From an uncultured Collinsella sp. (GTDB lineage: Bacteria > Actinomycetota > Coriobacteriia > Coriobacteriales > Coriobacteriaceae), in contig CASDZW010000013.1 in the NCBI GenBank assembly GCA_949285915.1, forward strand, positions 5,783 to 69,782: DNA of 64,000 bases, written 5' to 3'. Position 1 is the first letter of the stretch; each line of letters begins with the position of its first letter. The notes beneath the pieces are model-generated. The model saw only the letters and a list, made by a program, of their open reading frames with translations, had not been told where the DNA came from and made no database searches. The position numbers and the translations under genes are program-made. This document shows, piece by piece, positions 1 through 64,000 of this stretch.

Positions 1-63
1 CGATACGACCGGCCGGGCCCTCCTGCGAGGATTCGCGCCCGGCTCCGACCGAAAGGCTCCGCC

Positions 64-417
64 ATGAGCTTCCGCGATAACTTACAGCACCTGCGCGCCG
101 AGCGCCATATGACCCAGGAACAGCTAGCGATGCTTCTCGGGGTGTCTCGCCAAAGCGTCACAAAATGGGAGGCGGAAAAGAGCCAGCCAGAGATGGACAA
201 GCTTCTCAAGATCTGCCAGATTTTCGAATGCTCGCTCGACGAGCTGGTAACCGGAGACCTCACCGGGCGCGCCGCGCCAGATACCGCCGCCACCATCCCG
301 GCGGGCCCGCCTACCGATGTCTGCGGCTACGACGAGCATCAGCGCATGATGGCGCTGAAAGTTCCCGCGGGTATCGCGGCCATTCTCGTGGGTATCGCCA
401 TAGGCCTCTTTTTTTGA
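64..417 (+). CDS. XRE-family regulator, N-terminal part of a frameshifted membrane-bound regulator
   Basis: The first 65 residues form a classic Cro/C1-type helix-turn-helix (MTQEQLAMLLGVSRQSVTKW). A linker follows, then the start of a membrane segment (residues about 98-117) that is cut off by TGA directly after a run of seven T (409-415). If one T is removed, the frame continues without interruption into the next entry, giving one protein of about 344 residues with an HTH head and a multi-span membrane tail. I infer that the two parts are one gene, split by a real slippage mutation, phase variation or a sequencing error. The start ATG has AAAGG about 8 bases upstream. The split gene lies just before a two-component/ABC block. 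Confidence 0.8.
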   Translation: MSFRDNLQHLRAERHMTQEQLAMLLGVSRQSVTKWEAEKSQPEMDKLLKICQIFECSLDELVTGDLTGRAAPDTAATIPAGPPTDVCGYDEHQRMMALKVPAGIAAILVGIAIGLFF

Positions 418-463
418 GGGGGCGCACGATCTCGCCCCGGTCGGGGCGCGCGACGGGCTCTTT

Positions 464-1099
464 GTGATCATCGTGCTCGCGGGCGTGCTGGTGGGCCTGG
501 CGTTTCTCGTGCCCGCCGGGATGGAGCATGCGGCGTTTCAGAGGGCGCATCCGTTCGTGGAGGACTTCTATACCGAGGACGACCGCGCCAAGGCGCGCCG
601 AGATTTCTCAACGGGCCTCATTGCGGGCATCGCGTTCATCTTTGCGGGCATCGGCTGCCTCGTCATGGTGGAGCCGATGGCGGAGAATGCCGCCCTGTTC
701 TTCCTGCTGCTCTTCATCGCTCTCGGCGCGTGGTGGATCGTGCGCTCGGGTATGCTGCTCGGACGCACCAACGTCGCCGCCTACAACAAGTCCGTGGCAG
801 ACGACCTCGAGGTGGAAGATATCGTGGCGGCGGAGGTCGACGAGAGCATGCGCTCGGCGCTGCTCGACCGGAAGCGTCGCAGCAGGAAGTTCGAGGCGGT
901 CTGCGGGGCCATCATGATCGCGGCGACCATCATCGCCCTGGCGCTGCTGTTCGCTCCGGTTCTCACGGCGCCCGATATGGATAGCTGGACACCCGAGGGC
1001 ACCTCTGCCATGTGGTTCTGGGTCGCTTGGCCCGTCGGCGGCATGCTCTGCGGCATTGTCACATTGCTGTGGGAGGCCTTCGGACACAGCGAGCGCTAG
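464..1099 (+). CDS. Membrane part of the frameshifted XRE regulator
   Basis: The open frame is really continuous from 416, in the +1 frame relative to the upstream HTH gene. The GTG at 464 has no convincing ribosome binding site, so independent translation is doubtful. The product has about four hydrophobic segments (roughly residues 1-18, 45-64, 71-90, 145-165, with a last one near 178-200) separated by a charged cytoplasmic loop. XRE regulators carrying a membrane tail of this kind are common in Gram-positive gut anaerobes; the tail is thought to place the HTH at the membrane or sense envelope state, but its ligand is unknown. It may equally be annotated as one pseudogene spanning 64-1099. 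Confidence 0.6.
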   Translation: MIIVLAGVLVGLAFLVPAGMEHAAFQRAHPFVEDFYTEDDRAKARRDFSTGLIAGIAFIFAGIGCLVMVEPMAENAALFFLLLFIALGAWWIVRSGMLLGRTNVAAYNKSVADDLEVEDIVAAEVDESMRSALLDRKRRSRKFEAVCGAIMIAATIIALALLFAPVLTAPDMDSWTPEGTSAMWFWVAWPVGGMLCGIVTLLWEAFGHSER

Positions 1100-1177
1100 C
1101 TGCACCGGGCAATCCATCGGCCCGTCTCTTCTGGTATGCTTCCGCCGACAGGGACCGGGGCGTTTGAGGGGGCTGGC

Positions 1178-1936
1178 ATGGCCGAGACGCGCGTGCTCAT
1201 CGTGGAGGACGATGCGGACATCAACGAGATCGTCGCGACGCATCTGGCGCGTTGCGGTATGAGCTGCGCGCAGGCGTTCTCGGGGAGCGAGGCCCGTCTG
1301 CTGGTCGGCGCGGACACCTTTCCCTTCGACGTCGTTGTCTCCGACCTTATGCTGCCCGGGCTTGCGGGTGAGGAACTGGTCGCCCTTATTCGCAAGCGCG
1401 ACGCGACGGTTCCGATTATCGTGATCTCGGCCCGCACGGCGGCGGCGGACCGCATCGACCTTCTGAAGCTCGGGGCGGACGACTACCTCACCAAGCCATT
1501 TGATCTGGATGAGCTTGCGGTGCGTATCGAGGTGCAGCTCAGGCACCGCGCCCGGGCCGCCGCGACCGATTTCGGTGCGGCAGATACGGATGACGCGCGA
1601 GTTGGAGCCGATGACGGCGAGGTCGGCGCCCCCGCACGCATCCTGCGCTTCCGCGACTGGGAGCTCGATCCCGATGCCCGCGCGTTTTGGGTGGCGGGCA
1701 CGGCCGTCGAGCTCACCCGCATCGAATTCAACATACTCGAAGCGCTCATGACGCACCCCAAGCACGTGTTTGGCAAGGCGGAGCTCTTCGAGGCCGCGTG
1801 GGGCGAGCCGTATGCTGCGGATTACAACACGATCAACGTGCACGTCTCCAATATTCGCGCCAAGCTCAAACCCACGGGAACCGACGGCTACCTCAAGACC
1901 GTGTGGGGCATGGGCTTCAAGCTTGCAGAGGCTTGA
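1178..1936 (+). CDS. OmpR/PhoB-type response regulator
   Basis: The receiver domain (residues about 5-118) has the acidic pair D11/D12, phospho-acceptor D56 in VVVSDLMLPG and the conserved lysine K106 in TKPFD. The C-terminal half (about 150-252) is a winged-helix DNA-binding domain with the usual ending GYLKTVWGMGFKL. It should be phosphorylated by the histidine kinase encoded at 4130, with which it shares a cluster that also holds an ABC ATPase and permease. The start ATG follows GAGGGGGC. A low-complexity linker (about 122-145) separates the domains. The most likely regulon is the adjacent ABC transporter, as in lantibiotic or bacitracin sensing modules; this is inference from layout. Confidence 0.93.
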   Translation: MAETRVLIVEDDADINEIVATHLARCGMSCAQAFSGSEARLLVGADTFPFDVVVSDLMLPGLAGEELVALIRKRDATVPIIVISARTAAADRIDLLKLGADDYLTKPFDLDELAVRIEVQLRHRARAAATDFGAADTDDARVGADDGEVGAPARILRFRDWELDPDARAFWVAGTAVELTRIEFNILEALMTHPKHVFGKAELFEAAWGEPYAADYNTINVHVSNIRAKLKPTGTDGYLKTVWGMGFKLAEA

Positions 1937-2098
1937 TGGCCGCCGCGACAGCCGGCAATCGAGCGCTTCATGATGCGCGGCCGGCGCATATCTTGAGGTT
2001 TTCTTTATCTTTGATTCAGCCTTTCTGAAAACCCGCTCCCCATACTCGTACGTGACGGGTAGGGTGCGGCGTGTCGCCGCAAGACGATAGGAGATACG

Positions 2099-3136
2099 GT
2101 GAACGTGATTGAATGCCGCGCGCTTACCAAGCGCTATGGTCGCTTTGCTGCGGTCGACGCGCTCGACATGCGGGTGCGCGCCGGCGATATCTACGGGTTT
2201 GTGGGTAAGAACGGAGCCGGCAAGTCGACCACCATGAAGATGATCGCCGGCCTTGCCACGCCGAGCGCGGGCACCCTCACGCTGTTTGGCGCTGGTCCGT
2301 ATGCGGATGCAGCCGGACGCGGCGCCGTCGATGCCGCGCAGAGCGCGGGCAGCTTCTCGGATGCGCCCTCGCGCCTCGGTGCGCTCATCGAAGAGCCGGG
2401 CGTGCTCATGAACTTCTCGGCTGCCGAGAACCTCATGATGAAGGCGCTCGCCCTGGGCGTCATCCACCCTAAAGACCAAGTAGCCGAGCTTCTGGAGCTG
2501 GTGGGGCTGGGCGAGGCGGGCCCGCGCAAGGTCAAGAAGTTCTCGCAGGGCATGAAGCAGCGCCTCGGCTTGGCGTTGGCGCTGGTGGGCTCTCCGGACG
2601 TGCTATTGCTTGATGAGCCGTTTAACGGTATGGACCCCGAGACCACGCGCGATTTGCGCCGTGCGCTCGTCTCGCTCAACCGCGAGCGCGGTGTGACCAT
2701 TCTCATCTCAAGCCATGTGCTCGATCAGCTCATGCGCGTGTGCACCCGTTTTGGCGTTATCGCCGGCGGGCGGATGGTGCGCGAGTTTACCGATGAGGAG
2801 CTGCATGCCGCGTGCGGCAGCTCTATCCGTGTGAGAACGACGGACCCCGCCCGCACGCTCGCCCTGTTGGAGGGGCGCCTTCCGCGGGCAACCTACCGCG
2901 TCGAGCCCGACCAGGCCATCGTCATCGGCGGCGGTGCGCGTGCCGCCGCGGCGTCGTTCGGCGGGTCCGCGGTCGATGCCTCTCATGCTGGCGCCCCTAC
3001 GGTGGAGGACGTCTCGCGCGTGCTGCACGATGCCGATCAGGTCGTGCTGGAGCTCAGCGTGCTCGAGCGAGACATCGAGGACTATTTCGTCGAGCTTATG
3101 GACGCGGGTGCGCGCCCGGGGTACGGCGGCAGGTGA
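2099..3136 (+). CDS. ABC transporter ATP-binding protein
   Basis: This is a single ATPase subunit. It has Walker A GKNGAGKST (residues 36-44), a signature FSQGMKQRLGLALAL near residue 150, Walker B VLLLDEPFNGMDP and a switch histidine in ISSHVLD. Residues 240-345 are an extra C-terminal region, partly Ala/Gly-rich, of the kind seen in ABC-2 drug or lantibiotic exporters. The GTG start is supported by TAGGAGA 6 bases upstream. A 25-residue membrane peptide and the ABC-2 permease follow directly, and the kinase follows these. The likely role is export of, or immunity to, a peptide or drug at the membrane; the substrate cannot be read from the sequence. Confidence 0.93.
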   Translation: MNVIECRALTKRYGRFAAVDALDMRVRAGDIYGFVGKNGAGKSTTMKMIAGLATPSAGTLTLFGAGPYADAAGRGAVDAAQSAGSFSDAPSRLGALIEEPGVLMNFSAAENLMMKALALGVIHPKDQVAELLELVGLGEAGPRKVKKFSQGMKQRLGLALALVGSPDVLLLDEPFNGMDPETTRDLRRALVSLNRERGVTILISSHVLDQLMRVCTRFGVIAGGRMVREFTDEELHAACGSSIRVRTTDPARTLALLEGRLPRATYRVEPDQAIVIGGGARAAAASFGGSAVDASHAGAPTVEDVSRVLHDADQVVLELSVLERDIEDYFVELMDAGARPGYGGR

Positions 3137-3137
3137 C

Positions 3138-3215
3138 ATGATGGACCTGGCGCTCAACATCGCCATCATCGGCGCGCTCGTGTATCTCCTCTCTTCTGGT
3201 AGAAAAGGCAGGTAG
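3138..3215 (+). CDS. Predicted 25-residue single-span membrane peptide
   Basis: A 26-codon frame starts one base after the ATPase stop codon and ends four bases before the permease ATG, so it fills the gap exactly. It encodes a hydrophobic stretch (ALNIAIIGALVYLLSS) followed by a basic tail RKGR, which is the pattern of a small membrane protein with its C-terminus inside. A GGCGGCAGG sequence precedes the ATG. Two ATG codons are adjacent (3138 and 3141). I do not recognise a family. Tight packing in the operon argues that it is translated; its size alone means it could be chance. Confidence 0.45.
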   Translation: MMDLALNIAIIGALVYLLSSGRKGR

Positions 3216-3219
3216 CCCT

Positions 3220-4098
3220 ATGTTGAATCTTCTTCGTGCCGATTGGTACCGCATCACGCGGCCGCGGGGGCTTCGCGGGAGCCTCTGGCAGTACGGCATC
3301 GCGCTCATCGCGGTGTATGCGCTCATCATCGGTGTCATGATGTTCGCTAAAACGCAGGCGTACGCAAACCTCTCCGGCGGAAATGCCGTCGAGATTCCTT
3401 CGGATTTCGACTCGTACACCGCCTATCTCGGCAGCATGCAGGTTGGCTTCGTTCAGCTGTGCGTGAGCTTTCTGGTGGTGGAGCACGCGCTGCAGGAGTT
3501 CAAAAACGGGTTCGTAAAGAGCGTGCTCAGCGCGCGCAGGGGTCGGCTCTCGTATTTCCTCGAGAAGCTCCTTTTTGCAGGGGCAGTTTCCGCGGTCGTA
3601 ACGCTCGGCTCCGTCGCCTGCATCACCTTGGGCGGCATGATCTGTGGCTTCAGCTACGCGCAGGCGGACTCTCCTCTGGTTGTCGCGGGGTGGCTGGCGG
3701 CGTTCTGGTTCAATACGTGGGCGATGGCTGCCATCTCGCTCGTTATCGTCTATGCGACGCGGGTGAGCCCGCTGAGCTACTTCGGGGCGTTCGTGATCTA
3801 TGCGGGCGTGGTGCCGGCGGGGTTCAAGGCCTTGGCACAGCTGTCTGGTGGCATGTTGAGCGTGCTCCAGCCGCTCCGCCCCGCGTTCGAAACGCTCGCC
3901 GCGTGGATGCCCTCCTCGGCGCTCTCGCTGTTGGGGAGGGGCGGGACGCTCTTCTCCCAGAGCGCGGCCGAGGTCTGGGGCTCCTTCTCGCAGGCGCTCG
4001 TAATCGCGCCGGGCGCCCAGGTGGTGCTTACGGGTATCATCTGGATGGCGGCTGCTGCCGTGGTCGTCCTCGCCATCGCGCGCCGCCGCGACATCTGA
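3220..4098 (+). CDS. ABC-2 type transporter permease
   Basis: This 292-residue protein starts with a short amphipathic head (MLNLLRADWYRITRPRG) typical of ABC-2 permeases and has about six hydrophobic segments (near residues 25-45, 72-92, 120-145, 155-180, 185-205, 265-285). It is the membrane partner of the ATPase encoded upstream. Hydrophilic loop 45-70 and the region 205-260 lie between spans. It is followed after 31 bases by the sensor kinase, so ATPase, peptide, permease and kinase appear to be one transcript. The family includes lantibiotic-immunity and bacitracin exporters; the substrate is unknown. Confidence 0.88.
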   Translation: MLNLLRADWYRITRPRGLRGSLWQYGIALIAVYALIIGVMMFAKTQAYANLSGGNAVEIPSDFDSYTAYLGSMQVGFVQLCVSFLVVEHALQEFKNGFVKSVLSARRGRLSYFLEKLLFAGAVSAVVTLGSVACITLGGMICGFSYAQADSPLVVAGWLAAFWFNTWAMAAISLVIVYATRVSPLSYFGAFVIYAGVVPAGFKALAQLSGGMLSVLQPLRPAFETLAAWMPSSALSLLGRGGTLFSQSAAEVWGSFSQALVIAPGAQVVLTGIIWMAAAAVVVLAIARRRDI

Positions 4099-4129
4099 TC
4101 GACAACGTTTCGCGTATTCGGAGCCGCTG

Positions 4130-5059
4130 ATGGATTCCCCGCTTGTCTCACTCGTCCTGCTCGCGCTCGGTATCGGCCTGGGTGCGCTTCTCGCGGGCGC
4201 CGGCTACCTCATGGAGGTGCGCCATCTTGCGCGCCTGCTGCACGAGCGCGACCCAGAGAGCAACGAGCGGATCGCTGCCGGCACCATGCCGGGCATGACC
4301 GAGCTCGCCGCCGCTATCAACGGCGAGCTCGACCGCGGCGCCGATGCCCATGTGCGCGATATGCGGCACCAACAGGAGTTCCAGCGCGATCTCTCGGCGC
4401 TCTCCCACGATATCCGCACGCCGCTCATGGGGGCCAAGGGCTATCTGCAGCTCGCTGCGGACGAGACGGACCCCGAGAGGCGCGCCCACGAGCTGGATAT
4501 GGCGGCCGCCCGCATCGATGCGACAACCGAGCTCCTGGACCAGCTCTTCGCCTACACCAAGTCAACCGACCCCGATCTGTCGCTCGAGCTTCAGCCCGTC
4601 GCGCTCAAAACCTTGGTGGAGGAGTCCTTGCTGGACCAGTATCCCGCCTTTGCCGAGCGGGGGTGGGAGCCGTCGCTTGCTTTCGAAGACGAGGACGTGC
4701 GCGTCATGGCGGATCGCGAGGCGCTCGTGCGCATCTTGCAGAACCTGGTGGTCAACGCGCTCCGCCATGGGGCCGGGGCACCGACGGTTGTCGAGCGGGC
4801 GAGCGAAGACGCGATCGAGCTGGTGGTGTCCAATCCCGTGGAGTGCGCTCAGGCGATCGACGCGGAGCGCCTCTTCGAGCGGTTCTATCAGGTCGACGCC
4901 ACGCGCCGTGCGGCGGGCAGCGGCCTCGGTCTCGCGGTTGCCGCAAACCTGGCGCGGGCGATGGGCGCGGCAATCTCGGCGCGCGTCGACGGCGACGTGC
5001 TCGCCATCGCGCTCGCCTTTCCACGGGGCGTTCCTTACAAAACGGTAAGCCCGCGGTAA
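4130..5059 (+). CDS. Sensor histidine kinase
   Basis: One N-terminal membrane segment (residues 5-28) is followed by a HAMP-like linker and a dimerisation helix with the phospho-acceptor histidine H93 in LSHDIRTPL. The catalytic ATPase domain shows the N box (QNLVVNALRHG) and a G2 box (GSGLGLAVAANLA). There is no extracellular sensor domain, so the kinase probably senses within the membrane or through the ABC transporter next to it, as is known for kinases of antimicrobial-peptide sensing modules. It should phosphorylate the OmpR-type regulator encoded at 1178. With 309 residues it is compact but carries all core motifs. Confidence 0.92.
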   Translation: MDSPLVSLVLLALGIGLGALLAGAGYLMEVRHLARLLHERDPESNERIAAGTMPGMTELAAAINGELDRGADAHVRDMRHQQEFQRDLSALSHDIRTPLMGAKGYLQLAADETDPERRAHELDMAAARIDATTELLDQLFAYTKSTDPDLSLELQPVALKTLVEESLLDQYPAFAERGWEPSLAFEDEDVRVMADREALVRILQNLVVNALRHGAGAPTVVERASEDAIELVVSNPVECAQAIDAERLFERFYQVDATRRAAGSGLGLAVAANLARAMGAAISARVDGDVLAIALAFPRGVPYKTVSPR

Positions 5060-5168
5060 GGCAAATCGATGGCAGGGTAGACGCAGATAGCCGAATATGG
5101 GCACGAGAGCCGTCGGCGCCCGTCTTGGGGCCGCGGCCGCACGACCGCTTTCGTGTCAGAGGAGGCTC

Positions 5169-6530
5169 ATGCTCGTCAAGCTCGCCTGGGGCAACGCCCG
5201 CCGCGCCGCCCGCGATTTCTCGGTCTATTTCCTCACGCTCGTTTTCGCCGTCTGTCTGCTCTACTCGTTTCTCGCGTCGAGCGACTACCTGCTCGCACTC
5301 TCCCTCACCGATGCGCAACGGGCGTCGTTTGCCAAGGCGGGGGAGGTGCTCGTCGCCTTTGCCGTGCTCATCGATGTTATCTTCTGCTTCCTGCTGGGTT
5401 ATGCGAACGCCTTCCTGCTGCGTCGCCGCAAGCGCGAGTTCGGCCTCTACCTTCTGCTCGGCCTGCGGCATCGGCAGGTGGCGGGTGTGCTGCTCGCCGA
5501 ATGCGCCCTGGCGAGTGCGGCCGCCCTTGCATGCGGCCTCGTGGCAGGCGTGGCGACCTCACCTGTGTTTGGGCTGATAGCGGCCTATGTGTTCGGGGCG
5601 CCGTGGCGCCCCGAGGTCGTGCTCGCCCCTGCCGCCGCGCTGCAGACCGCCCTCACCTTCCTCATCATCTGCGTCATCGCCGCGGGGTTCTCGGTGGCAG
5701 GCATCTGCCGTCGGCCCCTCGTCGAGCTCATGGGTGCCGAGCGCGTGCCCGAGCGCAAGCGGCTCGCCGGCGCCGCGCCCCTCAGAGTGCAGCGGGTCGC
5801 TGCCGCGGTGCTGCTTGCCATCGTTTGGGGAACATGCCTGCTCAACCCGGGGTATTTCATCATCTTCGTGATCCCCATGGGCGTATGCGCGCTTGTCGGC
5901 ACGTATTTTCTCATGCGGGTCTTGGCGGTGCGCGCGCCCGAGCGCCTGCGCGCCCGCCCGGACCGCTATTGGCGCGGCCTTGCCCCCTTCACGGTCTGCC
6001 AGCTCGAGGCCCGCGCCGAGAGCACCGCGCTCGCGATGGCGGCCGAGAGCGTGCTTCTGGCGGCGTCGATGTGCCTCATGGTGGTGGGCTTTGCGTTCAG
6101 CGCGGGGCTGCGCGGCCCGCAGGCGCCTGCGGGCGCCGCGGCGCTTGCCCCGGTCGCGTTTGCGTGCGTGTTCTACGGGGCGGCGTTTCTCGTGGCCGCG
6201 ATAGCGGTTCTCGCCCTGCAGCAGCTCGCACAGATGCCCGGGCAGGTTCGCTCGTGCTCCACCCTGCATGTGCTGGGCGCGCCCGAGACCGCGGTGCGTG
6301 CGTCGCTGCGCGCCCAGGTTGCCGTGCATTTTGCGACGCCTCTCGTGTTCGCGCTCCTCCACTGCCTGTTTGGCTTCGCGCTCATCGGCATGATCTCGAT
6401 CATGATGGGGGCGGAGGGCTTTCCTCTCTTCGCCTTGGGCGTGGTCGCCGTCACTGTGATGCTCTTAGCGGGGTATTACGCGCTGACGACGGCCGCCTGC
6501 GTGCGCCAGGTGGCGGCGCCCCGCGCGTGA
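5169..6530 (+). CDS. FtsX/BceB-like ABC permease
   Basis: The start ATG lies directly after GAGGAGG. The N-terminus (KLAWGNARRAARDFSVYFLTL) matches the opening of BceB-type permeases, and two FtsX-like blocks are visible, spans near residues 20-105 and 300-450. At 453 residues it is shorter than the roughly 650 residues of BceB and seems to lack the large external domain. No dedicated ATPase gene is adjacent; it may borrow the ATPase encoded at 2099 or one elsewhere. It follows the kinase by 109 bases on the same strand and so probably belongs to the same signalling/export block. The substrate is unknown. Confidence 0.8.
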   Translation: MLVKLAWGNARRAARDFSVYFLTLVFAVCLLYSFLASSDYLLALSLTDAQRASFAKAGEVLVAFAVLIDVIFCFLLGYANAFLLRRRKREFGLYLLLGLRHRQVAGVLLAECALASAAALACGLVAGVATSPVFGLIAAYVFGAPWRPEVVLAPAAALQTALTFLIICVIAAGFSVAGICRRPLVELMGAERVPERKRLAGAAPLRVQRVAAAVLLAIVWGTCLLNPGYFIIFVIPMGVCALVGTYFLMRVLAVRAPERLRARPDRYWRGLAPFTVCQLEARAESTALAMAAESVLLAASMCLMVVGFAFSAGLRGPQAPAGAAALAPVAFACVFYGAAFLVAAIAVLALQQLAQMPGQVRSCSTLHVLGAPETAVRASLRAQVAVHFATPLVFALLHCLFGFALIGMISIMMGAEGFPLFALGVVAVTVMLLAGYYALTTAACVRQVAAPRA

Positions 6531-6668
6531 ACCGCGCGTCATCATCCGAGGCATCGGGGTCGCGCCTCGGTGGTGAAGGTTGTTGGAAGCGGGTGCCCCG
6601 CCACCGGACTTTTGCGACAATAGGGTTTTGCGGTTCGGCGCGCGCGAAGGGGAGGAGGCGGTGCGTGC

Positions 6669-7235
6669 ATGGGCGCTTGGGAGCTCAACCTTCTGTATGT
6701 CCTGCAGGGCTTACACTGCCCCGTGCTCGACGCGGTGATGGTCGCCGCGTCGACGCTCGCCTCGCATGCGCTGATCTGGCTGGCAATCGCCGTATGCCTG
6801 CTTGCCCGCCGGTCGACGCGCATGGCGGGCATCGCCGTGCTGGCAGCGGTCGCGGCGGCGGAGCTCGCCGTTCCGCTCATCAAGGGTTGGGTAATGCGGC
6901 CGCGCCCGTACATGGTCGATAGGTCCGTCGCGCTGATTGCACCGGCGCCCGGCGGCTGGTCGTTTCCGTCCGGCCATGCCACCACGGCGTTTGCCTGCGC
7001 GGGCGCGCTTGCCGCATCGCGGGGCACGCGTAGGGGGAGCGTATGGCTGGCTGGCGTCGCCTTGGCCTTCCTGGTGACGTTTTCCCGCCTGTATCTGTTT
7101 GTCCATTGGCCGACGGACGTGCTTGCCGGCGCGGCCCTCGGCCTTATGCTGGGATGGCTGGCGGCGCGTGCGGTGGCATGCGTCACAGAAGGGGGAGGTC
7201 GGCATGGCGGTAAGAGCGCTACCGGAGGGACTTGA
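6669..7235 (+). CDS. PAP2-family membrane phosphatase
   Basis: All three signature motifs of the PAP2 superfamily are present: KGWVMRPRP, PSGHATT and SRLYLFVHWPTDVLAG, which supply the catalytic histidines and phosphate-binding residues. The protein has about five to six membrane spans in 188 residues. Members dephosphorylate lipid phosphates such as undecaprenyl pyrophosphate or phosphatidylglycerophosphate at the outer face of the membrane; which one applies here is not decidable. GGGGAGGAGG stands upstream of the ATG. Its 3' end overlaps the next gene by 32 bases, implying translational coupling. Confidence 0.9.
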   Translation: MGAWELNLLYVLQGLHCPVLDAVMVAASTLASHALIWLAIAVCLLARRSTRMAGIAVLAAVAAAELAVPLIKGWVMRPRPYMVDRSVALIAPAPGGWSFPSGHATTAFACAGALAASRGTRRGSVWLAGVALAFLVTFSRLYLFVHWPTDVLAGAALGLMLGWLAARAVACVTEGGGRHGGKSATGGT

Positions 7236-7881
7236 GCTCAGGCAGACGCCGCGCGGGCTGGCCCTCGTCGGTGGCGGCATGGAGCTCGTGCCCGATTTTG
7301 AGGATATGCTGCCGCGCGTCCGCCCTGGTGCGCTGCAGCGCGAGCTGCTGGTGCGCGCCGCCCGATGCAAGGGCGCCCAAGACGCCCCGCTCCTTGCGGT
7401 GGACGCGACGGCGGGATTGGGCGAGGACGCCTTCCTTTTGGCGGCGGCAGGTTTTGAGGTGCTGCTGTTCGAGCGCGACCCGGTCATCGCCGCGCTGCTC
7501 TCCGATGCGCTCGACCGCGCGCGCGACGCGCCCGCCACGGCGTCCGTCGCGTGCCGGATGCGCCTCGCCGGCTCCGATAGCGTGGAGGGCCTCGCTCGCC
7601 TGCCGCGGCGCCCCGACGTGGTCTACCTGGACCCGATGTTTCCCGAGCGGCGCAAGGGCGCCGCGGTAAAGAAGAAGTTCCAGCTTCTGCACCATCTCGA
7701 GCGTCCCTGCGACGACGCGGGCGCACTTATGGACGCTGCGCTCGCTGCCCACCCCAAAAAGATTGTGGTGAAGCGCCCTGTTAAGGGACCACATCTTGCC
7801 GGGGTCAAGCCGAGCTACAGCCTTGCGGGCAAGGCCGTGCGCTACGACGTCATCGTGCCTGCGATTCCAAAGAATCGTTGA
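7204..7881 (+). CDS. RsmJ-like SAM-dependent rRNA methyltransferase
   Basis: The product has the SAM-binding loop (LAVDATAGLGEDAFLLAAAG) and, near residue 140, YLDPMFPERRKGAAVKKK, which closely matches the catalytic region of RsmJ (YhiQ), the enzyme that makes m2G1516 in 16S rRNA of E. coli. Its 225 residues fit the family. GGGGGAGG precedes the ATG, which lies inside the PAP2 gene. RsmJ is best known from Gammaproteobacteria, so the exact target here should be treated as provisional. The enzyme is expected in the cytoplasm acting on the small ribosomal subunit. Confidence 0.78.
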   Translation: MAVRALPEGLELRQTPRGLALVGGGMELVPDFEDMLPRVRPGALQRELLVRAARCKGAQDAPLLAVDATAGLGEDAFLLAAAGFEVLLFERDPVIAALLSDALDRARDAPATASVACRMRLAGSDSVEGLARLPRRPDVVYLDPMFPERRKGAAVKKKFQLLHHLERPCDDAGALMDAALAAHPKKIVVKRPVKGPHLAGVKPSYSLAGKAVRYDVIVPAIPKNR

Positions 7882-7970
7882 TGCCGCGCTGCCCTCCATT
7901 TTGCGGCGCAGCTACGCGGTACCATGGAACATCCTGTTGTTCTGTTGCATCCCTTTGGTAAGGAGATCTT

Positions 7971-8906
7971 TTGAGAGAGCCCATGCGCAAGCGTAGTTTT
8001 GCCCTTGTCGTCACGCTATTGTTGGCCGTCCTTCTGAGTGTCACCGGCTGCTCGGACGCTGAGAGCAAGACCGACCAGACGGTTGCCTCCGTCCAACAGA
8101 GCACGGGAACCTATGCGCAGCAGATTACGGTCGACGATGCCTCCTTCACCGACGAGGAGATCGCCTATGCCGAGGAAAACCTGGGCTACGAGCGCTACAG
8201 CGACCTCGATGCACTTGGCCGCTGCGGCGAGGCCATGGCTTGCCTCGGGCCCGAGACGCTGCCCGCCCGCGGTGAGGAGCGCGAGAGCATCAGCGAGGTG
8301 CACCCCACGGGTTGGCACTCCATCCGCTACGACTTCGTGGACGGCGGCTCGCTCTACAACCGCAGTCACCTCATCGGTTGGGCCCTCTCAGCAGAGAACG
8401 CCAACGAGCGCAACCTCGTGACGGGCACGCGCTGGATGAACGCCGATGTGATGCGCCCGTTTGAGGAGGACGTGGCAGATTACATCTACAAGACGGACAA
8501 CCCTGTCCTCTACCGCGCGACGCCGGTGTTTGAGGGCGACGAGCTGGTGTGCCGCGGTATTCGCGTGGAGGCTCTGTCACTTGAGGATGGCGGCCGCGAG
8601 ATCAACTTCGACGTGTGGTGCCCGAACCTCCAACCCGGAGTCACCATCGATTATGCGACGGGCGATGCCTGGATTGATGAAGAGACGATCGATGATGTGG
8701 TTGAGGACGCTTCCTCGCAGGGTGATGATGCCATCGACCGCGATGCGGATGGCACCTTTATCCTCAACACGAGTTCCAAGAAGATTCACAAGCCCGATTG
8801 CGAGGGCGTGCAGGATATGTCGCCGCGCAACCGCGAGGAGTTCACCGGTTCCATTGCCGAGGCCGAGCGCCTGGACTACAACCTTTGCCCGCAGTGCCTG
8901 GGCTAA
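7971..8906 (+). CDS. Secreted DNA/RNA non-specific endonuclease lipoprotein
   Basis: A basic head, hydrophobic core and lipobox ending in VTGC give a lipoprotein signal peptide, so the mature protein is anchored outside the membrane at its cysteine. The middle part is a NUC-type nuclease domain; NRSHLIGWAL stands where other members have DRGH, and the following asparagines (ENANERNLVTGTRWMN) fit the metal site. The last 45 residues carry a His/Cys motif (HKPDC...CPQC), an Ada-like metal-binding tail seen on some secreted nucleases. The TTG start is preferred because AGGAGA lies 4 bases before it; the ATG at 7983 would be 16 bases away. The likely role is nucleotide scavenging. Confidence 0.85.
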   Translation: MREPMRKRSFALVVTLLLAVLLSVTGCSDAESKTDQTVASVQQSTGTYAQQITVDDASFTDEEIAYAEENLGYERYSDLDALGRCGEAMACLGPETLPARGEERESISEVHPTGWHSIRYDFVDGGSLYNRSHLIGWALSAENANERNLVTGTRWMNADVMRPFEEDVADYIYKTDNPVLYRATPVFEGDELVCRGIRVEALSLEDGGREINFDVWCPNLQPGVTIDYATGDAWIDEETIDDVVEDASSQGDDAIDRDADGTFILNTSSKKIHKPDCEGVQDMSPRNREEFTGSIAEAERLDYNLCPQCLG

Positions 8907-8933
8907 CAGGGTGTTCCGCGCCAGCGACCGCTG

Positions 8934-9224
8934 CTAATCCCACGGGTGAGAGGTAAGGTGCCAGCCGCCGCAGTAGCTGCACTTGTAGCAGGTAAGACCG
9001 CGTCTGCCGTGCTCGGCGCACGCCTCTATGGCAAGGAGCGCCTCGCCCTTGGTGGCGTAGCGCTTCTTGGAGGCGCAGGCCTTCTCGTAGCGAGCCTGCT
9101 CGCGGCGTTCTGACAGCGCATCGCGACGTTGTTCCTCGCGCGCAAAGATATCGTCGAAGCCGCCGAGCTCCTCGCGGAACTGCTCGATGCGCCTGGCGCG
9201 CGCCGATGGTTTTCGACTCGACAT
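8934..9224 (-). CDS. Small conserved protein with Cys-rich C-terminus
   Basis: This 96-residue protein is highly charged in its first 65 residues, probably a long helix. It ends in a zinc-ribbon-like block (CYKCSYCGGWHLTSH), with three closely spaced cysteines and histidine. GGAGGAGC lies just upstream of its ATG. I do not recognise a characterised family; small proteins with this tail are widespread in high-GC Gram-positives, where they may bind RNA or nucleic acid. It is divergent from the GH13 gene and shares the control region at 9225-9397. Confidence 0.75.
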   Translation of the reverse strand: MSSRKPSARARRIEQFREELGGFDDIFAREEQRRDALSERREQARYEKACASKKRYATKGEALLAIEACAEHGRRGLTCYKCSYCGGWHLTSHPWD

Positions 9225-9273
9225 GCTCCTCCGTCCTTCAGCGTCAAAAACGTACCGCCCGCCGCCCCGCGAT

Positions 9274-9306
9274 GAAAAACGTTTCCAATGGCTGGAAAAC
9301 GTTTCC
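9274..9306 (+). promoter_or_regulatory. Tandem LacI-family operators before the GH13 gene
   Basis: Two nearly identical near-palindromes, GAAAAACGTTTCC and GGAAAACGTTTCC, sit with centres 20 bases apart, that is two helical turns on the same face. Their core AAACGTTT has the central CG typical of LacI/GalR operators. They lie about 92 bases upstream of the glucosidase start and between divergent genes. The regulator is not adjacent; it could be one of the LacI proteins elsewhere in the genome. Confidence 0.6.
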
Positions 9307-9397
9307 GGCGAATCCGTCCGTCGGCGGCTCTTGCCCTTGGGTAGTACGATGCCAGAAGGGGCCCTCTTGCGAGGGGTGAAGAGACAAGGAGCACAAC

Positions 9398-10975
9398 ATG
9401 AGCACGTGGTTGGACGACGGCATCTTCTACGAGATCTACCCGCAGAGCTTCAACGATACCAACGATGATGGCATTGGCGATATCCCCGGCATCATCGAAA
9501 AGCTCGACTACATCAAGGAGCTCGGCGCGAACGTTCTGTGGCTGAACCCCTGCTTTGTCTCGCCCTTTGGAGACGCCGGCTACGACGTTGCCGACTACTG
9601 CCAGGTGGCACCGCGCTACGGCACGAACGACGACCTCATCCGCCTGTTTGACGAGTGCCACGCGCGCGGCATGCACGTGCTGCTCGACCTGGTGCCCGGC
9701 CACACCTCTATTGAGCATCCGTGGTTCCGCGAATCCTGCAAGGCTGCCGAGAACGAGTACACCGGCCGTTACGTGTGGAACGATAGCGTCTGGGCGCCTA
9801 TGGACATCAAGGGCATCAACGGCGTGCTGCGCGGTATCTCGGAGCGCAACGGCGCCGTGGGCGTGAACTTTTTTGCCTTCCAGCCCGCGCTTAACTACGG
9901 CTTTGCCGAACGCGACCAGCCGTGGCAGAGCGCGGTCGATAGCCCCGAGGCCCTCGCCACGCGCCAGGCCATGAAGGACGTCATGGCGTTTTGGCTCGAG
10001 CGCGGCTGCGACGGCTTCCGCGTGGACATGGCGGGCTCGCTCGTCAAAAACGACCCGGGCCAGGAGGCGACCATCGCGCTTTGGCAGGATATGCGCGCCT
10101 ACCTCGACGCCAACTATCCCGATGCCGTCCTCATCTCCGAGTGGGGCGAGCCGGACAAGACCATCCGCGCCGGCTTCCACATGGACTTCTTGCTGCAGTT
10201 TGGCACGTCGCACTACATGGACCTGTTCCGTCGTCCGGAGCACAGCACCATTACGCCGCATCCGTTCTTCAGCCGCGAGGGCGCCGGCGACGCAAGCGAG
10301 TTTGTGGCCACCTACAAGCGCAACCTCGACCTCACCGACGGCCGCGGCCTTATGTGCATCCCCTCGGGCAACCATGATATGGAGCGCCTGCGTCGCTACC
10401 TCGACCCCGAGGAGATGAAGATGGCCTTTGCCTTCATCCTCTCCATGCCGGGCTGCCCCTTCATCTATTACGGAGACGAGATCGGCATGCGCCATCTGGA
10501 CGTCACCTCCGTCGAGGGCGGTTACATGCGCACGGGTGCCCGCTCGCCCATGCAGTGGGACGAGGGCAAGAACTTTGGGTTCTCGGGTGCCTCGGCGGAA
10601 GACCTCTATATCTCGCAGGATCCCGCGGACGACGCGCCGACGGTCGCTGCCGAGATGGCCGATGACTCCTCGCTGTGGCATGAGGTGCAAAAGCTCATCA
10701 CCCTGCGCAAGGCCACGCCGGCGCTCGGCGTGAATGCCGCCATCGAGTTTGTGTACTGCGAGAAGGACGCCTATCCGCTCGTGTACCTGCGCTCCGAGCG
10801 CACCGAGGGCGGCCAGCGCGTGCTGGTTGCTCTGAACCCTGCCGACCGTCCCGCTACCTGCCCGTGCCCCTACGAGGCAGACGAGGTCATCTACACCCTG
10901 GGCGGCACCTCGGAGCTTGCGGACGGAACGCTCACCATGCCCGCGGCAAGCGCTACGTTCTTCACGGTCCGCTAA
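9398..10975 (+). CDS. GH13 alpha-glucosidase/alpha-amylase family enzyme
   Basis: This 525-residue cytoplasmic enzyme shows all GH13 regions: nucleophile D210 in GFRVDMAG, acid/base E248 in ISEWGEP and the transition-state aspartate D327 in SGNHDMERL, with an early LDLVPGHTS block. A C-terminal beta domain covers about residues 440-525. There is no signal peptide. It should hydrolyse or rearrange alpha-glucosides such as maltodextrins or trehalose inside the cell; the exact specificity cannot be read. CAAGGAGC precedes the ATG. Control is probably by a LacI-type repressor at the tandem operators upstream. Confidence 0.9.
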   Translation: MSTWLDDGIFYEIYPQSFNDTNDDGIGDIPGIIEKLDYIKELGANVLWLNPCFVSPFGDAGYDVADYCQVAPRYGTNDDLIRLFDECHARGMHVLLDLVPGHTSIEHPWFRESCKAAENEYTGRYVWNDSVWAPMDIKGINGVLRGISERNGAVGVNFFAFQPALNYGFAERDQPWQSAVDSPEALATRQAMKDVMAFWLERGCDGFRVDMAGSLVKNDPGQEATIALWQDMRAYLDANYPDAVLISEWGEPDKTIRAGFHMDFLLQFGTSHYMDLFRRPEHSTITPHPFFSREGAGDASEFVATYKRNLDLTDGRGLMCIPSGNHDMERLRRYLDPEEMKMAFAFILSMPGCPFIYYGDEIGMRHLDVTSVEGGYMRTGARSPMQWDEGKNFGFSGASAEDLYISQDPADDAPTVAAEMADDSSLWHEVQKLITLRKATPALGVNAAIEFVYCEKDAYPLVYLRSERTEGGQRVLVALNPADRPATCPCPYEADEVIYTLGGTSELADGTLTMPAASATFFTVR

Positions 10976-11035
10976 CGTTTCGCGGGACGGGTCGCTCGTC
11001 GTCAGGCAGCGCCTTCTACAGGTTGGCGCCCGACC

Positions 11036-11069
11036 AGTCAGTGTCCTCTAGAAGTCAGTGTCCTCTACA
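11036..11069 (+). repeat. 17-base direct repeat, two units
   Basis: The 15-mer AGTCAGTGTCCTCTA occurs at 11036 and again at 11053, a tandem duplication of period 17. It lies between the GH13 gene and the hairpin that follows. No function is evident. Confidence 0.8.
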
Positions 11070-11071
11070 GG

Positions 11072-11123
11072 AAACCGAGTTTACCAGCTGCTCAAGCTCG
11101 TTTTGCGCTGGTAAACTCGGTTT
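11072..11123 (+). repeat. Hairpin repeat family A, copy 1 (convergent terminator)
   Basis: Perfect 17-base arms (AAACCGAGTTTACCAGC and its complement) enclose an 18-base loop and are followed by TTTTC, so the structure can end transcription of the GH13 gene and, on the other strand, of the minus-strand gene that ends at 11154. A close relative with arms AAAACCGTGTTTACCAGCT stands at 45.2 kb, so this is a repeated sequence and not only a chance terminator. Confidence 0.75.
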
Positions 11124-11153
11124 TCTTGCATTAAGGGGCCACGGAAACCAAGG

Positions 11154-11798
11154 TTACCGTCTAAAAGGATGAAGCCTGCGCGCAAGGCGGTGCGCACCGG
11201 GGCGTACGGCCTCGGACGCAAAGGGGGAACCGGTCCGCACCGAGAGGATGAGGCGGTCGATCGCCTCGGAGACAGGACGGTGGAACATGCCCATGCGCGG
11301 GCTGCGGGTAAGTCGCGGGAGCAACTCGGCGCTCGCGACGGCAAGATGGCCCGACCACGTAAGGCCATCTCGGCGGCACGCCTGCGCGAGCGCGCCGAAG
11401 GCCTCATCGATGCTGAACCGCTCTGCGCCATCGCCTGTAGTCGCGTCTGTCAGGGCGCCCACAGCATAGACGCGGGCACCCGGCACGACCATGTGGTTTA
11501 GTTCTGGCACGTGGGGACATTCCGCGGCGAAACCGATGACAACAGCATCGAAGCGGCCCATCTCGTTGAGAGCGCCCTGATCGCTGGCCGACATATCGGC
11601 TAGAGAGATTTGTTGCAGCACAGGCACGGACGCCGCCGCATCGCCGTGCTCAGCTGCGGAAAGGCGAGCGTATACAGCAAAGGCCTCAGCAAAATCATCC
11701 AGCAACGCGCCGGCAGCCTGGTCGAGCTCCCGCAGGGACGCGGGCGAGCCCATCGGAGCCTTGGCATGTACGAGAAGGATGCGTTGCGGAGCCCCCAT
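11154..11798 (-). CDS. Flavodoxin-like NAD(P)H-dependent oxidoreductase (putative)
   Basis: This 214-residue protein has a flavodoxin-like alpha/beta layout: an N-terminal strand ILLVHAKAPMG, a core MGRFDAVVIGFAAE and a later block GLTWSGHLAVASAE that resembles the second half of NADPH:FMN reductase-type proteins. The C-terminus is very basic (ARRLHPFRR). It starts 8 bases after the PHP phosphatase stop and so is the third gene of the yhbY-PHP transcript. No catalytic residue can be named, and the assignment rests on fold-like pattern only. Confidence 0.6.
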   Translation of the reverse strand: MGAPQRILLVHAKAPMGSPASLRELDQAAGALLDDFAEAFAVYARLSAAEHGDAAASVPVLQQISLADMSASDQGALNEMGRFDAVVIGFAAECPHVPELNHMVVPGARVYAVGALTDATTGDGAERFSIDEAFGALAQACRRDGLTWSGHLAVASAELLPRLTRSPRMGMFHRPVSEAIDRLILSVRTGSPFASEAVRPGAHRLARRLHPFRR

Positions 11799-11806
11799 GG
11801 CCGCCT

Positions 11807-12649
11807 CTACGCGTCGATGGGATGGAAGACGGGCTCCCAGCCCTCAAACGTGCAGTACTCGGTGTAGCCGAGCGCAGCGAGTCGCCGCTTGACGAGGGCG
11901 AGGTACGCCCCCAGATGCACCGGCTCGTGCGAGTCGCTGCCGACGGTGATGATGCGGCCGCCGAGGTCGCGGTAGAGGCGAAGGATCTCGGTGCAGGGTT
12001 GAAGGTCGGGAAGACCGTAGCGGAAGCTCGAGGTGTTGACCTCAATACCCTTGCCGTCGGCGATGGCGCGGGTAAGAATCTCGGCGATTACGTCGCGGCT
12101 GTTCTCAAAGGGGTAGATGCCCGCGTCGTCGTAGCGCTTGATAAGGTCGAGGTGGCCGAGCACGCTGTAGCCGGTAAAGTTCGTGACGACTTTGAGCATC
12201 TCCTCGTAGTACGCCTCGTTGTACTCTTTTTGGGTGCGGCCGCGCTGGAAATCGCCGGTCCAGAACTCGGCATCGTCTACCTGATGGATGGAGAGGATGG
12301 CAAAGTCCATCTCTCCGCGCCAGCGCGAGAGAAGCTGCTCGTAGCGGTCGATAGTGTGCGCCTGTACGCCGAGCTCAAGGCCGCGCTTCACGGTGAGGTC
12401 GCGCGCGTAGCGGTCGCGCGCCTCGGCGAGGGTGGGGAAGTAGCGCTCGTAGTCGACGTTGAGGGCTGGCTCGCCGTCGAATACGGGGGCAAGCTCGGGG
12501 TGGTCGATGTCGGGCTTGATGCCGTAGTCCACGTGATCGGTGAAGCAGATCTCGGAGAGGTTCAGCCGGATGGCGTCGCGACAGATATCGTCGACGGCAT
12601 AGACGGAGTCATCGCTGAACTCGGAGTGAACGTGGTAGTCGGCGAGCAT
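11807..12649 (-). CDS. PHP-domain phosphatase, histidinol-phosphatase type
   Basis: This 280-residue protein begins with the PHP metal motif DYHVHSEFSDDS (HxH) and continues with FTDHVDYG, IHQVDD, LGHLDLIKRY and GSDSHEP, which together supply the metal-binding His, Asp and Glu residues. That pattern fits HisK-type histidinol-phosphatase, which removes phosphate from histidinol phosphate in histidine synthesis. No other his genes are nearby, so another phosphoester substrate is possible. TGGGAGGG lies 3 bases before the ATG. It lies between yhbY and the flavodoxin-like gene on the same strand. Confidence 0.85.
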   Translation of the reverse strand: MLADYHVHSEFSDDSVYAVDDICRDAIRLNLSEICFTDHVDYGIKPDIDHPELAPVFDGEPALNVDYERYFPTLAEARDRYARDLTVKRGLELGVQAHTIDRYEQLLSRWRGEMDFAILSIHQVDDAEFWTGDFQRGRTQKEYNEAYYEEMLKVVTNFTGYSVLGHLDLIKRYDDAGIYPFENSRDVIAEILTRAIADGKGIEVNTSSFRYGLPDLQPCTEILRLYRDLGGRIITVGSDSHEPVHLGAYLALVKRRLAALGYTEYCTFEGWEPVFHPIDA

Positions 12650-12677
12650 GGACCCTCCCAAAGCGAAGAACCGGCAC

Positions 12678-12977
12678 TTAGTCGAGCTTGATGTGCTCGA
12701 TATCCTTGCGGCTGCTCGCGCGGTAGAGGGAGAAGCGGCGTCCGATGACCTGGACGACTTCGGCGCCGAGCGCCTGGGCGAGGTCGTCCGCCGCCTCGCG
12801 CGCGGTGAGCATGGAGCTGTCGAGGACCGAGCACTTGATGAGCTCGTGCGCCTCGAGGCTATCGCTCGCCTGGGCGATGATGCCATCGCTGATGTCTCCC
12901 TTGCCGATCATGACGACAGGGTCGAGGTGATGCGCGAGGCTGCGCAGCTGTCTGACTTGGCGTCCGGTGAGTGCCAT
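12678..12977 (-). CDS. yhbY: YhbY/CRM-domain RNA-binding protein
   Basis: A single CRM domain fills this 99-residue protein. It starts with LTGRQVRQLRSLAHHL, has the diagnostic GKGDIS turn (V-MIGKGDI) and continues with LEAHELIKCSVLD and VVQVIGRRFSLYR. In E. coli YhbY binds pre-50S ribosomal particles, and the GxxG loop contacts RNA. The chosen ATG is preceded by AAAGAGAG. It heads a minus-strand group with the PHP phosphatase and the flavodoxin-like protein, 28 bases separating it from the former. Confidence 0.9.
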   Translation of the reverse strand: MALTGRQVRQLRSLAHHLDPVVMIGKGDISDGIIAQASDSLEAHELIKCSVLDSSMLTAREAADDLAQALGAEVVQVIGRRFSLYRASSRKDIEHIKLD

Positions 12978-13196
12978 TATCGTCTCTCTTTCTGCGGCGC
13001 TGAGCGCCGATAGGGTTTCAAGTTCTCCCACGATACCGCATATACCTCGCGCAAGACAACGCAAATGCCGATTGTGCAGCAGAAAGGTCAGGCAGCACAC
13101 GATTTTCTCCGTATGCCGATACGTCCTCACGCGGGCGGTCCACCTTGGATACTATGGTGAGAACAAAAGACAACCGACGGCAGAGAGCAGGCCGCA

Positions 13197-14357
13197 ATGG
13201 ATACGAACGATAAGACAAACGAGGCGGTAAACGAGCTCGAGGTGGTCCCGGGTGCTTCGGCAACGGAGGAGCCGCCTGCGGCAGATGAGTCCCCGGCCGT
13301 CCCCGAAGCGGCCGAGCGCCCTGCGGAGGGCTCTGAGCCCGAGGCGCCTGCGCCTGCAGCCGACCCCGCCGACCCCGCCGCGCAGGTGGCTGACTCCGCC
13401 GTGCAGGCGGCTCCCGCCACCCCAGAGGAGCCCGAGGTCAACCCGTGGAATGGCCCGGTGGATCCCGACTATGGGAAGGAACCCGAGGTCAACCCATGGA
13501 ACGGCCCCATGGACCCCTCATATGGGGAGGGCACTCCGGCCGCCAAGGGTCGGCGCGGTATCGGCGCGGGTGCTGTAGTGGCCATTGGGGTGATCGCCGT
13601 GGTGATTGCCGTTGCGATTGCCTTTGTAGGGCCGCACCTCTTGAAGCCGTCGGAGCCCGCCCGGGGAGATGACCCGGTGTTTGAGGGGATTGATCCGCTT
13701 GATCACGACCCGCTTGATCACGACACGTTTGACGATGGTTTTGCCGACGATATCTTTGGCGAGGATGCCGAGGACATCGAGAGCTACCTCAACGAGGGCG
13801 AGGACCTCGCCTATAGCGGGGCCGTTTCGCCCGAGGAGCTTGACGAGCAGGAGCGCGCCATCTACGACGTTGCCGATGAGCGCCTGGCGGCGCTTGCCGC
13901 GGCAGATCCGGTGGAGACCTCGCTTATCGCGGCGCTGGTGTCGGAGGGCTTTGCCGACCAGATGGAGATCTTCACCCTCTCCGACTGCGGCGTCGACGCG
14001 GAGGAGTACGCGCGCGTCATGCTCGAGGATATGAGCTATACCATCAACGACGTCTATGCGAGCTACGAGGATGATGCCGCGCTCGTGCGCGTGACGGTGA
14101 CCTGCCGCGACGTCTTTTCGGTTATCGACGAGTTCAACACGCTGATGGATGTCTACAAGAGCTCCGAGGAGTACGCGGTCTCGAGCTATGAGGAGGACAT
14201 CGAGCGCGTGGGCATCATGTTCATGGAGGCGGCGCGCCGCGCTCCCCTAAACGATGGCTATGCGATGGACCTTGTCCTGCGCAACGTTGACGGCACGTGG
14301 AAGATCGACGAGGAAAACTGGGAGGCCAATCTCGACTATCTCTTCGACGTCGAGTAG
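13197..14357 (+). CDS. Membrane-anchored protein with Pro/Glu-rich head and duplicated PEVNPWNGP motif
   Basis: The protein has 386 residues. Positions 1-80 are low-complexity Ala/Pro/Glu. Next, EPEVNPWNGPVDPDYGK is repeated as EPEVNPWNGPMDPSYGE. One membrane span follows (about 122-145, VVAIGVIAVVIAVAIAFV), then a very acidic stretch with HDPLDHD repeats and a C-terminal domain (about 230-386) with alternating strands and helices ending in NVDGTWKIDEENWE, which resembles extracytoplasmic domains of lipoprotein-like hypothetical proteins. The topology would put the head inside and the domain outside. No family with known function is recognised. Confidence 0.78.
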   Translation: MDTNDKTNEAVNELEVVPGASATEEPPAADESPAVPEAAERPAEGSEPEAPAPAADPADPAAQVADSAVQAAPATPEEPEVNPWNGPVDPDYGKEPEVNPWNGPMDPSYGEGTPAAKGRRGIGAGAVVAIGVIAVVIAVAIAFVGPHLLKPSEPARGDDPVFEGIDPLDHDPLDHDTFDDGFADDIFGEDAEDIESYLNEGEDLAYSGAVSPEELDEQERAIYDVADERLAALAAADPVETSLIAALVSEGFADQMEIFTLSDCGVDAEEYARVMLEDMSYTINDVYASYEDDAALVRVTVTCRDVFSVIDEFNTLMDVYKSSEEYAVSSYEEDIERVGIMFMEAARRAPLNDGYAMDLVLRNVDGTWKIDEENWEANLDYLFDVE

Positions 14358-14365
14358 GCGATAGG

Positions 14366-14392
14366 TTGCGCGTCCTCAGGGTGGACGCGCAA
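14366..14392 (+). other. Hairpin after the anchored repeat protein
   Basis: Perfect 10-base arms TTGCGCGTCC and GGACGCGCAA enclose a 7-base loop 8 bases beyond the stop codon. There is no T run, so it is either an mRNA-stabilising hairpin or a weak terminator. Confidence 0.55.
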
Positions 14393-14439
14393 TACAACAA
14401 AGTGCCACTTTGCGCAAAAGCTAGGGGCCTCGTTCTCTG

Positions 14440-14455
14440 ATACTACATGTTGTAG
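14440..14455 (+). promoter_or_regulatory. NrdR-box-like sequence, distal
   Basis: The 16-mer ATACTACATGTTGTAG fits the NrdR consensus (acaCwAtATaTwGtgt) at most conserved positions and is itself nearly palindromic. It lies 133 bases upstream of the tandem pair and overlaps the left edge of a terminator, so it may be fortuitous. Confidence 0.35.
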
Positions 14456-14493
14456 CGCCCGCCGCGCGTATGAGCGCGACGGGCGCTGTTTTT
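14454..14493 (+). terminator. Intrinsic terminator
   Basis: AGCGCCCG...CGGGCGCT arms with an inner GCGC pairing enclose a short loop and are followed by GTTTTTC. It would stop read-through from the upstream anchored-protein gene before the nrdJ promoter region. Confidence 0.8.
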
Positions 14494-14572
14494 CGGTGAG
14501 CGGCGAGCGAGATATTGAAGAGGCCGTTGAGGCAACGTGCAGGAGCGCAGGTCGAGAAAAGATACCTAAGAG

Positions 14573-14588
14573 AGACTATATATAGTGC
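14573..14588 (+). promoter_or_regulatory. NrdR box 1 of the nrdJ promoter
   Basis: AGACTATATATAGTGC matches the NrdR operator consensus at every strongly conserved position. NrdR is the ATP/dATP-sensing zinc-finger repressor of ribonucleotide reductase genes. Its centre lies 31 bases from that of box 2, the spacing known for paired NrdR boxes. Confidence 0.8.
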
Positions 14589-14603
14589 GTCCATTCGCCT
14601 AAT

Positions 14604-14619
14604 ACCCTACATCTTGTAT
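14604..14619 (+). promoter_or_regulatory. NrdR box 2 of the nrdJ promoter
   Basis: ACCCTACATCTTGTAT (from 14604) is a weaker NrdR box that keeps the outer C-T-A and T-T-G-T contacts. The three-turn spacing from box 1 supports it. Confidence 0.65.
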
Positions 14620-14773
14620 GAATATTGGCGTTCAAGTTGATAGACTTTTATCGGCTGGCTCTATCGCGGACGTTTATCGCGTGTCATTTCTCTGTCCGCA
14701 CGGGCCGCCATACTGTTTGCAAGCATCCGGGAGCACGGGGCGGGGCCCCGGGCCGGTGAGAGAGCGAGGGACC

Positions 14774-17700
14774 ATGGCTACGACCGTTGACGAGCTTATC
14801 GTGAGGCGTTTCACGCAAGCGCTGGATGCGCCCGAGAACGCGGGGAAGACGGTGTACGACCTGTTCGACTGGTCGGAGCGGTCGGTGCACCTTGCCGACT
14901 ACAAGACGGGCAAGACCCTCTGCGACATGGAGGGGCTCGAGTTTCCGGCAAACTACTCGCAAAACGCCGTCGACATCATCGCATCTAAGTACTTCCGCCG
15001 CGCAGGAGTGCCTGGTGGCGGCAGCGAGACCTCCATGCGCCAGGTGGCACATCGCATGGTCGATTTTTGGGTGGCGGCATTGGTGGACGAGGGCCTTGTC
15101 GACGAGGGCGACGAGGCGCAGATTCTCTACGACGAGCTCGTCTATATGATCTTGGACCAGAGGTTCGCCCCCAACTCGCCGCAGTGGTTCAACACCGGCC
15201 TCAAGCGTGCGTATGGCATCGCCGGCGAGCCGCAGGGCATGTACTATGTCGAGCCCACCACCGGTGAGGTGGTCGAGGCGCTGGATCAGTACACGCGTAC
15301 ACAGGCGTCTGCGTGCTTTATCGTGAGCGTCGAGGACAAGCTGCTCGGCGAGCACTCCATCTCCGATGAGTTTGTGACCGAGACCAAGCTCTTCAAGGGC
15401 GGCTCGGGCACAGGCTCCAACTTCAGCGCGTTGCGCGCCGAGGGGGAGCGCCTCTCGGGCGGCGGCGTGTCGAGCGGTGTCATGAGTTTCCTGCGCGGCC
15501 TCGACCGCAACGCGGACGCCATCAAGAGCGGCGGCACCACGCGCCGCGCCGCCAAGATGGTCTGCCTTGATATCGATCACCCCGATATCGAGAAGTTCAT
15601 CACGTGGAAGGCCAAAGAGGAGGACAAGGCCCTCGCTCTCATGAAGATGGGCTATGACGGCGACATCAACGGCGAGGCCTATGCCACCGTGTCCGGCCAG
15701 AACTCCAACAACTCCCTGCGTATCGACAACGAGTTCATGGCAAAGGTCGCCGCGCTCGACGAGGATCCGGATGCCACCTACCTGCTGCGCGGCCGCGTGG
15801 ACCGCGCCCTTGATCGCGAGGTGTCGGTCGCGCACATCTGGAATGAGCTCAACGAGTGTGCTTGGCGCTGCGCTGACCCGGCCCCGCAGTTCTCGGACAC
15901 CTTCAACGAGTGGCACACCTGCCCGGGCGGCGAGGACGGTGTTGTGGGGGCGACCTACAACCGGCTGAACTCGACAAACCCGTGTGGCGAGTACGCGTTC
16001 CTCGATGACTCAAGCTGCAACCTCGCCTCCATTAACATCTACCGCTTCTTCGACCCTGCGACGGGCACATTTGACGTCGAAGGCTACGAGCATGCCATCG
16101 ACCTTATTCAGCTGGCGCTCGAGGCCTCGATCGCGTGGGGGCAGTTCCCCACAAAGGACATCGCACGCAAGACCTACCGGTTCCGCGCGACGGGCCTTGG
16201 CATCTCCAACCTCGCGAGTCTGCTTATGGCAAAGGGCATGCCCTATGACTCGCCCGAGGCGCGCGCCCTCGCCTCCGCGCTCGTGGGAACGCTTACCGGC
16301 CGCAGCTACGCGGCATCGGCGATCATGGCGCGCAAGGTGGGGCCGTTTGACTGCTTCGATATCAACAAGCGCCACATGATGCGCGTCATTCGCAACCACG
16401 CACGCGTGGCGGGCGCTAGAAACGATTCGTTCGAGGATCTTACCATCGAGCCGCCCGTTGTCGACTTCGATCTGCTCGTTCAGGCGGGGGAGGGCGAGCT
16501 TGCGCAGGCGCTCATCGAGAGCTGGACGTTTGCCGAGGAGCTCGGCGAGCGCTACGGGTACCGCAATGCGCAGGTGAGCGTGCTTGCGCCCACGGGCACC
16601 ATCTCGTTTGCCATGGACTGCGGCGCCACCTCTATCGAGCCGTTCTTCAGCCACATGATATACAAGAAGCTCTCCGGCGGCGGCTTCATGACGCTTGCGA
16701 ACCCCGTCATCGGCGACGCCCTTGCGCACTTGGGTTACACCGATGAGGAGGCGGCGGATATTCTCGCCTACGTCCAGGCGACCGACGATGACGGCATGAT
16801 CGTCGACGGAAAGATCGAGGGCGCACCGCACCTCAAGCCCGAGCATCTGCCCATCTTCGACACCGCCAACACCTGCGGCACCGGTGAGCGCTATATCGAT
16901 CCCAGGGGCCACGTCCTTATGGTCGCCGCGCTCACGCCGCTTGTCTCGGGCGCCATTTCCAAGACGGTGAACCTGCCCCATTCCGCCACGGTCGACGACT
17001 TTAAGGACGTCATCATGCTCTCGTGGCAGACGGGGTGCAAGGGCATTACGTTGTATCGCGATGGGTCCAAGAACGCCCAGCCGCTCAACAACTCGCTCGT
17101 GGATGACGATGCCGACCGCGACCTCGGCGACCTTTCCTATGCGGATCTCCTCGCCTATGCGCGCTCGGCAAAGGAGCAGATTGTGCGCGACGCCCCGGCA
17201 CGTGCCGCGGAGCGTCGCCGCATCATCGGCATCCGTAACGGCCACACCCATCTGGCTCAGATTGACGGCGTCAAGATCTACACCACGGTCAATCGCAACG
17301 AGGACGGCGAGATTGCCGAGCTCTTTGTGACAACTGACCGCGAGGGCACTACCATCATGGGCCTGCTGAACTCGCTCTCCAAGACCATCTCGGTCATGCT
17401 CCAGTACGGCATTCCCGCCGAGCGCATCTCCAAGATGCTGCGCGGGCAGATGTACGAGCCCTACGGCTTTGTCCAGAGCCATCCCAACATCAAGTACGTG
17501 ACATCCATCTCAGACCTTATCTCCAAGGTGATCGATATCGAGCTCGGCGATTATTCGCGCGTGCAGGTAAAGCCCGAAGGCTGGGGGCAGATTGCCGGAG
17601 CCACGCCGGCGCCGGCAACCGCGCCCGTTGCCGTAGAGCCCGCCTTTGACGAGGAGCCTGTTGCGACGGAAGAGGAGCTGAACCGCCTTACGGCCGTTAA

Positions 17701-17911
17701 GGAGCAGGAGCTCGAGGAGGAGACCGGCCAGGTCGATACTAAGGACTTCTTTACGGCGGCGTTTGTGAGCGAGGCGGTGCACGACACGGCGATTCACGGC
17801 GAGCGCCTCTACGACGGCAGCGTCTGCCCTAATTGCGGCAGCTCCCGCATGGTGCAGAACGGGACCTGCAAGGTCTGCATGGACTGCGGGACCACGACCG
17901 GCTGCAGCTGA
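14774..17911 (+). CDS. nrdJ: Adenosylcobalamin-dependent (class II) ribonucleotide reductase
   Basis: This 1045-residue enzyme reduces ribonucleotides to deoxyribonucleotides using a B12-derived radical and needs no oxygen. The catalytic motif NPCGE is at residues 402-406 (C404), an N-terminal redox cysteine lies in QASACFIVSV, and ACAPTGTISF-like glycine/phosphate motifs appear as VLAPTGTIS. The C-terminus has two CxxC pairs (CPNC from residue 1018, CKVCMDC) typical of large NrdJ proteins. The ATG at 14774 follows GAGGG; the longer frame upstream lacks family similarity. Two NrdR boxes upstream indicate repression by NrdR. The gene is monocistronic, ending 5 bases from a convergent gene. Confidence 0.96.
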   Translation: MATTVDELIVRRFTQALDAPENAGKTVYDLFDWSERSVHLADYKTGKTLCDMEGLEFPANYSQNAVDIIASKYFRRAGVPGGGSETSMRQVAHRMVDFWVAALVDEGLVDEGDEAQILYDELVYMILDQRFAPNSPQWFNTGLKRAYGIAGEPQGMYYVEPTTGEVVEALDQYTRTQASACFIVSVEDKLLGEHSISDEFVTETKLFKGGSGTGSNFSALRAEGERLSGGGVSSGVMSFLRGLDRNADAIKSGGTTRRAAKMVCLDIDHPDIEKFITWKAKEEDKALALMKMGYDGDINGEAYATVSGQNSNNSLRIDNEFMAKVAALDEDPDATYLLRGRVDRALDREVSVAHIWNELNECAWRCADPAPQFSDTFNEWHTCPGGEDGVVGATYNRLNSTNPCGEYAFLDDSSCNLASINIYRFFDPATGTFDVEGYEHAIDLIQLALEASIAWGQFPTKDIARKTYRFRATGLGISNLASLLMAKGMPYDSPEARALASALVGTLTGRSYAASAIMARKVGPFDCFDINKRHMMRVIRNHARVAGARNDSFEDLTIEPPVVDFDLLVQAGEGELAQALIESWTFAEELGERYGYRNAQVSVLAPTGTISFAMDCGATSIEPFFSHMIYKKLSGGGFMTLANPVIGDALAHLGYTDEEAADILAYVQATDDDGMIVDGKIEGAPHLKPEHLPIFDTANTCGTGERYIDPRGHVLMVAALTPLVSGAISKTVNLPHSATVDDFKDVIMLSWQTGCKGITLYRDGSKNAQPLNNSLVDDDADRDLGDLSYADLLAYARSAKEQIVRDAPARAAERRRIIGIRNGHTHLAQIDGVKIYTTVNRNEDGEIAELFVTTDREGTTIMGLLNSLSKTISVMLQYGIPAERISKMLRGQMYEPYGFVQSHPNIKYVTSISDLISKVIDIELGDYSRVQVKPEGWGQIAGATPAPATAPVAVEPAFDEEPVATEEELNRLTAVKEQELEEETGQVDTKDFFTAAFVSEAVHDTAIHGERLYDGSVCPNCGSSRMVQNGTCKVCMDCGTTTGCS

Positions 17912-17916
17912 TTGCC

Positions 17917-18630
17917 CTAGGCGCCGAGCTCGAGGGTGTAGATGCGCCCGCCCTCCTCGGTGAGGCGAAGTTCGGAGCCTTGGAGCTCCATCCCGGTGAC
18001 GGTGCCTTCCTCCTGCGTTGGTTCAGAGGGAAGGGAGCCGTCACCGGGAATGAAGCTTTGCAGGTAGAAGCTGCTGCCGAGGTTGGATACGACGTAGATG
18101 ACACCGTTATAGGTGGCCATGCCCACGGGTTCTCCGGTCACGAGGAAGGCCGTCAGAGGGTCGGCGCTAGAGCCGATGTTTTGCCGGGCGAGGGCATAGT
18201 CGCCCTCGGGCGTCTCCTCAAACGAGTAGGTGAAGCCTAAAACGTCAAGCGTCCCCGAGGCGTCAGCGGTGGCAGATGCTGTTGTGCCGGCTTGGTCTGT
18301 GGCGGTGACCTCATCTACCACGGATTCGTCTGCCATGAAGGCGCGCAGGACCGCGCCGCCCACAAACCAGATGAGCGCGCAGGCAAGTGCGATGCCTATG
18401 ACCGCGCCGGCAATCGCGCCGGCATGACCGCCCGACTTTGAGCGCCCCAGCTTTTCAGCACGCGCACGACCGACGCCGGCGGCGGCTTGGCGCTGGCGCG
18501 TACGCTCCCTCGTATCGACGGTGCGCGCGGCGCGATGGGCGGCGTCGGCGGCATTGATGGGCGCGTGGGCGCCCTGCGGTGTCGCAGCATGGCGCGGGGC
18601 GGTCTTCTTTGCGTGCTTGGCTTCGGTCAC
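17917..18630 (-). CDS. Membrane-anchored hypothetical protein
   Basis: A 65-residue basic, Ala-rich cytoplasmic head (many Arg/Lys, likely disordered) leads to one membrane span (about 67-92, GAIAGAVIGIALACALIWFV) and a Thr/Ala-rich linker. An outer domain (about 125-237) with beta-strand pattern ends in GGRIYTLELGA. The start is GTG. It resembles the anchored protein at 13197 in architecture but not in sequence. The function is unknown. It converges on nrdJ with only 5 bases between the stops and no terminator in the gap, so its terminator must overlap coding sequence. Confidence 0.72.
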   Translation of the reverse strand: MTEAKHAKKTAPRHAATPQGAHAPINAADAAHRAARTVDTRERTRQRQAAAGVGRARAEKLGRSKSGGHAGAIAGAVIGIALACALIWFVGGAVLRAFMADESVVDEVTATDQAGTTASATADASGTLDVLGFTYSFEETPEGDYALARQNIGSSADPLTAFLVTGEPVGMATYNGVIYVVSNLGSSFYLQSFIPGDGSLPSEPTQEEGTVTGMELQGSELRLTEEGGRIYTLELGA

Positions 18631-18675
18631 GGTGTACTCCCAGATGGTTTTCGGACGGCTCGCCTGCCGGATGCC

Positions 18676-19803
18676 CTAGGAATCGAAGCGCTCCGCCGCC
18701 TCTTGCAGAAGCTCGATGATGGGGAGATGCTGCGGGCAGACACCTTCGCACTGGCCACAGGCGATGCAGTCGCTCGCGCGCCCGCTCCCCGCCTCGACGA
18801 TGCTCTGGTAGAGGCTCTTGGGGCTGCTGTCCTTGGGATAGCGCCGTGCGATGTTGAGGGCGCGGAACACCTCGGGGATGTTGATGTGCTGCGGGCAGCC
18901 GTCGGTGCAGTAGCGGCATGCCGTGCAGGCGACCTGGGGCATGTCGAGCATCTTCTTGACGACGTCGGCAAGAACGGCGCGCTCGTCTGCGGAGAGCGCC
19001 TCGAAGTGCGAGAAGGTCTCGATGTTCTCTGCCATCTGCTGGGGCGTGGACATACCCGAGAGAATGGTCATGACGCCGTCGAGCGAGCTCACGTAACGCA
19101 GCGCCCACGAGGCAGGCGACGCGCCGGGGCGCGCAGCGTCGAGCATGGCGGCGAGCTCGGGGTTGATGTCGGCGAGCTTGCCGCCCTTGACGGGCTCCAT
19201 CACGATGATGGGGATCTGCCGCTCATGAAGGATCTCGTACAGGCGCCCCGATTGGACGAGTGGGTTCTCCCAGTCGGCGTAATTCAGCTGGATCTGGACG
19301 AACTCCACCTCGGGGTGACGGTCGAGCACCTCCTCGAGCAACTCGGGCGTTCCGTGGAACGAGAAGCCAAAGTGGCGGATGAGGCCGGCGGCCTTTTTCT
19401 CGAGTGCCCAGTCAAAGCAGTCGAAGCGCTCGTAAGTGTCGTAGTTCTTGCCGTTTTCCACGCTATGGAGCAGATAGAAGTCAAAGTACCCGGCACCGGT
19501 GCGCTCGAGCTGCTCGTTAAAGATGCGGTCGCGGTCCTCGGCGCTCTCCATCGCCCAGGCAGGGAGTTTGGTCGCAAGCATAAAGGCGTCGCGCGGGTAG
19601 CGCTCCACAAGCACTTGCTTGACGGCGTTCTCGGATGTGCCGCTATGGTAGACGTAGGCGGTGTCGAAGTAGTTGAAGCCAGCGGCAAGGGAGGCATCGA
19701 CCATCCCTTTGACGGTCTCGATGTCGATGGCGCCGTCCGTCTCGGGTAGACGCATGAGTCCAAATCCCAGCTTGGGCATCTGCGCGATCTCGCTTGCGTT
19801 CAT
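18676..19803 (-). CDS. Aldo/keto reductase with C-terminal 4Fe-4S ferredoxin domain
   Basis: The N-terminal 270 residues form an AKR barrel: GFGLMRLP, catalytic aspartate/tyrosine in YFDTAYVYH, lysine in LATKLP and histidine in SFHGTP. The last 100 residues hold two cluster motifs, CTACRYCTDGCP and CIACGQCEGVCP, as in the MSMEG-type ferredoxin-fused AKRs of anaerobes. It probably reduces aldehydes or ketones with electrons from NADPH or ferredoxin. The ATG follows GGGGAGTATCT. It lies 45 bases downstream of nothing on its strand except the methyltransferase gene, with which it may be co-transcribed. Confidence 0.92.
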   Translation of the reverse strand: MNASEIAQMPKLGFGLMRLPETDGAIDIETVKGMVDASLAAGFNYFDTAYVYHSGTSENAVKQVLVERYPRDAFMLATKLPAWAMESAEDRDRIFNEQLERTGAGYFDFYLLHSVENGKNYDTYERFDCFDWALEKKAAGLIRHFGFSFHGTPELLEEVLDRHPEVEFVQIQLNYADWENPLVQSGRLYEILHERQIPIIVMEPVKGGKLADINPELAAMLDAARPGASPASWALRYVSSLDGVMTILSGMSTPQQMAENIETFSHFEALSADERAVLADVVKKMLDMPQVACTACRYCTDGCPQHINIPEVFRALNIARRYPKDSSPKSLYQSIVEAGSGRASDCIACGQCEGVCPQHLPIIELLQEAAERFDS

Positions 19804-19865
19804 AGATACTCCCCTCTCTTGTGCTACGTATCCGATGGTACCCCGCAAACGGCGGGAGCATCGCG

Positions 19866-20780
19866 TCATGACGCGGACGTGTTCCAAGCGATAAACGCCC
19901 AGCGCATGATGCGCTCATGGTCGAGCATGAAGCGGCCCTGCGGTTTGCCCTTTTGGCCGGGTTTTCCCGCGTCGGGGTTCTCGACCATGTGTGCGGCGAG
20001 GTAGCTTTTGAGCTCGTCGACACGCCCCTCGTTTCCGCCCTCGAGCATGCGCGAGAAATCCTGCACGCCGTCCTCGAGCGAGTCAAAGGTGTCGCGCCTG
20101 GGCGAGGTGATGTAGCGCACCTCGGGATAGCGACCGAGGCCCACGAGGATGTTGAAGGCGTAGACGTAGTCGCGGCTCTCGGTCACCGAGGCGCCGATTG
20201 CAGCCATGATGGTGGTGTCGACGCGCGGGCTCGCGCCGGTCACGAGCGTGATGCAGCAACGGCGGCGCGCGGATCGGTCGAGCTTGGTAAGCGCATCGGC
20301 GAGGTCGTGCGTTGCGATAGAGCGGCTCGCAAAGGCAACATCGACCGACTTAGGCGCGATGCCCGCCACCTGCCAATCCTCGTCCCAGGCAAGCAGATGC
20401 TCCTCCACAAGGTCGTCAACCCCGTAGTAGGCGCAGCCTTCGGCGAGGACGTCGAGCATGGCGCGCGAGAAGTCGCAGGCAACAACGGGATGCCCCGCCT
20501 GCGCGAGCGGGATGGCGAGCGTGCCGCCGCCGCAGCCCATGTCGAGCACGCGCTCGCCGGGGCGAAGCGCGGCGAGGGCGAGGAAGTCTTGGGCGTAGGG
20601 GTGCGTCTCACGCGGGCGGAAGTGCTTTGCGCGGCCGTTCCACCAGCTCGGATCGTCGGGGGAGCGCCGCATCGTCTGGAGCGCCTTCCACTCCTCGTTC
20701 CAATCGGTGGTGATGAGGGTGGCTTCGGGGCGAGAGGCGTCTGTTGCCCCCTGTGTCCCGTTCTGCTTGTGAAGCGGCAT
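19866..20780 (-). CDS. Class I SAM-dependent methyltransferase
   Basis: Motif I is [17 protein letters not shown], followed by [12 protein letters not shown] (motif post-I) and [10 protein letters not shown], so the SAM fold is complete. The 304-residue protein carries an N-terminal extension ([13 protein letters not shown]...WWNGRAKHF) before the fold and a helical C-terminus. Substrate is not indicated. GGGAGG lies 11 bases before the ATG at 20780. The gene is divergent from the DUF711 gene, and their starts are only 76 bases apart. Confidence 0.85.
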
Positions 20781-20802
20781 GAAACGCACTACCTCCCTGA
20801 GG

Positions 20803-20831
20803 TTGCCACGGTACAATAACCCCGATTATAA
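20803..20831 (+). promoter_or_regulatory. Promoter of the DUF711 gene
   Basis: TTGCCA and TTATAA are separated by 17 bases, giving a predicted start site about 20 bases before the ATG at 20857. Confidence 0.55.
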
Positions 20832-20856
20832 ATCGCGAGCGAAAGCGAGCCGCATC

Positions 20857-22221
20857 ATGGCTATCACCCCGCAAGAGATCGCCGAGACCCGTGGCATGGT
20901 TGCCGAGCAGAACCTCGACATCCGCACCATCACCATGGGCATCTCGCTCATGGGCTGCGCCGACGAGAACCTCGAGCGCATGGCCACCAAGGTCTACGAC
21001 CATGTGACGTCGACGGCCGAGCACCTGGTCGAGACGGCGGAGAACCTCCAGCACGAGTACGGTATTCCCATCGTGAACAAGCGCGTATCGGTCACCCCCG
21101 TCGCCCAGATCGCCGCGGCGTGCAAGGACGAGGACCTGACGCCGCTCGCGCATGCACTCGACCGCGCGGCCGAGACCCTCGGCATCGACTACCTCGGCGG
21201 CTACTCCGCGCTCGTGCACAAGGGTATCGGCGACGCCGACCGTCGCCTCATGAACTGCATCCCCGAGGCGCTTGCAGCCACGAGCCGCGTGTGTTCGAGC
21301 GTGAACGTGGCGAGCTTGCGCGCGGGCATCAACATGGACGCGGTGCTCAAGGTCGCCGAGATCGTTCGCCGCTCCGCCGAGCTCACCGCTGACGCTGATT
21401 CGGTGGGTGCTTCCAAGTTTGTGGTCTTTGCCAACATGGTGGAGGACTCGCCCTTCATGGCCGGCGCCGTTCACGGCTCCGGCGAGGCCGACGCAGTCAT
21501 CAACGTGGGCGTTTCCGGCCCCGGCGTCATGGCCGCCGCGCTCGAGGAGCTTCCCGAGAGCGCGAGCATGATGGAGGTCGCCGAGAAGATCAAGCAGACC
21601 GCGTTCAAGATCACCCGCGCAGGCGAGCTCATGAGCCGCGAGGCCGCGCGTCGTCTGGGCGTGGAGAAGGGCATCGTCGACCTGTCGCTCGCGCCTACGC
21701 CTGCCATCGGCGACTCGGTTGCGCGCATCCTGGAGATCATCGGCGTCGGCACCTGCGGCGGCCCGGGCACCACGGCGGCGCTTGCCCTCTTGAACGACTG
21801 CGTCAAGAAGGGTGGCGTCATGGCAACGTCGAGCGTCGGCGGTCTTTCGGGCGCCTTCATCCCCGTGTCTGAGGATGCGGGCATGATCGCCGCCGCCGAG
21901 GCCGGCGCGCTCACGCTCGAGAAGCTCGAGGCCATGACCTGCGTCTGCTCAGTTGGTCTCGACATGATCGCCATCCCCGGCGACACGAGCGTGGAGACCA
22001 TCGCCGGCATCATCGCCGACGAGATGGCCATCGGCGTTATCAACAACAAGACCACCGCGGTGCGCATCATCCCGGCCATCGGCAAGGGCGTGGGCGAGTC
22101 CGTTGAGTACGGCGGTCTTTTTGGTCGCGCACCCATCATGCCGGTCAACAGTCATGCGGGCACCGTGTTTGCCCACCGTGGCGGCCGCTTCCCGGCGCCG
22201 CTGAACTCGCTTAAGAACTAG
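20857..22221 (+). CDS. DUF711/UPF0210 family protein
   Basis: This 454-residue protein is full-length for UPF0210, with the opening [29 protein letters not shown] and Gly-rich loops such as [15 protein letters not shown]. The crystal structure of a family member resembles glycyl-radical and pyruvate-formate-lyase folds, which is why some databases call it PFL-like, but no glycyl-radical motif is visible and no activity is established. In other genomes it is usually next to a small ACT-domain protein (UPF0237); none is adjacent here. The ATG at 20857 was chosen because family similarity starts there. A strong terminator follows. Confidence 0.88.
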
Positions 22222-22282
22222 GGGGTTCCATCTTGGGACGGTGCGCTGCAAGCGCCACCGGGGCCAATCATATTCCGTATCG

Positions 22283-22312
22283 AACGGCCGCCTTGCCAGA
22301 GGCGGCCGTTTC
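22283..22312 (+). terminator. Intrinsic terminator of the DUF711 gene
   Basis: Perfect 10-base arms AACGGCCGCC and GGCGGCCGTT enclose an 8-base loop and are followed by TT. Confidence 0.8.
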
Positions 22313-22449
22313 CGTATACGCGTGAGGTTTTGCCCATAGCACCCGGTACGGCGCGGCTCCTTGACGTTGGAATTGGGCGATTTGACCATCTTGGCAGAAG
22401 CGAATGTGACTAGCTTGGGGTGCTCGCCGATGGGATATTATGCGTCAGA

Positions 22450-22496
22450 TATAATATGAAAATAAATAATGAAAAACATTAAATAGTTGCTATAAT
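22450..22496 (+). promoter_or_regulatory. AT-rich promoter of the DUF2975/XRE pair
   Basis: An exact TATAAT at 22491 is preceded by TG at 22488, making an extended -10 (TGCTATAAT) that can work without a good -35. A second exact TATAAT stands at 22450. The surrounding 80 bases are strikingly AT-rich for this genome. The rest of the 304-base gap (22222-22525) holds only the terminator above and, at 22382, a 14-base match to the inverted repeat at 55.1 kb. Confidence 0.6.
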
Positions 22497-22525
22497 CAAA
22501 TTGAACATAGGCGGAAGGAGGAGTC

Positions 22526-23161
22526 ATGACGACGAGCAACCTATTCGGGACCATGCATGTTGAGGAAGAGGTGCGCAAGCGCGTGCTCGTGCGCATTCGC
22601 CAAGCCTCGCGCATTGCAGCCGTGATATGCGCAGCAGGGGCAGTCCTTTGTTGTATGAGAGTCCTGCTGCCGGTCGTGAAGATGACGCAGGCGCTGTTGA
22701 CCTCTTCGGGTGTTTCACTCGATGAGACGGCGGACGGAAATCGTGTCATCTTTATCGCCTCTCCTGTGATTGAGATATGGGATACGAACGGGCTTCTCGT
22801 TGGTGCACTCCATATCCCCGACTCGTTGGAGGCCTTGCTCGCAACGGCTGGATTGATTGTTGCGGCGCTTCTGTTTGCCGACATTTCTCGCACCGGCAGG
22901 CCGTTTGAGAAAAAAGCAGAGCGAAGGCTGAGACTTATCGGCATCACCTGTCTTCTGGTGGCGATTGTGCCCTCTGTAGTTGGTGGATTGTATATCACGC
23001 TTAATTACGGGCAATTCGATTTGGGCCTTTTGATAGCAGAGGGCGCCATACCGCGGGCTCAGCATTTTGCCATCGGTGTATTGGGCATCTTGATTCTTAC
23101 CTTTGCACCTATCATTACGTACGGACAGATTCTGCAACGGCAGGACGACACCTTACTGTAG
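22526..23161 (+). CDS. DUF2975 membrane protein
   Basis: This 211-residue protein has four predicted spans (about 28-52, 104-120, 140-165, 180-203) with a short outer loop carrying SPVIEIWDTNGLL, the layout of DUF2975. Proteins of this family are nearly always paired with a YozG-like XRE regulator, as here, where the regulator starts 9 bases downstream. GGAAGGAGGAG precedes the ATG. The pair is thought to act as a membrane-linked regulatory or toxin-like module, but no function is established. Base composition is lower in GC than that of its neighbours, which hints at separate origin. Confidence 0.8.
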   Translation: MTTSNLFGTMHVEEEVRKRVLVRIRQASRIAAVICAAGAVLCCMRVLLPVVKMTQALLTSSGVSLDETADGNRVIFIASPVIEIWDTNGLLVGALHIPDSLEALLATAGLIVAALLFADISRTGRPFEKKAERRLRLIGITCLLVAIVPSVVGGLYITLNYGQFDLGLLIAEGAIPRAQHFAIGVLGILILTFAPIITYGQILQRQDDTLL

Positions 23162-23170
23162 GGGACAGCC

Positions 23171-23539
23171 ATGATTGTTATGAGACTCGATCGCATGCTT
23201 GCAGACCGCAAAGTGTCGTCTAAAGAGCTTGCGGAGCGCATTGGGATATCGCCTGTGAACATATCGCGTATCAAGACGGGAAAGATCAACGCAATCCGGT
23301 TCTCGACGCTCGAGGCAATATGCGAGGTGCTTCGCTGCCAACCGGGGGATCTGCTCGAGTTTATCCCCGACGCCGAGGTTGCCAGTGTGCTCGGTATCGC
23401 AGCGCCTCACACGGAGGCGGCGCGCGTTCAAGCAACTGGGCTTGTGGTAGAAGGACCTGAGGCGGAGGGTACCGCCACGGGCGTTGTCCACGGCGATGCG
23501 GCAGGACCTTCTGCCGACATCGGTCTTGCGGGGGCATAA
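23171..23539 (+). CDS. YozG-like XRE regulator
   Basis: Residues 1-70 are an XRE helix-turn-helix (MLADRKVSSKELAERIGISPVNISRIKTGK) ending in CEVLRCQPGDLLEFIPD, the hallmark of small YozG-type regulators. Most members stop near residue 75; this one has an extra 50-residue Ala/Gly/Glu-rich tail of low complexity. It follows the DUF2975 gene after 9 bases and should be co-transcribed with it from the AT-rich promoter. Its target is probably its own operon. Confidence 0.85.
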   Translation: MIVMRLDRMLADRKVSSKELAERIGISPVNISRIKTGKINAIRFSTLEAICEVLRCQPGDLLEFIPDAEVASVLGIAAPHTEAARVQATGLVVEGPEAEGTATGVVHGDAAGPSADIGLAGA

Positions 23540-23555
23540 GCGCGAGCGGGGCGCG

Positions 23556-25790
23556 CTAGTCCACGGTGATGAACTGGTCCGCGATGTCGCGGTCCGACTG
23601 CTGGTTGTAGCGAGAGCGAACCCACGTGAGGACGCCCGCCTGCGAGAGGACGCGCTCGTTCTCTGGCGTGTCGGCGATGCTTGCTATCGCCTTGTCTGCA
23701 AGCGGCAGGAACTCCCAATCGACAAGGGCGACGTGGCGCTTGAGGTGCTTGTCGCGAATCGCGCTCTTTACCAGTGATTTGACAGCGCCGCCATCGTTTG
23801 CATCACCGCCTTCGCGGAGGTAGCCGCGCCACGACGCTGCAAAGTCCTGTGCCAGGTCGCCCCACGGTCGCGTAATGTAGCCCGAGGTTACCATGTATGC
23901 GTTCCAGCGAAGATGTTCGAGTTGGCCAACGAGGTCCCGCAGGGTAGCACGGTCCTCATCGGTGGGCATGTCGTGCCCGCTGCGCGCGGCAAGGGCCTGC
24001 GCCTGCTCGTTCCAGAACAGACGCTCTGCACCGATGAAGTCGGCAGTGGCGCGGCTCGATTCGCGGTCGTAGAGGGTGAGTGCGGGGTCATTCCAGGCGT
24101 TTTGCGCGCGCGAGAGATAGGGCTCGTTGGCGGCATCGTCGAACAAATCGGGCTTGGCGGAGCTGTCCGCATAGCGGAGGTTCACCATCATGGCGCGGCG
24201 GTCGATAGAGCGGTGGAGCACCAGGCTCGATTGCATGCAGTCGGCGGTACTTCCGTAGATGAGAACGCGTTTGAGGTCCTCGGCATGCGCGCGCTCGCGC
24301 CCGCCGTAGCTGTTTTCCCATACAAAGCCGGGGTGCTCCGACTCGTCAAACTGAACATATACCGGTCTTATAGCCGGGCAGCGCCGCTCGAGCGTACGAT
24401 GCCAGACCTCACGCTGGGAGGGCGCGCGCCCCTCGTCTGGCTCGGTGTTGATCACCAGCGTGACGCCGCCGGCGTCAAGCGGCGTCTGTTCGATCATGTC
24501 GAGCTTGCTGGAGAAGAAGGCAAACGTGGCGGGCGGCGTGAGACGCGGCTGCTGCTCAGCGGATTCGCTCGAGATGGTGGTCGCATCGAGATCATCGGGG
24601 AAGAGTGCGGGGTACGCGCGCCTGAGGCGGCGCTCTATGCGGCCAGCCTTGGCGCTCGCGATGGCGATATGGGGCTGCCGCGGCTGCGCGGCAAGGTCGT
24701 CGCCTACCAAAAGCGCCTGACCGTTGCGCACGAGGTAGACGATGGTGAGCACCATGCGCTCGACGTCGTTGCCCATGACCATAACCGTGAGAGGGTGGGT
24801 GCCGATGCCAATATCGGCGCCCTGCGGCGGCAGGAGCTGGCGAACGAGCTGGCGCACCCTGATTTCCTCGACGCTATAGGAATAGAGGTCAGAGGGGTTA
24901 TCGATGCCGCGCGGACTGCTGGGCGCATCGCTTGCGGGCTCCGCGCCGTCAAGGGCGCGCTCCCAGTCCTCGTCGCGCCACGAGGCCGCGCGGTCGGGAT
25001 GATAGAGCGCAACGGTGACGCGACCGTTGCGAAAGACGGCGATGTATATCGACCGCTCACGCCCGCGCTTCTGCGTCTTGCCAGATGCTTTGCCAAGGTG
25101 ACGTGCGATGGAGGCGAGTTCTTGCAAGGCGCGCTCGCGATCGGTTGCCTCGGTATGGCCGGCGGCGGAGATGCGCCAGGTCGCATGGGAGGGGTCATCC
25201 CCGCTCAGGCGGAAGATGATGGCTGGCGGGGTGGACGTCGCGCTCTCGCTCGCGCCGGTGATGAAGCGCTCGGCGTGTACCGCCATGGGTTCGCTCGCGT
25301 GCACGATGAGGACGTCGCCAAAATGCCCCTGCGTAAGGCTTAGGTGCGTCGAGAATCCGGTGAACAGCGTGAGGGCGAATTCCGCGGTAAGGGCGAGCGA
25401 CAGGAGATTGCCAAGTTCAAAGAGTGCGTGCAAGGCGAAATGCCCCGGGTTGGCGGCAATCCAGGCGAGGCCAGCGGCGTCTCCTGCTGCATCGGGGAAC
25501 AGGGCAAAACCGTTGCCACCCAGAAACGCCGCCCCTGCCATGCCGAGTGAGGTGAGTGCGGCGGTCGCCGAGGTGGCAAACGAGGAGAGGAGACTGGCGC
25601 CGGCAGCATCGGTCTCAAACAGGAGCTGCTTGGCAAAGCAGATAAGGGCGACGGCGATGAACGTGGCGACAAACACCCGCGGCCGCCTGCCGTGGTCGAG
25701 CCGGTCATGCAAGAGATACACCGCTCCAGCAACTAGTGCGAGCGCCGCCGCCGTGCCTAATACGGTCCCGATGATTGGCAGATTACCCAT
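23556..25790 (-). CDS. Membrane protein with Rossmann-like region and RyR-like C-terminal domain
   Basis: This 744-residue protein has four N-terminal spans (about 6-27, 38-58, 66-95, 118-146) and two nucleotide-binding-like segments (GDVLIVHASEPMAVHAERF near 157 and THPLTVMVMGNDVERMVL near 330). The C-terminal region carries LVGQLEHLRWNAYMVTSGY followed about 50 residues later by LKRHVALVDWEFLPLADKAI. The EH-RW-A---GY and H--LVDW--LP pattern is that of the RyR domain found in bacterial TrkA_N-RyR proteins and in ryanodine receptors. Function is unestablished; a ligand-sensing role at the membrane is inference. GGAGG precedes the ATG. Confidence 0.62.
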   Translation of the reverse strand: MGNLPIIGTVLGTAAALALVAGAVYLLHDRLDHGRRPRVFVATFIAVALICFAKQLLFETDAAGASLLSSFATSATAALTSLGMAGAAFLGGNGFALFPDAAGDAAGLAWIAANPGHFALHALFELGNLLSLALTAEFALTLFTGFSTHLSLTQGHFGDVLIVHASEPMAVHAERFITGASESATSTPPAIIFRLSGDDPSHATWRISAAGHTEATDRERALQELASIARHLGKASGKTQKRGRERSIYIAVFRNGRVTVALYHPDRAASWRDEDWERALDGAEPASDAPSSPRGIDNPSDLYSYSVEEIRVRQLVRQLLPPQGADIGIGTHPLTVMVMGNDVERMVLTIVYLVRNGQALLVGDDLAAQPRQPHIAIASAKAGRIERRLRRAYPALFPDDLDATTISSESAEQQPRLTPPATFAFFSSKLDMIEQTPLDAGGVTLVINTEPDEGRAPSQREVWHRTLERRCPAIRPVYVQFDESEHPGFVWENSYGGRERAHAEDLKRVLIYGSTADCMQSSLVLHRSIDRRAMMVNLRYADSSAKPDLFDDAANEPYLSRAQNAWNDPALTLYDRESSRATADFIGAERLFWNEQAQALAARSGHDMPTDEDRATLRDLVGQLEHLRWNAYMVTSGYITRPWGDLAQDFAASWRGYLREGGDANDGGAVKSLVKSAIRDKHLKRHVALVDWEFLPLADKAIASIADTPENERVLSQAGVLTWVRSRYNQQSDRDIADQFITVD

Positions 25791-25918
25791 ATCAAACCTC
25801 CGCTCCCGTGAAATGCGATTGCGCCCGCGTGGCGCATGGCAGCGTACCGTTCTCGTTTGACAGCTCTATCTTACGCGCTTGTCTACCGTCTGTCCGCCAT
25901 ACGATTCGGATAGCAAAA

Positions 25919-25947
25919 CGCCCGCCCACCGAGAAGGTGGACGGGCG
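25919..25947 (-). terminator. Intrinsic terminator of tRNA-Glu
   Basis: Read on the minus strand, 12-base GC arms (CGCCCGTCCACC and GGTGGGCGGGCG, two G-T type pairs) enclose TTCTC and are followed by TTTT. Confidence 0.8.
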
Positions 25948-25961
25948 CTGAACGTCGAGGG

Positions 25962-26035
25962 TGCCCCCAGCGGGATTCGAACCCGCGATATCCACCTTGA
26001 AAGGGTGGCGTCCTAGGCCGCTAGACGATGGGGAC
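25962..26035 (-). tRNA. tRNA-Glu (anticodon TTC)
   Basis: The cloverleaf folds completely: 7-base acceptor stem GTCCCCA/TGGGGGC, D arm GTCTAGCGGCCTAGGAC, anticodon arm CCACC-CTTTCAA-GGTGG with TTC at positions 34-36, and T arm GCGGG-TTCGAAT-CCCGC. CCA is not encoded. A TTGCCC-16-TATACT promoter lies upstream and a terminator downstream, so it is a single-gene unit. Confidence 0.96.
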
Positions 26036-26045
26036 AGGGAATCTG

Positions 26046-26073
26046 AGTATACCAGAGCGCGCGAGCAGGGCAA
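26046..26073 (-). promoter_or_regulatory. Promoter of tRNA-Glu
   Basis: On the minus strand TTGCCC and TATACT are 16 bases apart, with TG one base before the -10 (TGGTATACT), about 10 bases upstream of the tRNA. Confidence 0.7.
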
Positions 26074-26088
26074 GAGCGATGCGCGAAC

Positions 26089-26874
26089 CTACGCGACCGC
26101 CTCACCGAGCGCGGCGGAGATGCGGGCGGCATGGCGCTCGGCGGGGGAGAGCCGCTGGCGCGCCGAGAGGATGGTGTGCGTGCGGCAGTAATCGGCGCAG
26201 AGGTCGCAGCCGGCGCAAGCGTCTGCATCAATGGTGCAGGTAGGCGGCGTGAACGAGAGCGCCGGGCATCCGGTGATCTGGTTGCAGCGCTGGCAACCCA
26301 TGCAGGCAAAGGTGTTCACCTCGGCGGGCTCAAAGGCGTCGCGCATGAGCTGGGCGCAAGGCGAGGCGAAGATGAGGGCATGCACGCCGGGCGTATCGAG
26401 CGCCTCAAACACAGCACCCGAGCTCGCGAGCGTGTCAAAGGGATCGAGCACACGCACGTCGGTGCAGCCGAGTGCGCGGGCGCGGTCGGCGAGGGTGGCG
26501 AGCGCGCCCTCGGCAAGCGAGGCCTTGCTCGAGGCGAGCACCACAAGCAGCACCGTCTCGCCTTCACGAGCCAAATGTTCGAGCGCGTCGGCGGCGTCGT
26601 CTGCCAAAAGGGCCCGATCGGTCACAAAGTGCGCGCAGACGCGAGCGGGCGTATCCTCGTCGCCGGTGGGAACTTGCTGACGGTAACGGGGAAGGAGCGC
26701 CGCCTCGCCCCCGGGACAGGTGGTTGCAGCCGGGTGCAGAGGACCCACGGCGGCGCATCCGGCGTCTCCGCAGAACACGCGCCCGCGCCCGCGGCCAACG
26801 GCGTCTTTCACCACCACAAAGGCTGCACGGTGGGGGCATCCTGGGCAGGCGATGCCCGTCTGGGGCTTATGCAT
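26089..26874 (-). CDS. Stand-alone IorA-like Fe-S protein
   Basis: The N-terminus (CPGCPHRAAFVVVKDAV...VFCGDAGCAAVG) copies the CPGCPHR and GDIGC signatures of the alpha subunit of indolepyruvate:ferredoxin oxidoreductase. The C-terminus (CMGCQRCNQITGCPAL, CAGCDLCADYC) resembles its ferredoxin domain. The protein is only 261 residues against about 600 for IorA: the pyrimidine-binding and most of the TPP domain are missing, and the middle 110 residues form an alpha/beta domain (VLLVVLASSKASLAEG...DVRVLDPFDTLASS). It cannot be a complete 2-oxoacid oxidoreductase. AAGGA precedes the ATG, which overlaps the FKBP stop by 8 bases. Confidence 0.72.
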   Translation of the reverse strand: MHKPQTGIACPGCPHRAAFVVVKDAVGRGRGRVFCGDAGCAAVGPLHPAATTCPGGEAALLPRYRQQVPTGDEDTPARVCAHFVTDRALLADDAADALEHLAREGETVLLVVLASSKASLAEGALATLADRARALGCTDVRVLDPFDTLASSGAVFEALDTPGVHALIFASPCAQLMRDAFEPAEVNTFACMGCQRCNQITGCPALSFTPPTCTIDADACAGCDLCADYCRTHTILSARQRLSPAERHAARISAALGEAVA

Positions 26875-27328
26875 GGGGATCGTCCTTTCCGTCGACGGGC
26901 TCGCGCGAGATGAGCTCGAGGTCAAAGGTGAGCTTGCAGCCTGCCATGGGGTGGTTGAAGTCAAATACCGTCTCGCCGTCATCCTGAACGCGCACGACGC
27001 GTGCGAGCCGCTGCTCGCCCTCGCCGTTCATAAGGTAGATGAGCTGGCCCACCACAAGGTCGTCGTAGTTGGGAATCTCAACGGTTGGCATGGTGTAGAG
27101 GAGCTCTGGGCGACGCTCACCGTAGGCCTCGTGCGGCTCAAGCGTGACGGTCTTCTTCTCGCCGGGCATCATGCCGGCGACGGCGGCCTCAAAGCCGGGA
27201 ACGACCTCGTGGGCGCCCTCGATATAGGTGAGCGGCGTGCGGCCCTCGGTGGTGTCAAAGACCCCGCCGTCCTCAAACCGCCCGGTGTAGTGGACGGTCA
27301 CTTTGTTGGTAAGGGAGAAGTTCGCCAT
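26867..27328 (-). CDS. FKBP-type (SlyD-like) peptidyl-prolyl isomerase
   Basis: VTVHYTGRFEDGGVFDTTEGRTPLTY and VVPGFEAAVAGMMPGEKKTVTL are the two conserved FKBP blocks, with an inserted IF domain (HEAYGERRPELLYTMPTVEI...) as in SlyD; the C-terminal block is FDFNHPMAGCKLTFDLEL. The His/Cys-rich metal tail of SlyD is absent. It is a 153-residue cytoplasmic folding catalyst/chaperone. GAGGAGC precedes the ATG. Its stop overlaps the start of the IorA-like Fe-S protein by 8 bases, so the two are translationally coupled. Confidence 0.92.
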   Translation of the reverse strand: MANFSLTNKVTVHYTGRFEDGGVFDTTEGRTPLTYIEGAHEVVPGFEAAVAGMMPGEKKTVTLEPHEAYGERRPELLYTMPTVEIPNYDDLVVGQLIYLMNGEGEQRLARVVRVQDDGETVFDFNHPMAGCKLTFDLELISREPVDGKDDPHA

Positions 27329-27480
27329 CGTGCTCCTCGGTTGGAAATCATTGCCGGTAACCCATTCACTATAGCCCAAAGCAGGGCTTCTCTGCGCGAG
27401 GACCGAGGCATCGCGCCGCAGGGGACAGGAGTGGCGCTCCGCATGGAATCAAGCTGAGGCGTGCGACGGACGAGGTTGCG

Positions 27481-28533
27481 CTAGAAGCCGTTGCGTGCGG
27501 CGAAGGACTCCGAGCTGTCAAAGATGCCCTCGACGCCCTCTGCCCATGCGGCAAAATCCGGCGTGTCGGCAATGATGCCGTCCGCCTCCCATACGGCCTG
27601 ATGGGTGAGGTCCCACGAAGTGGTAGGCGCAGGGCGTACGGGCAGGTACGGGTCGAGGTAGGTGGGATTGAGCAAAAAGAACGCCCCGCCGTCGCAGCGT
27701 GCGGCAAAATCGCGCAGCGCACGTTTGGCAGCGCGCTGCTTATCGAGCTTGTAGAGCAGGATCGTGCGCGCAAGGAGGTACCAGGGCGAGTCGTCCACCG
27801 CAAGGCCATCGGCCGCCGGCCCCGCTGCCTCAAGCTCGTGCACAAAGGAGAAGAAGCCCTCTTCGTCCTCGAGGCGGGCGAGGGCGAGCAAGATCGTGCC
27901 CTCGGCATGGTTGGGATAGCCTGTTGCCGCACGCACCATGCGCGCATAGGAGAGCGCCGCGCGGTAGCGCGCGCTGGCAAGGCAGAGGCTCGCGAGCGCC
28001 TCAAGCGTATGCAGCCAGCCCACGACCTCCGGCTCGCTTGCCGTGCGCTCCGCAGCACTCATGCCGAGCTCCTCAAGTGAGGCCGCCGACCAGTAGTGCG
28101 GCGCCTCGAGGTCAAAGCCCTGGACGTTAGCGGTAAGGTGCGCGCGCACCGTGCCCTCGAGCTTGAGGAGGTCCGCAAGGGCGCTGTCCAGGGGCACGTC
28201 GGCGAGCATGATGGTGCAGAGCTGCGCGTCGATGCACAGGCGGTCGCGCTCGGCAATATGGGCAAACGCGATACGCGACTCGCCGAAGAGCTGGGCGCGC
28301 CGGCGCTCAAACTCCTCGTCGGGCAGGTCCTCCATATCTGCCATGTGCTTGCGCATGCGCTCGTGCGTCTGCATGTAGGTAAGCAGCGCTTGGGCATGGG
28401 GCTCGGTTGCGTACTTCTCGGGCCGGGCGGCGATGTCGTCGTGGACAAGCGCGCGGGCCGCGGGCGTGAGGTCGGGATGTGCGACGAGATAGCGGCGCTC
28501 AAAGTAGGCGCTAAGATAGGCACGCGGGTCCAT
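27481..28533 (-). CDS. Hypothetical helical-repeat (TPR-like) protein
   Basis: This soluble 350-residue protein is mainly helical. Repeating pairs such as TLEALASLCLASARYRAALSY and ILLALARLEDEEGFFSF are TPR-like in spacing. It contains no signal peptide or membrane span. Its ATG overlaps the stop of the upstream gene in TGATG, a coupling arrangement. The C-terminal third aligns loosely with that of the upstream gene product, with both ending in a basic-poor region with a W/A-rich helix, so the two look like old paralogues. No family name or catalytic motif is recognised. Confidence 0.72.
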   Translation of the reverse strand: MDPRAYLSAYFERRYLVAHPDLTPAARALVHDDIAARPEKYATEPHAQALLTYMQTHERMRKHMADMEDLPDEEFERRRAQLFGESRIAFAHIAERDRLCIDAQLCTIMLADVPLDSALADLLKLEGTVRAHLTANVQGFDLEAPHYWSAASLEELGMSAAERTASEPEVVGWLHTLEALASLCLASARYRAALSYARMVRAATGYPNHAEGTILLALARLEDEEGFFSFVHELEAAGPAADGLAVDDSPWYLLARTILLYKLDKQRAAKRALRDFAARCDGGAFFLLNPTYLDPYLPVRPAPTTSWDLTHQAVWEADGIIADTPDFAAWAEGVEGIFDSSESFAARNGF

Positions 28534-29615
28534 CAGTTATCGCCCCCGGGGCGCCCGCGGCGCACCACCCCCGGCGTTGGCACGTCGAGCGAGGAGAGCT
28601 CCTCCTGCACGAGCGGGTGCGTGGCGATCCACGTGGCGAGCGAGGCGTTGTCGGGCGCGCCGAGCCCCTCCTGCAGAAGCGGCGTTGCCTCCGAGAGCGC
28701 CAAGATCAGCTCGTCCTCGCTGCCGGGCAGCACATGCACGCGCGCAAAGACGCCTTCGGGAAACTCGGCCTGGTAGTAAAGGGGCTGAGCGCTGCGCGGA
28801 TACGTCTTCATAAGCGTGCGCAGAGACCTTGTTGCGCCGGCAAAGTCAAGGTCGTGATAGGCGTAGGCGAGCTCGGCGATGATCGACCATGCATCCAGGG
28901 TGCGCTCGGGCTTTGCCTGACGGCGCCTAAACGGCAGGGGCGGCAGGTAGGCGGCCGCGTGCGTGCGCCTGAATTGGGCGAGCTCCTCACGTGTTGCCTC
29001 GAGTTTGGCGAGGGCGAGCTCGGCGGTGTGGCGCACCTCGCCCGGGTCGTCGGGAGCCGCCTTGAGGCAATCCTCAGCACAGGTAAGTGCGAGGCGGTAT
29101 TTGCCCGCAATAAGCGCGTGGCTGGCAAGCGCCCCGAGCCAGCGCAGGTAGGGGCGCTGTCCGAGGTCGAGGGCAAACTCGCGGTCATAGGGGTCGGTCG
29201 CCTCGGCGCGCATGCGCGCAAGGTCGCGCTCCACCTCGGGGCGGTGCTCGATCAGGTAGGCGACGTACTCGTCGTTTGACGCCGCGCCAAGGGCGGCGAG
29301 CATGCGCTTTGCGTCCCAGTTGCCGGGGTCGAGCTCGCAGGCCTCTTGGAGCTGGTGCTCGGCCTGCACGGTTACGCGCTCGGCCTCCGCATCGTCGGCA
29401 ATAAAGGGGGCGCGGTAGTCGACGGCCTCCGTCGCTGCGGCAACCAGATGGAAGGAGCGGTCGCGGTCGTGCACGATAAGCTGCGCAGGGTCGCTATGGT
29501 AGGCGTCCATGCAGCGCTGGACAACGGTTTCGTTTTCCAGCGGATAGATGTGCTCGCGGCGAAGCGTCTCAAGGGTGAGGCGCAGGCAATCTTCTTGTAT
29601 GGGGTCGAACGCCAC
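28533..29615 (-). CDS. Hypothetical helical-repeat protein, coupled partner
   Basis: The GTG start is chosen because AAGGGAGG lies 4-6 bases upstream; the upstream ATG at 29699 has no ribosome binding site. The 360-residue product is helical throughout, with TPR-like pairs (LQEACELDPGNWDAKRML, ALIAGKYRLALTCAEDCLKAAPDD). It includes AYAYHDLDFAGATRSLRTLMKTYP near residue 270. ST7-like or TPR scaffold proteins show similar spacing, but no assignment is safe. It shares a TGATG junction with the next gene, which suggests a complex of the two products. Confidence 0.7.
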   Translation of the reverse strand: MAFDPIQEDCLRLTLETLRREHIYPLENETVVQRCMDAYHSDPAQLIVHDRDRSFHLVAAATEAVDYRAPFIADDAEAERVTVQAEHQLQEACELDPGNWDAKRMLAALGAASNDEYVAYLIEHRPEVERDLARMRAEATDPYDREFALDLGQRPYLRWLGALASHALIAGKYRLALTCAEDCLKAAPDDPGEVRHTAELALAKLEATREELAQFRRTHAAAYLPPLPFRRRQAKPERTLDAWSIIAELAYAYHDLDFAGATRSLRTLMKTYPRSAQPLYYQAEFPEGVFARVHVLPGSEDELILALSEATPLLQEGLGAPDNASLATWIATHPLVQEELSSLDVPTPGVVRRGRPGGDN

Positions 29616-29741
29616 GGCGCCTCCCTTCAGATTCGTTTTAGCGGGACGCGCAACAAGGTGCAGCGCGGCTTGGGTCCCGTGAATCGGATAGCGTACCACA
29701 CCAGTGTACGCGCTTCGTGAAGGTTCACGGGAACGGCGCTG

Positions 29742-30125
29742 CTACATGAGCTGGGCGGCGTCGGATTCGTTCTCCACGACCTCAATCACCATGCCGTGGG
29801 GCAGGCACACGATCTGTTCGCCGGCAGAAGCAATGGGGTCGTGCTCTACGCAGACCTGGTTGTCGCAGTCGGCCCGTACAACATCCACCTTGCCTCCCGA
29901 TATGGCTACGTCATTGGTACCCTCGGAGGTTTTTACGGTATAGGTGACCTCTGCGTTTAAGGGGTCGGCGCGATAAAAGCCCTCGCGTGTCTGGCAGACG
30001 ACCGTAAGCGTATCTTGCGCAGGCGCGGGTGCGAGCGCGGTTACGGCAAACCAGACGAGCGCACCCGCCGCGGCGAGCGCCACCACGGCGATGAGCACGC
30101 GATCTCCCGGCTTGAGTTTGGCCAC
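29742..30125 (-). CDS. NusG domain II-containing anchored protein
   Basis: This 127-residue protein has an N-terminal membrane anchor (about 9-30) and an outer beta domain with the family pattern DCDNQVCVEHDPI...GEQIVCLPHGMVIEV, in which the spaced cysteines are conserved. Despite the name, this extracytoplasmic NusG_II family has no shown link to transcription and is often near lipoprotein or cofactor-export genes in Gram-positives. Its own promoter region to the right is shared with the divergent alcohol dehydrogenase gene. Confidence 0.85.
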   Translation of the reverse strand: MAKLKPGDRVLIAVVALAAAGALVWFAVTALAPAPAQDTLTVVCQTREGFYRADPLNAEVTYTVKTSEGTNDVAISGGKVDVVRADCDNQVCVEHDPIASAGEQIVCLPHGMVIEVVENESDAAQLM

Positions 30126-30342
30126 GGTTCCTCCCCAAAACGCCTTACCATCATCAATTTGCTGCCATCCATAGTACCCGTATCAAACCTTAAGCTTCAA
30201 AACCGCATAGAGAAGGCGTGCCGACGGTACAATCCCTAACAAAGCCCTGCGCAAGTGTGGGGTACGGCGGCGACGGCCTCTGGGCGGCCGGCGCGCTACG
30301 AGGGATGCCGCGGCTCGGCCGGGCATCGGTAGGGAGGTTCCC

Positions 30343-31557
30343 ATGGGACGTTTTACCAACCCGCGTGACCTGTATTTTGGCGAGGGTGCTCGTCATGAGG
30401 TGAAAAACCTCAAAGGCAAGCGTGCCATGATCGTCACCGGCGGCGGCTCCATGCGCCGCGGCGGCTTTTTGCAGGACGTTGAGGCAGACCTTAAAGAGGC
30501 TGGGTTCGAGGTAGAGATTTTTGAGGGCGTCGAGTCCGACCCTTCGGTCGATACCGTGATGCGCGGTGCCAAAGCCATGGAGGCCTTTCAGCCCGATTGG
30601 ATTATCGGCATCGGCGGCGGCAGCCCTATCGATGCCGCTAAGGCGATGTGGCTCTTCTACGAGTACCCGAACGAGACCTTTGAGGAGGCCATCGTCCCGT
30701 TCAGCTTCCCGGAGCTTCGCACCAAGGCCCGCTTCTGCGCCATTGCCTCCACCTCCGGCACGGCGACGGAGGTGACGGCGTTCTCCGTCATCACCGATTA
30801 CGAGAAGGGCATCAAGTACCCGCTCGCCGACTTCAACATCACGCCCGATGTGGCCATCGTCGACCCCGAGCTCACCTACACCATGCCCAAGAAGCTTTGC
30901 GCGCACACCGGCATGGACGCGCTCACCCATGCTATCGAGGCCTACGTCTCCACCGCGGGCTCCATGTTTACCGACGCCAACGCGCTGCATGCTATTCGCG
31001 AGATCGTTGCGTGGTTGCCCAAGTCCTATGAGGGCGATCACGAGGCACGCCAGCACATGCACGAGGCGCAATGTATCGCCGGCATCGCCTTCTCGAGCGG
31101 TCTTTTGGGCATCGTGCACTCCATGGCGCACAAGACCGGCGCCGCCTTTACGGGCGACCACATCATCCACGGTTGCGCCAATGCCATGTACCTCGGCAAG
31201 GTCATTCAGTTCAACGCTAAGGACGCGCGTGCCAAGAGCCGCTATGCCTACATTGCGCGCGAGGTGCTGCACCTCGCCGGCGAGACCGAGGACGAGCTCG
31301 TGGCGTCCCTCGTCCAGTGCATCCGCGACCTCAACGACAAGCTCGACATTCCACAGGGCATCAAGAACTACGGCCCCGGTGGCGTGAAGGCAGACGAGTC
31401 GGTGATTGATTACGCCGAGTTCGAGGAGAAGCGTGCCCGCGTTGCCGTCGACGCCATCGGCGACGCCTGCACCGGCTCCAACCCGCGTCAGCCCACGCCT
31501 GAGGAGATGGAGAAGCTCCTCGAGTGCGTCTACAACGACGTGGACGTGGACTTCTAA
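30343..31557 (+). CDS. Iron-containing alcohol dehydrogenase
   Basis: The 404-residue protein starts with the NAD(P)-binding region (MIVTGGGSMRRGGF, GIGGGSPIDAAKAMW) and continues with ASTSGTATEVTAFSV. Metal ligands are in HTGMDALTHAIEAYVS, SMAHKTGAAF and GDHIIHGCANA, a His/Asp set typical of the family. It should interconvert short aldehydes and alcohols and regenerate NAD(P)+ in fermentation. GGGAGG precedes the ATG. About 20 bases beyond its stop begins a large hairpin repeat that may serve as its terminator. Confidence 0.94.
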   Translation: MGRFTNPRDLYFGEGARHEVKNLKGKRAMIVTGGGSMRRGGFLQDVEADLKEAGFEVEIFEGVESDPSVDTVMRGAKAMEAFQPDWIIGIGGGSPIDAAKAMWLFYEYPNETFEEAIVPFSFPELRTKARFCAIASTSGTATEVTAFSVITDYEKGIKYPLADFNITPDVAIVDPELTYTMPKKLCAHTGMDALTHAIEAYVSTAGSMFTDANALHAIREIVAWLPKSYEGDHEARQHMHEAQCIAGIAFSSGLLGIVHSMAHKTGAAFTGDHIIHGCANAMYLGKVIQFNAKDARAKSRYAYIAREVLHLAGETEDELVASLVQCIRDLNDKLDIPQGIKNYGPGGVKADESVIDYAEFEEKRARVAVDAIGDACTGSNPRQPTPEEMEKLLECVYNDVDVDF

Positions 31558-31578
31558 GCGAGGGTTCGACTCCCACCG

Positions 31579-31662
31579 AGAGGCCCCGGAGGGTTCCCTT
31601 CGAAACGTCCTCGCCGCTTCGCGGCTGCGGAATGTTTCTCAGGGATACCCTCCGGGGCCTCT
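31579..31662 (+). repeat. Hairpin repeat family B, copy 1
   Basis: A perfect 16-base outer arm (AGAGGCCCCGGAGGGT and complement) is followed inward by TCCCT/AGGGA and GAAAC/GTTTC pairings and a core (31602-31638) that includes CCTCGCCGC and GCGGCTGCGGAATG. The same 37-base core, with 3 differences, recurs on the minus strand at 36.3 kb with different arms. A degenerate half copy (GCGGATTGTTTCTCGGGG) follows at 31697. It stands just after the alcohol dehydrogenase gene. Confidence 0.8.
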
Positions 31663-31789
31663 CTGCGTTTCGCTTGCGCTTGGCGAGCGAATTGCAGCGG
31701 ATTGTTTCTCGGGGTCTCTGCTTTCCTGTGTAATCTGCCTCATTTCTGTTACTACTTGTGCTTCGCTATGCGTATGTTCAATGGCGTGC

Positions 31790-31795
31790 TACGAT
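31790..31795 (+). promoter_or_regulatory. Promoter -10 before the FMN riboswitch
   Basis: TGCTACGAT is an extended -10 whose start site would fall at about 31802, exactly where the riboswitch begins. No good -35 is visible. Confidence 0.45.
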
Positions 31796-31803
31796 GACGC
31801 TGC

Positions 31804-32035
31804 TGTTTCAGGGCGGGGTGGAATTCCCCACTGGCGGTAAATCGGTCAGACGGCCGGGCGCGACGGCGCGTGTGCGCTGTGGCGAGCGGGGCAAGATGCC
31901 TTCCGTCTGGGTGTGCGGCAAGGGTGCCGCATGCAGTACCGATGAGCCCGCGAACCCGTCAGGCATTGGGTTGCCTGCGGGCCGATCCGGTGAGATCCCG
32001 GGGCCAACGGTTAGAGTCCGGATGGAAGAGGCAGG
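31804..32035 (+). promoter_or_regulatory. FMN riboswitch (RFN element)
   Basis: The diagnostic blocks are all present: CAGGGCGGGGTGGAATTCC, CCCACTGGCGGTA, GCCCGCGAACCC, GGTGAGATCCCGGGGCC and AACGGTTAGAGTCCGGATG. FMN binding is known to turn off riboflavin synthesis or uptake genes. The 3' side of the closing stem runs into the ribosome binding region of ribU (GGAAGAGGCAGG), so control of translation is likely. The preceding 31558-31803 holds the hairpin repeat and the promoter -10. Confidence 0.96.
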
Positions 32036-32043
32036 TGACTCAT

Positions 32044-32613
32044 ATGGCTGAACAGTCTTCGCACATCCATTTTGAGAATACGAATCGGTGGAGCACCAAG
32101 CAGTTGGTGACCATGGCGCTCATGTGCGCGGTGGCCGCCATCCTCATGTTCGTGCAGATTCCGCTCATTCCGGCGGCGCCGTTTCTGACCTACGACCCCT
32201 CGCTCGTACCGGCGATGATCTCGGGCTATATCTACGGTCCGGGTTCGGGTGTGGCGGTGGGCATCGCCGCCATCGCCATCCACGCGCTCACCACGGGCGA
32301 CTGGGTTGGTGCGCTCATGAACATCGTGGCGACCATCTTCTTCGTCTTGCCGGCAGCGCTTGTGGCCGGTCGCGTTCGCTCGCTTCCCGGCCGCGTGACG
32401 GGTCTGGTCCTCGGCGTTATCTTGGCGACAGCCGCCTCGATTGTGTCCAACCTCACCATTGGCGTGTGGTTCTGGTACGGATCGGCCGATGCTATCCTCC
32501 CGCTCATGGTGCCTGCGGTGATTCCGTTTAACCTCGCAAAGACCACGCTTAACGCGGTGCTCTCGCTTGCGGTATTCTCCGCCGTGTCGGCGATCACGGG
32601 CGAGCGTCGCTAG
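32044..32613 (+). CDS. ribU: ECF transporter S component, riboflavin (RibU)
   Basis: This 189-residue membrane protein has about six spans and the S-component N-terminal helix signature (LVTMALMCAVAAILMFVQIPLI), followed by FLTYDPSLVPAMISGYIYGP, the conserved RibU loop. The FMN riboswitch directly upstream makes riboflavin the predicted substrate. It binds the vitamin and docks on the EcfA/EcfT module, encoded by the next two genes. The spacing to the fused ATPase gene is only 5 bases. The ATG at 32044 is chosen because it follows the riboswitch and an AGAGGCAGGTGA sequence. Confidence 0.93.
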   Translation: MAEQSSHIHFENTNRWSTKQLVTMALMCAVAAILMFVQIPLIPAAPFLTYDPSLVPAMISGYIYGPGSGVAVGIAAIAIHALTTGDWVGALMNIVATIFFVLPAALVAGRVRSLPGRVTGLVLGVILATAASIVSNLTIGVWFWYGSADAILPLMVPAVIPFNLAKTTLNAVLSLAVFSAVSAITGERR

Positions 32614-32618
32614 CAGCT

Positions 32619-34454
32619 ATGATTCGCTGCGAGAACATCGTCTACTCCTACGACGGGGCAACGCGGGCGCTCGACGGGGTCAAGCTTACGATTGCAGACG
32701 GCGAGTTTCTCTGCGTGCTAGGCGGCAATGGATCGGGTAAGTCCACGCTCGCCAAGCACCTGAACGCGCTTCTTGTTCCCGACAAGGGCCGCGTGACGGT
32801 CGAGGGCCTTGACACGGCGGACCCCGAGTACGTCTACGACATTCGCTCCCGCGTAGGACTTGTGTTCCAAAATCCCGACGACCAGCTTGTTGCCACGCTG
32901 GTTGCAGACGACGTTGCCTTTGGTCCGGAGAATCTGGGTGTAGCGCCGCAGGATATCGAGGCGGGCGTTGCCCGGGCGCTCGACGCGGTGGGCCTCGGCG
33001 GCTTTGAGCGGCGCGAGACCCATGCGCTTTCCGGCGGGCAGAAGCAGCGTGTTGCTATCGCGGGCGTCCTTGCCATGAAGCCGCATGTCATTGTGCTTGA
33101 TGAGGCAACCGCTATGCTCGACCCCCGTGGTCGGCGCGGCCTCATGCGTGCGGCGCGCGCCTTGCACGAGCAGGGTATGACGGTCGTTATGATTACGCAC
33201 TTTATGGAAGAGGCGGCTGACGCCGACCGTGTGGTGGTTCTCGACCAGGGCAAGATTGCGCTTGAGGGAACGCCTGCCGAGGTGCTGACGCATGCGGATG
33301 AGCTCTTGGGGTTAGAGCTCGACGTGCCCCCTTCCTGCGCGCTCGCGGTGGCGCTTGGGCGCGGTGGGGTCGCAGTTACGCCTCAGGTCGACGAGGATGC
33401 CATGGTCGCCGAGATTGCGCGTGCCTTCACCGGTGCCGCCGCTCAGGGAGAGGCGCCCGCGCGCCCCGCTGCGGGGGAGGCGGGCGGCCCTGCTGCAACG
33501 GGCTCGTCATGCCCTGCTGCTGCGTCCGCGGGTGAGGTGTGCCTTGCGCTCAAGGGCGTGAGCTACAGCTACGAGACGTCCTCGCGCGAGCGCGCCCGCC
33601 GGTCGCGCCGGCGCGCAAGTGCGCGGCGTGCGGCGTGGGGGAGTGACCCCAATGAGGTTTGGGCGCTGCGTGACGTTGACCTCACGGTGCGCCAGGGCGA
33701 GCTCCTCGGCATCGCGGGCCATACCGGTTCGGGCAAGTCGACCCTCATCCAGCACTTGAACGGGCTTATCCACCCCACGGAAGGCACGGTTGAGCTCTTT
33801 GGGGCGGACCTTGCCGGCCGCCGTGCTGCCGCCGCGGCAAAAGGGCGCGTGGGGATCGTCTTTCAGTATCCCGAGCAGCAGCTCTTTGCGCGCACGGTCT
33901 TTGAGGACGTTGCCTTTGGTCCGCGCAACCTCGGCATGTCTGAGTCTGAGGTGGCCGAGCGCGTGCGCGAGGCGCTCGATTCGGTGGGTCTTGCGTTTGA
34001 CGAGGTGGCAGAAAAGAGTCCCTTCGCCCTCTCCGGTGGGCAACAGCGCCGTTGCGCGTTTGCCGGGGTGATCGCCATGCGCCCCGACGTGCTCGTGCTT
34101 GATGAGCCCGTGGCGGGGCTCGATCCCGCGGCTCGCCGCGAGTTTCTCGACCTCATTGCCCGCCTGAATGAGCAGGGCCTCACCGTGATTATGGTCTCCC
34201 ACAGCATGGACGACCTTGCTTCGCTGGCAGACCGCATCGTCGTCTTGAACGAGGGCCGGGTGGCGCTCGAAGGGGTGCCGCGCGCGGTCTTTGCGCGCGC
34301 GGAGGAGCTCGAGCGCATCGGGCTCGGCCTTCCTGCGGCGGAGCGCATGGCACGGCGTCTGCGCGCGGCGGGTGTGCCGGTAGGCGAGGACGTCTTTCTC
34401 ACGGTGGACGAGCTCGCTGGCGCCCTGTGTTCTCTCAAGGGGGTGAGGTCGTAA
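32619..34454 (+). CDS. ecfA: Fused ECF transporter ATPase (EcfA1-EcfA2)
   Basis: Two complete ABC ATPase domains are joined in one 611-residue chain. The first has GGNGSGKST and LSGGQKQRVAIAG near residues 36-150, with VIVLDEATAMLDP. The second, starting near 305, has GHTGSGKST, LSGGQQRRCAFAG and VLVLDEPVAGLDP. A 90-residue Ala/Gly/Arg-rich linker separates them. In most bacteria these are two genes (ecfA1, ecfA2). The enzyme powers vitamin import with EcfT and RibU. Its TAA stop overlaps the ecfT ATG by one base. Confidence 0.94.
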   Translation: MIRCENIVYSYDGATRALDGVKLTIADGEFLCVLGGNGSGKSTLAKHLNALLVPDKGRVTVEGLDTADPEYVYDIRSRVGLVFQNPDDQLVATLVADDVAFGPENLGVAPQDIEAGVARALDAVGLGGFERRETHALSGGQKQRVAIAGVLAMKPHVIVLDEATAMLDPRGRRGLMRAARALHEQGMTVVMITHFMEEAADADRVVVLDQGKIALEGTPAEVLTHADELLGLELDVPPSCALAVALGRGGVAVTPQVDEDAMVAEIARAFTGAAAQGEAPARPAAGEAGGPAATGSSCPAAASAGEVCLALKGVSYSYETSSRERARRSRRRASARRAAWGSDPNEVWALRDVDLTVRQGELLGIAGHTGSGKSTLIQHLNGLIHPTEGTVELFGADLAGRRAAAAAKGRVGIVFQYPEQQLFARTVFEDVAFGPRNLGMSESEVAERVREALDSVGLAFDEVAEKSPFALSGGQQRRCAFAGVIAMRPDVLVLDEPVAGLDPAARREFLDLIARLNEQGLTVIMVSHSMDDLASLADRIVVLNEGRVALEGVPRAVFARAEELERIGLGLPAAERMARRLRAAGVPVGEDVFLTVDELAGALCSLKGVRS

Positions 34455-35257
34455 TGGGTACCTTCTCCTTTGGCAGCTACTATCCTGGCGACGGGGTGCT
34501 CTATCGGCTCGATCCTCGCGTGAAGCTGCTGGGCGGCATCGCGTTTCTTATCATCACGCTTTTGGCGCGCACCTGTGCGGCGCTCGTACCCCCGGCGCTG
34601 TTTGTCGTGGCCCTCTATCTGCTTGCCCGCGTACCTGCCGGCCGCGCCGCCCGCTCGGTGGCGCCGCTCCTTGGCATCGTCGTGGTCGTGGGCATCCTCA
34701 ACCTGTTCACCGACCACAGCGGCGCCACCCTCGTCCAGCTCGGACCCCTTGCCATCAGCGAGGGGAGTCTCTCCTCCTTTGCCTTCATCTCGGTGCGCAT
34801 GGTCATCATGATGTGTGCGATGAGCCTTGTGACCATGACCACGCAAACGCTCGACCTCACCCATGCGGTGGAGCGCCTGCTTGCGCCGCTTGCGCGCTTT
34901 GGCGTGCCGGCGCACGAGATTGGCATGATGCTCGGCATCGCCCTGCGTTTCATGCCGCAGTTTGCAACGGAGCTCACGCAGACCTACCGTGCGCAGGTAA
35001 GCCGCGGCGCGCGCCTTGCGGGCGGGCCCTTGAGCGGCGTGCGCATGCTCTCGTCGGTCTCCATACCGCTGTTTGCCAGCATCTTCCGCCATGCGGAGAC
35101 GCTCTCCGCCGCTATGGACGCGCGCTGCTACCACGGCGAGCAGGGCCGCACGCGTATGCATCCCCTGCGCTTTGCCGCACGCGACGCCGGCGCCGCGGCT
35201 TGCCTGGTTGCGCTTGCCATAGCGGTGGTGGCGGTGAGCGCGCTCACATCCAGCTAG
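34454..35257 (+). CDS. ecfT: ECF transporter transmembrane component EcfT
   Basis: The 267-residue protein has about six to seven spans and the two short coupling motifs SRGARL and DARCYHG, which in EcfT contact the two ATPase domains. The opening GSYYPGDGVLYRLDPRVKLL is typical of the family. Its ATG lies in TAATG at the end of the ATPase gene, so translation is coupled. The whole ribU-ecfA-ecfT unit appears to be under FMN control. Confidence 0.93.
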   Translation: MGTFSFGSYYPGDGVLYRLDPRVKLLGGIAFLIITLLARTCAALVPPALFVVALYLLARVPAGRAARSVAPLLGIVVVVGILNLFTDHSGATLVQLGPLAISEGSLSSFAFISVRMVIMMCAMSLVTMTTQTLDLTHAVERLLAPLARFGVPAHEIGMMLGIALRFMPQFATELTQTYRAQVSRGARLAGGPLSGVRMLSSVSIPLFASIFRHAETLSAAMDARCYHGEQGRTRMHPLRFAARDAGAAACLVALAIAVVAVSALTSS

Positions 35258-35299
35258 GTGCGCCGTTGAGGCGGCATGCTCGTAATGAAAGGAAGCGCC

Positions 35300-35779
35300 A
35301 TGTTTGAGAACGAAAACGGCAATCACGGCATCGCCGATGCCGCCGCGCCCGATATTCCCTCGGCCTCTCCGCAGGGGCTCGAGCTTGTGCTTACCTACCT
35401 CACCTCTATCCCAGCGTGGTACCTTGCGACGAGCGTCGACAACCAGCCGCATGTGCGTCCGTTCTCGTTTGCGGCGCTCGAGGACGGCAAGCTCTGGTTT
35501 TGCACCGCTACCACCAAAGACGTATGGGAGGAGCTCGTCCAAAACCCATGCTTTGAGGCGACCGCATGGTGGCCCGGGCATGGTTGGCTCATCCTCCGCG
35601 GCCGCGCTGGCCTTGCAGGTCAGCCAAGCACGACGGTGCGCGAGGCTGGCTGGCGCCACCTCGAGGGCTTGGGCGAGCACTACGACGGTGCGGACGATCC
35701 TGTGCTCGCGTTCTTTAGTGCAGAAGAGCCCGAGGCGTGGATTTGCAACCACGACGCGTGGCAGCCGGTTGAACTGTAA
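35300..35779 (+). CDS. Pyridoxamine 5'-phosphate oxidase-fold flavoprotein, paralogue 1
   Basis: This 159-residue protein has the PPOX/FMN-binding split-barrel signature YLTSIPAWYLATSVDNQPHVRPFSF followed by DGKLWFCTATTKDVWEEL. Proteins of this family bind FMN, F420 or haem; no specific reaction can be assigned. The ATG at 35300 follows AAAGGAAG; two upstream in-frame ATGs lack a good ribosome site. The next gene encodes a clear paralogue, and both lie behind the riboflavin transporter on the same strand, which fits use of FMN. Confidence 0.87.
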   Translation: MFENENGNHGIADAAAPDIPSASPQGLELVLTYLTSIPAWYLATSVDNQPHVRPFSFAALEDGKLWFCTATTKDVWEELVQNPCFEATAWWPGHGWLILRGRAGLAGQPSTTVREAGWRHLEGLGEHYDGADDPVLAFFSAEEPEAWICNHDAWQPVEL

Positions 35780-35796
35780 GGGGGCAGGAGGAACCA

Positions 35797-36216
35797 ATGG
35801 ATGAGATCGAGCGCTATCTGACCTCTATTCCCGCTTGGTATCTGGCGACCATCGACGAGGCGGACCCCACGCAACCGCGCGTGCGGCCGTTCTCGTTTGC
35901 CATGGTCGAAGGTGGGAAACTCTGGTTTTGCACCTCGCGCGACAAAGATGTATGGCGCGAGCTCGAGGCACATCCCAAGTTTGAGCTTTCTGGCTGGAAA
36001 CCAGGGGCGTACTGGATTGTGGTTACGGGCGAGGCGGATCTGGCGGACGATGCGAACGTGAGCGAGCGTGTGCGCGAGGAGGGTTTCCGCCATATGCTCG
36101 GCATCGGCGAGCACCACGATTCAGCGCGCGACGGGCGTCTGGCGTTCTTTAGCGCGCGCCGCGGCCGTGCCCGCTTTTGCGACATCGACGGCAGCGAGCG
36201 CGTCGTAGAGCTGTAA
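35797..36216 (+). CDS. Pyridoxamine 5'-phosphate oxidase-fold flavoprotein, paralogue 2
   Basis: This 139-residue protein repeats the pattern of its neighbour: YLTSIPAWYLATIDEADPTQPRVRPFSF, GKLWFCTSRDKDVWREL and a closing LAFFSARRGRARFCDIDG. It lacks the 30-residue N-terminal extension of paralogue 1. GCAGGAGGAACC precedes the ATG, 17 bases after the neighbour's stop. Split-barrel flavoproteins are dimers, so the two products could form homo- or heterodimers; this is inference. Confidence 0.87.
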   Translation: MDEIERYLTSIPAWYLATIDEADPTQPRVRPFSFAMVEGGKLWFCTSRDKDVWRELEAHPKFELSGWKPGAYWIVVTGEADLADDANVSERVREEGFRHMLGIGEHHDSARDGRLAFFSARRGRARFCDIDGSERVVEL

Positions 36217-36260
36217 CTCCGGGACGCTTAATTCAGATTCGCAGGGTCCTGTCGGTTTCA

Positions 36261-37415
36261 CTAGCCTCTGCAGGGCCCTGAGGGTTGCCCCGGGAAACAT
36301 TCCGCAGCCGCAACGCGGCGAGGACGTTTCCCGGGGCAACCCTCAGGGCCCAGAATATCCTTGGGATAGCTGTTCAGCACCTCGCAGCCGTCCTCGGTCA
36401 CGATGACGAGGTCCTCGATACGCACGCCGATGTCGCCCGGCAGGTAGATGCCCGGTTCGATGGAAAAGCACATGCCCGGCTGCACGGGCTCGTCGTGCGT
36501 AGCCGAGACATCGCCCGGCTCATGGTCCTGCAGGCCGATCTGGTGCCCCAGACGATGGTTGAAGGCAGGGCCCCAGCCGGCGTCCTCGATGATGCGGCGT
36601 GCGGTAAGATCGATCTCCGCAAACGTGACGCCCGGGCGCACAATGGCCTCGGCCGCCTCGTTGGCGCGGCGCACCGCGTCGTAGACGGCGCGCTGGTGGG
36701 CGGTCGGCTCGGCGGTAAAGAACGTACGGGTCATGTCCGAGCAGTACCAGTCCTGCTTGCAGCCCACGTCAAAGAGCACCATGTCGCCCGCAGCAAGAAC
36801 GGTCTCATCCGGCTCGTGGTGCGGATCGGCGGCATTGGCGCCAAAGCTCACGATGGGGAAGAAGGAGTGGTCACTCGCGCCCAGCCGGCGGTACTCGCCA
36901 AGGAGTCCCTCAGCGATGGATTGCTCGGTCACACCGGGCCTCACCTGCTCGACAAGCCACGCCATAGCTTTGTCGTTCGTTGCGGAGGCGGCTCGCATGA
37001 GCTCGCGCTCGCGCGCGTCTTTGATCGAGCGCGCATCGTCCACGGCGTCGGAGGCAACCACAAAGCCGCTCGCCGCCCCCGCCTGCATAAGCGGCACGAG
37101 CCAGCGCGCTGCAAGCTCCTTGTCCACGCCGAGGGGCTGGTCGCTCGCGCACACGCTGGCGACGAGCGGCACGGGGTTATCGGTGTCCGAGAAGCTCACC
37201 ACCTGCGCCCCGGTTGCGCTCGCGTCGGGGAAGAGGCGATTCACAAAGATGGCGGGCGCGCCCTCAAGCGGCACGTACAGCGCAAAGAAGCGCTCGTAGG
37301 GCTCGGTGTAGTAGCCGCAAAGCCACCAAATGGAGAGCGGGTCGGTAAGAAGAAGCTGACCAAGCCCGCGCGCTCTCAGGTTCTCACGTACGCGGGCGAG
37401 TCTCTCTTCGTTCAT
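36261..37415 (-). CDS. M24 family metallopeptidase (Xaa-Pro dipeptidase-like)
   Basis: An N-terminal creatinase-like domain (1-130) precedes the pita-bread catalytic domain. Its two-metal ligands are visible as D in LFDVGC, D in CSDMTRT, H in HRLGHQIGL, E in SIEPGIY and E in VRIEDLV. The enzyme should cleave Xaa-Pro dipeptides in the cytoplasm. Family members usually end shortly after the PKELI-like block; here it reads NSYPKDIL and then continues for 28 residues encoded by hairpin repeat family B, ending at a stop just beyond it. The native C-terminus has therefore probably been replaced. Confidence 0.92.
   Translation of the reverse strand: MNEERLARVRENLRARGLGQLLLTDPLSIWWLCGYYTEPYERFFALYVPLEGAPAIFVNRLFPDASATGAQVVSFSDTDNPVPLVASVCASDQPLGVDKELAARWLVPLMQAGAASGFVVASDAVDDARSIKDARERELMRAASATNDKAMAWLVEQVRPGVTEQSIAEGLLGEYRRLGASDHSFFPIVSFGANAADPHHEPDETVLAAGDMVLFDVGCKQDWYCSDMTRTFFTAEPTAHQRAVYDAVRRANEAAEAIVRPGVTFAEIDLTARRIIEDAGWGPAFNHRLGHQIGLQDHEPGDVSATHDEPVQPGMCFSIEPGIYLPGDIGVRIEDLVIVTEDGCEVLNSYPKDILGPEGCPGKRPRRVAAAECFPGQPSGPCRG
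36273..36351 (-). repeat. Hairpin repeat family B, copy 2
   Basis: Perfect 26-base arms (from GGGCCCTGAGGGTTGCCCCG to GGGAAAC) enclose a 27-base centre whose minus-strand sequence equals the core of copy 1 except for three bases. The arms differ from those of copy 1 but share GAGGGTT. The element forms the 3' end of the M24 peptidase reading frame. Confidence 0.85.
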
Positions 37416-37636
37416 GGGCGCCTCCTATTCGTGGCGGACATCTCTTATCCGTTGCACAGTGTAACACCCGCGTCTCGTTGGAATGTGGCGCCCGCATCTT
37501 GCCGGAAATGTGTCTGACACACAGGATATGGAGCTTGCGCAGAGTGTTTAAGAGGCAGTTTTTGCCTACTGTTTTCTTACATAGGGCTATTACAATATCG
37601 AGCTGTCTGGCAGTTGGGAAACCAGGGGAGGATTCG

Positions 37637-38479
37637 ATGCTCGACGAGCATGGCGCGGTAACCTTTTTCGACGTTGACGGGACGCTTGTTTGGAGCGATG
37701 ACGACCCTACGGCGTATGAGGATGAGGCTGCCGCGTTTGCGGATTACTTTGCAAACGAGCGCCCGAGCGAGGGCGTGGCGGATGCCTTTGCGCGCATGAG
37801 CGAGCGAGGCCACGCTACCTTCATTTGCACTGGTAGGCCCTACTACATGATCACGCCGGGTCTGCGCGCGCTCAATCCCACGGGCGTCATCTGCGGCGCG
37901 GGTTCGTACGTGCGCGTGGGAGACACCGTCGTGCACGAGGAGCATATTCCCGCCGATGCGGTCATGGAGACGGCGCGCCTGTTCTTTGAGGCGGGCATCG
38001 ACGTCGATGTCGAGAGCAACGAGCGGCTCGTCGGCCTCTATCCCACGGGCGGTGTCTGCCCGTACCCGGGCAGCCTTACCGTGCGCAGCCTCGATGAGTT
38101 TGCCGCTGAGGCGCCTAAGCTCAACGTCAACAAGTTCAGCACGCACAGCGTTCCCGCTGAGCGCATCGCGCGCATCATGCCCTACCTCACCGAGCACTTC
38201 ACCGTAAGCGACATGCAGTTTGGCGTCTACGAGGTCGCCCTCAAGGGCCTGGATAAGGGCGCAGCCATAGGGACCGTGCTCGACTATCTGGGGCGCGGCC
38301 GCGCGCAGACCTTCGCCTTCGGTGACTCAGAGAACGATCTTCCCATGGCGGGTGCCGTGGAGACCTTCGTGGCGATGGGCAACGCCCTGCCGCATGTGAA
38401 GGACACTGCCGATTACGTGACCGATCATGTGCGCGACGACGGTATTGTGTCTGCGCTCGCGCACTTTGGGCTTATCTAG
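37637..38479 (+). CDS. HAD-superfamily (Cof-type) phosphatase, tandem copy 1
   Basis: Motif I FFDVDGTLVW supplies the nucleophile aspartate, ATFICTGRP is motif II, and FGDSENDLPMAGAV gives motif III/IV acidic residues; a C2-type cap lies between. The 280-residue layout is that of Cof/YidA sugar phosphatases, which dephosphorylate sugar phosphates or flavin/PLP precursors. AGGGGAGGA precedes the ATG. It is the first of three tandem paralogues. The preceding 37416-37636 holds two imperfect 24-base repeats (GCGTCTCGTTGGAATGTGGC and a relative) at 37469-37517 and no gene. Confidence 0.9.
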   Translation: MLDEHGAVTFFDVDGTLVWSDDDPTAYEDEAAAFADYFANERPSEGVADAFARMSERGHATFICTGRPYYMITPGLRALNPTGVICGAGSYVRVGDTVVHEEHIPADAVMETARLFFEAGIDVDVESNERLVGLYPTGGVCPYPGSLTVRSLDEFAAEAPKLNVNKFSTHSVPAERIARIMPYLTEHFTVSDMQFGVYEVALKGLDKGAAIGTVLDYLGRGRAQTFAFGDSENDLPMAGAVETFVAMGNALPHVKDTADYVTDHVRDDGIVSALAHFGLI

Positions 38480-38487
38480 GGGGCAGC

Positions 38488-39357
38488 GTGGACGAGAACG
38501 TGATCCAAGGTGCGGCAACCCCGGCGCGCGCCGTGACGTTTTTCGATGTGGACGGCACGCTCATGTGGCGTGATGAGGCACCGGGCGATATCGCCTCGAT
38601 GACCGAGGAAGAAGTCCACGCAAAGATGGGCACCGAGCGTCCCACGCAGGCGGTTTACGGCGCCATCGCACGGCTGAGGGCGCAGGGGCACGCGGTCTTT
38701 ATCTGCACGGGCCGCCCGTACTTTCTCATCAATGAGCCTCTGCACGAGCTTGCCCCCGACGGCTTCATCTGCCAAGCGGGCGCGTATGCCTGTGTGGGCG
38801 ACACCGTCATCCGCGACCTGCGCATTCCGCGTGATACCGCGCTCGAGGCGGCGGCGTATCTCTGGCGCGAGGGGATCGATGTGACGCTCGAGAGCAACGA
38901 GGGCGATGTGGCGCTCTACGCGAGCGACGGCGCTTGCTTCTTCCCTGGTGCGATTACGGTCCGTACCCCTGACGAGCTCGTGCGCGCATCGGAGGGCTAC
39001 CGCTTCTCAAAGATCGCTACAAGCGAGCTTTCGCCCGAGCTGCTCGCCCGCATCCGCCCGTTTTTTGAGGGGCGCTTCAGAATCGACGACATGCAGTTCG
39101 ATACGTACGAGTTCTCGCCCATCGATATCGACAAGGGCCGTGCCATCACCGACGTGCTCGACCACCTCGGCCACGGCCGTGCGCGCACCTTTGCCTTCGG
39201 CGACTCGGAAAACGATCTTTCCATGGCGCGCGCGGTGGAGACCTTCGTCGCTATGGGCAACGCCCTGCCGGGCGTGAAGGCGGCGGCTGATTACGTGACC
39301 GACGACGTGCGCGACGACGGTGTTGTATCGGCGCTTGCGCACTTCGGACTGATTTAG
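38488..39357 (+). CDS. HAD-superfamily phosphatase, tandem copy 2
   Basis: The second paralogue (289 residues) starts at a GTG behind TAGGGGGCAGC, 8 bases after copy 1. It has FFDVDGTLMW, AVFICTGRP and FGDSENDLSMARAV. Its last 50 residues are almost the same as those of copies 1 and 3 (ETFVAMGNALPGVKAAADYV), while its cap region differs, so substrate preference has probably diverged while the catalytic end has been kept the same by selection or gene conversion. Confidence 0.9.
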   Translation: MDENVIQGAATPARAVTFFDVDGTLMWRDEAPGDIASMTEEEVHAKMGTERPTQAVYGAIARLRAQGHAVFICTGRPYFLINEPLHELAPDGFICQAGAYACVGDTVIRDLRIPRDTALEAAAYLWREGIDVTLESNEGDVALYASDGACFFPGAITVRTPDELVRASEGYRFSKIATSELSPELLARIRPFFEGRFRIDDMQFDTYEFSPIDIDKGRAITDVLDHLGHGRARTFAFGDSENDLSMARAVETFVAMGNALPGVKAAADYVTDDVRDDGVVSALAHFGLI

Positions 39358-39366
39358 GGAGACCAG

Positions 39367-40248
39367 ATGACCGCTCAGGCGACTCAGACCGCGCAGACAT
39401 CCGACTTTGGTGCGGCGGCGTTTTTTGACGTGGACGGCACGCTCGTATGGCGCGACTTCCAACGGATGAAGAAATGCACCGGCGAGTCGGTCAACGCCGC
39501 AACTGAGATCAAGCCCTCTGCGGGCGTTGCCGATGCGTTTCGCCGCATGCGTGAACGCAGCAACGCCACCTTCATCTGCACGGGCCGTCCCATGCCCTTT
39601 GTGATGCCCTCGCTTCTGGCGCTTGAGCCCACGGGCATCGTGGCCGCGGCCGGCGCATTCGTGAGCGTGGGCGATACCGTGGTGCGCAACGTCTATCTGC
39701 CGCGCGACCTGGTGGAGGAGACCGCCGCCCGTTTTGCGGAGGCGCATCTCGACGCCACCTTTGAGAGCGACACGCGCTCCGTCGAGCTCCATCCCACGGG
39801 TGCCCCGGTGCGCTTTGCCGGGTCGCTCGCCGCGCGCGATGCGCGAGAGCTGGGGGCCTACCTCGACGGCAGCGTTGATGTGCCCGCCGTGCGCATCCAG
39901 AAGATCTGCACCAACGGTGTTGCCTTCGAGGCGCTCGAGCCGGTCCTGCCGTTCATGCGGGAGCACTATACCGTCTGCGACCTGCAGGGCGGATGCTTTG
40001 AGTTTTCCCTCAAGGGCGTCGACAAAGGCTCGGGCATCGCGGCGGCGCTCGACTTCATCGGGCACGGCCGCGCGCAGACCTTCGCGTTCGGCGACTCGGA
40101 GAACGACCTCTCCATGGCAGGCGCGGTGGAGACCTTCGTCGCCATGGGCAACGCCCTGCCGGGCGTGAAGGCGGCGGCGGACTACGTGACCCTTTCTGCG
40201 GCGGATGACGGCGTGCCCGCGGGGCTCGCCCACTTTGGCCTCATCTAG
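39367..40248 (+). CDS. HAD-superfamily phosphatase, tandem copy 3
   Basis: The third paralogue (293 residues) begins 9 bases after copy 2 behind AGGGAGACC. It has FFDVDGTLVW, ATFICTGRP and FGDSENDLSMAGAV, with a longer N-terminus (AQATQTAQTSDFGA). The cap is the most divergent of the three. Three such genes in a row suggests a family of related sugar-phosphate substrates; none is indicated by context, since the gene before is a peptidase and the gene after is argC. Confidence 0.9.
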   Translation: MTAQATQTAQTSDFGAAAFFDVDGTLVWRDFQRMKKCTGESVNAATEIKPSAGVADAFRRMRERSNATFICTGRPMPFVMPSLLALEPTGIVAAAGAFVSVGDTVVRNVYLPRDLVEETAARFAEAHLDATFESDTRSVELHPTGAPVRFAGSLAARDARELGAYLDGSVDVPAVRIQKICTNGVAFEALEPVLPFMREHYTVCDLQGGCFEFSLKGVDKGSGIAAALDFIGHGRAQTFAFGDSENDLSMAGAVETFVAMGNALPGVKAAADYVTLSAADDGVPAGLAHFGLI

Positions 40249-40352
40249 CACGCGTCTCTTGCGCTTGTGGGGCCCGGCGTGGCGCGGCGTCGCTCGGTTT
40301 GCCGTGACCGTGTCGGGCTTGTTGCGAAACGGTGACACACGCCGGCGGTCTG

Positions 40353-40381
40353 TCAATCCGTATGGCATCGTGCTATTCTTT
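40353..40381 (+). promoter_or_regulatory. Promoter of the arg operon
   Basis: TGTCAA and TATTCT are 17 bases apart, with TG at 40373-40374 forming an extended -10, and a start site predicted near 40388. The rest of the gap 40249-40461 contains only the operator candidate. Confidence 0.55.
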
Positions 40382-40404
40382 CACTCACCTCAATAGTTGG
40401 CCTA

Positions 40405-40430
40405 TTGTTATGCAAAATAACGCATTATTT
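40405..40430 (+). promoter_or_regulatory. ArgR-type operator candidate
   Basis: An AT-rich imperfect palindrome, TTATGC-8 bases-GCATTA, lies just downstream of the predicted arg start site. Arginine repressors bind AT-rich boxes of this kind; the exact consensus for this group is not known to me. Confidence 0.4.
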
Positions 40431-40461
40431 GACCAACATGATGCAAAAGGAGATGAGTGAG

Positions 40462-41532
40462 ATGACGTATCGCGTGGGAGTCGTCGGAGCAGCGGGCTAT
40501 GCCGGGGTCGAGCTCGTCCGACTGCTTATCGCTCATCCCGAGTTCGAGCTTGCCGTCATCACGTCTAACGCCGATGCGGGCACGCCGCTTGCCGCGGCCT
40601 ACCCCGCCTTCACCGGCGTGAGCGACCTCGTGTTCACCTCGCATGACAACCCGGCGCTTGCAACCTGCGACGTCGTCTTTCTGGCCGTCCCGCACACGGC
40701 GGCCTTGGCGCAGGCCCCCGGTCTTTTGGCGCAGGGCGTGACGGTCATCGACCTTTCGGCCGATTACCGCCTCGACGATCCGGCGGTCTTTGAGCAGTGG
40801 TACGCCGCCGCCCACACCTCGCCGGAGCTCCTCGCCACGCGCGCCTTCGGCCTGCCGGAGCTGTTTGCCGAGGGGCTCGCGCGCGCGGCGGAGGGCCATG
40901 CCAAGGGCGAGGCCCAGCTTGTGGCCTGCGCGGGGTGCTACCCCACGGCGACCTCTCTTGCTGCCGCCCCGGCGCTAAGAATGGGACTCGTCGACGGTGC
41001 CGCGCCGATTGTGGTCGATGCCATCTCGGGCGTGACCGGGGCGGGCAAGACGCCCGGCGCACGCACGCACTTTTGCCATGCGGATGAGAACCTCGAGGCC
41101 TACAACGTCTGCCGCCACCGCCATACGCCCGAGATCGAGCAGATTCTCGCTGCTCCGGGGCGCGTTGTCTTCACGCCTCATCTGGCGCCGCTGCGCCGCG
41201 GCCTGCTCTCCACGGTAACGATGGTTCTTGCCAAGGACGTTGCGGCGGACCTTACCGCGGCGGACATCGTCGAGCGCTACCGCGCGTTTTACGCGGGACG
41301 GCCGTTTGTGCAGGTGCTCGACGCGGGCGCCTGTCCGCAGACCGCCTCGGTTGCTGGGACCAACGTGTGCCAGATCGGCCTTGCGCTCGATGCGCGCACG
41401 GGCGTGCTCGTTGCCATGGGCGCGATAGATAATCTCTGCAAAGGCGCCGCCGGCCAGGCCGTTCAGTGCGCCAACATCGTATGTGGCCTTGCCGAGAGCG
41501 CGGGGCTGCCCACGAGCGCCCTGCCGGTGTAG
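40462..41532 (+). CDS. argC: N-acetyl-gamma-glutamyl-phosphate reductase
   Basis: The protein (356 residues) opens with the Rossmann motif VGVVGAAGYAGVELVRLL and has the catalytic cysteine in VACAGCYPTATS. GAGKTPG and CRHRHTPEIEQ blocks are typical. It reduces N-acetylglutamyl phosphate to the semialdehyde, the third step of arginine synthesis. AAAGGAG lies 9 bases upstream of the chosen ATG; ATGs further upstream overlap the ribosome site. It leads the argC-argJ-argB-argD operon. Confidence 0.96.
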   Translation: MTYRVGVVGAAGYAGVELVRLLIAHPEFELAVITSNADAGTPLAAAYPAFTGVSDLVFTSHDNPALATCDVVFLAVPHTAALAQAPGLLAQGVTVIDLSADYRLDDPAVFEQWYAAAHTSPELLATRAFGLPELFAEGLARAAEGHAKGEAQLVACAGCYPTATSLAAAPALRMGLVDGAAPIVVDAISGVTGAGKTPGARTHFCHADENLEAYNVCRHRHTPEIEQILAAPGRVVFTPHLAPLRRGLLSTVTMVLAKDVAADLTAADIVERYRAFYAGRPFVQVLDAGACPQTASVAGTNVCQIGLALDARTGVLVAMGAIDNLCKGAAGQAVQCANIVCGLAESAGLPTSALPV

Positions 41533-41549
41533 GGCAAAGGAGGGACCAG

Positions 41550-42818
41550 ATGGATCTCGAGGCTTTCGACCTGCGTTTGCGCGGTATTCCCAACGGCGGC
41601 GTTACGAGCGCGCGCGGCTTTTCCGCCGCCGGCGTTCATGCGGGCTTTCGCAAGAACCCCGAGCGACTCGATTTTGCCCTCGTTGCGGCAGATGAGCCGG
41701 TCGCGGCTGCAGGCGTCTTTACGCAGAACCGCTTCTGCGCGGCTCCCGTCACGGTGAGTCGCGAGAATCTCGGCGGTGTTGGGTATGGCTACGCGCGCGC
41801 CCTTGCGGTGAACTCCGGCAACGCCAACGCGGCGACCGGACCCGAGGGGCTCAAGACCGCACGTGCCACCTGCGAGATTGTCTCCCAGGTGCTCGGTTGC
41901 GAGCCCGAGGAGGTGCTCGTGGCCTCCACGGGCGTCATCGGGCAGCTTCTTGCACTCGACCCCTTTGAGCGGGGCGTTCCCGCTGCGGCGGATGCGCTCG
42001 CGGCCGCGGGTGGGGCGGATGCCGCGCGCGCCATCATGACAACCGACACCCACCCCAAGGAGTACGCCGTCACCTTTGCCTCCGCCGACCCCGCATGGGA
42101 GGGCGTCACCTTTACCGTGGGCGGTATGTGCAAGGGCTCGGGCATGATTATGCCCAACATGGCGACCATGATTGCCTGCATCACCACCGATGCGCCCGTG
42201 GTGCCGGAGCACCTGCACGAGCTTTTGGCCGATGCGGTGAACAAGAGCTTCAACCGCGTCACGGTCGACTCCGACACTTCTACCAACGATACCTGCGTCG
42301 CCTTTGCCTCGGGTGCCGTCGCCCCGGAGGGCGCGGACGTGATCGATCCGGCGTCCCTTGCTGCCGAGGAACTCGGCCGGGCGCTTCAGGTGGTCTGCGA
42401 GGCGCTTGCGCGCGCCATCGCCGCCGACGGCGAGGGGGCTTCGCGCCTTGTGACGGTAAACGTGACGGGCGCGGCGGACGACGCCGAGGCCGACCTCGCC
42501 GCCCGCACCGTGGCAAACTCGCCGCTTGTCAAGTGCGCCATCGCCGGACGCGACTGCAACTGGGGGCGCGTTGCCGCGGCGCTCGGTAAAAGCGGCGCCC
42601 ACTTCTCGCAGGACCAGGTTGCCATCGACATCATGGGCATTCCCGTCTGCCGGGAGGGCCTCACCGTTCCGTTTGATGAGGACGAGGCACTCCGCCGCTT
42701 CGAGGCGCCCGAGATCGTCATCACAGCTGACCTCGGCGCCGGCACGGGCTCGGCGACGGTTTGGACCTGCGACCTCACCCACGATTACGTGACCATCAAC
42801 GGCGACTACCGCACATAG
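41550..42818 (+). CDS. argJ: Bifunctional ornithine acetyltransferase/N-acetylglutamate synthase
   Basis: ArgJ cleaves itself between Ala and Thr in the block KGSGMIMPNMATMIACITTD, which is intact here, to give two chains. The C-terminus NSPLVKCAIAGRDCNWGR is also characteristic. The 422-residue enzyme recycles the acetyl group from acetylornithine to glutamate. It starts 17 bases after argC behind AAAGGAGG. Confidence 0.96.
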   Translation: MDLEAFDLRLRGIPNGGVTSARGFSAAGVHAGFRKNPERLDFALVAADEPVAAAGVFTQNRFCAAPVTVSRENLGGVGYGYARALAVNSGNANAATGPEGLKTARATCEIVSQVLGCEPEEVLVASTGVIGQLLALDPFERGVPAAADALAAAGGADAARAIMTTDTHPKEYAVTFASADPAWEGVTFTVGGMCKGSGMIMPNMATMIACITTDAPVVPEHLHELLADAVNKSFNRVTVDSDTSTNDTCVAFASGAVAPEGADVIDPASLAAEELGRALQVVCEALARAIAADGEGASRLVTVNVTGAADDAEADLAARTVANSPLVKCAIAGRDCNWGRVAAALGKSGAHFSQDQVAIDIMGIPVCREGLTVPFDEDEALRRFEAPEIVITADLGAGTGSATVWTCDLTHDYVTINGDYRT

Positions 42819-42833
42819 GCGCGAGGAGGCTCC

Positions 42834-43868
42834 ATGGACAGCTCGACCGCTCTGCCCGGTCATCCCTTCCAACCGACGGGAGAGTTCTATATGAAGTACG
42901 CACGCGACCGCCGCTCTTCGATTTCAAATGAACAGACCGCCAAGCTCCTCTTTGAGGCGCTTCCCTGGATCAAGAACCTTACCGGCAAGACCATCGTCAT
43001 CAAATACGGCGGTGCCGCCATGGTCGACGAGCAGCTGCGTGCCGACGTTATGGGCGACATCCTGCTCCTCAAGATCATCGGCGCGAACATTGTGATCGTG
43101 CACGGCGGCGGTGCGGACATCAACGAGGCCCTCAGTCACTACGACCTGCCCGTCGAGTTCAAGGGCGGGCAGCGTGTGACCACGCCCGAGGTGATGGAGA
43201 TCGTGCGCGAGGTGCTCGTGGGCAAGGTGAACCAAGAACTCGTTGCCGCGCTCAACCGCCACGGTAGCGTTGCCGTGGGTGTGGCTGGTACCGATGCGGG
43301 CACCATCATCGCCGAGACACTCGACCCCGACCTCGGCCGCGTGGGCAAGATTGTGCGCGTCAACGCGGACTACCTCACGAGCGTTATGGCGAGCGAGTAC
43401 ATCCCCGTGGTCGCAACGGTCGCGCAGGGGGAGGACGGTGGTTTCTACAACATCAACGCCGACGTGGCGGCGGGCGCCATCGCCGCGGCGGTCCATGCGC
43501 ACAAGGCGATCTTTTTGACCGACGTGGACGGTCTGTACGAGGATTTTTCCGACAAGGACTCCCTCATCTCCAACCTTACGCTCGAGGAGTGCGAGGCCAT
43601 GCTTGCGGGCGGTACCCTCGCCAAGGGCATGATTCCCAAGCTGCAATCATGCGTCGAGGCACTCAAGGGCGGCGTTTTTCGCGCGCATATCATCAACGGC
43701 ACGACGCCGCACGCGCTTCTGTTGGAGCTTCTTACCGATGCGGGCGTGGGCACGGTGATTCACTCGACGCAGGAAGCGTACGAGTTTGACCAGCATCCGC
43801 ACCCCCTCGGTACGTTTGCGTCGCGCCTGGCAGAAAACATCGATGCGGCCGCCGGCGTCGTCCAGTAA
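42834..43868 (+). CDS. argB: N-acetylglutamate kinase
   Basis: The amino-acid kinase fold shows TIVIKYGGAAM, IVIVHGGGADIN and GGQRVTTPEVM; DVAAGAIAAA and FLTDVDGLY complete the ATP site. GGAGGCTCC precedes the ATG, 15 bases after argJ. With 344 residues it is longer than most ArgB proteins (about 300): the extra is a 20-residue N-terminal leader. It phosphorylates N-acetylglutamate, usually the arginine-inhibited step; an N-terminal helix as found in inhibited ArgB types may be present in the leader. Confidence 0.95.
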   Translation: MDSSTALPGHPFQPTGEFYMKYARDRRSSISNEQTAKLLFEALPWIKNLTGKTIVIKYGGAAMVDEQLRADVMGDILLLKIIGANIVIVHGGGADINEALSHYDLPVEFKGGQRVTTPEVMEIVREVLVGKVNQELVAALNRHGSVAVGVAGTDAGTIIAETLDPDLGRVGKIVRVNADYLTSVMASEYIPVVATVAQGEDGGFYNINADVAAGAIAAAVHAHKAIFLTDVDGLYEDFSDKDSLISNLTLEECEAMLAGGTLAKGMIPKLQSCVEALKGGVFRAHIINGTTPHALLLELLTDAGVGTVIHSTQEAYEFDQHPHPLGTFASRLAENIDAAAGVVQ

Positions 43869-43895
43869 CGATCTCATTCCACAAGGAGCCCAATC

Positions 43896-45179
43896 ATGGC
43901 ATTCGAGCAGCAAAAGGCACTTGACGACGCGTATATCATGCACACCTACGGGCGCTTGCCGGCGGAGTTTGTGGCGGGGTCGGGCATGACGCTCACCGAT
44001 GATGCGGGCAGGACCTACCTCGATTTTCTCGCTGGCATCGGCGTGTGCTCGCTCGGTCATGCCCATCCGGCGGTCACGCGCGCCATCGCCTGCCAGGCAG
44101 AGAAGCTGACGTCGATCTCCAACTATTTCTATACCGAGCACCGCGGCGAGGTCGCTGCTCTGCTTTCCAAGCTCGCTAACAACGACATCGAAGGCGCCCG
44201 CGCGCTTGTGGAGGCGCTCGATGCGGGGGACGCCGCGCGCTTCGCCGCGGCGGCTGCGCCGGCGCCGGGTGAGCAGGTGTGGAAAACGTTTTTCGCCAAT
44301 TCCGGCGCGGAGGCCAACGAGGGCTCTATGAAGCTCGCACGTCTTTACGCGCGGCGCCAGGGCAACGGCGGTAACACCATCGTCTGCTTGAAGGGCGGTT
44401 TTCACGGGCGCACGCTCGAGACCATCGCTGCCACGATGCAGGACTGGCTCCAAGAGAGCTTCACGCCGCTGCCGGGCGGCTTTGTGGCCTGTGCGCCCAA
44501 CGATATCGACGAGCTCACCGCCATCTTCGAGAAGTACGGCAAAGAGATCTGCGCATTCATGTTCGAGCCCATCCAGGGCGAGAGCGGCGTGCACCCGTTG
44601 ACCGAGGAGTTTGCGCGCAAGGCCGAGGAGCTGGTGCACCAGGTGGGCGGCCTCACCATCTCTGACGAGGTCCAGGCGGGCGTCTTCCGCTGTGGCGTTC
44701 CGTTTGCCGTCCAGATGCTCGGTATCACGCCGGACATTATGAGCCTCGCCAAGGGCGTCGCCGGCGGCATGACCATGGGCGCCGTCGTGGCGCGTTCCGA
44801 GGTGGCCGATGTGCTTCATCCGGGCGACCACGGCTCGACGTTTGGCGGAAGCACGCTTGCCGTCGCGGCGGCTGAGGCGACGCTTGCCGAGCTCGTGCGG
44901 GGCGACTTTGCGGCGCATGTTGTTGAGGTCGGAAGCTACCTGGCCGACCGCTTAGCAGAGCTTCCGCAGGTGGTGGACGTGCGCGGCGCGGGCCTCATGC
45001 GCGGGTGCGACCTCGTTGAGGCGGCGGGAGACGCCCATGACTTGGTGGCGCGCCTTCTTGAGGAGGGCGTTGTTGCAAACGCCACCGGCGCGCACACGCT
45101 GAGGTTCCTGCCACCGCTCATTTGCGAGAAGGAACACGTGGACACCCTCATCGAGGCGCTCGGGCGCGTGCTGGGGTAG
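43896..45179 (+). CDS. argD: Acetylornithine aminotransferase
   Basis: This PLP enzyme (427 residues) has the cofactor lysine in SLAKGVAGG, with FFANSGAEANEGSMK, FHGRTLETIAAT and FEPIQGESGV. It converts N-acetylglutamate semialdehyde to acetylornithine. An insertion of about 30 residues (LVEALDAGDAARFAAAAAPA) near position 110 is unusual for the family. It ends the argCJBD operon, 27 bases after argB; argF, argG and argH are not in the window. A hairpin repeat follows. Confidence 0.95.
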   Translation: MAFEQQKALDDAYIMHTYGRLPAEFVAGSGMTLTDDAGRTYLDFLAGIGVCSLGHAHPAVTRAIACQAEKLTSISNYFYTEHRGEVAALLSKLANNDIEGARALVEALDAGDAARFAAAAAPAPGEQVWKTFFANSGAEANEGSMKLARLYARRQGNGGNTIVCLKGGFHGRTLETIAATMQDWLQESFTPLPGGFVACAPNDIDELTAIFEKYGKEICAFMFEPIQGESGVHPLTEEFARKAEELVHQVGGLTISDEVQAGVFRCGVPFAVQMLGITPDIMSLAKGVAGGMTMGAVVARSEVADVLHPGDHGSTFGGSTLAVAAAEATLAELVRGDFAAHVVEVGSYLADRLAELPQVVDVRGAGLMRGCDLVEAAGDAHDLVARLLEEGVVANATGAHTLRFLPPLICEKEHVDTLIEALGRVLG

Positions 45180-45230
45180 GGCTGCGCGGCATTTTTCCGC
45201 GGACGCACCCGTTGGATCCGTTCGAAACAT

Positions 45231-45286
45231 CAAAACCGTGTTTACCAGCTCTCCCGGACTGTGGGCAGCTGGTAAACACGGTTTTG
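45231..45286 (+). repeat. Hairpin repeat family A, copy 2 (argD terminator)
   Basis: Perfect 20-base arms, CAAAACCGTGTTTACCAGCT and its complement, enclose a 16-base loop and are followed by G and an A/T palindrome GGCAAAATTGCC. The arms share AAACCG-GTTTACCAGC with copy 1 at 11.1 kb. A degenerate third arm CAAAACCAAGTTTGCCAGC follows at 45304. Confidence 0.75.
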
Positions 45287-45420
45287 GCAAAATTGCCTCC
45301 CTGCAAAACCAAGTTTGCCAGCGCAAAGAGCAGCGTATGCTCCGGGCGCAGCTGAGATGCAGCAACGCACAGGTAGTATTTCAGTTATTCAATTCTGTTG
45401 GGGGAAAGCGCGTCAGAACG

Positions 45421-45453
45421 AAAAAGGGCGCCGAGGTGACCCCCGACGCCCTT
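45421..45453 (-). terminator. Intrinsic terminator of tRNA-Thr
   Basis: On the minus strand, AAGGGCG and CGCCCTT arms (with inner pairing) are followed by TTTTTC. Confidence 0.75.
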
Positions 45454-45463
45454 GACGCATCAC

Positions 45464-45539
45464 TGGAGCCAGCAATCGGACTCGAACCGATGACCCCCGC
45501 TTTACGAGAGCGGTGCTCTACCAACTGAGCTATGCTGGC
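45464..45539 (-). tRNA. tRNA-Thr (anticodon CGT)
   Basis: The cloverleaf is complete: acceptor GCCAGCA/TGCTGGC, D arm with AGCTCAGTTGGTAGAGC, anticodon stem CCGCT-AGCGG with loop CTCGTAA (anticodon CGT, reading ACG), T arm ATCGG-TTCGAGT-CCGAT, and an encoded 3' CCA. Its length is 76 bases. Confidence 0.96.
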
Positions 45540-45573
45540 ACCTGTTAGAGCATGTGCGCTCCAACGGATGACT

Positions 45574-45602
45574 ATATTACGTGGAAACGTCCTTGCACGC
45601 AA
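45574..45602 (-). promoter_or_regulatory. Promoter of tRNA-Thr
   Basis: On the minus strand TTGCGT and TAATAT are 17 bases apart, about 35 bases upstream of the tRNA. Confidence 0.7.
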
Positions 45603-45851
45603 GATGCAATGAGCAAAATCCGAGTTATGGGCGTTTTGTCACTAGGTAGGTAAACGCTTCTAAACCATGTTGCCCTCAGTTTTTAGCAAAGCGCTTGGGA
45701 ACGATGCTTGTTCGGACAGCTTTACGCACCCAGAAATACAAGCGAGCGGGCGAGTGGACGACCCTGTTGACGGGAAGAATGTTCCAGCTCGCACCGCAAA
45801 ACCATGCTGACGATGCGTCAGTGGAGGTAATACCAGTGGTCTAACAGTTGG

Positions 45852-45864
45852 GGTTGTTACAACC
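45852..45864 (+). promoter_or_regulatory. Palindromic operator candidate upstream of the beta-galactosidase operon
   Basis: GGTTGTTACAACC is a perfect palindrome with one central base. GntR- and LacI-type regulators bind such sites; the GntR gene of this operon is the natural candidate. Further down, TTTACC and GGTAAA half-sites (45939 and 45952) and TGGTA-11 bases-TACCA add symmetry to the region. Otherwise 45603-45988 holds no gene that I can see. Confidence 0.4.
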
Positions 45865-45988
45865 AGTTGAACAGCAGATAAACAGTTTGTTCTTAAGTGG
45901 TATCTTTTTGAAGTACCAAATTACCTGCGGAAACGCAATTTACCGTTCACGGGTAAAACCATACCGCTCGTCTTTCTCTTCACATTTC

Positions 45989-46018
45989 TTCGACATTTGT
46001 ACCGAAAGCGTGTATGAT
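45989..46018 (+). promoter_or_regulatory. Promoter of the beta-galactosidase/PTS operon
   Basis: TTCGAC and TATGAT are 18 bases apart, with TG directly upstream (TGTATGAT), leaving a leader of about 60 bases to the ATG. Confidence 0.5.
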
Positions 46019-46088
46019 GGCTATCAACGGGTCGGGCCGTATGCTCTCTCGTTGAGCCGCTCGACCGAAGCCGCAGGCAAGGAGGACC

Positions 46089-47897
46089 ATGCACACGTTT
46101 GAGATCCGTGAACGCTTTTTGCTCGATGGAAAGCCGTTCACGATTCTGTCCGGTGCGATCCACTACTTCCGCGTCCATCCAACTGATTGGCACCATTCTC
46201 TTTACAATCTGAAGGCTATGGGTTTCAACACGGTTGAGACCTATGTCCCTTGGAACCTCCACGAGGCAAAGCCCGGCGAGTTCGATTTCACCGGCGCTCT
46301 TGACCTCGCTCGCTTCCTCGATGAGGCCGCTGAGCTGGGTCTTTGGACCATCGTGCGCCCGTCGCCGTTCATCTGCGCCGAGTGGGAGTGGGGTGGCTTG
46401 CCTGCCTGGCTTCTCGCCGACCGTGACATGCGTCCGCGTTCGCGTGATCCTCGCTTCCTTGAGCGCGTCGCCGCGTATTACGACGAGCTCATGCCCCATC
46501 TCGTTGACCGTCAGATCACGCATGGCGGCAACATCATCATGATGCAGGTCGAGAACGAGTACGGTTCCTATGGCGAGGACAAGGAGTACCTCCGCGCCAT
46601 TCGCGACCTTATGCTCGGCCGAGGCGTAGACGTGCCTCTTTGCACCTCTGACGGCCCGTGGCGCGGCTGTCTGCGCGCCGGTACGCTCATTGACGACGAC
46701 GTCTTCGTGACCGGTAACTTTGGTTCTCGCGCGGACGAGAACTTTGCCCAGCTCAAGGCCTTCCATGAGGAGCACGGCAAGAACTGGCCCCTCATGTGCA
46801 TGGAGTTTTGGGATGGCTGGTTCAACCGTTGGGGCGAGAACGTTATTCGCCGTGACGCGCAGGATCTGGCAGACTCCGTGCGCGAGCTTCTTGAGCTCGA
46901 CGGAAGCCTCAGCCTCTATATGTTCCACGGTGGCACTAACTTTGGCTTTATGAACGGCTGCTCCGCGCGCCACACCCATGACCTGCATCAGGTCACGAGC
47001 TACGACTACGATGCGCCGCTCGACGAGGAGGGCAACCCCACTGAGAAGTGGTACAAGCTTCGCGACGTCGTGCGCGATCTCTTCCCCGACGCCTGGACGG
47101 CAGAGCCTCTCGTGAAAAAGGCCTGTGCCGTCTCCGCCGAGGACATCGCCTTCACCGGCCGCTGCGGTCTCTTCGAGAACCTCGACAATCTCTCCGAGCC
47201 CCAGCGCTCGCTCTACCCCCGCTCGATGGAGGACATGGGCCAGAGCTACGGTTATACCCTCTATCGCACCAAGATCGAGCGCGACGTTGCCGAGGGCGCC
47301 GACGAGCGCATCCGCGTCATCGACGGTCGCGACCGTGCGCAGGTCTTTGTCGAGGGCGAGCTCGTCGCCACGCAGTACCAGGAGCACATCGGCGAGGACA
47401 TCCGCTGCCCGCTGCCCGTGGCTCACAACCGCCTCGACATCCTTATGGAGAACATGGGTCGCGTGAACTACGGCCACAAGTTCCTGGCGGACACGCAGCG
47501 CAAGGGTATCCGCACGGGTGTCTGCGTTGATCTCCACTTCATCCTCAACTGGGAGGCCTACACGCTCCCGCTCGAGGATATTTCCAAGCTTGATTTCTCC
47601 GCCGGTTGGCGCGAGGGCACGCCCTCGTTCACCCGCTTCGAGTTCACGCTCGACGAGCCGGCCGATACCTTTATCGACACCACGGGCTTTGGCAAGGGTG
47701 TCGCGTTTGTCAACGGCACGAACGTCGGTCGCTATTGGGAGATCGGTCCCATCGCGACCCTCTATGTGCCGCACGGACTTACGCACGCCGGCGTCAACGA
47801 GCTCGTATTGTTCGAAACCGAGGGGCACGTGCACGACGCCATCTCCCTGCGCGCCGAACCCCTCATCCACACACTCGAGACTGAAGGAGTTGAGTGA
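46089..47897 (+). CDS. GH35 beta-galactosidase
   Basis: The 602-residue protein shows FTILSGAIHYFRVHPTDW, GLWTIVRPSPFICAEWEWGG, the acid/base glutamate E157 in QVENEYGSY and nucleophile E239 in CMEFWDGWFNRWGE. The last 170 residues form beta domains with NGTNVGRYW. There is no signal peptide, so it acts inside the cell on imported, possibly phosphorylated, sugar. GH35 enzymes of the bgaC/gnbG type cleave Gal-beta-1,3-linked disaccharides such as galacto-N-biose. The four PTS genes that follow, beginning two bases after the stop, make this the best assignment. Confidence 0.93.
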   Translation: MHTFEIRERFLLDGKPFTILSGAIHYFRVHPTDWHHSLYNLKAMGFNTVETYVPWNLHEAKPGEFDFTGALDLARFLDEAAELGLWTIVRPSPFICAEWEWGGLPAWLLADRDMRPRSRDPRFLERVAAYYDELMPHLVDRQITHGGNIIMMQVENEYGSYGEDKEYLRAIRDLMLGRGVDVPLCTSDGPWRGCLRAGTLIDDDVFVTGNFGSRADENFAQLKAFHEEHGKNWPLMCMEFWDGWFNRWGENVIRRDAQDLADSVRELLELDGSLSLYMFHGGTNFGFMNGCSARHTHDLHQVTSYDYDAPLDEEGNPTEKWYKLRDVVRDLFPDAWTAEPLVKKACAVSAEDIAFTGRCGLFENLDNLSEPQRSLYPRSMEDMGQSYGYTLYRTKIERDVAEGADERIRVIDGRDRAQVFVEGELVATQYQEHIGEDIRCPLPVAHNRLDILMENMGRVNYGHKFLADTQRKGIRTGVCVDLHFILNWEAYTLPLEDISKLDFSAGWREGTPSFTRFEFTLDEPADTFIDTTGFGKGVAFVNGTNVGRYWEIGPIATLYVPHGLTHAGVNELVLFETEGHVHDAISLRAEPLIHTLETEGVE

Positions 47898-47898
47898 C

Positions 47899-48363
47899 AT
47901 GATCGTAGGTGCACGAGTTGACTTCCGCCTCATCCATGGCCAGGTTGGCAACCTCTGGGCTAACGCTCGTCAGGTGAGCCGCTTCATGGTCGTCGACGAT
48001 CAAATCGCCGAGGATGCCACCCAGAAGCAGGTTCTGCGCATGGCTACGCCCGCTACCTGCAAGCTTTCCGTCCTTCCCGTTGAGAAGGCCGCTGCCAACA
48101 TCCTTGCTGGCAAGTACGACGCTCAGCGTCTGTTCATCGTGGTCAAGAAGCCCGAGACCTATCTCAAGCTTGCCAAGGCTGGCGTCAAGTTTGATCAGAT
48201 CATCCTCGGCAACATCACGTCGATGGATATCGTCAAGAGCTACAGCCGCAACATCAACTGCGGTCAGGACGACGTTGACGCGCTGACCGAGCTCCAGAGC
48301 ATGGGCGTTCCGATGGTTATCCAGCTTACCCCGCAGGACAACCCGCAGGACTTCAAGCTCTAA
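47899..48363 (+). CDS. PTS system mannose-family IIB component
   Basis: This 154-residue protein has the phospho-accepting histidine H13 in VDFRLIHGQVG, typical of mannose/fructose/sorbose-family IIB. The fold continues with ILGNITSMDIVKSY and GVPMVIQLTPQD. It passes phosphate from IIA to the sugar as the sugar crosses IIC/IID. GAAGGAG precedes its ATG. It starts one base after the beta-galactosidase stop. Confidence 0.94.
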   Translation: MIVGARVDFRLIHGQVGNLWANARQVSRFMVVDDQIAEDATQKQVLRMATPATCKLSVLPVEKAAANILAGKYDAQRLFIVVKKPETYLKLAKAGVKFDQIILGNITSMDIVKSYSRNINCGQDDVDALTELQSMGVPMVIQLTPQDNPQDFKL

Positions 48364-48382
48364 GTCATTTTATTTGGTGCTG

Positions 48383-48406
48383 AGCCGTGAGGGGAGATGC
48401 ACGGCT
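48383..48406 (+). other. Small hairpin between the IIB and IIC genes
   Basis: AGCCGTG and CACGGCT arms enclose 10 bases. It may protect or process the mRNA; no T run follows. TTGACA occurs just after at 48406 but has no clear -10. Confidence 0.4.
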
Positions 48407-48462
48407 TGACATAGCGTAAGAACTGTACGTTTACGTTCGAGATTGGAAGAAGGAGGAAAACC

Positions 48463-49350
48463 ATGATTGCTTGGTGGCAAATTCTTTTGCTCACCCTCTA
48501 TGCAGGCTTCCAGATCATGGACGAGCTCCACTGGTACTCCAGTGCTGGCTCCGCCGTGTTCTCCGGTTTCATCACCGGCCTGGTAATGGGCGATATGGCA
48601 ACTGGTCTCTTCATCGGTGGTAGCATGCAGCTCACCATCCTGGGCGTCGGCACCTTCGGTGGCGCGTCCCGCATCGACGCTAACTCCGGTACCCTCATCG
48701 CTACGGCCTTCGCCGTCAGCGCTGGCATGGACCCGGAGCAGGCGCTCGCCGCCCTCGGCGTGCCGGTGGCCGCTATCCTTGTCTACACCGATATCCTCGG
48801 TCGTATGGCCAACACCTTCTGGGGTCACGCCTGCGATGCCGATATCGAGAAGATGAACTGGAACGCCTACAACGTCCACTACCTCATGGGCGCCGTTTCC
48901 TGGATGCTCAGCCGCATGGTCCCCGTGTTCCTGGCTCTGGCATTCGGTCAGCCGCTGGTCGAGGCCATCACCACCGCCCTCAATGGCGATCTTGCTTGGC
49001 TCGGCACCGGCCTCACGGTTGCCGGTGGCATGCTCCCCGCTGTGGGCTTCGCCATCCTGCTTCGTTACCTGCCCGTTAAGAAGCACGTTGCCTACCTGAT
49101 CCTCGGCTTCGTGATCGCTGCCCTCATGGGCACCGCCTTCACGAGCATTGCTGGCATCAGCGGCGATGTCGCCACCGTTGCCGGCGCTGCTGGTGCTGAG
49201 ATTGCTGGCGGCGACTACAACTCGCTGTCCATGCTGACGATCGCCCTCATCGGCTTCGCGCTCGCCTACATCTACTATCAGCAGCATCAGGCCGCTCCCG
49301 TTGCCGCCGTCGCTGCTGGTGCGGAGGGAGATGACGACGATGAGCTCTAA
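48463..49350 (+). CDS. PTS system mannose-family IIC component
   Basis: This 295-residue membrane protein of about eight spans has the family block GLVMGDMATGLFIGGSMQL and a conserved GTFGGASRIDANSGTLIA. Mannose-family IIC forms the sugar channel together with IID. GGAAGAAGGAGG lies before the ATG. The C-terminal residues overlap the start of the IID gene by 11 bases. Confidence 0.94.
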   Translation: MIAWWQILLLTLYAGFQIMDELHWYSSAGSAVFSGFITGLVMGDMATGLFIGGSMQLTILGVGTFGGASRIDANSGTLIATAFAVSAGMDPEQALAALGVPVAAILVYTDILGRMANTFWGHACDADIEKMNWNAYNVHYLMGAVSWMLSRMVPVFLALAFGQPLVEAITTALNGDLAWLGTGLTVAGGMLPAVGFAILLRYLPVKKHVAYLILGFVIAALMGTAFTSIAGISGDVATVAGAAGAEIAGGDYNSLSMLTIALIGFALAYIYYQQHQAAPVAAVAAGAEGDDDDEL

Positions 49351-50161
49351 TACCACTGGCTACAAGCTCACTAAGGCTGACTTCCAGCAGATTAACCGTC
49401 GTAACCTTCTCGGCTTCCAGGCCGGTTGGAACTACGAGCGTATGCAGCACTCCGGTTACCTCTGGATCATCCTGCCCCAGCTCCGTAAGATCTACGGGGA
49501 CAACACCGAGGCCCTGAAGACCGCCGCCCGCACCCAGTGCGCCCCGTTCTTCAACACCTCGAACTTCCTGAACACCATCATCACGGGTATCGACCTTGCC
49601 CTCGAGGAGACCGACGGTCTCGACAGCCTCGAGACGGTCGCCTCGCTGAAGACCGGCCTCATGGGCCCGCTCGCCTCCATCGGCGACTCCATCTTCGGCT
49701 CCCTGCTCCCGACCATCTTCGGCGCTCTTGCCGCTAACATGGCCATGCAGGGCAACCCGCTCGGCATCTTCATCTGGATTGCCGTCAACATCGTGGTCGA
49801 CTGGTTCCGCTGCAAGCAGACCTACATCGCCTACGATCAGGGCATGAAGCTCGTCACCACGATGAGCGACCAGCTCAACGCCATCACCGACGCTGCCACC
49901 GTCATGGGTGTCTTCATGGTCGGCGCGCTGGTCTCCACCAACGTCGGCATCGTCATCACCGCCCCGATCGATCTGGGTGGCGTGACCGTCGATCTGCAGC
50001 ACATCGCCAACGTCATCTGCCCCAAGCTCGTGCCTGCGGCGCTCGTTGGCTTCGTGTACTGGCTGCTCGGCAAGAAGGGCATGACCTCGACCAAGGCGAT
50101 CTTCATCGTCCTGATCCTCGGCATCGTGCTCGGCGCTCTCGGCTGGGTTGCCAAGGGCTAA
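49340..50161 (+). CDS. PTS system mannose-family IID component
   Basis: The block LTKADFQQINRRNLLGFQAGWNYERMQHSGYLWIILP opens the IID family; ASIGDSIFGSLLPTIFGALAANMAMQG and the closing spans confirm it. Of the possible starts, ATG 49340 is best because GGAGGGAG lies 9 bases upstream; ATG 49331 would sit too close. With 273 residues it is full length. Together with IIC it forms the membrane channel for the galactoside. Confidence 0.94.
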   Translation: MSSNTTGYKLTKADFQQINRRNLLGFQAGWNYERMQHSGYLWIILPQLRKIYGDNTEALKTAARTQCAPFFNTSNFLNTIITGIDLALEETDGLDSLETVASLKTGLMGPLASIGDSIFGSLLPTIFGALAANMAMQGNPLGIFIWIAVNIVVDWFRCKQTYIAYDQGMKLVTTMSDQLNAITDAATVMGVFMVGALVSTNVGIVITAPIDLGGVTVDLQHIANVICPKLVPAALVGFVYWLLGKKGMTSTKAIFIVLILGIVLGALGWVAKG

Positions 50162-50233
50162 GACTATCTTGTCGCCTGTGCGGCGCTCCGCGCCTGTCGC
50201 TTGGGGCGCCGCACCCCGTTGCAAAACGGAAAG

Positions 50234-50301
50234 GAGCGGGCGCGCATCTCACGGTTGGAACGTTTTGTTCCCTCCCATTCTCCCGAGGTGCGCGCCCGCT
50301 C
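50234..50301 (+). terminator. Long-loop hairpin, possible attenuating terminator
   Basis: Perfect 13-base arms GAGCGGGCGCGCA and its complement enclose a 42-base loop, followed by TTTCG. It lies between the IID gene and the next gene and could partly stop transcription, leaving less mRNA for the distal genes. Confidence 0.55.
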
Positions 50302-50350
50302 TTTCGCAAGAAGGGGACGTTGTTAGACGACTCCGTAAGAAAGGTTCGAA

Positions 50351-50974
50351 GTGAGACCCGAAGTCATTGCCTTCATAGTGTTCCTCATTGTCTATTTCAT
50401 AGGCACCGAGGGCGCCAAGCGTTATTACAGTGCGCGTATCCAGGCGTTTCTGGCGACGGGGCTCTATGACGAGGCGCTCGACGAACTTAACAAGTTTCTC
50501 CCGCGCATTCTGCTCACCACCTTCACGCAGCACCAGTACCGCTTCCTTGCCCATGAGGGGCGCGGCGAGCGCGAGCTTGCCGAGCGCATGCTCGAGCTTC
50601 TGGTGCGTATGCGCAATTCCGCCAAGCGTCAGGCGCAGGTCGACGCGATGGCGTTCAACTATTACACCCGCGCCGGCAACAAGAAGCGCGCCAAGGAGCT
50701 TCTTGCCGACCTTAAGCAGGTCAAAGGTGCGGACCGTGCTCTTATCGCCGACTGCCAGCTGACCTACGAGATCGTCTTTGGGCATCGGCACGACATGATC
50801 GACAAGATGGAGTCGATGCTTCCCGGTGCAGACGAGGCGCTCACTGGCAAGCTGTATTTCCTGCTGGCAAAGCAGTATGCCAACGCCGGCAACAAGGAGC
50901 GCGCACGCAGCTATCGTGCTCGTTTTGACAAGCTGATGGAGGCGCAGCGCCCCGCCGCGCCCTCGCAGAGCTAA
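50351..50974 (+). CDS. Membrane-anchored helical protein inside the PTS operon
   Basis: This 207-residue protein starts at GTG behind AAGAAAGG. It has one N-terminal span (about 4-20, VIAFIVFLIVYFIGTEGA) and a helical body with TPR-like pairs (GLYDEALDELNKFLPRILL; AFNYYTRAGNKKRAKELLADLK; LAKQYANAGNKERARSYRARF). It separates IID from IIA in what is otherwise a standard gnb-type operon. No known function. It could scaffold a membrane complex with the PTS, but that is only inference from position. Confidence 0.72.
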   Translation: MRPEVIAFIVFLIVYFIGTEGAKRYYSARIQAFLATGLYDEALDELNKFLPRILLTTFTQHQYRFLAHEGRGERELAERMLELLVRMRNSAKRQAQVDAMAFNYYTRAGNKKRAKELLADLKQVKGADRALIADCQLTYEIVFGHRHDMIDKMESMLPGADEALTGKLYFLLAKQYANAGNKERARSYRARFDKLMEAQRPAAPSQS

Positions 50975-51092
50975 CGCGCCCACTTCGTGGCACCGCCGCG
51001 ACCTTAGGTTGGATAAACCCGGGAGTTCAGTTCCCGCAGATATAGGCATATGCCCCAGGCAAGTTGGGGTGTGTATAAAGGAGGTACCTCTT

Positions 51093-51527
51093 ATGATTGG
51101 ATTCATCCTTACGGGCCACGGCCACTTCTCGAACGGCCTCAAGAGCGCCATCGACATGGTCGCAGGCGAGCAGCCCGCTTTTGAGATCGTCCCCTTCGAG
51201 GGCGATAAGGCTGGCGAGTACGGTGACACCCTGCGCGCCGCGATCACCAAGATGCGCTCTGAGTGCGACGGTGTCCTCGTGTTCGTGGACCTGCTCGGCG
51301 GCACGCCCTTCAACCAGTCCATGCTCGTCTCGGCCGACGTTGACAACATGGCCGTTGTGGCAGGCACCAACCTGCCGATGCTCATCGAGCTCATCATGAC
51401 CCGCTCCAACTCCTCCGAGCTCGGCGAGCTCGTCGAGAAGGCGGTCCAGGTGGGTAAGGACGGCGTTATCACCATGGCGCTGCCCACCGCTGGCGCGGAC
51501 GATGACGACGAAGACGACGAGATGTAA
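51093..51527 (+). CDS. PTS system mannose-family IIA component
   Basis: This 144-residue cytoplasmic protein has the phospho-histidine in FILTGHGHFSNG (H9), and VFVDLLGGTPFNQS is the second family block. It ends with a very acidic tail, DDDDEDDEM. AAAGGAGG lies 7 bases before the ATG. It takes phosphate from HPr and gives it to IIB. Separation from IIB-IIC-IID by the anchored helical protein is unusual. Confidence 0.94.
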   Translation: MIGFILTGHGHFSNGLKSAIDMVAGEQPAFEIVPFEGDKAGEYGDTLRAAITKMRSECDGVLVFVDLLGGTPFNQSMLVSADVDNMAVVAGTNLPMLIELIMTRSNSSELGELVEKAVQVGKDGVITMALPTAGADDDDEDDEM

Positions 51528-51597
51528 GAACTGACACCTCGTGAGGGGGCGCCGCAAGCGCCCCCACCGTGCGTGCCCGATCATTCGGGAGAGAGCT

Positions 51598-52329
51598 ATG
51601 GCCATGCGAGCCAAGCGGCAGCCGCTCTACGACCAGCTCGTGGACATTCTGTCGGAGAAAATCGAATACGAGTACCGACCGGGCGACCTCATGCCCTCCG
51701 AGCGTGAGCTTTCCGAGCGCTACGGGCTTTCGCGCACCACGGTGCGCCTCGCCCTGCAGGAACTCGAGCGCCTGGGTCTCGTTGTGCGCCAGCACGGGCG
51801 CGGGACGTTTGTTGCGGACCGCTCCGCCCGCACGGCGAACTTGTTGCAGGCCTATAGCTTCACCGACCAGATGATTGAGATGGGCCGTGTGCCCGAGACG
51901 ACGATACTTGAGTTCAGCGAGCACGAGGCCGACGCCAAGATGGCCGAGTGCATGCAGATTCGCCCGGGCGACCGCATCTTCAAGCTCAAACGCCTGCGTT
52001 CCGCCGACGGCATGCCCATGATGGTCGAGCGCTCGTACCTTCCGGTGCGAAAGTTCCTCTCCCTCAAGCGCCCGCTTCTTGAGCGCAAGCCCCTCTACGA
52101 CATCATCGAGAAGGACTTCCACGAAGAGATCAGCGTGGCAGAGGAGGAGTTCTACGCAAGTATCGCACGCCCCGCCGACGCGCGCCTGCTGGGCATCGGC
52201 GAGAACGCTCCCGTGCTCGATTTGGTGCGCACCACCTATAACGTCAGCAACGAGGTCGTCGAGTACACGCTCTCCGTGGCGCGCGGCGACCAGTTCAAAT
52301 ACAAGGTCTACCACCACCGCAGAGATTAG
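51598..52329 (+). CDS. GntR-family (HutC-type) transcriptional regulator
   Basis: The N-terminal winged helix (YDQLVDILSEKIEYEYRPGDLMPSERELSERYGLSRTTVR, abridged as LMPSERELSERYGLSRTTVR) is followed by a UTRA sensor domain (about 95-240) with RSADGMPMMVERSYLP and VVEYTLSVARGDQFKY. HutC-type regulators sense sugar phosphates. By position it is the local repressor of the beta-galactosidase/PTS/agaS/nagA operon, like BgaR and GnbR in streptococci and lactobacilli; the effector is probably an amino-sugar phosphate. Confidence 0.92.
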   Translation: MAMRAKRQPLYDQLVDILSEKIEYEYRPGDLMPSERELSERYGLSRTTVRLALQELERLGLVVRQHGRGTFVADRSARTANLLQAYSFTDQMIEMGRVPETTILEFSEHEADAKMAECMQIRPGDRIFKLKRLRSADGMPMMVERSYLPVRKFLSLKRPLLERKPLYDIIEKDFHEEISVAEEEFYASIARPADARLLGIGENAPVLDLVRTTYNVSNEVVEYTLSVARGDQFKYKVYHHRRD

Positions 52330-52348
52330 CCAGAAAGGACTAAGAGAC

Positions 52349-53512
52349 ATGTTCGAGAAGAGTGTGGACGAGCTCAAGGCGCTCGGTGCCGACATCACCA
52401 CCGCCGAGATCGCCCAGCAGCCCGACCTCTGGGAGGACACCTTCCAGATCTACAGCGATAACAAGGCTGCCATCGAGAAGTTCCTCGCCGAGGCAAACGC
52501 CATGGGCGAGGGCCGCACCGTTGTGGTCTTCACCGGTGCCGGCACGTCCGACTACGTTGGCGACACCTGCGCGAGCTACCTCCGTCGCGCCGGTGACACC
52601 GACACCTACGACTTCAAGCCCATCGCGACGACCGACATCGTCTCCGCCCCGTATGACTGCCTGCGCGCCGACGACCCCACCATCGTGGTCTCCTTTGCGC
52701 GCTCGGGCAACAGCCCCGAGAGCCTTGCCGCCGTGCAGATTGCCAAGCAGGTCGTGAAGAACGTCAAGTTCCTGAACATCACCTGCGCGCCTGAAGGGCG
52801 TCTCGCTGTCGAGAGCGCCGACGACCCGGACGCGCTTACGCTCCTCATCCCGCGCGCCAACGACCGCGGCTTTGCCATGACGGGCAGCTTCAGCTGCATG
52901 ACGCTGCTCTCGACCCTCATCTTCGACACCGCCTCCGACGAGCAGAAGAAAGCTTGGGTCGACGAGATCGCCGCTATGGGCCGCGAGGTCATCGCGCGCG
53001 AGGACGAGGTCGCAGCGTTTTTGGCGGGCGACTTCAACCGCGTGACCTACCTCGGCTCCGGTGCCTTCACCGGCCTTGCCCAGGAGGCCCAGCTGAAGAT
53101 CCTCGAGCTCGCTCACGGTCTGGTGGCTACCTCTTGGGACAGCTGCATGGGCTACCGTCACGGACCCAAGAGCTTCGTTGACGACAAGACCCTCGTCTTT
53201 GTCTTTGTCAACAACGACCCCTACACCCGTCAGTACGACCTTGACATCCTGAACGAGATCGACGGCGACGGCATCGCCCAGAAGACCATCGCCATCCAGC
53301 AGGATGTGGCGCCCGCCTTTGAGCATGAGGCGTTCACCTTCTCTGGCCACGAGGCGCTGCCCGAGGGCTATCTTGCCCTGCCGTTCATCATGGTCGGCCA
53401 GACCGTGTCGCTTCTGAACTCGGTGCGCGTGGGCAACACGCCCGACACGCCGAGCCCCACCGGCACGGTGAACCGCGTCGTCAAGGGCGTGACGATTCAC
53501 CCGCTCGCGTAG
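52349..53512 (+). CDS. agaS: SIS-domain tagatose-6-phosphate aldose/ketose isomerase (AgaS)
   Basis: Two SIS domains are visible: VVFTGAGTSDYVGDTCASYL with FARSGNSPESLA, and YLGSGAFTGLAQEAQLKILEL with SWDSCMGYRHGPKS. In the Aga pathway AgaS deaminates galactosamine-6-phosphate and isomerises it to tagatose-6-phosphate. The protein has 387 residues as expected. AAAGGAC precedes the ATG, 19 bases after the regulator. A terminator separates it from nagA. Confidence 0.92.
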   Translation: MFEKSVDELKALGADITTAEIAQQPDLWEDTFQIYSDNKAAIEKFLAEANAMGEGRTVVVFTGAGTSDYVGDTCASYLRRAGDTDTYDFKPIATTDIVSAPYDCLRADDPTIVVSFARSGNSPESLAAVQIAKQVVKNVKFLNITCAPEGRLAVESADDPDALTLLIPRANDRGFAMTGSFSCMTLLSTLIFDTASDEQKKAWVDEIAAMGREVIAREDEVAAFLAGDFNRVTYLGSGAFTGLAQEAQLKILELAHGLVATSWDSCMGYRHGPKSFVDDKTLVFVFVNNDPYTRQYDLDILNEIDGDGIAQKTIAIQQDVAPAFEHEAFTFSGHEALPEGYLALPFIMVGQTVSLLNSVRVGNTPDTPSPTGTVNRVVKGVTIHPLA

Positions 53513-53534
53513 CGACGCATATCGGCAACGTTTT

Positions 53535-53579
53535 CGGCGCCCGCTCTGCCATACGGCGGGCGGGCGCCGGTTTGTTTTG
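53535..53579 (+). terminator. Intrinsic terminator between agaS and nagA
   Basis: CGGCGCCCGC and GCGGGCGCCG arms enclose a 15-base loop, followed by GTTTGTTTT. It would make nagA a separate or partly read-through transcript. Confidence 0.7.
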
Positions 53580-53649
53580 CCCCAATCGGGGTAGAGGCAG
53601 TGGTAGGAAGCGCGGCGGAGGGACGCCGCAAAGATGAGGAGGCATTTCG

Positions 53650-54819
53650 ATGCAGACGTTTGCAATCAAGGCGGATCGGTTCATCCTGCCCGGTTCGGTG
53701 GCGCAGGGCGGTTACCTCACGATCTGCGACGGGAAGTTTGGCTCTTGGAGCGCCGAGGAGCCGGCGTGCGAGGTGCGCGACTACACCGGGTGCATCGTCG
53801 CCCCGGGCCTGGTGGATACGCACATCCACGGCTTTTTCAACCATGCCACGACCGACCGCGAGGCAGCGGGTATCAACGCCTCCAGCGTCGAGCTCGCGCG
53901 CCGCGGCACGACCTGCTGGCTGCCGACGACCTTCACCGAGTCCGTCGACGAGATCGCCGACTCCTGCGCCGCTATTGCCGAGGCGGACGAGTCGCGCGGC
54001 GAGGACTTTGTGGGCGCGCATATCGGCGGTATCTACCTCGAGGGCCCGTTCTTCACGATGAAGCACGTCGGCGCCCAGAACCCGGTGTACCTGATCGAGC
54101 CCGATGTGGACGTCTTCCGCACCTGGCAGGAGAAGGCGGGCGACCGCATCGTCAAGAGCGCCCTGGCCGCCGAGCGCGACGCCGCGCCTGCGTACTGCGC
54201 CGCTCTCGATGAGATGGGCGTGGTCACCTCCATCGGCCACTCCGATGCGACCTACGACGAGGTGCTCGCCGCGGTGAACGCCGGTGCAAGCTGCTTTGTG
54301 CACACTTACAACGGCCAGCGCGGCCTGCATCACCGCGATCCCGGTGTGGTCGGCGCTGCTATGACCACGAACGGCACGTATGCCGAGATTATCTGCGACG
54401 GCCGCCATGTGACCCCTGCTGCCATCAAGGCGCTCGTGACGGCAAAGGGTTGGGACCACACGGTTCTCATCACCGACTGCCTGGGCTGCGGCGGTATGCC
54501 CGAGGGCGACTACATGTCTGGCGGCCTGCCCGTTGTGATGAAGGACGGCCTCTGCTACCTGCGCAACGAGGACGGAACCACGGGCTCCATCGCCGGCTCG
54601 GTCCTGACGCTCGCCGAGGGCGTTAAGAACATGGTCGACTGGCAGATCGTCACCGTCGAGCAGGCTGTCCGCATGGCCTCCGAGGTTGCGGCGCGCTCCG
54701 CCAAGATCGACGACAAGGTCGGCTTCATCAAGCCCGGCCGCAACGCCGACCTTACCATCTTCAACGGTGATATGACCTTGAACGACACCTACGTGAACGG
54801 TGTTTCGGTGACCGCGTAG
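53650..54819 (+). CDS. nagA: N-acetyl(galacto/gluco)samine-6-phosphate deacetylase
   Basis: The amidohydrolase-type barrel shows VDTHIHGFF, metal glutamate in YLEGPFF, histidines in SIGHSDAT and FVHTYNG and the catalytic aspartate in LITDCLGCGG. The 389-residue enzyme removes acetate from the amino-sugar phosphate brought in by the PTS, giving GalN-6-phosphate for AgaS or GlcN-6-phosphate. GAGGAGG stands 9-10 bases before the ATG. Confidence 0.93.
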   Translation: MQTFAIKADRFILPGSVAQGGYLTICDGKFGSWSAEEPACEVRDYTGCIVAPGLVDTHIHGFFNHATTDREAAGINASSVELARRGTTCWLPTTFTESVDEIADSCAAIAEADESRGEDFVGAHIGGIYLEGPFFTMKHVGAQNPVYLIEPDVDVFRTWQEKAGDRIVKSALAAERDAAPAYCAALDEMGVVTSIGHSDATYDEVLAAVNAGASCFVHTYNGQRGLHHRDPGVVGAAMTTNGTYAEIICDGRHVTPAAIKALVTAKGWDHTVLITDCLGCGGMPEGDYMSGGLPVVMKDGLCYLRNEDGTTGSIAGSVLTLAEGVKNMVDWQIVTVEQAVRMASEVAARSAKIDDKVGFIKPGRNADLTIFNGDMTLNDTYVNGVSVTA

Positions 54820-54892
54820 CTGCTCGGTACGCCATCGTGCGAGCGCTGCCGTTTGAACGCCGGCGCTCGCGCGCAAAGCTATCTCACCAAAC

Positions 54893-54942
54893 AAAACCTC
54901 CCGTCCTTTGACCCGTGGGGTCTAAAGGACGGGAGGTTTTTG
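54893..54942 (+). terminator. Bidirectional intrinsic terminator after nagA
   Basis: A 17-base perfect arm pair beginning AAAACCTCCCGTCC, extended by GACCC/GGGTC inside, ends in TTTTT, with AAAA on the other side. It ends nagA. The remaining 54943-55239 holds the long inverted repeat, the galT terminator and no gene. Confidence 0.9.
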
Positions 54943-54958
54943 TTCGTGGGAGGCGATG

Positions 54959-55122
54959 TGGTCAAATCACCCCGTGAGAGGGCATTTTGTGCGGGGCCGC
55001 AGAGCACAAGGAGGCGGATTACGGAGGCATCTGAACGGACGGAGGCTCCTTTGCGTGGCGGAATCGCTTCTCTTGGTTCATTTCGGTAGCTGGAAATGCC
55101 CTCTCACGGGGTGATTTGACCA
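54959..55122 (+). repeat. 164-base inverted repeat with 29-base perfect arms
   Basis: TGGTCAAATCACCCCGTGAG at the left end continues as AGGGCATTT and is matched exactly, in inverted orientation, by the right end; the arms are 29 bases long with no mismatch. The inner 106 bases have a small hairpin (TGTGCGGGGCCGCAGAGCACA region) and no reading frame. It sits between the nagA terminator and the galT terminator. It looks like a MITE-like element or a very long structured RNA; no direct repeats flank it. Confidence 0.85.
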
Positions 55123-55169
55123 TCTAGGTAAAGGTGAAGTAGGTGACAAGTTGCTGATGGCAAGAGCAA

Positions 55170-55200
55170 GGGCCGGGCATCCGCTTTGGATGCCCGGCCC
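55170..55200 (-). terminator. Intrinsic terminator of the gal operon
   Basis: Perfect 13-base arms GGGCCGGGCATCC and GGATGCCCGGCCC enclose 5 bases. On the minus strand the hairpin follows galT, with a T-poor tail TTGCTCTTGCC. Confidence 0.75.
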
Positions 55201-55239
55201 ACGGGTTCGATGCCTGTTGGCGGAGGGGATGGCAGCGCG

Positions 55240-56856
55240 CTACAGTGCGTCGATAAAGCGCTGCTGGGCGGCGCGGCCCGCCTCGTCCCACTTGTAGACG
55301 CCGGCGTCCTCGAGCACGTGCCCAAAGACTGCGCCCACCTCCTCGCGCAGGATGGTGTCCACATCGCCCGAAGCGATCTCCTGGGCGCGGCGCGCATACA
55401 CGCCGCTCGCCCATGTGGCGTGCGAGGAGCACGCGGGGTCCGCCTCAAGCGCGGCAAGAACGTCGATGGCGGAGGAGCCGGCCTCTACCGCAGCGCTTAG
55501 GTGCGCGCCCACAGCGGCAAGCTCGTCTTTCAGACGTGCCGGCAGAATCGCGAGGCCCATGACCTCGATGAGGCCGATATTCTCCTTCTTGATGTGGTGG
55601 TACTCCGCATGCGGGTGGAAGACACCCAGAGGGTTCTCGTCGCTTGTGATGTTGCAGCGAAGTGCGAGGTACGCCTCGTAGCGGTCGCCACCAACGTTGC
55701 CGGCGCCGTCCACACGGCGGATGACCGGCGTGACCGTGTTGTGCGCAACACCGTCGGGGGTATGCGCGACAATCCCCACGGACTCGTCCGACCAGCTGCG
55801 CCACGTATCGATTACGTGCACGCATGCGTCAAGCAGGCGGGCACGGTCCGCGCCGCGCAGGCGCAGCACCGAGAGCGGCCAGGTGAGCACCGCGCCCTCG
55901 ATATCCTCAAAGCCGGGCATGGTGAAGGTCGACGCGACCTCGGCATGCATCATGGGGAACTCGTGCGCGCCGCCCTGGAAATGGTCGTGCGAGAGAATCG
56001 ATCCGCCCACGATGGGCAAGTCGGCATTAGAGCCGATGAAGTAGTGGGGGAGTGTGTCGACAAAGTCGAGCAGGCACGTCAAGCTCGCGCGGTCGATGTG
56101 CATGGGCCGGTGGTGCGCGCTCATGGCAATGCAGTGCTCGTTAAAGTACGCGTAGGGGCTGTACTGGAACCCCCAGCGCTCTCCGCCGAGCTCGATCGGC
56201 ACGATACGGAGGTTTTGGCGCGCGGGGTGGTCGCCCGAGGGGCTCGCGGCGCCGCGGCCGGAGTAGCCTTCGTTCTCGATGCAGAGCTGGCAGGCGGGAT
56301 ACTTCTCGCCGGTGTTCTTGGCGGCACCTGCCGCGGCGATGTCGCGCGGGTCCTTCTCGGGCTTGGAGAGGTTGATGGTGATCTCCAAGTCGCCCCAGCG
56401 GGTGGGCGTGGTCCAAGCGATGTTGCGCGCAATGGCGCTACGGCGCACGTAGCCGGCGTCGCAGCACAGGCGGTAGAACCAGTCGGTTGCGGCCTTGGGG
56501 CCGCCTGCGGCTTCATGCTCGGCCCACGCTGCGGCAATGGCAGAGGGGCGGGGCATGAGGGCGCCCATGACGCGCATGGCGGCGCGGTCGTGTCCGGTCG
56601 AGGTGTCCTCTACGCGTCCCTGCGCCGCGGCAACCTCAGCAAGCAGGGCAAGCGCGGCATCGAGGTCAAAATCGTCGGCGGGTGCAGCGTCGGCGAGCAC
56701 CCATCCCTCCGCGGGCGCGGGACCCTCGGCACCGATCGTGTCGAGCACGGTGTTGTAGGCCCAGATGCGGTCCGCAGCGTCGATCATGCCTGTGGTGCAG
56801 GCGTAGTCAACAAGCGAGCACACGCAGGCGCGCAGGTCGTTTTCGGTTACAGCCAT
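55240..56856 (-). CDS. galT: UDP-glucose-hexose-1-phosphate uridylyltransferase (GalT, class II)
   Basis: The 538-residue protein is of the long Gram-positive GalT type, with PTRWGDLEITINLSKPEKDPRDI, RIVPIELGGERWGFQYSPYAYF and the catalytic ILSHDHFQGGAHEFPM (H-D-H). It swaps UMP between UDP-glucose and galactose-1-phosphate. The ATG lies within the galK end (10-base overlap), so the two are coupled. It is the last gene of galM-galK-galT. Confidence 0.94.
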   Translation of the reverse strand: MAVTENDLRACVCSLVDYACTTGMIDAADRIWAYNTVLDTIGAEGPAPAEGWVLADAAPADDFDLDAALALLAEVAAAQGRVEDTSTGHDRAAMRVMGALMPRPSAIAAAWAEHEAAGGPKAATDWFYRLCCDAGYVRRSAIARNIAWTTPTRWGDLEITINLSKPEKDPRDIAAAGAAKNTGEKYPACQLCIENEGYSGRGAASPSGDHPARQNLRIVPIELGGERWGFQYSPYAYFNEHCIAMSAHHRPMHIDRASLTCLLDFVDTLPHYFIGSNADLPIVGGSILSHDHFQGGAHEFPMMHAEVASTFTMPGFEDIEGAVLTWPLSVLRLRGADRARLLDACVHVIDTWRSWSDESVGIVAHTPDGVAHNTVTPVIRRVDGAGNVGGDRYEAYLALRCNITSDENPLGVFHPHAEYHHIKKENIGLIEVMGLAILPARLKDELAAVGAHLSAAVEAGSSAIDVLAALEADPACSSHATWASGVYARRAQEIASGDVDTILREEVGAVFGHVLEDAGVYKWDEAGRAAQQRFIDAL

Positions 56857-58052
56857 GCGGCGGTCGCCCCTTCCTCGGAGATGACGTAGTGGCGGCATGC
56901 GCCCTCGCCAAGCCAGGCGTTCATCTGGGAGATGAAGGCGTCGACCATATCAACCGGCACGAAGCACTGGATTGAGCCGCCAAAGCCGCCGCCGTGGATG
57001 CGGATGGCGCCGCGCCCGTCGAGCAGGCGTTCTGCCATGCCGAGGGCGAGCATCGCGGGCTGGTACGCGCCGCCGGTGGAGACGTTCTGCAAGAACATGC
57101 CCGAGCTCGCGCCCGAGTCACGGGTGAGCTTGAGGAACGCGTCGATGTCGCCGGCGTTCAGGACCTCCCAGCGACGGTCGACAAGGTCGTTCTCGTACCA
57201 GTAGTGAATCGCGCGCAAAAGGGCGCGGTCGCCGAGCTTCTCGCGCAGCGTCGGGAGCTCGCGGTCAAAGGCGGCAGGGTCGACCTCGCAGAGGCGCTCG
57301 GCGCCAAACTCGCGGGCAACCTGCTGCATCTCAACGGGAACGGCGGCGTAGTCGTCGGTAAAGGCGCTGTGGTCGCATCCCACGTTCACGAGGCAGAGCG
57401 CGTAGCCCGCGGCGTCAAAGTCAAAGTCGAGCTTAGCGGTCTTGGGCTCGGCCTCCTCAAAGTCCATGTAGGCGAGGCCGCCCATGCACACGGCGAGCTG
57501 GTCCATCAAACCGCAGGGCTTGCCAAAGTAGCGGTTCTCGGCAATCTGGCTCATCTGGGCGAGCTCCACCGGCGTGATGGCGCGCCCGGGCCAGAGCGCC
57601 TCCATGGCACGACCGTATGCGGCCTCGACCGCGGCCGAACTGGAGAGGCCGCCGCCAGAGGGAACGGTGCACACAAAGGCAAAGTCAAAGCCCTCGGGCG
57701 TGCGACCGGTCTCGGCAAGAGCGTGTGCCATGCCGCGCACGAGGCTTGCCGAGGAGACCTTCTCGTCCTCACGCGGCTCAAGCGAGTCGAGCGTGATTTC
57801 AAACGTGGGGAAGCCCTCGTCGGCCACGCGGATCTTGTTGGTGCCGTTGGCGACAGCGATGCCAAAGACCGCGACGTTCACGGCGCCGGCGATAACGTGG
57901 CCGCCCTCGTGGTCGGTGTGGTTGCCGGCGATCTCGGAGCGACCGGGAGCGTAGACGGCAAGCTGGCGGGCGTCTGCCGCCGGCGCGCCAAACTCCTCCT
58001 CAAAAAGTGCCCGGGCGCGGGCGAACTCGGGGGCTTGCGTGAAGTCGGACAT
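56847..58052 (-). CDS. galK: Galactokinase
   Basis: The GHMP-kinase fold is complete: substrate motif APGRSEIAGNHTDHEGG (asparagine where the family usually has glutamate in IGEHTDYNGG), ATP motif VPSGGGLSSSAAVEAA and IHGGGFGGSIQ. The 401-residue enzyme phosphorylates galactose with ATP. It starts 59 bases after galM; AAAGGAAGGATC precedes the ATG. The galT start overlaps its stop. Confidence 0.95.
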   Translation of the reverse strand: MSDFTQAPEFARARALFEEEFGAPAADARQLAVYAPGRSEIAGNHTDHEGGHVIAGAVNVAVFGIAVANGTNKIRVADEGFPTFEITLDSLEPREDEKVSSASLVRGMAHALAETGRTPEGFDFAFVCTVPSGGGLSSSAAVEAAYGRAMEALWPGRAITPVELAQMSQIAENRYFGKPCGLMDQLAVCMGGLAYMDFEEAEPKTAKLDFDFDAAGYALCLVNVGCDHSAFTDDYAAVPVEMQQVAREFGAERLCEVDPAAFDRELPTLREKLGDRALLRAIHYWYENDLVDRRWEVLNAGDIDAFLKLTRDSGASSGMFLQNVSTGGAYQPAMLALGMAERLLDGRGAIRIHGGGFGGSIQCFVPVDMVDAFISQMNAWLGEGACRHYVISEEGATAAWL

Positions 58053-58111
58053 GGGCGATCCTTCCTTTCGGGGCCCTGCGGGGCCGCTTGTGTGACTGGT
58101 GAATGAGGCGC

Positions 58112-59176
58112 CTAGCAGGTGCCAAAGCGATACATGATGGTCTCCTCATAGGGGTGCTCGGGCGTGCAGACGGGCTGCGGCCAGTCTGCGTGGTGCATGC
58201 CGTCTGGGTAGTACTCGGGCTCAAAGGCAAAGCCGGCTTGCGGGCCGTAGGTGGTGCCGTCCTTGGCAAGGTCAGCGCCGTCGTCGAGCCAGTTGCCCGT
58301 GTAGAGGTGCGCGCCCGGCTGGGTGATGGAAATGGCGAGGGTGCGGCCGCTCGCGGGGTCGCGCGCTTCGAGTGCGGGCCGCGATGCGGCATCGGGCTCA
58401 AAGCCGTCGATGCAGAAGCAGTGGTCATAGCCACGACCTCGGGCGATCTGCACGTTGTCGTGGGCGTCGATACCGGTGCCCAGCGCCGCGCCACAGCGCA
58501 GGTCAAAGGGCGTGCCGAGGACGCTCTCGATGGTCCCCTCGGACACGGAGTCCTCGCGCACGGGGAGGTAGTGGTTGGCGTGCACGGTCGCCTCCTGAGC
58601 GCGAACGTCGCCTGAGGCGTGGCCGGCGAGGTTGAAGTAGGTATGGTTTGTCATGTTGACAAAGGTGGGCTGGTCGGTCTCGCAACGGTAGGTGAGGGCG
58701 AGCGTCCCGTCCGATGCAAGCTCATAGGTTGCGGTAAAAGTGCGCTCGCCGGGGAGGCCGAGCTCGCCGTGCGCAAGGTGGCAGGCGAAGGTCACGCGGC
58801 AGGTACCCTCGTCCACGGCAGCTTCCCACACGCGTTTGTGGAGGCCATGTTCAAGGTCGCTATGCAGGTTGTTCTCGCCTTCGTTGGCGGCAAGGTGCCA
58901 CGAGGTGCCCGCTATCGTTACCTCGGCGCGGTCGGTGCGGTTGGCAACGGGTCCGATGGTCGCGCCGTAGCAAGCGGCGTTTGTGCCCGCGTAGCCGTCG
59001 ATGCTGGCAAAGCCCAGCACAATGTCTGCGCTGTTGCCCGCGGCGTCGGGGGCGTCGATACCAAGGATCGTTGCGCCAAAGTCAGACAGGCGCACCGTGA
59101 CGGGCCCGTTCGCAAGCGTGTAGACGTGCGCGGGCGTTCCGTCCGGAGCGGTACCGAACGAGTCGATGGTAATCAT
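58112..59176 (-). CDS. galM: Aldose 1-epimerase (galactose mutarotase)
   Basis: The 354-residue protein has the catalytic histidine in FVNMTNHTYFNLAGH and the glutamate in AFEPEYYPDGMHHADWPQP. It interconverts beta- and alpha-galactose before phosphorylation by GalK. GGGAGGCCTCC lies just upstream of the ATG. It leads the galMKT operon, divergent from a LacI regulator whose operators flank the control region. Confidence 0.94.
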   Translation of the reverse strand: MITIDSFGTAPDGTPAHVYTLANGPVTVRLSDFGATILGIDAPDAAGNSADIVLGFASIDGYAGTNAACYGATIGPVANRTDRAEVTIAGTSWHLAANEGENNLHSDLEHGLHKRVWEAAVDEGTCRVTFACHLAHGELGLPGERTFTATYELASDGTLALTYRCETDQPTFVNMTNHTYFNLAGHASGDVRAQEATVHANHYLPVREDSVSEGTIESVLGTPFDLRCGAALGTGIDAHDNVQIARGRGYDHCFCIDGFEPDAASRPALEARDPASGRTLAISITQPGAHLYTGNWLDDGADLAKDGTTYGPQAGFAFEPEYYPDGMHHADWPQPVCTPEHPYEETIMYRFGTC

Positions 59177-59233
59177 CCAGGAGGCCTCCCAAGATGTGCC
59201 GAAGCGGCATAACTTTGCCGCTGTGTTTATGAG

Positions 59234-59243
59234 TACGTTAACA
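59234..59243 (+). promoter_or_regulatory. LacI-type operator, galM side
   Basis: TACGTTAACA lies about 60 bases upstream of the galM start. The same 10-mer occurs in the opposite orientation 144 bases away, next to the lacI-type gene. Confidence 0.55.
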
Positions 59244-59377
59244 CTTTGCAGGTAACCGGGCTATGAAGTGATATGGCGCATCCGCAGACGGTAGATTTGG
59301 ACCGGCGAGCGGACGCCGGTGCGCGTGCAATTGAGGCCATACCGGACAGGCGCCAGCTTCGCTATGATGGGGTGTAT

Positions 59378-59387
59378 TGTTAACGTA
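59378..59387 (-). promoter_or_regulatory. LacI-type operator, regulator side
   Basis: TGTTAACGTA, the exact inverse of the galM-side site, lies about 60 bases upstream of the regulator gene and 10 bases after a TATGAT -10-like sequence (59363). The pair suggests looping and self-regulation. Confidence 0.55.
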
Positions 59388-59448
59388 CGCGTAAGGACGC
59401 GATTACGGCGTTCTTCAGATAGACGAACAAGCGGCAAGAGGGAGGAGC

Positions 59449-60480
59449 ATGCGACCTCACGGCTCGCGGGCGGCAGATGCGCCCCATTCGGTTTCTATGG
59501 CGGACGTGGCACGCGTCGCCGGCGTCTCCCAGCAGACGGTGTCTCGGGTGGTGAACGACCAATCCAATGTCAAAGCGGCGACGCGCGAGCGCGTGCTTGC
59601 CGCTATGGAGGAGCTGGGCTTTCGTCCCAACTATGCGGGTCGGTCGCTCCGCGGCGGCTCGTATCGGGCGGTGGGCCTTTTCATGCCCGACCTCATGTAC
59701 GCAGGAAACCTTGCCACGTTAAACGGCCTTATGGCGGCAGCCGCCGAGCGTGGCTACGCAGTGACGCTTGCCGACCGACCGGATGCCGCGGAGCGCTCGC
59801 TTATGCGGGAGTCGCGCCAGATGGCGGCACTTCCCGTGGATGGCATCGTCATTAACATGAGCCAAAAGACCGCGGACTTCGACGAGTTTGTGCCCCTGCC
59901 CGGCCTCAAGACGGTCATCGTGGGCGCTCTGCCGCATCCGCGCTGCACCACCGTTGACTCCGATCATTACGGAGCGGCCGTCATGACGGTCGAACACCTC
60001 ATTGCGCACGGGCACCGTCAGATCCGCCACATCGCAGGGCCGGTCGACTCGGTTCCGGCCGAGCAGCGCGAGCGCGCATGGCGCGACGTCCTCGAGCGGC
60101 ACAGCCTTCCCGTAGCGGAGCCCTGCCATGGGGATTGGTCGGCAGACGAGGGGTATGAGCTTGGGTGTCGTTTGGCTGAGGACCGCTCGGCGACGGCGCT
60201 GTTTGCCGCAAACGATCAGATGGCCTACGGCGCGATGCTTGCCCTGCGTGAGCGCGGCACGCGCGTGCCCGAGGACCTGAGCGTCATTGGTATCGACGAC
60301 TCGCTCGAGGGCATCGTGCCCCACAACATGCTCACGACGGTCCGCCTGAACCTCGAGGAGCGCGGCCGGGCCGTGTTTGAGCACGCGGTGGGTACGCTCG
60401 CGCGGAGTACGGAGCCTGTGGCGGTGCGCATCCCCGGAACGCTTGTCGCGCGCGCATCAGTGGCGGATGCGCGCGGTTGA
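59449..60480 (+). CDS. LacI/GalR-family transcriptional regulator
   Basis: The HTH SMADVARVAGVSQQTVSRVV (residues 16-35) is followed by the hinge RPNYAGRSLR and a periplasmic-binding-protein-like core with GLFMPDLMYAG, HIAGPVDSVPAEQRERAWRD and VIGIDDSLEGIVPH. It is divergent from galMKT and is probably their galactose-responsive repressor. GAGGGAGGAGC precedes the ATG. A DeoR regulator gene follows after 17 bases. It is a close paralogue of the regulator encoded at 61.3-62.3 kb. Confidence 0.94.
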   Translation: MRPHGSRAADAPHSVSMADVARVAGVSQQTVSRVVNDQSNVKAATRERVLAAMEELGFRPNYAGRSLRGGSYRAVGLFMPDLMYAGNLATLNGLMAAAAERGYAVTLADRPDAAERSLMRESRQMAALPVDGIVINMSQKTADFDEFVPLPGLKTVIVGALPHPRCTTVDSDHYGAAVMTVEHLIAHGHRQIRHIAGPVDSVPAEQRERAWRDVLERHSLPVAEPCHGDWSADEGYELGCRLAEDRSATALFAANDQMAYGAMLALRERGTRVPEDLSVIGIDDSLEGIVPHNMLTTVRLNLEERGRAVFEHAVGTLARSTEPVAVRIPGTLVARASVADARG

Positions 60481-60497
60481 TCTAAGGAGAAACAGAC

Positions 60498-61259
60498 ATG
60501 AAGGCAGAGCGCCAAGATAGTATCAAGCGTTTGGTTGAGGAGCAGGGGTCTGCTTCCGTTCGTGATATTGCGCGAACGCTCGATGTGTCAGAGATGACTG
60601 TGCGCCGGGATTTAGTTGAACTTGCAGATGCAGGTGTGCTCGAGCGGGTACATGGAGGTGCGCGTCGCTCGGCCACCCCTCATACCTCAATGTTGCGACG
60701 GGAATACAGCCATGCCGAGAAGCGCAGCCGCCATGCTGACGAGAAGCGCGCCATCGCTCGTCGTGCCGTTTCGCTTATCGAGCCAGATAGCACCGTGTTT
60801 TTGGGGGCGGGTACCACGGTCGAGGGCATGGTTCCGTTCCTTCCCGACTGTCATTTGAGGATCGTGACCAACTCGCTTTCAGTCTTCAATCTGATCGAGC
60901 AAATCGACACGTACGACTTGTGTCTGATCGGGGGAGCGTACCGGCCGCGGACCGCTGCATTTGTGGGCCCTATTGCCGAGGACGCAATTGCAAAGCTCGG
61001 GCTTGATATAGCCTTCATTGGTGCGAACGGCATCTCAGGTGGCGAGGTTTCCACCTCTAATGCCGAAGAGGGCAGGTTTCAGCAGCTCGCGTTTAGCAAG
61101 GCGGACGCTCGTTACGTTGTTGCCGATGCAAGCAAGGTGGGAAAGCGCGACTTTTATGCGTTCTATCACCTTATCGAGCTCGACGGACTCGTATGCGATG
61201 CATCTCTTTCCCAGGGCGCGCGTGCGCAGATCGAGGAGTACACCGAGCTACTCATGTAG
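60498..61259 (+). CDS. DeoR-family sugar regulator
   Basis: A DeoR HTH (SVRDIARTLDVSEMTVRRDL, residues 19-38, then VLERVHGGA) precedes the DeoRC sensor domain (VFLGAGTTVEGMV, LRIVTNSLSV, DIAFIGANGIS, KVGKRDFYAF). Such proteins, including LacR, sense sugar phosphates such as tagatose-6-phosphate. It starts 17 bases after the LacI gene behind TAAGGAGA and its base composition is less GC-rich. It converges on the second LacI gene. Confidence 0.93.
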   Translation: MKAERQDSIKRLVEEQGSASVRDIARTLDVSEMTVRRDLVELADAGVLERVHGGARRSATPHTSMLRREYSHAEKRSRHADEKRAIARRAVSLIEPDSTVFLGAGTTVEGMVPFLPDCHLRIVTNSLSVFNLIEQIDTYDLCLIGGAYRPRTAAFVGPIAEDAIAKLGLDIAFIGANGISGGEVSTSNAEEGRFQQLAFSKADARYVVADASKVGKRDFYAFYHLIELDGLVCDASLSQGARAQIEEYTELLM

Positions 61260-61296
61260 GCTGCGGACGGTCGGATTCTTGCGGCAGCACACTCCG

Positions 61297-62298
61297 CTAG
61301 AGGAGGGAGCGAACCGATTCGTGTTCTACGATGTGTCCTTGGAAAAGCCGGTGTTCGCGTTGGGAGCCGGCGGGGGAGTCGTCGATTATTTTCTCGACCG
61401 CCCAAAGGCCTACCTGTCGGTTGTCAAAGCGCACTGAGGTGAGGTTTACATCGGGGACAATGGCGGAGAGCACATCATCAACTCCAATGACGCTTACGTC
61501 CTCGGGCACATGCCTGCCATTCGCCTCAAGTGCTCGAATGCAACCATAAGCCATGGCATCATTTGATGCATAGACAGCCGTTACCTTAGGATTGCTTGCA
61601 AGGCGGACGCCCGCCTCGTAGCCGCTTGCCGACGACCAGTCACCGCGAAACACCGCGGGGGGTTCGATTCCGCGCTCTGCCAAGGCTTGTCGCCATCCCT
61701 CTTCTCGCTGCATTCCCGAGAGTGACCGTAAGGGTCCGGCGATGTGGTGCACGGTGCGGTGCCCACGTGCAAGGAGGTAGTCGACTACGTCACGAGAACA
61801 GCGGTGCTGGTCGTTGTCGCCGGTCGAGAGCACCGGATGCTCTTTCATGGTGATAATGACGGTCTTAAGATCGAAGGGCGGACGGAAGTCGTAGAAATCA
61901 TCCACCATACGGTTGAGGCAGAAGATCATGCCGTCCACGGGGAGAGCGGACATGCGCCGTGCCGCCTCGGTAAGGGTAGGGCTTTCGGGCGCCCGCAGCA
62001 GGGTGATCGCATAGCCACTCTTTTCCGCAGCGCGGGTGAAGCCGTCGAGCCGATCGAGGTTTCCCGTCGCGGTGATGTCAAACATGACGACGCCCAACGT
62101 GTGATAGCGGCCTCGGCGCAGTGATTGCCCGGCAAAGTTCGGACGGTACCCGAGCTCGCGCATAGCGCGGCGCACGCGTTCCTTAGTTTCAGCACGGACG
62201 GCGGGCGAGTCGTGCACCGTCCGCGAAACGGTCTGTTCCGATACCCCCGCTGCCCGAGCAACATCTGTCACCGTAACGCGATGCGGTTTGGCTGCCAT
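61297..62298 (-). CDS. LacI-family regulator of the downstream PTS gene
   Basis: The HTH VTVTDVARAAGVSEQTVSRTV is followed by the hinge GYRPNFAGQSLRRGRY and an effector domain with HHIAGPLRSLSGMQREEGWRQ and VIGVDDVLSAIVPDV. It resembles the gal-side LacI regulator throughout. It is divergent from the lactose/cellobiose-type PTS permease gene, which it probably controls; GGAGGAGC precedes its ATG. Confidence 0.93.
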   Translation of the reverse strand: MAAKPHRVTVTDVARAAGVSEQTVSRTVHDSPAVRAETKERVRRAMRELGYRPNFAGQSLRRGRYHTLGVVMFDITATGNLDRLDGFTRAAEKSGYAITLLRAPESPTLTEAARRMSALPVDGMIFCLNRMVDDFYDFRPPFDLKTVIITMKEHPVLSTGDNDQHRCSRDVVDYLLARGHRTVHHIAGPLRSLSGMQREEGWRQALAERGIEPPAVFRGDWSSASGYEAGVRLASNPKVTAVYASNDAMAYGCIRALEANGRHVPEDVSVIGVDDVLSAIVPDVNLTSVRFDNRQVGLWAVEKIIDDSPAGSQREHRLFQGHIVEHESVRSLL

Positions 62299-62502
62299 TG
62301 CTCCTCCTGAATGTCGACGATGCCATTGTATCGCAAGCTGATTTACCGCAGGATGTACCGTTTACGAACCAATTGATACCGTTCGCCGTGTGAGGTTGAG
62401 AGTAATCATTGCGCATCTTCGGTAGACGATTATCCTACGGTGCTGAAAATGTTATCGTCGCCATTTAGGAATCAATCCTATTGTAGCGATGCAACTTTTT
62501 CG

Positions 62503-62540
62503 ATTCTGCGATTGGCAGGTAGGCCTGCTGTAAGCAGAAT
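62503..62540 (+). other. Stem-loop in the PTS leader region
   Basis: ATTCTGC and GCAGAAT arms enclose a second hairpin GCAGG-TAGGC-CTGC. It may be an mRNA leader structure or an operator; TTGGCA (62513) and CAGAAT (62536) are 17 bases apart and could be a promoter overlapping it. The remaining 62299-62686 shows no gene; TACCGTTTACG and TACCGTTCGCC (62356 and 62386) are repeat half-sites. Confidence 0.35.
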
Positions 62541-62686
62541 GCAGGCCAAACGTCTTTCAACCGGGCAGAAATGATGTTTGGTGTAGGCAAAGAACACGGT
62601 CGTATCGTAGGCACTACGTTCGGCTATTGTTCTGTGCTTTCTAATGGCAACGTCGCCATATAGTATCGAGCATAGAAGGGACCGCC

Positions 62687-64000
62687 ATGGAACAGCTCAT
62701 CGCAACGATCGAGAAAGGCCGGCCGTTTTTTGATGCAATCGCCCGCAACAAGTACCTGAAGGCGATTCGCGACGGCTTCGTCTCGGTCATCCCCATCATC
62801 ATCTTCTCCAGTATCTTTATGCTTGTCTCGGCCGTACCCAATGTGTGGGGTTTCTACTGGCCCGACGATATCAACAACATGCTCATGAAGGCCTACAACT
62901 ACTCCATGGGCATTTTGGCGCTCGCCGCTGCGGCAACTACCGCTAAGCATTTCTGCGATGCGCAGAACCGCGATATGCCCAAGAACAACCAGATTAACTT
63001 CCTGTCAGTTATGATTGCGTCTGTTGTCGGATTCTTGCTTTTGTCGAGTGACGCGATTTCTGCCGAAGTCGACGGCGCTGCCGTTTCGGGCTTCGATAGC
63101 GGTCTTTTGGGCTCCAAAGGCCTTCTCACTGCTTTTATCGCCGCGTTTGTAACGGGAATCGTCTACAAGTTCTTCGTGAAGCGCAACATCACCATTAAGC
63201 TTCCCGAGCAGGTTCCGCCTAACATCTCGCAGACGTTCAAGGACCTCATCCCGTTCTCGGTTTCTATTGCCATTTTCTGGGCGTTTGACCAGGTGCTCCG
63301 CTCTATGTTCGGCATCTGCTTCGCTCAGGGCGTCATCCAGGTCTTCCAGCCGCTGTTCTCTGCGGCAGACAGCTACGCGGGCCTTGCGATCATCTATGGC
63401 GCCATGTCTCTTTTCTGGTTCGTTGGCGTGCACGGTCCCTCGATCGTCGAGCCGGCAATCTCCGCTGCTCTTGTGGCGAACATGACGGCCAACATGGCGG
63501 CTTACCAGGCGGGCGAGCAGGCTACTCACGTTCTGTCCCTCTCTTCTCAGTACTTCGTCGCATGCATGGGCGGAACGGGTTCCACGCTCGTTGCTTGCCT
63601 TATGTTTGCGTTCTTGGCCAAGTCCAAGGAGATGAAAGCCATTGGCCGTGCGTCGATCATCCCGGTTTGCTTCTCGGTGAACGAACCCTTTTTGTTCGGT
63701 GCCCCCATGGTCTTGAACCCTGTGTTCTTCGTTCCCTTTGTTGCTGCCCCCGTTCTCAATATCTGGTTGCTCAAAATCTTTGTCGACTTTATCGGCATGA
63801 ACGGCTTCCTCTACACCCTTCCGTGGACCACGCCTGCGCCTCTTGGCATCATCATGGGCCTTGGCTTCCAGCCGCTCGCATTCGTGTTCCTGGCTGCGGT
63901 GCTCGTACTTGATTTTGTGGTGTACTACCCCTTCTTCAAGGTCTACGACCGCGAGAAGTGCGAGGAGGAGTCCCACGCTCAGGAGGAGGAGCTTGAGGCG
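62687..64000 (+). CDS. PTS system lactose/cellobiose-family IIC component, runs off the window
   Basis: The frame is open from its ATG to the last base (438 codons, no stop). It opens with RNKYLKAIRDGFVSVIPIIIFSSIFML (abridged as YLKAIRDGFVSVIPIIIF) and has the conserved WFVGVHGPSIVEP and VNEPFLFGAPMVLNP blocks, with about ten spans. GAAGGGA precedes the ATG. The final acidic EEESHAQEEELEA may be a linker to a IIB domain, as in LacE-type IICB proteins. The sugar is likely a beta-galactoside or cellobiose-like disaccharide; gene content nearby favours galactosides. Confidence 0.92.
   Translation, partial: MEQLIATIEKGRPFFDAIARNKYLKAIRDGFVSVIPIIIFSSIFMLVSAVPNVWGFYWPDDINNMLMKAYNYSMGILALAAAATTAKHFCDAQNRDMPKNNQINFLSVMIASVVGFLLLSSDAISAEVDGAAVSGFDSGLLGSKGLLTAFIAAFVTGIVYKFFVKRNITIKLPEQVPPNISQTFKDLIPFSVSIAIFWAFDQVLRSMFGICFAQGVIQVFQPLFSAADSYAGLAIIYGAMSLFWFVGVHGPSIVEPAISAALVANMTANMAAYQAGEQATHVLSLSSQYFVACMGGTGSTLVACLMFAFLAKSKEMKAIGRASIIPVCFSVNEPFLFGAPMVLNPVFFVPFVAAPVLNIWLLKIFVDFIGMNGFLYTLPWTTPAPLGIIMGLGFQPLAFVFLAAVLVLDFVVYYPFFKVYDREKCEEESHAQEEELEA

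Follow-up and report, generated by a model that had tools for sequence, protein, structure and literature searches.

We report here a real, large, structure-conserved and dispersed family of core-capped hairpins, previously unlisted, two copies of which lie in the stretch of 64,000 nucleotides from an uncultured Collinsella sp. analysed in this work (hereafter, the window). The explanation we prefer, to which we give a probability of roughly 55% on the basis of sequence comparison, is that they are dispersed 3'-end hairpins in which a long, gene-specific stem of the intrinsic-terminator type carries a conserved apical cap. On the mRNA strand, the cap consists of GUCCUCG and CUGCGG flanking a short stem-loop, with asymmetric internal loops. 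We document the position, orientation and covariation of these hairpins, the ordinary terminators that occupy the same sites in relatives, and the spread of the family within and between genomes.

The two hairpins of the window

The original prediction described a 37-base core nearly identical in two inverted copies, and in fact positions 31602-31638 agree with the reverse complement of 36294-36330 at 35 of 37 bases. Shuffled sequences give an expectation of 0.13 occurrences of the two-part core per window; the actual number is two. Since the upstream genes lie on the + and - strands, respectively, both copies place the same strand in the mRNA (table 1). The outer arms had been described as perfectly self-complementary in each copy, which holds for copy 2 (26 paired bases per side, 36273-36298 / 36326-36351) but only for the outer pairs of copy 1, where 17 perfect pairs (31578-31594 / 31647-31663) give way to a bulge and then to a small internal loop; the arms of this copy are therefore not perfect throughout. 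A degenerate half copy proposed at 31697 was abandoned: the core half-site matches there with two mismatches, shuffles yield 1.16 such matches per window, and the sequence is absent beside the corresponding hairpin in close relatives.

A small deletion removed the usual stop codon of the M24 peptidase gene, so that its reading frame now continues through copy 2 and the hairpin encodes the C-terminal end of the protein (L093 vs. L291 and L292; G004 and G007 compared). Elsewhere in the window, an FMN riboswitch (31800-32037) lies upstream of an ECF-type riboflavin transporter gene, and a second hairpin family is found at 45231-45286 and 11069-11126, with the common stem ACCGxGTTTACCAGC / GCTGGTAAACxCGGTTTT; this is presumably the 'family A' of the original prediction.

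Table 1. Positions of the core-capped hairpins and associated genes (window coordinates, except where a locus is named)
Feature	Positions	Strand	Remarks
Copy 1, core-capped hairpin	31578..31663	+	about 20 nt past the iron alcohol dehydrogenase stop codon
Copy 1, conserved core	31607..31630	+	mRNA strand GTCCTCG-CCGCTTCGCGG-CTGCGG
Copy 2, core-capped hairpin at the M24 peptidase gene 3' end	36273..36351	-	26 perfect arm pairs
Copy 2, conserved core	36302..36325	-	+ strand CCGCAG-CCGCAACGCGG-CGAGGAC; mRNA strand GTCCTCG...CTGCGG
Iron-containing alcohol dehydrogenase gene	30343..31557	+	upstream of copy 1
M24 peptidase gene	36261..37415	-	frame passes through copy 2
Hairpin-bearing queG/purQ gene, L142	1474-2646		core reads N-I-P-Q
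Hairpin-bearing queG/purQ gene, L180	659-1726		core reads N-I-P-Q
Hairpin-bearing queG/purQ gene, L187	5267-6334		core reads N-I-P-Q
Hairpin-bearing queG/purQ gene, L158	6370-7317		core reads N-I-P-Q

Core architecture and covariation

The near-invariant part of the element is CCGCAG-stem-loop-CGAGGAC (in reverse, GTCCTCG...CTGCGG), with a short variable stem-loop inside and long variable arms outside. The unpaired core letters scarcely vary across 94 element clusters, an invariance that is partly by construction, since a cluster entered the set only if neither half had more than one mismatch. The helices on both sides of the core covary in two data sets. In the Collinsella-group alignment (19 sequences), 12 of 19 pairs changed on both sides and the covariation score was 0.338, against at most 0.126 in controls with slid partners. 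In an alignment of 36 sequences from other phyla the score reached 0.571, against at most 0.136 in slid controls; this alignment leans to the Collinsella-group model by which it was made, although its sequences took no part in building that model. Together with the compensated pair changes between orthologous copies described below, these results give good support to the earlier claim that the structure is maintained.

Some copies depart from the common architecture. Those of L123, L124, L131 and L235 have an extended apical stem of about 15-20 bp in which a CAT bulge recurs; the L131 copy, located after a groEL-like gene, has a folding energy of -145 kcal/mol.

Distribution of the family

Searches with the core revealed more copies in the genome and a family larger than first described. 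BLAST of the own genome returned 12 matches, including copy 1 read on its reverse strand, and further matches were found across the genus. A covariance model (R1) built from 19 Collinsella-group sequences recovered 20 copies in the own genome and from 2 to 25 in each of eight genus relatives, a range among congeners that counts against a terminator function. Matches to R1 were present in 40 of the 119 genomes of the class Coriobacteriia, some of the weak ones being false, and in only one of the sampled genomes of the phylum beyond this class. Those in G038, which resemble transposase coding sequence, were discarded as false positives.

The exact 22-base pattern was found, among named genomes, mostly in Collinsella, Enorma and other Coriobacteriia, but also in Peribacteria/Peregrinibacteria, Krumholzibacteriia, UBP16 and Mogibacterium. 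Nearly all of the matches outside Coriobacteriia fold with long arms of their own (those of L166 are short), and the genomes concerned contain additional copies. In the Krumholzibacteriia, 12 of 58 sampled genomes were positive, with up to 12 copies each. A distinct core variant, GCCTCCGCAG...CGAGGACAGCGAG, occurs at two places in one UBP16 genome (L226 and L233). We tentatively suggest that a single conserved nucleic-acid cap, read by a widespread putative factor, may have spread to hairpins at gene ends in four or more bacterial phyla, the tip being kept and the stems rebuilt at each locus.

No Rfam family matches the core-capped hairpins; matches to plant and animal microRNAs fell far below the cut-off and were rejected as generic long-hairpin similarity. 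No description of the hairpin was found in the literature searched, which did not include the 2017 candidate-RNA survey. Skipping-rope RNA (RF02924), whose role is unclear, is a structured RNA that has been described from several phyla. Its covariance model gave no match in the own genome and none in 14 control genomes, so that this comparison is one without a positive control; the other searches did not bring up this RNA either.

Position and orientation relative to genes

Most of the 20 copies of the own genome lie 20-40 nt past a stop codon, with the GTCCTCG strand in the mRNA. Among the Coriobacteriia clusters, as judged from simple codon-usage gene calls, 51 have GTCCTCG on the mRNA strand downstream of a stop codon and only 2 the opposite arrangement; a further 13 lie between convergent genes, and 15 are unclassified or inside called genes. 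The distance from core to stop codon in this class is 34-71 nt. Several Krumholzibacteriia copies agree in both position and orientation.

The hairpins resemble rho-independent terminators in being stable, GC-rich and situated just 3' of genes, soon after the stop codon, with free stem sequence and with ordinary terminators at orthologous sites. They differ in the conserved asymmetric cap, the fixed orientation, the longer stem (about 30 bp vs. about 16 in ordinary terminators) and a weaker U-tract. The last point weighs against termination: T makes up about 31% of the eight bases after the hairpin, whereas core-less terminators in these genomes reach 46%; the first base is T in 59% of the cases. 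In the mechanism that we favor, the hairpin would terminate transcription or protect the 3' end, and the cap would be read by a protein or act on RNA polymerase. The stems would be kept paired by selection, together with template switching at the DNA level or conversion of one copy by another, processes that would alter both arms jointly.

A minority of copies fits this scheme poorly. Those in queG, at the start of purQ and upstream of leuC-like genes do not occupy terminator sites, and it is the opposite strand that their mRNA carries. The in-frame queG hairpin was seen in three Peribacteria/Peregrinibacteria genomes, where it precedes the first iron-sulphur motif, within a stretch that reads as an addition of about 27 residues (by eye, relative to the E. 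coli protein); in two genomes the hairpin is found at the start of purQ (table 1). The leuC-like copies, a minor class, are the second members of inverted pairs between leuA-like and leuC-like genes, names that were assigned from reading translations. Inverted core pairs about 130-450 bp apart were seen in several Collinsella-group species (L113, L114, L115, L117, L118 and L120), and those of L115, L117, L118 and L120 lie between leuA-like and leuC-like genes.

Acting strand and possible mobility

The evidence on which strand acts conflicts. At two variable core pairs, the mRNA strand mostly offers G-U or Watson-Crick pairs, whereas the other strand has A-C or C-A. On the other hand, apical loops of the C(GNA)G or C(GNNA)G type occur on the non-mRNA strand in 43 cases vs. 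2, and in 14 vs. 0 in a second set, although these counts are not independent events because the copies are related; core-less terminators show no such bias (2 vs. 1). Loops of this type are known to be unusually stable in single-stranded DNA. They would be in keeping with folding of the non-mRNA strand, or of single-stranded DNA, and count against the capped-terminator reading. Two purQ copies from candidate-phylum genomes, in which the other strand is in the mRNA, and the Mogibacterium copy have the reverse loop (TTC), suggesting that transcription, and not the strand of the element, may set the direction of the bias.

The loop bias leads to an alternative that we regard as possible, if rather doubtful, in which the family is a mobile single-stranded-DNA hairpin: the CCGCAG...CGAGGAC strand would fold by means of a very stable mini-loop of the C(GNA)G type and an internal loop that is G-A rich, be handled by an enzyme acting on single-stranded DNA, and survive mainly at 3' ends, where it is least harmful. 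A copy 86% identical at an unrelated gene of the own genome, the patchy presence in distant phyla, the in-frame addition to queG and the widely varying copy number all speak for mobility. A carrier, however, was not found. Y1 transposase genes are present in seven of the nine genomes with no core near any of them, and none was found in G005 and G008 despite their many cores (G008 is only 85% complete); a transposase or RAYT link was therefore rejected, and the search for a transposase or recombinase tied to the core, as proposed originally, returned nothing. A viral carrier was likewise discarded, as the 18 and 8 viral contigs matched by two core patterns include none that folds as a long-armed, core-capped hairpin. 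Moreover, neither a target duplication nor a clean empty site was seen at the orthologous sites compared, the orientation relative to transcription is strongly biased, and the opposite-loop copies of purQ and Mogibacterium suggest that the loop bias itself may track the transcript.

REP elements are also dispersed intergenic palindromes, at times found inside genes, but among the GTAG-/CGTC-tagged palindromic repeats the CGTC REP stems are 8-9 bp long with the tag at the end (PMC3733652), whereas the core-capped stems are long and unconserved, with CGTC inside the core instead of at the foot. Neither the conserved short tagged stem nor the associated Y1 tyrosine transposase (RAYT) of the REP system was found. 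The fixed terminal inverted repeats and target duplication of MITEs are also lacking: the arms are not conserved, so the element has no fixed ends, and these differ between copies. Rickettsia palindromic elements are alike in placement, as in-frame palindromes in protein genes, but here only for candidate-phylum genomes; in-frame insertion, as in queG, is not typical of Coriobacteriia copies, and most core-capped copies are intergenic, at 3' ends, with unconserved arms.

Orthologous sites and change of arms

Fourteen gene 3' ends of the own genome were located in the eight relatives, and 60 stretches were read for nine of them. Sites without the core usually hold a terminator hairpin of the ordinary kind, followed by a T-rich tail (e.g., L250, L251, L254, L259, L280, L282, L288 and L289), and some have a long hairpin whose core has decayed (L279 and L284). 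Hairpins orthologous to copy 1 were found in L192, L193, L194 and L195, and at the alcohol dehydrogenase site of G003 and G001 the arms are entirely different between matching flanks. The suggestion that the arms are matched to the target site is not supported by such positions, where agreeing flanks enclose different arms or an ordinary terminator.

Arm changes tend to preserve pairing. Copy 2 differs from its counterpart in G004 by four compensated pair changes, and two Krumholzibacteriia orthologs by five, with no uncompensated change in either case. In L097 of the own genome, compared with L244/L245 of G004/G007, the upstream flank is identical and the outer arms match, but about 10 inner pairs changed together. 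Hairpins are known to arise and persist through template switching (PMC8794818). Joint changes of this kind are consistent with any of three processes, namely selection that preserves pairing, template switching, and conversion of one copy by another.

Template switching could in principle do all the work, if a compact tip stalled replication and one flank were copied onto the other, producing long, perfect, locus-specific arms with no function of their own. Outside the core, more than 98% of arm pairs are Watson-Crick and neither strand shows an excess of G-U; this, and the paired changes seen in orthologs with no intermediates, agree with such a self-growing palindrome. Nevertheless, perfect pairing does not discriminate, because the ordinary terminators of these genomes are almost perfectly paired too, and they hold too few mismatches for the absence of G-U asymmetry on either strand to be informative as a test for RNA selection. 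We consider this explanation improbable, since it leaves both the invariant cap in distant phyla and the position after stop codons unaccounted for. That the copies are simply ordinary intrinsic terminators, whose common core reflects shared ancestry of a few sites or chance, is very improbable and was already disfavored: the copies do occupy terminator positions, but 22 fixed core bases are common to other phyla with independent arms, viral contigs that match the core pattern, used here as a control for chance, yield no hairpin of this kind, and about 20 copies per genome lie at unrelated genes.

Implications

Terminator hairpins are thought to require just stability and a U-tract. If our preferred reading of gene-specific terminator stems bearing a conserved cap is true, a tip that different phyla keep in a single orientation, on stems whose sequence is free to vary, would represent a readable signal at some gene ends. 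The family also provides a clean natural test of joint change in both arms of a hairpin, as well as of the way in which a short structured module can spread when no enzyme for it is recognisable.
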